A program made the position numbers and the translations under genes. A stretch of DNA of 7,066 nt. It comes from an uncultured Porphyromonas sp. GTDB taxonomy: Bacteria > Bacteroidota > Bacteroidia > Bacteroidales > Porphyromonadaceae. The stretch is taken from NCBI GenBank assembly GCA_947253195.1, contig CAMXXM010000076.1, positions 1 to 7,066 of the forward strand. The letters are read 5' to 3'. A model generated the notes under the pieces. The model was given only the letters and a program-made list of their open reading frames with translations. It was not told the DNA's origin and did no database searches. Positions within the stretch are counted from its first letter, which is position 1; every line of letters starts with the position of its first letter. This document shows positions 1 through 7,066 of the stretch, one piece after another.

Positions 1-166
1 GTGTCACGCCCTCACTGCGGGTGATCCTTAGCCCCTCGGCATAGCGGATGAGCGAGTCACCGGCGATCATCGTCTCCTCCCTGCCCTGCGTCTCCTTTCC
101 CCCGCAGGAGGAGAGGAGAAGGAGGAGAAGGGAGAGAGCACCATATAGATAGGTCTTTATTTTCAT
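1..166 (-). CDS. Partial substrate-binding lipoprotein of an ABC importer (BtuF/FepB-like), 5' end only
   Basis: The first 55 codons of a gene that runs off the window at base 1. The start ATG (166-164) overlaps the TGA of the cbiL/cobI gene in an ATGA tetranucleotide, like the other junctions of this operon. The N-terminus is a lipoprotein signal peptide: MKIKTYLYG, a leucine-rich core, then SLLLLLLSSC with Cys21 as the likely lipidated residue, followed by GGK. The mature start continues with GDSLIRYAEGLRITRSEG. This resembles, from memory, Bacteroidota periplasmic binding proteins of cobalamin or iron-siderophore ABC transporters, which carry a 'YAxGxxIxxxxGyT' opening. Substrate recognition would take place on the periplasmic side, passing ligand to a BtuC/BtuD-type permease and ATPase. 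The position at the end of a B12 operon makes a corrinoid or cobalt-chelate ligand plausible but unproven. No binding-site residues are visible, so the family call is moderate and the lipoprotein call strong. Confidence 0.65.
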   Translation of the reverse strand, partial: MKIKTYLYGALSLLLLLLSSCGGKETQGREETMIAGDSLIRYAEGLRITRSEGVT

Positions 167-855
167 CTCGTGCTTGGCTTAATGATGAGGAGGGAAAAGT
201 AAGGGAAAGGGGTCTCAGGAAGGGAACTCAGGGTGTCGGTGACCAGCTCCCGCTCCTCGTCGCCGATGTACTCACCGTAGAGGATGGAGACCGAGGGATC
301 CGTCCGGAGGAAGTCCCGTACCGCCTCCTCCGAGCGGGAGAGCTTCATCACGACCACCACCCGGCCCCTGTCGATCGCCTCCCGGAGCTGCTCCGCACTC
401 TCGACACGACTGAGCACGAGGAGCGACTGCTCCCCCAGGACCAGCGGTCTGCTGAGGCACGCCGGCAACGTCATGTAGTAAGGGATGCCGGGGAGGATGA
501 AGTGGGGCATATCCCTCTCCCTGAGGAGCCGACAGACATAGCCAGCACTGGAGTAGGTCCCCGCGTCACCGATGGTGACGAGAGCGGCGGAGATGTCGGC
601 CAAGCAGTCCTCCCGGAGCTGACCGGCGAGTGCCTCGTAGGCTGAGGCGGCTGCTCTCCGGTCGCTCTGCATCGGGACGGAGAGTATGGTCACCTTCTTC
701 TCCAGCACCGCTCCTGAGGGAAGCGCCCGGATGATCTCTACTGCCGCCTCACCTATGGCGTAGATGCGCTCCACATCCTGCAGAGCCCGGTATGCGCGGA
801 GGGTGATATCCTCCGGCTCCCCACTGCCGAGGGAGACGATCATGATGGGTGTCAT
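163..855 (-). CDS. cbiL: Precorrin-2/cobalt-factor-2 C20-methyltransferase (CbiL/CobI)
   Basis: 230 residues, slightly short for the CobI/CbiL family (commonly about 230-260). This cytoplasmic enzyme transfers a methyl group from S-adenosylmethionine to C20 of (cobalt-)precorrin-2, the first step committed to corrins. Visible tetrapyrrole-methylase features are the N-terminal loop SLGSGEPEDITLRAYRAL (8-25), a divergent form of GxGPGDPELLTLKA; PMQSDRRA (61-68); TIGDAGTYSSAGYV (94-107), replacing the usual EGDPxxYS; LPGIPYY (121-127); and the C-terminal strand PYFSLLIIKP (218-227), typical of CobI. The C17 and C11 methylases are encoded separately upstream, which leaves C20 as the missing methylation and supports this call. 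Both ends are ATGA overlaps, with cbiG-cbiF upstream and the lipoprotein gene downstream. No Shine-Dalgarno precedes the start, so translation is probably coupled. A second in-frame ATG at codon 5 lies just before the first strand, but codon 1 makes the overlap and is preferred. Confidence 0.85.
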   Translation of the reverse strand: MTPIMIVSLGSGEPEDITLRAYRALQDVERIYAIGEAAVEIIRALPSGAVLEKKVTILSVPMQSDRRAAASAYEALAGQLREDCLADISAALVTIGDAGTYSSAGYVCRLLRERDMPHFILPGIPYYMTLPACLSRPLVLGEQSLLVLSRVESAEQLREAIDRGRVVVVMKLSRSEEAVRDFLRTDPSVSILYGEYIGDEERELVTDTLSSLPETPFPYFSLLIIKPSTR

Positions 856-2675
856 GAGCGAAAGAGATGCTTAAAGTCCTTGTGGTACAGGCGAGACAGC
901 CCCTCACGATTGCCTATCGCCTCACCCACGACGATCATGGTGGTGAGCTTGAGCCCCTGCTCGCGGACGATCCGTGCGAGATCCCCGAGCTCCCCGCGGT
1001 AGATCCGCTGCTCGGGGTGGGTCAGCTTATAGCAGACCGCCACAGGGGTGGTCGGCGGGTAGTGGGTGAGCAGCTCCCGCTCCACCTCCTCAGCGATCGA
1101 GGCACTGAGGTAGATGCACATCGTGCTCTGCGAGGCGGCGAGCCGGGAGAGTTGCTCCCGCTCCGGCACCGGTGTGCGCCCGCTGCCTCGGGTCAGGATG
1201 ATGGTCTGCACCCGCTCCGGGATGGTGAATTCGCTCTGCAGCTCTGCCGCAGCCGCCTGAAAGGAGGAGATCCCCGGCGTGATGTGGTACTCCATGCCCT
1301 CCTCGTCGAGGATCGCCATCTGCTCCTCGATGGCGCCATAGATGCATGGGTCGCCGGTGTGGAGTCGCACGACGAGCGCCCCCCGGTCGTAGAAGCTCTT
1401 CATCAGAGCTATCTGCTCCTCGAGTGCCATCCCCGCCGAGCTGCGGACGACCGCTCCCTCCTTGGCACACTCCGTCAGAGCCACCGGGACCAGGCTCCCG
1501 GCGTAGAGGATCAGGTCTGCCGCCTCGAGGAAGTGTCTCCCGCGCACAGAGATCAAGTCGGGATCCCCCGGTCCTGCGCCGACAAATTCGATGTGCCCTC
1601 TCATCAGCCCCTTACGCTCTATGGCGAGGGCAAAGGTAAAGTCACTCCCCTCGCTCAGCTTCCCCTTCTGCTTCTCGATCACCAGCTCACCCCCTCCCGA
1701 GGAAGTGAGGGCAGCCGCCTCGGAGACGCTGGCAGAGCCGGTCGCCTCATCGACCCGCTCCGAGGGATGCGGCACGCTCACCCCATCGAGTGTCTCGCTG
1801 TCGTAGTAGCGGACCGGCACCCCCAGACGCTCTGCCAGCGCCTCGAGGATCGGTTCGCCACGCTTCAGCTCTATGCTGGAGAGGTCCGCTATGGAGAGAG
1901 GGGAGAAGCCCCCTGCCCTCACCTCCGAGAGGATGTGGTCGGTCACCCCGGTCGAGTCGGCCATGCGTCGGCACCCTATGCCGAGATGAAGGAGGGGCGG
2001 ACGGTAGCAGAGCTGCGGCAGATCTATCTCTGCGTGGTACCGGCACCCCACGGTGATCAGGAGGTCAAAGTCTTGCGGTCGGATCTCCTCCGCCTTATGG
2101 AAAAGAGTGACCCACTCCGGTCTCGTCCGCTCAAGGAGCACCGTCCCCTCCGAGCGTGTCTCTATGAGAAGTGCCACCCGGTGACGCTCCACGAAGAGGG
2201 CGATGGCGTGATTCATCGTCGTGCCGAGCAGCTCTGTCCGCCAGCCCTGCTCCTCGCCCAGCGTATCGAGAGCCCACAGTCCCCGGCGGTCGCTCTGCGT
2301 CGTGACGACAGCCTCACCACCGAGGATATGGGCGATGCGACGAGCGAGGTCGTTGGCCCCGCCGACATGCCCCGAGGCGACGGGGATCACGTAGTGACCC
2401 GTTGTATCGATGCAGAGGATGGCGGGGTCAATGTGCTTATCCTGCAGGAGATCACCCACGGTCCGGACACAGATCCCGAGGGCGGAGCAGAAGATCAGGG
2501 CGGAGTACTCCCCGATCAGCTCCCGGCACCCCTCCCGCAGTGACGCCATGGTACGGAAGCCCTCCGCCTCCACCGTGCTGTAGAGAGTGACACCCGGGAG
2601 CTCGTCCCTGAGCAGCAGGGCAATCTCTCTCCCCTCGCGGGAGATGGTGAGTATGGCTACATTCTTCTCTTTCAT
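852..2675 (-). CDS. cbiG-cbiF: CbiG-CbiF fusion: cobalt-precorrin-5A hydrolase and precorrin-4 C11-methyltransferase
   Basis: 607 residues holding two consecutive steps of the anaerobic B12 route. CbiG (about 1-351) opens the ring-A lactone of cobalt-precorrin-5A and releases acetaldehyde. Its core is ALGICVRTVGDLLQDK (65-80), TTGHYVIPVASGHVGGANDLA (91-111) and TQSD (126-129); its C-terminal domain opens with LGIGCRR (231-237) and includes SIELKRGEPILEALAERLGV (267-286). A short linker (about 352-360) leads to CbiF/CobM (361-607), an SAM-dependent C11 methylase. CbiF shows FVGAGPGDPDLISVRG (364-379), LHTGDPCIYGAIEEQ (438-452), ITPGISSFQAAAAEL (465-479) and the C-terminal YHKDFKHLFR. All CbiF motifs look intact. 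The start is the ATG in an ATGA overlap with cbiET, and the TGA makes the same overlap with cbiL. CbiG is a marker of the cobalt-early pathway, because aerobic organisms use CobG chemistry instead. The fusion joins the methylation and the immediately following hydrolysis, which may allow channelling (inference). Confidence 0.95.
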   Translation of the reverse strand: MKEKNVAILTISREGREIALLLRDELPGVTLYSTVEAEGFRTMASLREGCRELIGEYSALIFCSALGICVRTVGDLLQDKHIDPAILCIDTTGHYVIPVASGHVGGANDLARRIAHILGGEAVVTTQSDRRGLWALDTLGEEQGWRTELLGTTMNHAIALFVERHRVALLIETRSEGTVLLERTRPEWVTLFHKAEEIRPQDFDLLITVGCRYHAEIDLPQLCYRPPLLHLGIGCRRMADSTGVTDHILSEVRAGGFSPLSIADLSSIELKRGEPILEALAERLGVPVRYYDSETLDGVSVPHPSERVDEATGSASVSEAAALTSSGGGELVIEKQKGKLSEGSDFTFALAIERKGLMRGHIEFVGAGPGDPDLISVRGRHFLEAADLILYAGSLVPVALTECAKEGAVVRSSAGMALEEQIALMKSFYDRGALVVRLHTGDPCIYGAIEEQMAILDEEGMEYHITPGISSFQAAAAELQSEFTIPERVQTIILTRGSGRTPVPEREQLSRLAASQSTMCIYLSASIAEEVERELLTHYPPTTPVAVCYKLTHPEQRIYRGELGDLARIVREQGLKLTTMIVVGEAIGNREGLSRLYHKDFKHLFRS

Positions 2676-3856
2676 TTCGTTGCTTGCATCACATGGATGG
2701 GATTGAAGTGGTCGACAGCCATCAGCGTCTCCTCCGACAGTCCGGTGCCAACATCGGCAAGGCTGCTGAGAAAGAGCTGTCGGCTCTCGTCACTGACAGA
2801 ATTGAAGACGATCCTCCCGCCAGCCGACAGCAGCGGATAGATCCGCCGGATCATCTCCGGGAGCCGTCCACCGTGCCCACCGATGAAGACCGCATCCGGA
2901 GTCGGGAGGGCTGAGAGATCAGCGTCCAGGAAGTCCCCCGGGACGAAGTCGATCCCCGGGGCATGGAGCCTCCGGGCATTGGTCTCCAGGAGCGCTCCAC
3001 CCTCCGGACGGATCTCAAAGGCGACCACAGAGAGGTGGGGAAACTGCAGCTTAGCCTCTATCGAGACAGAGCCGGTGCAGGAGCCCACATCCCAGAGCGT
3101 CTGCGCCTGATGCAGCCCGAGGAGCGACAGGCTCTGCAGTCGTATCGGCGACTTGGTGATCATCCGGGGGCGTCCCTCCAGCGGGACAAAGGCCTCATCA
3201 GGGATCCCAAAGGGACACTCCGGAGTCCTCGTGCGGAGGAGGATCAGGTTATTGGGGTAGCCGAAGTCCCTCTCCATCATCTCCTCGATCGACAGCCGCG
3301 TCACCCTCTGCTCCTCCCGATTGCCGAGATGCTCGCCGACGTAAGCGATGTAATTGTCATAGCCATAGGCGATCATCCGCTCCGCTATCGTGCGGGGCGT
3401 GTGGTGCCTCAGGTCGGTCAGGATGCCGATCATCCGCTCCCCGCAGATCAGGGCCTCGTCAAGTGCCCTCCACGGGCGACCGGTCAGCGAGACCACATGC
3501 ATATCCTGGTAGGGAAGCAGCGCCGCATGAGCCAGCATCTGGAGCGAGTGGAAGTGGGGGAAGAGAGTGATCTCCGCCTCGGGGTGCAGCTCCATGATCC
3601 GCTGTCCGATGCCATTGAATATCGGGTCACAGGAGGCCACCACCACCATATCCTCATACCTGCCGTAGCTGCGGATCTGATCATCTATCGGAGGGATGAT
3701 GTCGATCCAGTCGTGCTCCGTCGGGAGGAAGGGGCGCATGATCTCGTGGTGCCGTCGCCCGCCGGAGAAGTGCCGGTGCGAGCGGATCACCTCCCGCACC
3801 TCCTCCGAGAGTGTCTGCTCCCGACTGTCGCTGATACCGATAAGGAAGATCTTCAT
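2672..3856 (-). CDS. cbiET: CbiE-CbiT bifunctional cobalt-precorrin-6B/7 C5,C15-methyltransferase and decarboxylase (CobL type)
   Basis: 394 residues, the usual length for a CobL-type fusion. The N-terminal CbiE domain (about 1-210) methylates C5; the C-terminal CbiT domain (about 230-394) methylates C15 and removes the C12 acetate carboxyl. CbiE features are FSGGRRHH (30-37), VVVASCDPIFNGIGQRI (71-87), PHFHSLQ (100-106), SLTGRP (123-128), ILTD (145-148) and VGEHLGNREEQ (173-183). CbiT features are ITKSPIRLQSLSLL (233-246), the SAM loop WDVGSCTGSVSIEA (255-268), FEIRPEG (280-286), PGDF (306-309), FIGGHGGRLPEM (324-335) and GGRIVFNSV (346-354). Two departures stand out. The N-terminal CbiE loop reads IGISDSREQ where most relatives have a GxGPGG loop, and CbiT has a Cys in place of a Gly in DxGxGxG. 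Both appear, from memory, in other Bacteroidota homologues. The start and stop are ATGA overlaps with cbiHC and cbiG-cbiF. Confidence 0.94.
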   Translation of the reverse strand: MKIFLIGISDSREQTLSEEVREVIRSHRHFSGGRRHHEIMRPFLPTEHDWIDIIPPIDDQIRSYGRYEDMVVVASCDPIFNGIGQRIMELHPEAEITLFPHFHSLQMLAHAALLPYQDMHVVSLTGRPWRALDEALICGERMIGILTDLRHHTPRTIAERMIAYGYDNYIAYVGEHLGNREEQRVTRLSIEEMMERDFGYPNNLILLRTRTPECPFGIPDEAFVPLEGRPRMITKSPIRLQSLSLLGLHQAQTLWDVGSCTGSVSIEAKLQFPHLSVVAFEIRPEGGALLETNARRLHAPGIDFVPGDFLDADLSALPTPDAVFIGGHGGRLPEMIRRIYPLLSAGGRIVFNSVSDESRQLFLSSLADVGTGLSEETLMAVDHFNPIHVMQATK

Positions 3857-5259
3857 ACGTCTCTGCCGGGGCGTATCGCTGCCGCATCGTCATAGCTCAG
3901 GATCGCATTGCAGAGCGTGGCGGCGAGGTTGCTCCCGCCCTTGCGCCCCTCGATGATCAGTTTGGGGATCTCTCGGAAGGGCTTGATCATATGCTTTGAC
4001 TCACAGACGTGGACAAAGCCCACCGGCGCAGCGATGATGCCTGCCGGCTCAGCCTTCCCCTGATGGATCAGGTCGGCGAGCTCCATCAGCGCCGTGGGGG
4101 CGTTGCCAAAGGCGAAGAGCGCCCGGGGATGATCCTTCACCGCCAGACGGATCCCCGCCTGCGTGCGGGTGAGCTTACCGCCCGCCGTCATCTCCGCAAT
4201 GCGAGGGTCGTGGAGGTAACACTTGGCCTCCAGCCCATACCGCTCAAGGGCCTTCTTCCTTATCCCGGAGACCACCATCGTCACATCGGTCACGATGGTG
4301 TCGACCTCACCGGAGCTTATCCGCTCATAGATCCGGCGCACAGCCTCAGGATCGGTGTGGAGCAGCTCCTCCATCTCGAAGTCTGCCGTCGTGTGGATCG
4401 CATGGAGTAGCGCCCAGAGGTGTCCGGTATCGTATCGGTCAGCATGCTTGAGGAGCGGGAGGATGGTGTGGAAGCTCTCGCTCATGATCTTGGCACCGAC
4501 AGAGCCCTCCTGCTCCTCCTCGCGGTAGTAGCCTCTCGGCGTGACGATGTGGTTGCCGGAGATGTAGCTCTGACTATTGCCGATCAGGATCATCGTCAGC
4601 ATATCCACCTCCGCCTCGTCGAGGCGATCCAGCGTGGTGATCTGCACCCTCTGCTCCGGTCGGCCGGCCTGATAGACGATGCCGACAGGGGTGTCCCCCC
4701 TGCGGTGTAGGAGAAAGAGCTCCACGAGGCGGGTCAGCTGCCAGTACCTCTGCCGGCTGCGAGGATTGAAGACGGCGGTGACGAAGTCGCCCTCCGCTGC
4801 CGCCACGATCCTCCGCTCGATCACCGCCCAGGGGGTCATCAGGTCAGAGAGGGAGACGGAGCAGAAGTCGTGACCGAGCGGGGCACCGAGGAGTGCCGCC
4901 GCCATCTGGAAGGAGGAGATCCCCGGGAGGGTCTCCAGCTCCACCTCACTTCCCCGCTCATCCCGCATCTCATAGAGCAGCGGGGCCATCCCGTAGATGC
5001 CTGCGTCACCGGAGCTGATCATGCAGACGGTGGCACCCGCCTCCGCCCGCTCAAAGGCAAGCTCTCCCCGCTCACGCTCCTGACGCATGCCGGTATCGAT
5101 GCACTCCGCCCCCTCGTGAAGCAACGGCTCGACGAAGCGGAAGTAGTACTTGTACCCCACCACCACGTCGGCCTGACGAAGCACCTGCTCCACAGCAGGC
5201 GTCACCTGCTCCGGACTGCCGGGACCGATCCCGACGACATATATCTTTCCTCTCTTCAT
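3853..5259 (-). CDS. cbiHC: CbiH-CbiC fusion: precorrin-3B C17-methyltransferase and precorrin-8 methylmutase
   Basis: 468 residues, first gene of the cobalamin operon. CbiH/CobJ (about 1-245) methylates C17 and drives ring contraction; it shows VVGIGPGSPEQVTPA (8-22), SSGDAGIYGMA (82-92), PGISSFQMAAALLGAPLGHDF (112-132), the hallmark FNPRSRQR (164-171) and MILIGNSQSY (223-232). CbiC/CobH (about 255-468) moves a methyl group from C11 to C12, forming cobyrinate. It shows SESFHTI (260-266), IHTTADFE (288-295) in which His289 corresponds to the catalytic His of CobH, GNAPTAL (385-391), APVGFVHVCESK (411-422) and GRKGGSNLAA (438-447). A TGA lies in frame eight codons upstream of the ATG with no intervening start, so 5259 is the only reasonable ATG. 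Upstream lie 279 non-coding bases with the palindrome array. A purine-rich GAGAAAGAAG stands just before the start. The TGA overlaps the cbiET ATG. The fusion joins an early and a final step of the corrin ring stage. Confidence 0.95.
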   Translation of the reverse strand: MKRGKIYVVGIGPGSPEQVTPAVEQVLRQADVVVGYKYYFRFVEPLLHEGAECIDTGMRQERERGELAFERAEAGATVCMISSGDAGIYGMAPLLYEMRDERGSEVELETLPGISSFQMAAALLGAPLGHDFCSVSLSDLMTPWAVIERRIVAAAEGDFVTAVFNPRSRQRYWQLTRLVELFLLHRRGDTPVGIVYQAGRPEQRVQITTLDRLDEAEVDMLTMILIGNSQSYISGNHIVTPRGYYREEEQEGSVGAKIMSESFHTILPLLKHADRYDTGHLWALLHAIHTTADFEMEELLHTDPEAVRRIYERISSGEVDTIVTDVTMVVSGIRKKALERYGLEAKCYLHDPRIAEMTAGGKLTRTQAGIRLAVKDHPRALFAFGNAPTALMELADLIHQGKAEPAGIIAAPVGFVHVCESKHMIKPFREIPKLIIEGRKGGSNLAATLCNAILSYDDAAAIRPGRDV

Positions 5260-5288
5260 ACGATCTTCTTTCTCATTATTTCAGGCAT
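5256..5288 (-). CDS. Possible 10-codon leader ORF overlapping the cbiHC start
   Basis: An ATG at 5288-5286 opens a ten-codon frame reading MPEIMRKKIV. Its TGA (5258-5256) overlaps the cbiHC ATG as ATGA, the same arrangement as the four junctions inside the operon. An in-frame TAG lies directly before this ATG, so it does not extend a longer gene. The peptide resembles no family and has no visible ribosome site. It could couple or tune translation of cbiHC, but a frame this short occurs easily by chance. Kept only because of the matching overlap. Confidence 0.15.
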   Translation of the reverse strand: MPEIMRKKIV

Positions 5289-5372
5289 CTACCGCGATCG
5301 GCAGTCCTCGTGATCCGGACCCTGTGCCGCCCCCGGGAGGATCGGCTCTCAGCAGGGAGTGGACCCCTAATT

Positions 5373-5454
5373 CTTTTACCGATATTAGATTTCTCTAATA
5401 CCGATATTAGTTTCCTCTAATACCGATATTAGATGAGTCTAATATCGGTATTAG
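5373..5454. repeat. Four-copy array of a 16-bp near-palindrome at exact 22-bp pitch
   Basis: Copies occupy 5373-5388, 5395-5410, 5417-5432 and 5439-5454. Copies 2 and 3 are identical, CTAATACCGATATTAG. Copy 4 is the exact reverse complement, CTAATATCGGTATTAG. Copy 1 is degenerate in its left half, CTTTTACCGATATTAG. Each full unit is two inverted half-sites of CTAATAyC, differing only at the seventh base. The three spacers are all 6 bases and unrelated in sequence (ATTTCT, TTTCCT, ATGAGT), so the pitch is constant at 22 bp, close to two helical turns. This would place bound dimers on the same DNA face. The array is AT-rich within otherwise GC-rich DNA and I found no other copy in the window. 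The form fits operators for a homodimeric regulator; no family can be named from the motif alone. Confidence 0.93.
5417..5454 (-). other. Perfect 16-bp inverted repeat with 6-base loop (array copies 3 and 4)
   Basis: Because copy 4 is flipped relative to copy 3, the pair forms a perfect 16-bp stem around the loop ATGAGT. In RNA made from the minus strand this would be an AU-rich hairpin 85 bases after the stop of the PepSY-TM gene. It lacks a GC-rich stem and a following U-run, so it is not a standard intrinsic terminator, although it might protect a transcript 3' end or act as an attenuator. The same bases are equally well explained as two operator sites. Confidence 0.45.
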
Positions 5455-5538
5455 TCTGAGGGCATCTCCACCTGCTCTCCGGGCAGCAGCTCCGGCACCG
5501 GTAACATATCTGAGCATAGGTCACAGATTATGAGTGTC

Positions 5539-6981
5539 TTACCTCCGCCGAGTCAGCCGTCTCAGGTAGCGCCAGCCCATCACCACACCGGTCACGGAGA
5601 CCACCAGCCCGCCCAGCACGAGCGTCAGCATCGCCACGAGGCGGATCGTGCTGTGCTCGGAGAAGAACTTTGACCTCAGGTTGTGGCAGAAGGGGTAGAG
5701 CCACTTCTGCAGTCGGTCGTTGCGACTGAAGTAGCGCGAGTAGCCACCGGTGGGGCTGACATAGAGCCGGCTCCCATCTGCGTCCTCGACGCTCACCCGA
5801 TAGATCGGCAGCTCGTAGTCTCCCCGATTGTAGGCGTAGTAATTGTCATACTCATCGATCAGCTCGATCCTCATCGGACTGCCAAAGACCGGCTCCAGCT
5901 TGCTCCGCAGATCACTCTCCGTGAGCCACAGCGGTGCCAGGCTCGGATCACTCCCGTCGAGGGTCTCACTCCTCTCGCCATAGGTCACCTCGTAGTAGGG
6001 CTTGGTGCCGTACTGACGCCAGGCAATCCCCGTGACCCCGGTCCGTGCAGCGAGCTGACGATAGTCGGTGGCGAAGAGGGAGAGGTCGACCGGATCCTCC
6101 GCCCGCGACCGCTTGGCGAGGCTCTTGTCGTGCCTCGGCGTCGGGAAGTCCGACAGGTCGATGAGCGAGGAGGCTCCACTGAGTGCAAAGAGCATCAGGG
6201 AGAGACCGAAGAGGCAACCGGCGATATGGTGCCAGCGGAAGGTTCCACGGTATGGACTGCCGAGACGGTGCCGGCGCCTGTAGTGGCGGATCAGCATATG
6301 GATCCCCACCACGAGCCCACTGAGGCACATCACCCCTCCCAGCGCACCGAGGAGGCTGACGACCCAGACCCAGAGCGATCTATTGCTCCGCAGCCCGGGG
6401 TAGTAAAACATATGGGGGACGGTCCCCAGCGAGGAGACGATCCGCTCTCGCTTGGTGCAGCACTGGAGCGCCCTCCCACTCTTTCCCGAGAGGTAGAGCC
6501 ACGTCCCCTCCGGGTCATCAAAGACGAAGCGGTAGATCGGCAGCTCCTTCTTATTCCGCTCATAGGCGGTCCAGGTGTCGATGCTCCGGAGCGTGTCGAT
6601 ACGCGCTACCGGGTAGCTGCTGAAGCGGGCCGCATAGCTCCGGCACCACTCCTCGGGCATAGCCCTGGGGTCCACCGGGGCGAGCGTACTATCGGCTCGC
6701 AGCGTCAGCCTTGTCCCCGAGTCGGTCTCGATGGTAAAGGTGGGGACGCCATAGGTGGTGCCAAGCGCAAGCGCCGTACAGCGCTCCCCCTCCGGCAGGC
6801 GACTCCTCACGCTGTCTAAGGGTGGCAGCAGCTCCGGGATGGTGTCGGCGACCCTGTCAGCCGCATCCCCCAGCCGGGGATAGCTGCTGAAGATCATCAC
6901 CGACCCGGAGATGAGCCAAAGGACAAAGAGCGGTGCGAGGATCGTCCCGAGGATCCGATGCAGTTGCTTCCAGTGCTTCAT
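5539..6981 (-). CDS. PepSY-TM family membrane protein (PiuB/FoxB-like), candidate heme-bearing reductase of metal-chelate uptake
   Basis: 480 residues, inner membrane, with four predicted helices near 10-31, 203-229, 252-273 and 446-470 and two large extracytoplasmic domains between helices 1-2 and 3-4. The protein is an internal duplication. LHRILG at 7-12 ending in SG (25-26) matches WHHIAG at 250-255 ending in SG (268-269). ELPIYRFVFDDPEGTWLYLS (146-165) matches ELPIYRVSVEDADGSRLYVS (390-409). The segments before helices 2 and 4 carry His190 and His433, and both helices end in GLVVG/GVVMG-type motifs. His8/His251 and His190/His433 are thus paired between halves and are candidate heme ligands, as in the di-heme ferrisiderophore reductase FoxB, a known PepSY-TM protein. 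A positive C-terminus (RRLTRRR) fits a cytoplasmic end. Bacteroidota homologues often sit beside TonB-dependent receptors. The substrate here is unknown; iron chelates are the first guess, and corrinoid reduction is possible given the downstream genes. No Shine-Dalgarno is visible. Confidence 0.85.
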   Translation of the reverse strand: MKHWKQLHRILGTILAPLFVLWLISGSVMIFSSYPRLGDAADRVADTIPELLPPLDSVRSRLPEGERCTALALGTTYGVPTFTIETDSGTRLTLRADSTLAPVDPRAMPEEWCRSYAARFSSYPVARIDTLRSIDTWTAYERNKKELPIYRFVFDDPEGTWLYLSGKSGRALQCCTKRERIVSSLGTVPHMFYYPGLRSNRSLWVWVVSLLGALGGVMCLSGLVVGIHMLIRHYRRRHRLGSPYRGTFRWHHIAGCLFGLSLMLFALSGASSLIDLSDFPTPRHDKSLAKRSRAEDPVDLSLFATDYRQLAARTGVTGIAWRQYGTKPYYEVTYGERSETLDGSDPSLAPLWLTESDLRSKLEPVFGSPMRIELIDEYDNYYAYNRGDYELPIYRVSVEDADGSRLYVSPTGGYSRYFSRNDRLQKWLYPFCHNLRSKFFSEHSTIRLVAMLTLVLGGLVVSVTGVVMGWRYLRRLTRRR

Positions 6982-6991
6982 TGCGGGGGGA

Positions 6992-7016
6992 TTACTTCAC
7001 CGACATGACCCGGCTG
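6992..7016 (-). CDS. Possible 3' end of an unidentified upstream gene
   Basis: Just upstream of the PepSY-TM start an open frame ends SRVMSVK with TAA at 6994-6992. Its codons have G or C in the third position, like the neighbouring genes. A second frame, ending VGEVIPPQ, stays open to 7016 and stops at a TGA (6980-6978) overlapping the PepSY-TM ATG, but its third positions look less like local coding sequence. Only eight codons remain before the adapter, so neither frame can be assigned. A TonB-dependent receptor would fit the context, but nothing here shows it. Confidence 0.25.
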
Positions 7017-7066
7017 CTGTCTCTTATACACATCTCCGAGCCCACGAGACCGTTATTCTAAGCTCG
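7017..7066. other. Illumina Nextera adapter read-through (sequencing artefact)
   Basis: Bases 7017-7035 are exactly the Tn5 mosaic-end sequence used in Nextera libraries, CTGTCTCTTATACACATCT. They are followed at 7036-7050 by CCGAGCCCACGAGAC, the read-2/i7 side of the Nextera adapter. The next ten bases (CGTTATTCTA) have the length of an i7 index. The last six (AGCTCG) differ by one base from ATCTCG, the start of the P7 sequence that follows the index. None of this belongs to the organism. The first one to three bases of the mosaic end could coincide with genomic bases, so the genomic boundary is 7016 give or take a few bases. Confidence 0.97.

Follow-up and report, generated by a model that had tools for sequence, protein, structure and literature searches.

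Many arrays of three to four palindromes recur, roughly every 10,000 bases, in the examined parts of the Porphyromonas bennonis genome, and the palindrome array beside the vitamin B12 operon is one of them. At about even chance, we believe that the array in the window (the whole stretch of DNA analysed, 7,066 nucleotides) belongs to a genome-wide, evenly spaced set of three- to four-unit arrays, which would be loading sites of a putative dimeric chromosome-organising protein. The sequence basis for this reading is the geometry of the arrays, their number and even spacing, the absence of decayed arrays and lone units from the sampled DNA, the conservation of the units, the independence of their half-sites, and the occurrence of the same geometry elsewhere.

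A direct match scan of the window bore out the position (5373-5454), the constant 22-bp pitch, and the 6-nt spacers that the sequence-only reading had described (Table 1). Its count of four units stood, while their exactness held for three: these are identical to the 16-bp unit CTAATAYCGRTATTAG, and the first unit is imperfect. At up to three mismatches, four unit matches were found in the window against a shuffle mean of 0.02, and 0 of 200 shuffles reached four. As had also been seen from the letters, the array occupies the only sizeable gap between genes in the window, 5260-5538. The CbiH-CbiC gene beside the array is context and is not thought to be its target. The Rfam search of the window (E up to 1) gave no cobalamin riboswitch, in agreement with the earlier reading; four weak matches over the array were all far under the gathering scores.

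Table 1. Coordinates of the array units, flank motifs, and neighbouring genes in the window
Feature	Coordinates	Strand	Remarks
Array unit 1, CTTTTACCGATATTAG, 2 mismatches	5373..5388	+	direct match scan
Array unit 2, CTAATACCGATATTAG	5395..5410	+	direct match scan
Array unit 3, CTAATACCGATATTAG	5417..5432	+	direct match scan
Array unit 4, CTAATATCGGTATTAG	5439..5454	+	direct match scan
CbiH-CbiC fusion gene	3853..5259	-	downstream gene; start codon 114 bp from array start
PepSY-TM protein gene	5539..6981	-	upstream gene; 3' end about 85 bp from array
Left flank motif, TGGTTATCAGCA-like, 9/12 here	5343..5354	+	30 nt ahead of array; four-unit class
Right flank motif TCTGAGGGCA, 10/10	5455..5464	+	abuts array end

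The closest named relatives, among the best 80 of 168 loci, were Porphyromonas sp. HMSC065F10 (L031) and P. bennonis DSM 23058 (L032), whose CbiHC proteins matched at 99 and 98%, respectively, and whose DNA matched the window at about 95-96%. The sequence-only reading had named absence of the motif upstream of cbiHC in close relatives, or an unconserved pitch, as evidence against it. Neither was found: the array stands at the matching place, with four units in HMSC065F10 and three in DSM 23058, and the 22-bp pitch is unchanged. The matches of both relatives end at 7016. The last about 50 bases of the window (7017-7066), which we take to resemble a Nextera transposase adapter, are probably contig-end contamination rather than genome.

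The coordinates of the nearest of the searched genomes (G001) agree in the listed places with the P. bennonis DSM 23058 record, and those of its sister species (G006) agree with the HMSC065F10 record. A near-palindromic 17-mer with up to two mismatches gave 321 forward and 329 reverse-strand matches in G001, which are the same sites read from both strands, and 0 and 1 matches in the reversed control. At up to one mismatch, the motif was present in 9 of 61 genomes, with more than two matches only in G001 (268) and G006 (229). A sample of 400 kb of G001 (20 stretches from four contigs) contained 35 arrays. The strict pattern counts four units in 24 of them and three in 11; a looser pattern gives 25 and 10. 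The 130 units in the sample were compared with CTAWTAYCGRTAWTAG; 64 were exact, 39 had one mismatch, 19 had two, seven had three, and one had five. Together with 73 listed places, the 35 sampled arrays bring the genome to more than 100 places. The sample contains 103 units with at most one mismatch and the genome 402, which extrapolates to about 140 arrays per chromosome.

The 31 gaps between arrays in the G001 sample ranged from 5.5 to 20.5 kb, with a mean of 10.7 kb and a coefficient of variation (CV) of 0.38. When arrays were placed at random 20,000 times, the largest minimum gap was 2,668, and neither the observed minimum nor the observed CV was ever reached. Restricting placement to intergenic slots (six settings, 5,000 runs per setting) did not once yield the observed minimum gap or CV either; 31 of the 35 arrays lie inside slots of the crude ORF map used for this control. 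Outside the sample, 55 listed places on 18 contigs are separated by 37 gaps, none shorter than 6,305 bp; 0 of 5,000 simulations reached this minimum, on the assumption that contigs end 5 kb beyond the last array. These lists are incomplete, which may lengthen gaps and cannot create short ones, while a short gap to an unlisted array would escape; 18 further contigs with a single listed array have no gap and are left out.

Eleven contigs of G001 (C2, C4, C6, C24, C29, C31, C40, C53, C57, C61, and C63) start 170-690 bp from a listed array. The start of C2 may lie in a transposase end, a guess from its sequence, and arrays may lie near insertion sequences.

The arrays of P. bennonis are sharply set off from the background. 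The mismatch sum over the best three units was 0-4 in all 35 arrays, no value fell between 5 and 18, and the background began at 19 (17 in the shuffled control). In the 400 kb, none of the 103 units with up to one mismatch stood alone, and no decayed array was found over the best three units. Weaker arrays were seen in 4 of 26 arrays of G006 (sums 6, 8, 9, and 12) and also in G012. At two places in G006, C19 about 39,966 and C37 about 67,596, scaffold gaps (N runs) begin inside palindrome arrays; therefore, those arrays may exceed their assembled length.

Conservation was concentrated in the units. Comparison of the window with HMSC065F10 showed 1 changed base among the 64 of the units and 6 among the 18 of the spacers (p = 3e-4); DSM 23058 was omitted from this count because one unit is missing there. 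The information per column was about 1-1.9 bits within the unit and 0.1-0.3 bits in the mid-spacer, with T and A preferred at the spacer edges. The unit columns start with CTAWTA and finish with TAWTAG. Positions 4 and 13 of the unit showed no dependence on each other (p = 0.59); folded as a hairpin, the commonest unit, CTATTACCGGTATTAG, would accordingly be mismatched. Positions 7 and 10 formed Watson-Crick pairs in 63 of 130 units, where 79 were predicted under independence, and the double variant TCGA was absent, T7 never occurring with A10 (0/30). The units behave as if at least one strong half-site were required in each. On balance, the results favour a dimer that recognises duplex DNA. 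The earlier suggestion that constant helical phase with free spacers reflects side-by-side dimer binding thus gains indirect support from the unit and spacer conservation and the half-site analysis. In the four-unit class seen in G001, a variant ending in GACTAYAR (mostly CTAATACCGACTATAG) took the place of unit 3 in 12 of the 26 arrays that had been oriented, by a count made by eye; therefore, the units may not be interchangeable.

The geometry was also found with other palindromes, both in other Porphyromonas and in further Bacteroidales. Palindromes standing three in a row at a constant pitch were sought de novo, the maximum score of a Markov-shuffled control being 56 in 0.9 Mb; such arrays were detected in G003, G004, G009, G010, and G012, with several families per genome. 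The pitch was 22 in 22 of 30 arrays in 400 kb of G009 and in 22 of 27 arrays in 500 kb of G012; these counts retain coding repeats, and some G009 rows may be such repeats. Small samples of G002, G005, and G008 gave no arrays at a stricter threshold and three in 80 kb at a looser one. In P. uenonis (L033), two pitch-23 arrays of ATTCCTAGGTAGGAAT-like units, at 8156 and 19768, lie 11.6 kb apart and flank its cbiHC; their geometry is similar to that of the window array, and their palindrome is different. Among 80 Bacteroidales loci (the best 80 of 168, 1.46 Mb, with near-duplicates such as two B. fragilis included), 28 arrays outside long ORFs fell in 18 loci, compared with three at any pitch in the shuffled control. 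Their pitch was 22 in 16 and 23 in five, and other pitches occurred at most twice each. When ORFs were included, pitch 22 or 23 accounted for 36 of 73 arrays, and the rest were mostly 21, 30, 33, and 39. The rate of pitch-22/23 arrays was 24 per Mb outside Porphyromonas and 33-90 per Mb in the Porphyromonas samples; E. coli K-12 had 0 in 300 kb. Low-complexity units were removed before counting in the 80-locus, G009/G012, and E. coli scans. Tandem Repeats Finder gave no row on one G012 stretch. The array scan also met repeats containing AATTTCTACTATTGTAGAT at L177 about 5,960 (G010 C1 about 45,960), which we take to be like a type V-A CRISPR array.

The evenness of the spacing differs between genomes: it is very strong in P. 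bennonis and clear in G009, but weak in G012. The main family of G009 (26 places) had a minimum gap of 5,049 (P = 0.0005), and the minimum distance between the main and second families was 6,026 bp (P = 0.001); before this test, second-family pairs 298 and 592 bp apart were merged, and other array-like rows were left out. With all G009 arrays unmerged, P was 0.0064 for the CV and 0.515 for the minimum gap. For all arrays of G012, P was 0.098 for the CV and 0.013 for the minimum gap. The G012 families gave P = 0.043 and 0.14 singly, 0.011 jointly, and 0.098 between families, with cross-family gaps of 2.7 and 4.4 kb. In G003, six gaps gave P = 0.031 for the CV, and one pair was 2.5 kb apart.

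The main alternative to an architectural role is a mobile element that avoids itself. The arrays would then be non-autonomous, MITE-like elements of roughly 130-150 bp, the palindromes would be transposase-binding sites, and the even spacing would come from target immunity. We regard this as rather unlikely, and it draws its strength from the flanks, from the turnover of positions, and from the presence of several mostly intergenic families per genome. In G006, the arrays at C90, C31, and C8 (the last cut by the contig start) have a common flank over 55-147 bp at 81-87% identity, and two further array groups have common flank pieces. The start of the other flank is common to C90, C31, and the G001 orthologue of C90. 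Among the 35 arrays of G001, there was a single 30-bp flank match. Of 26 four-unit arrays (24 from G001, plus those of the window and HMSC065F10), 17 had their best match to a TGGTTATCAGCA-like motif precisely at -30, and a TCTGAGGGCA-like sequence followed the four-unit arrays of G001; these motifs were picked by eye from the same arrays, and the motifs also decided the orientation of the arrays. Judging from the shared flanks and the fixed-distance motifs, the arrays seem to have spread as modules of roughly 130 bp (size by eye).

Array positions turn over between G001 and G006. For eleven G001 arrays, flank could be located in the sampled DNA of G006. The corresponding place is occupied by an array in three cases and empty in one with both flanks present; four cases with one usable flank show no array, and three are uninformative (two hit a stretch or contig end, and one rests on repeated DNA). 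The opposite comparison yielded six rows: three are the occupied places already counted, one has no array, one rests on repeated DNA, and one is ambiguous. The intergenic DNA of the two genomes is too diverged to show an empty-site junction, and the ends of a mobile element could not be defined. Several observations speak against mobility. In an unsystematic look, terminal repeats, target duplications, and an autonomous partner were not seen. The decayed arrays and lone units expected from old transposon families were missing from the 400 kb of G001. The two differently spelled families of G009 keep apart, which family-specific immunity would not produce. Viral contigs contained no exact two-unit match.

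Known repeat elements were compared with the arrays; BrickBuilt comes closest in genus and dispersal, but neither it nor REP or parS fits. BrickBuilt, a MITE/minisatellite of P. gingivalis, is described in the available part of its report as 23-nt head-to-tail direct repeats without spacers, with up to 18 units per element, leaders and tails of up to 285 and 318 nt, IS5-like terminal repeats, and 19 copies in ATCC 33277 (PMC4596501). The likeness lies in the genus, the intergenic position, the dispersed short tandem units, the leader and tail flanks, and the gain and loss of units between strains, as far as that part of the report goes (PMC4596501). In contrast to the spacerless head-to-tail repeat outlined there (PMC4596501), the present arrays have three to four units, each a 16-bp palindrome, separated by 6 nt to give a pitch of 22 bp, and they occupy more than 100 evenly spaced places. 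Compared with the leader and tail of BrickBuilt, the flanks conserved here are short, and a longer common flank is nearly absent in G001; terminal repeats were not seen at these arrays in an unsystematic look. The accessible part of a further paper mentions BrickBuilt and describes no 22-bp palindrome arrays (PMC5771137).

REP elements of the GTAG and CGTC families are, in the part of the source available, 20-40 bp palindromes that prefer unidirectional or convergent genes and show G-T pairing in the stem (PMC3733652). They resemble the arrays as dispersed, intergenic, high-copy palindromes, and differ, on the same partial text (PMC3733652), from strict three- to four-unit arrays whose units never stood alone in the sample, lacked hairpin covariation, and showed no orientation preference. 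A REP/RAYT hairpin under structural selection was not found, with positions 4 and 13 independent and pairs at 7 and 10 fewer than predicted. The CTAWTA and TAWTAG ends of the unit carry no GTAG or CGTC tag at the stem foot. Plasmid iterons and Tn7-type TnsB sites are direct repeats with a pitch of about 22 bp and several phased sites, and Tn7 has target immunity. Pitch and phasing are thus shared with the arrays, whereas these are built of palindromes, and no replication or transposase gene was seen attached to them. In the open-licence literature searched, no title or opening of an abstract described 22-bp palindrome arrays.

It is improbable that the arrays are operators or insulators through which a global transcription regulator controls nearby promoters. 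Their intergenic position and dimer-type sites would suit such a regulator, although a regulon is not expected to give even spacing. On a crude ORF map made without a gene finder, 33 of the 35 G001 arrays lay outside ORFs, seven between convergent, 11 between divergent, and 12 between tandem genes, and three at stretch ends. The 11 divergent cases agree with a regulator, but the orientations 7/11/12 show no preference against an intergenic background of 11/22/38. Gene neighbours also failed to recur between species. Across seven genomes with 155 arrays and 1,844 ORFs (19 genome pairs and 425 reciprocal protein pairs), an array lay next to both members of eight reciprocal-best pairs, compared with 9.0 predicted from the margins. 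For the sister species G001 and G006, the count was three against 1.2 predicted. The search of these seven genomes for an orthologous neighbour that could be a self-regulated gene gave nothing recurrent beyond genome pairs.

The control of corrin synthesis proposed by the sequence-only reading fared worse, and a protein-based switch for the cobalamin operon now appears very improbable. Retention of the array upstream of cbiHC in the window and both relatives, and the lack of an Rfam riboswitch in the window, agree with such a switch. The genome, however, contains hundreds of copies of the motif, next to genes in every orientation, and the genome of P. uenonis, which carries cbiHC, has no motif match at up to one mismatch. 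A B12 operator was set aside because the copies are genome-wide and the neighbouring genes are shared between species no more than expected. Random scatter, which had been named as evidence against such control, is borne out in part: the motif is scattered over the whole genome, yet far from randomly.

Hairpins in RNA or DNA, whether terminators, REP-like structures, or a small RNA, are equally hard to credit: the array strand folds well (z -6.45), its 60-nt arms in the window are 73% complementary, and one G003 family resembles by eye a long inverted repeat with complementary arms, but palindromes complementary to one another must fold, the commonest unit is mismatched when folded, covariation within units is absent at positions 4/13 and 7/10, and G001 showed no copy-specific complementarity in the flanks (p 0.59-0.96) or between first and last spacers (p 0.25 and 0.87). 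A riboswitch or other RNA was rejected on the low Rfam scores and the absent covariation in G001.

Short chromosomal palindromes bound by dimers organise or mark the chromosome in the parS/ParB, Noc, SlmA, and MatP systems, and parS is a 16-bp palindrome. Their sites are not known as evenly spaced 22-bp arrays. The array unit is unlike the parS consensus TGTTYCACGTGRAACA. Sites with 1-2 mismatches to this consensus cluster elsewhere, at C3:42592-47752 in G001 and C90:30873-36358 in G006, and their counts in G003, G004, G009, and G012 were within control. ParB_N gave one match in each of seven genomes, and a second ParB-like reader was not found. With one ParB per genome and parS-like sites elsewhere, the array binder is probably not ParB. 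HU-HIG proteins are expanded in this phylum; they gave 3-9 matches per genome in the seven genomes, a number that, judged by eye, did not evidently follow how many array families a genome has. The ParB_N and HU-HIG searches and the comparison of array neighbours in the seven genomes did not find the cognate binding protein.

For the chromosome-organising protein, we propose that dimers sit next to one another along one face of the DNA duplex and that each unit would need at least one strong half-site. Selection may keep the spacing itself, because spacing could set domain size, supply loading points for a spreading protein, or anchor the nucleoid. Occasional copying of the sites, in modules of roughly 130 bp, would allow new positions to arise while old ones are lost. 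The architectural role is weakened by the several families per genome, which would be odd for one protein. The weaker spacing in G012 and G003, the weaker arrays of G006 and G012, the flank copying in G006, the turnover of positions, and the complementary arms of the window array and of one G003 family are counterpoints as well.

More tentatively, and at somewhat below an even chance, we suggest a chromosomal ruler of the Bacteroidales: arrays of three to four phased palindromes, rarely less than about 5 kb and typically 10-20 kb apart, would be bound by fast-evolving dimeric proteins, with the 22-bp pitch fixed and the spelling specific to the species. If this is true, chromosomal domain size would be set independently of ParB, MatP, or SlmA. 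Evenly spaced sites of a protein-binding type along a bacterial chromosome are unusual. Should the arrays prove to be mobile, such spacing would be a remarkable example of an element that avoids its own copies. A geometry fixed at 22 bp, combined with palindromes that change, also provides a natural experiment on how a protein and its sites co-evolve. If the arrays organise the nucleoid, they would represent a domain-setting system for the Bacteroidales, a dominant gut and oral order.
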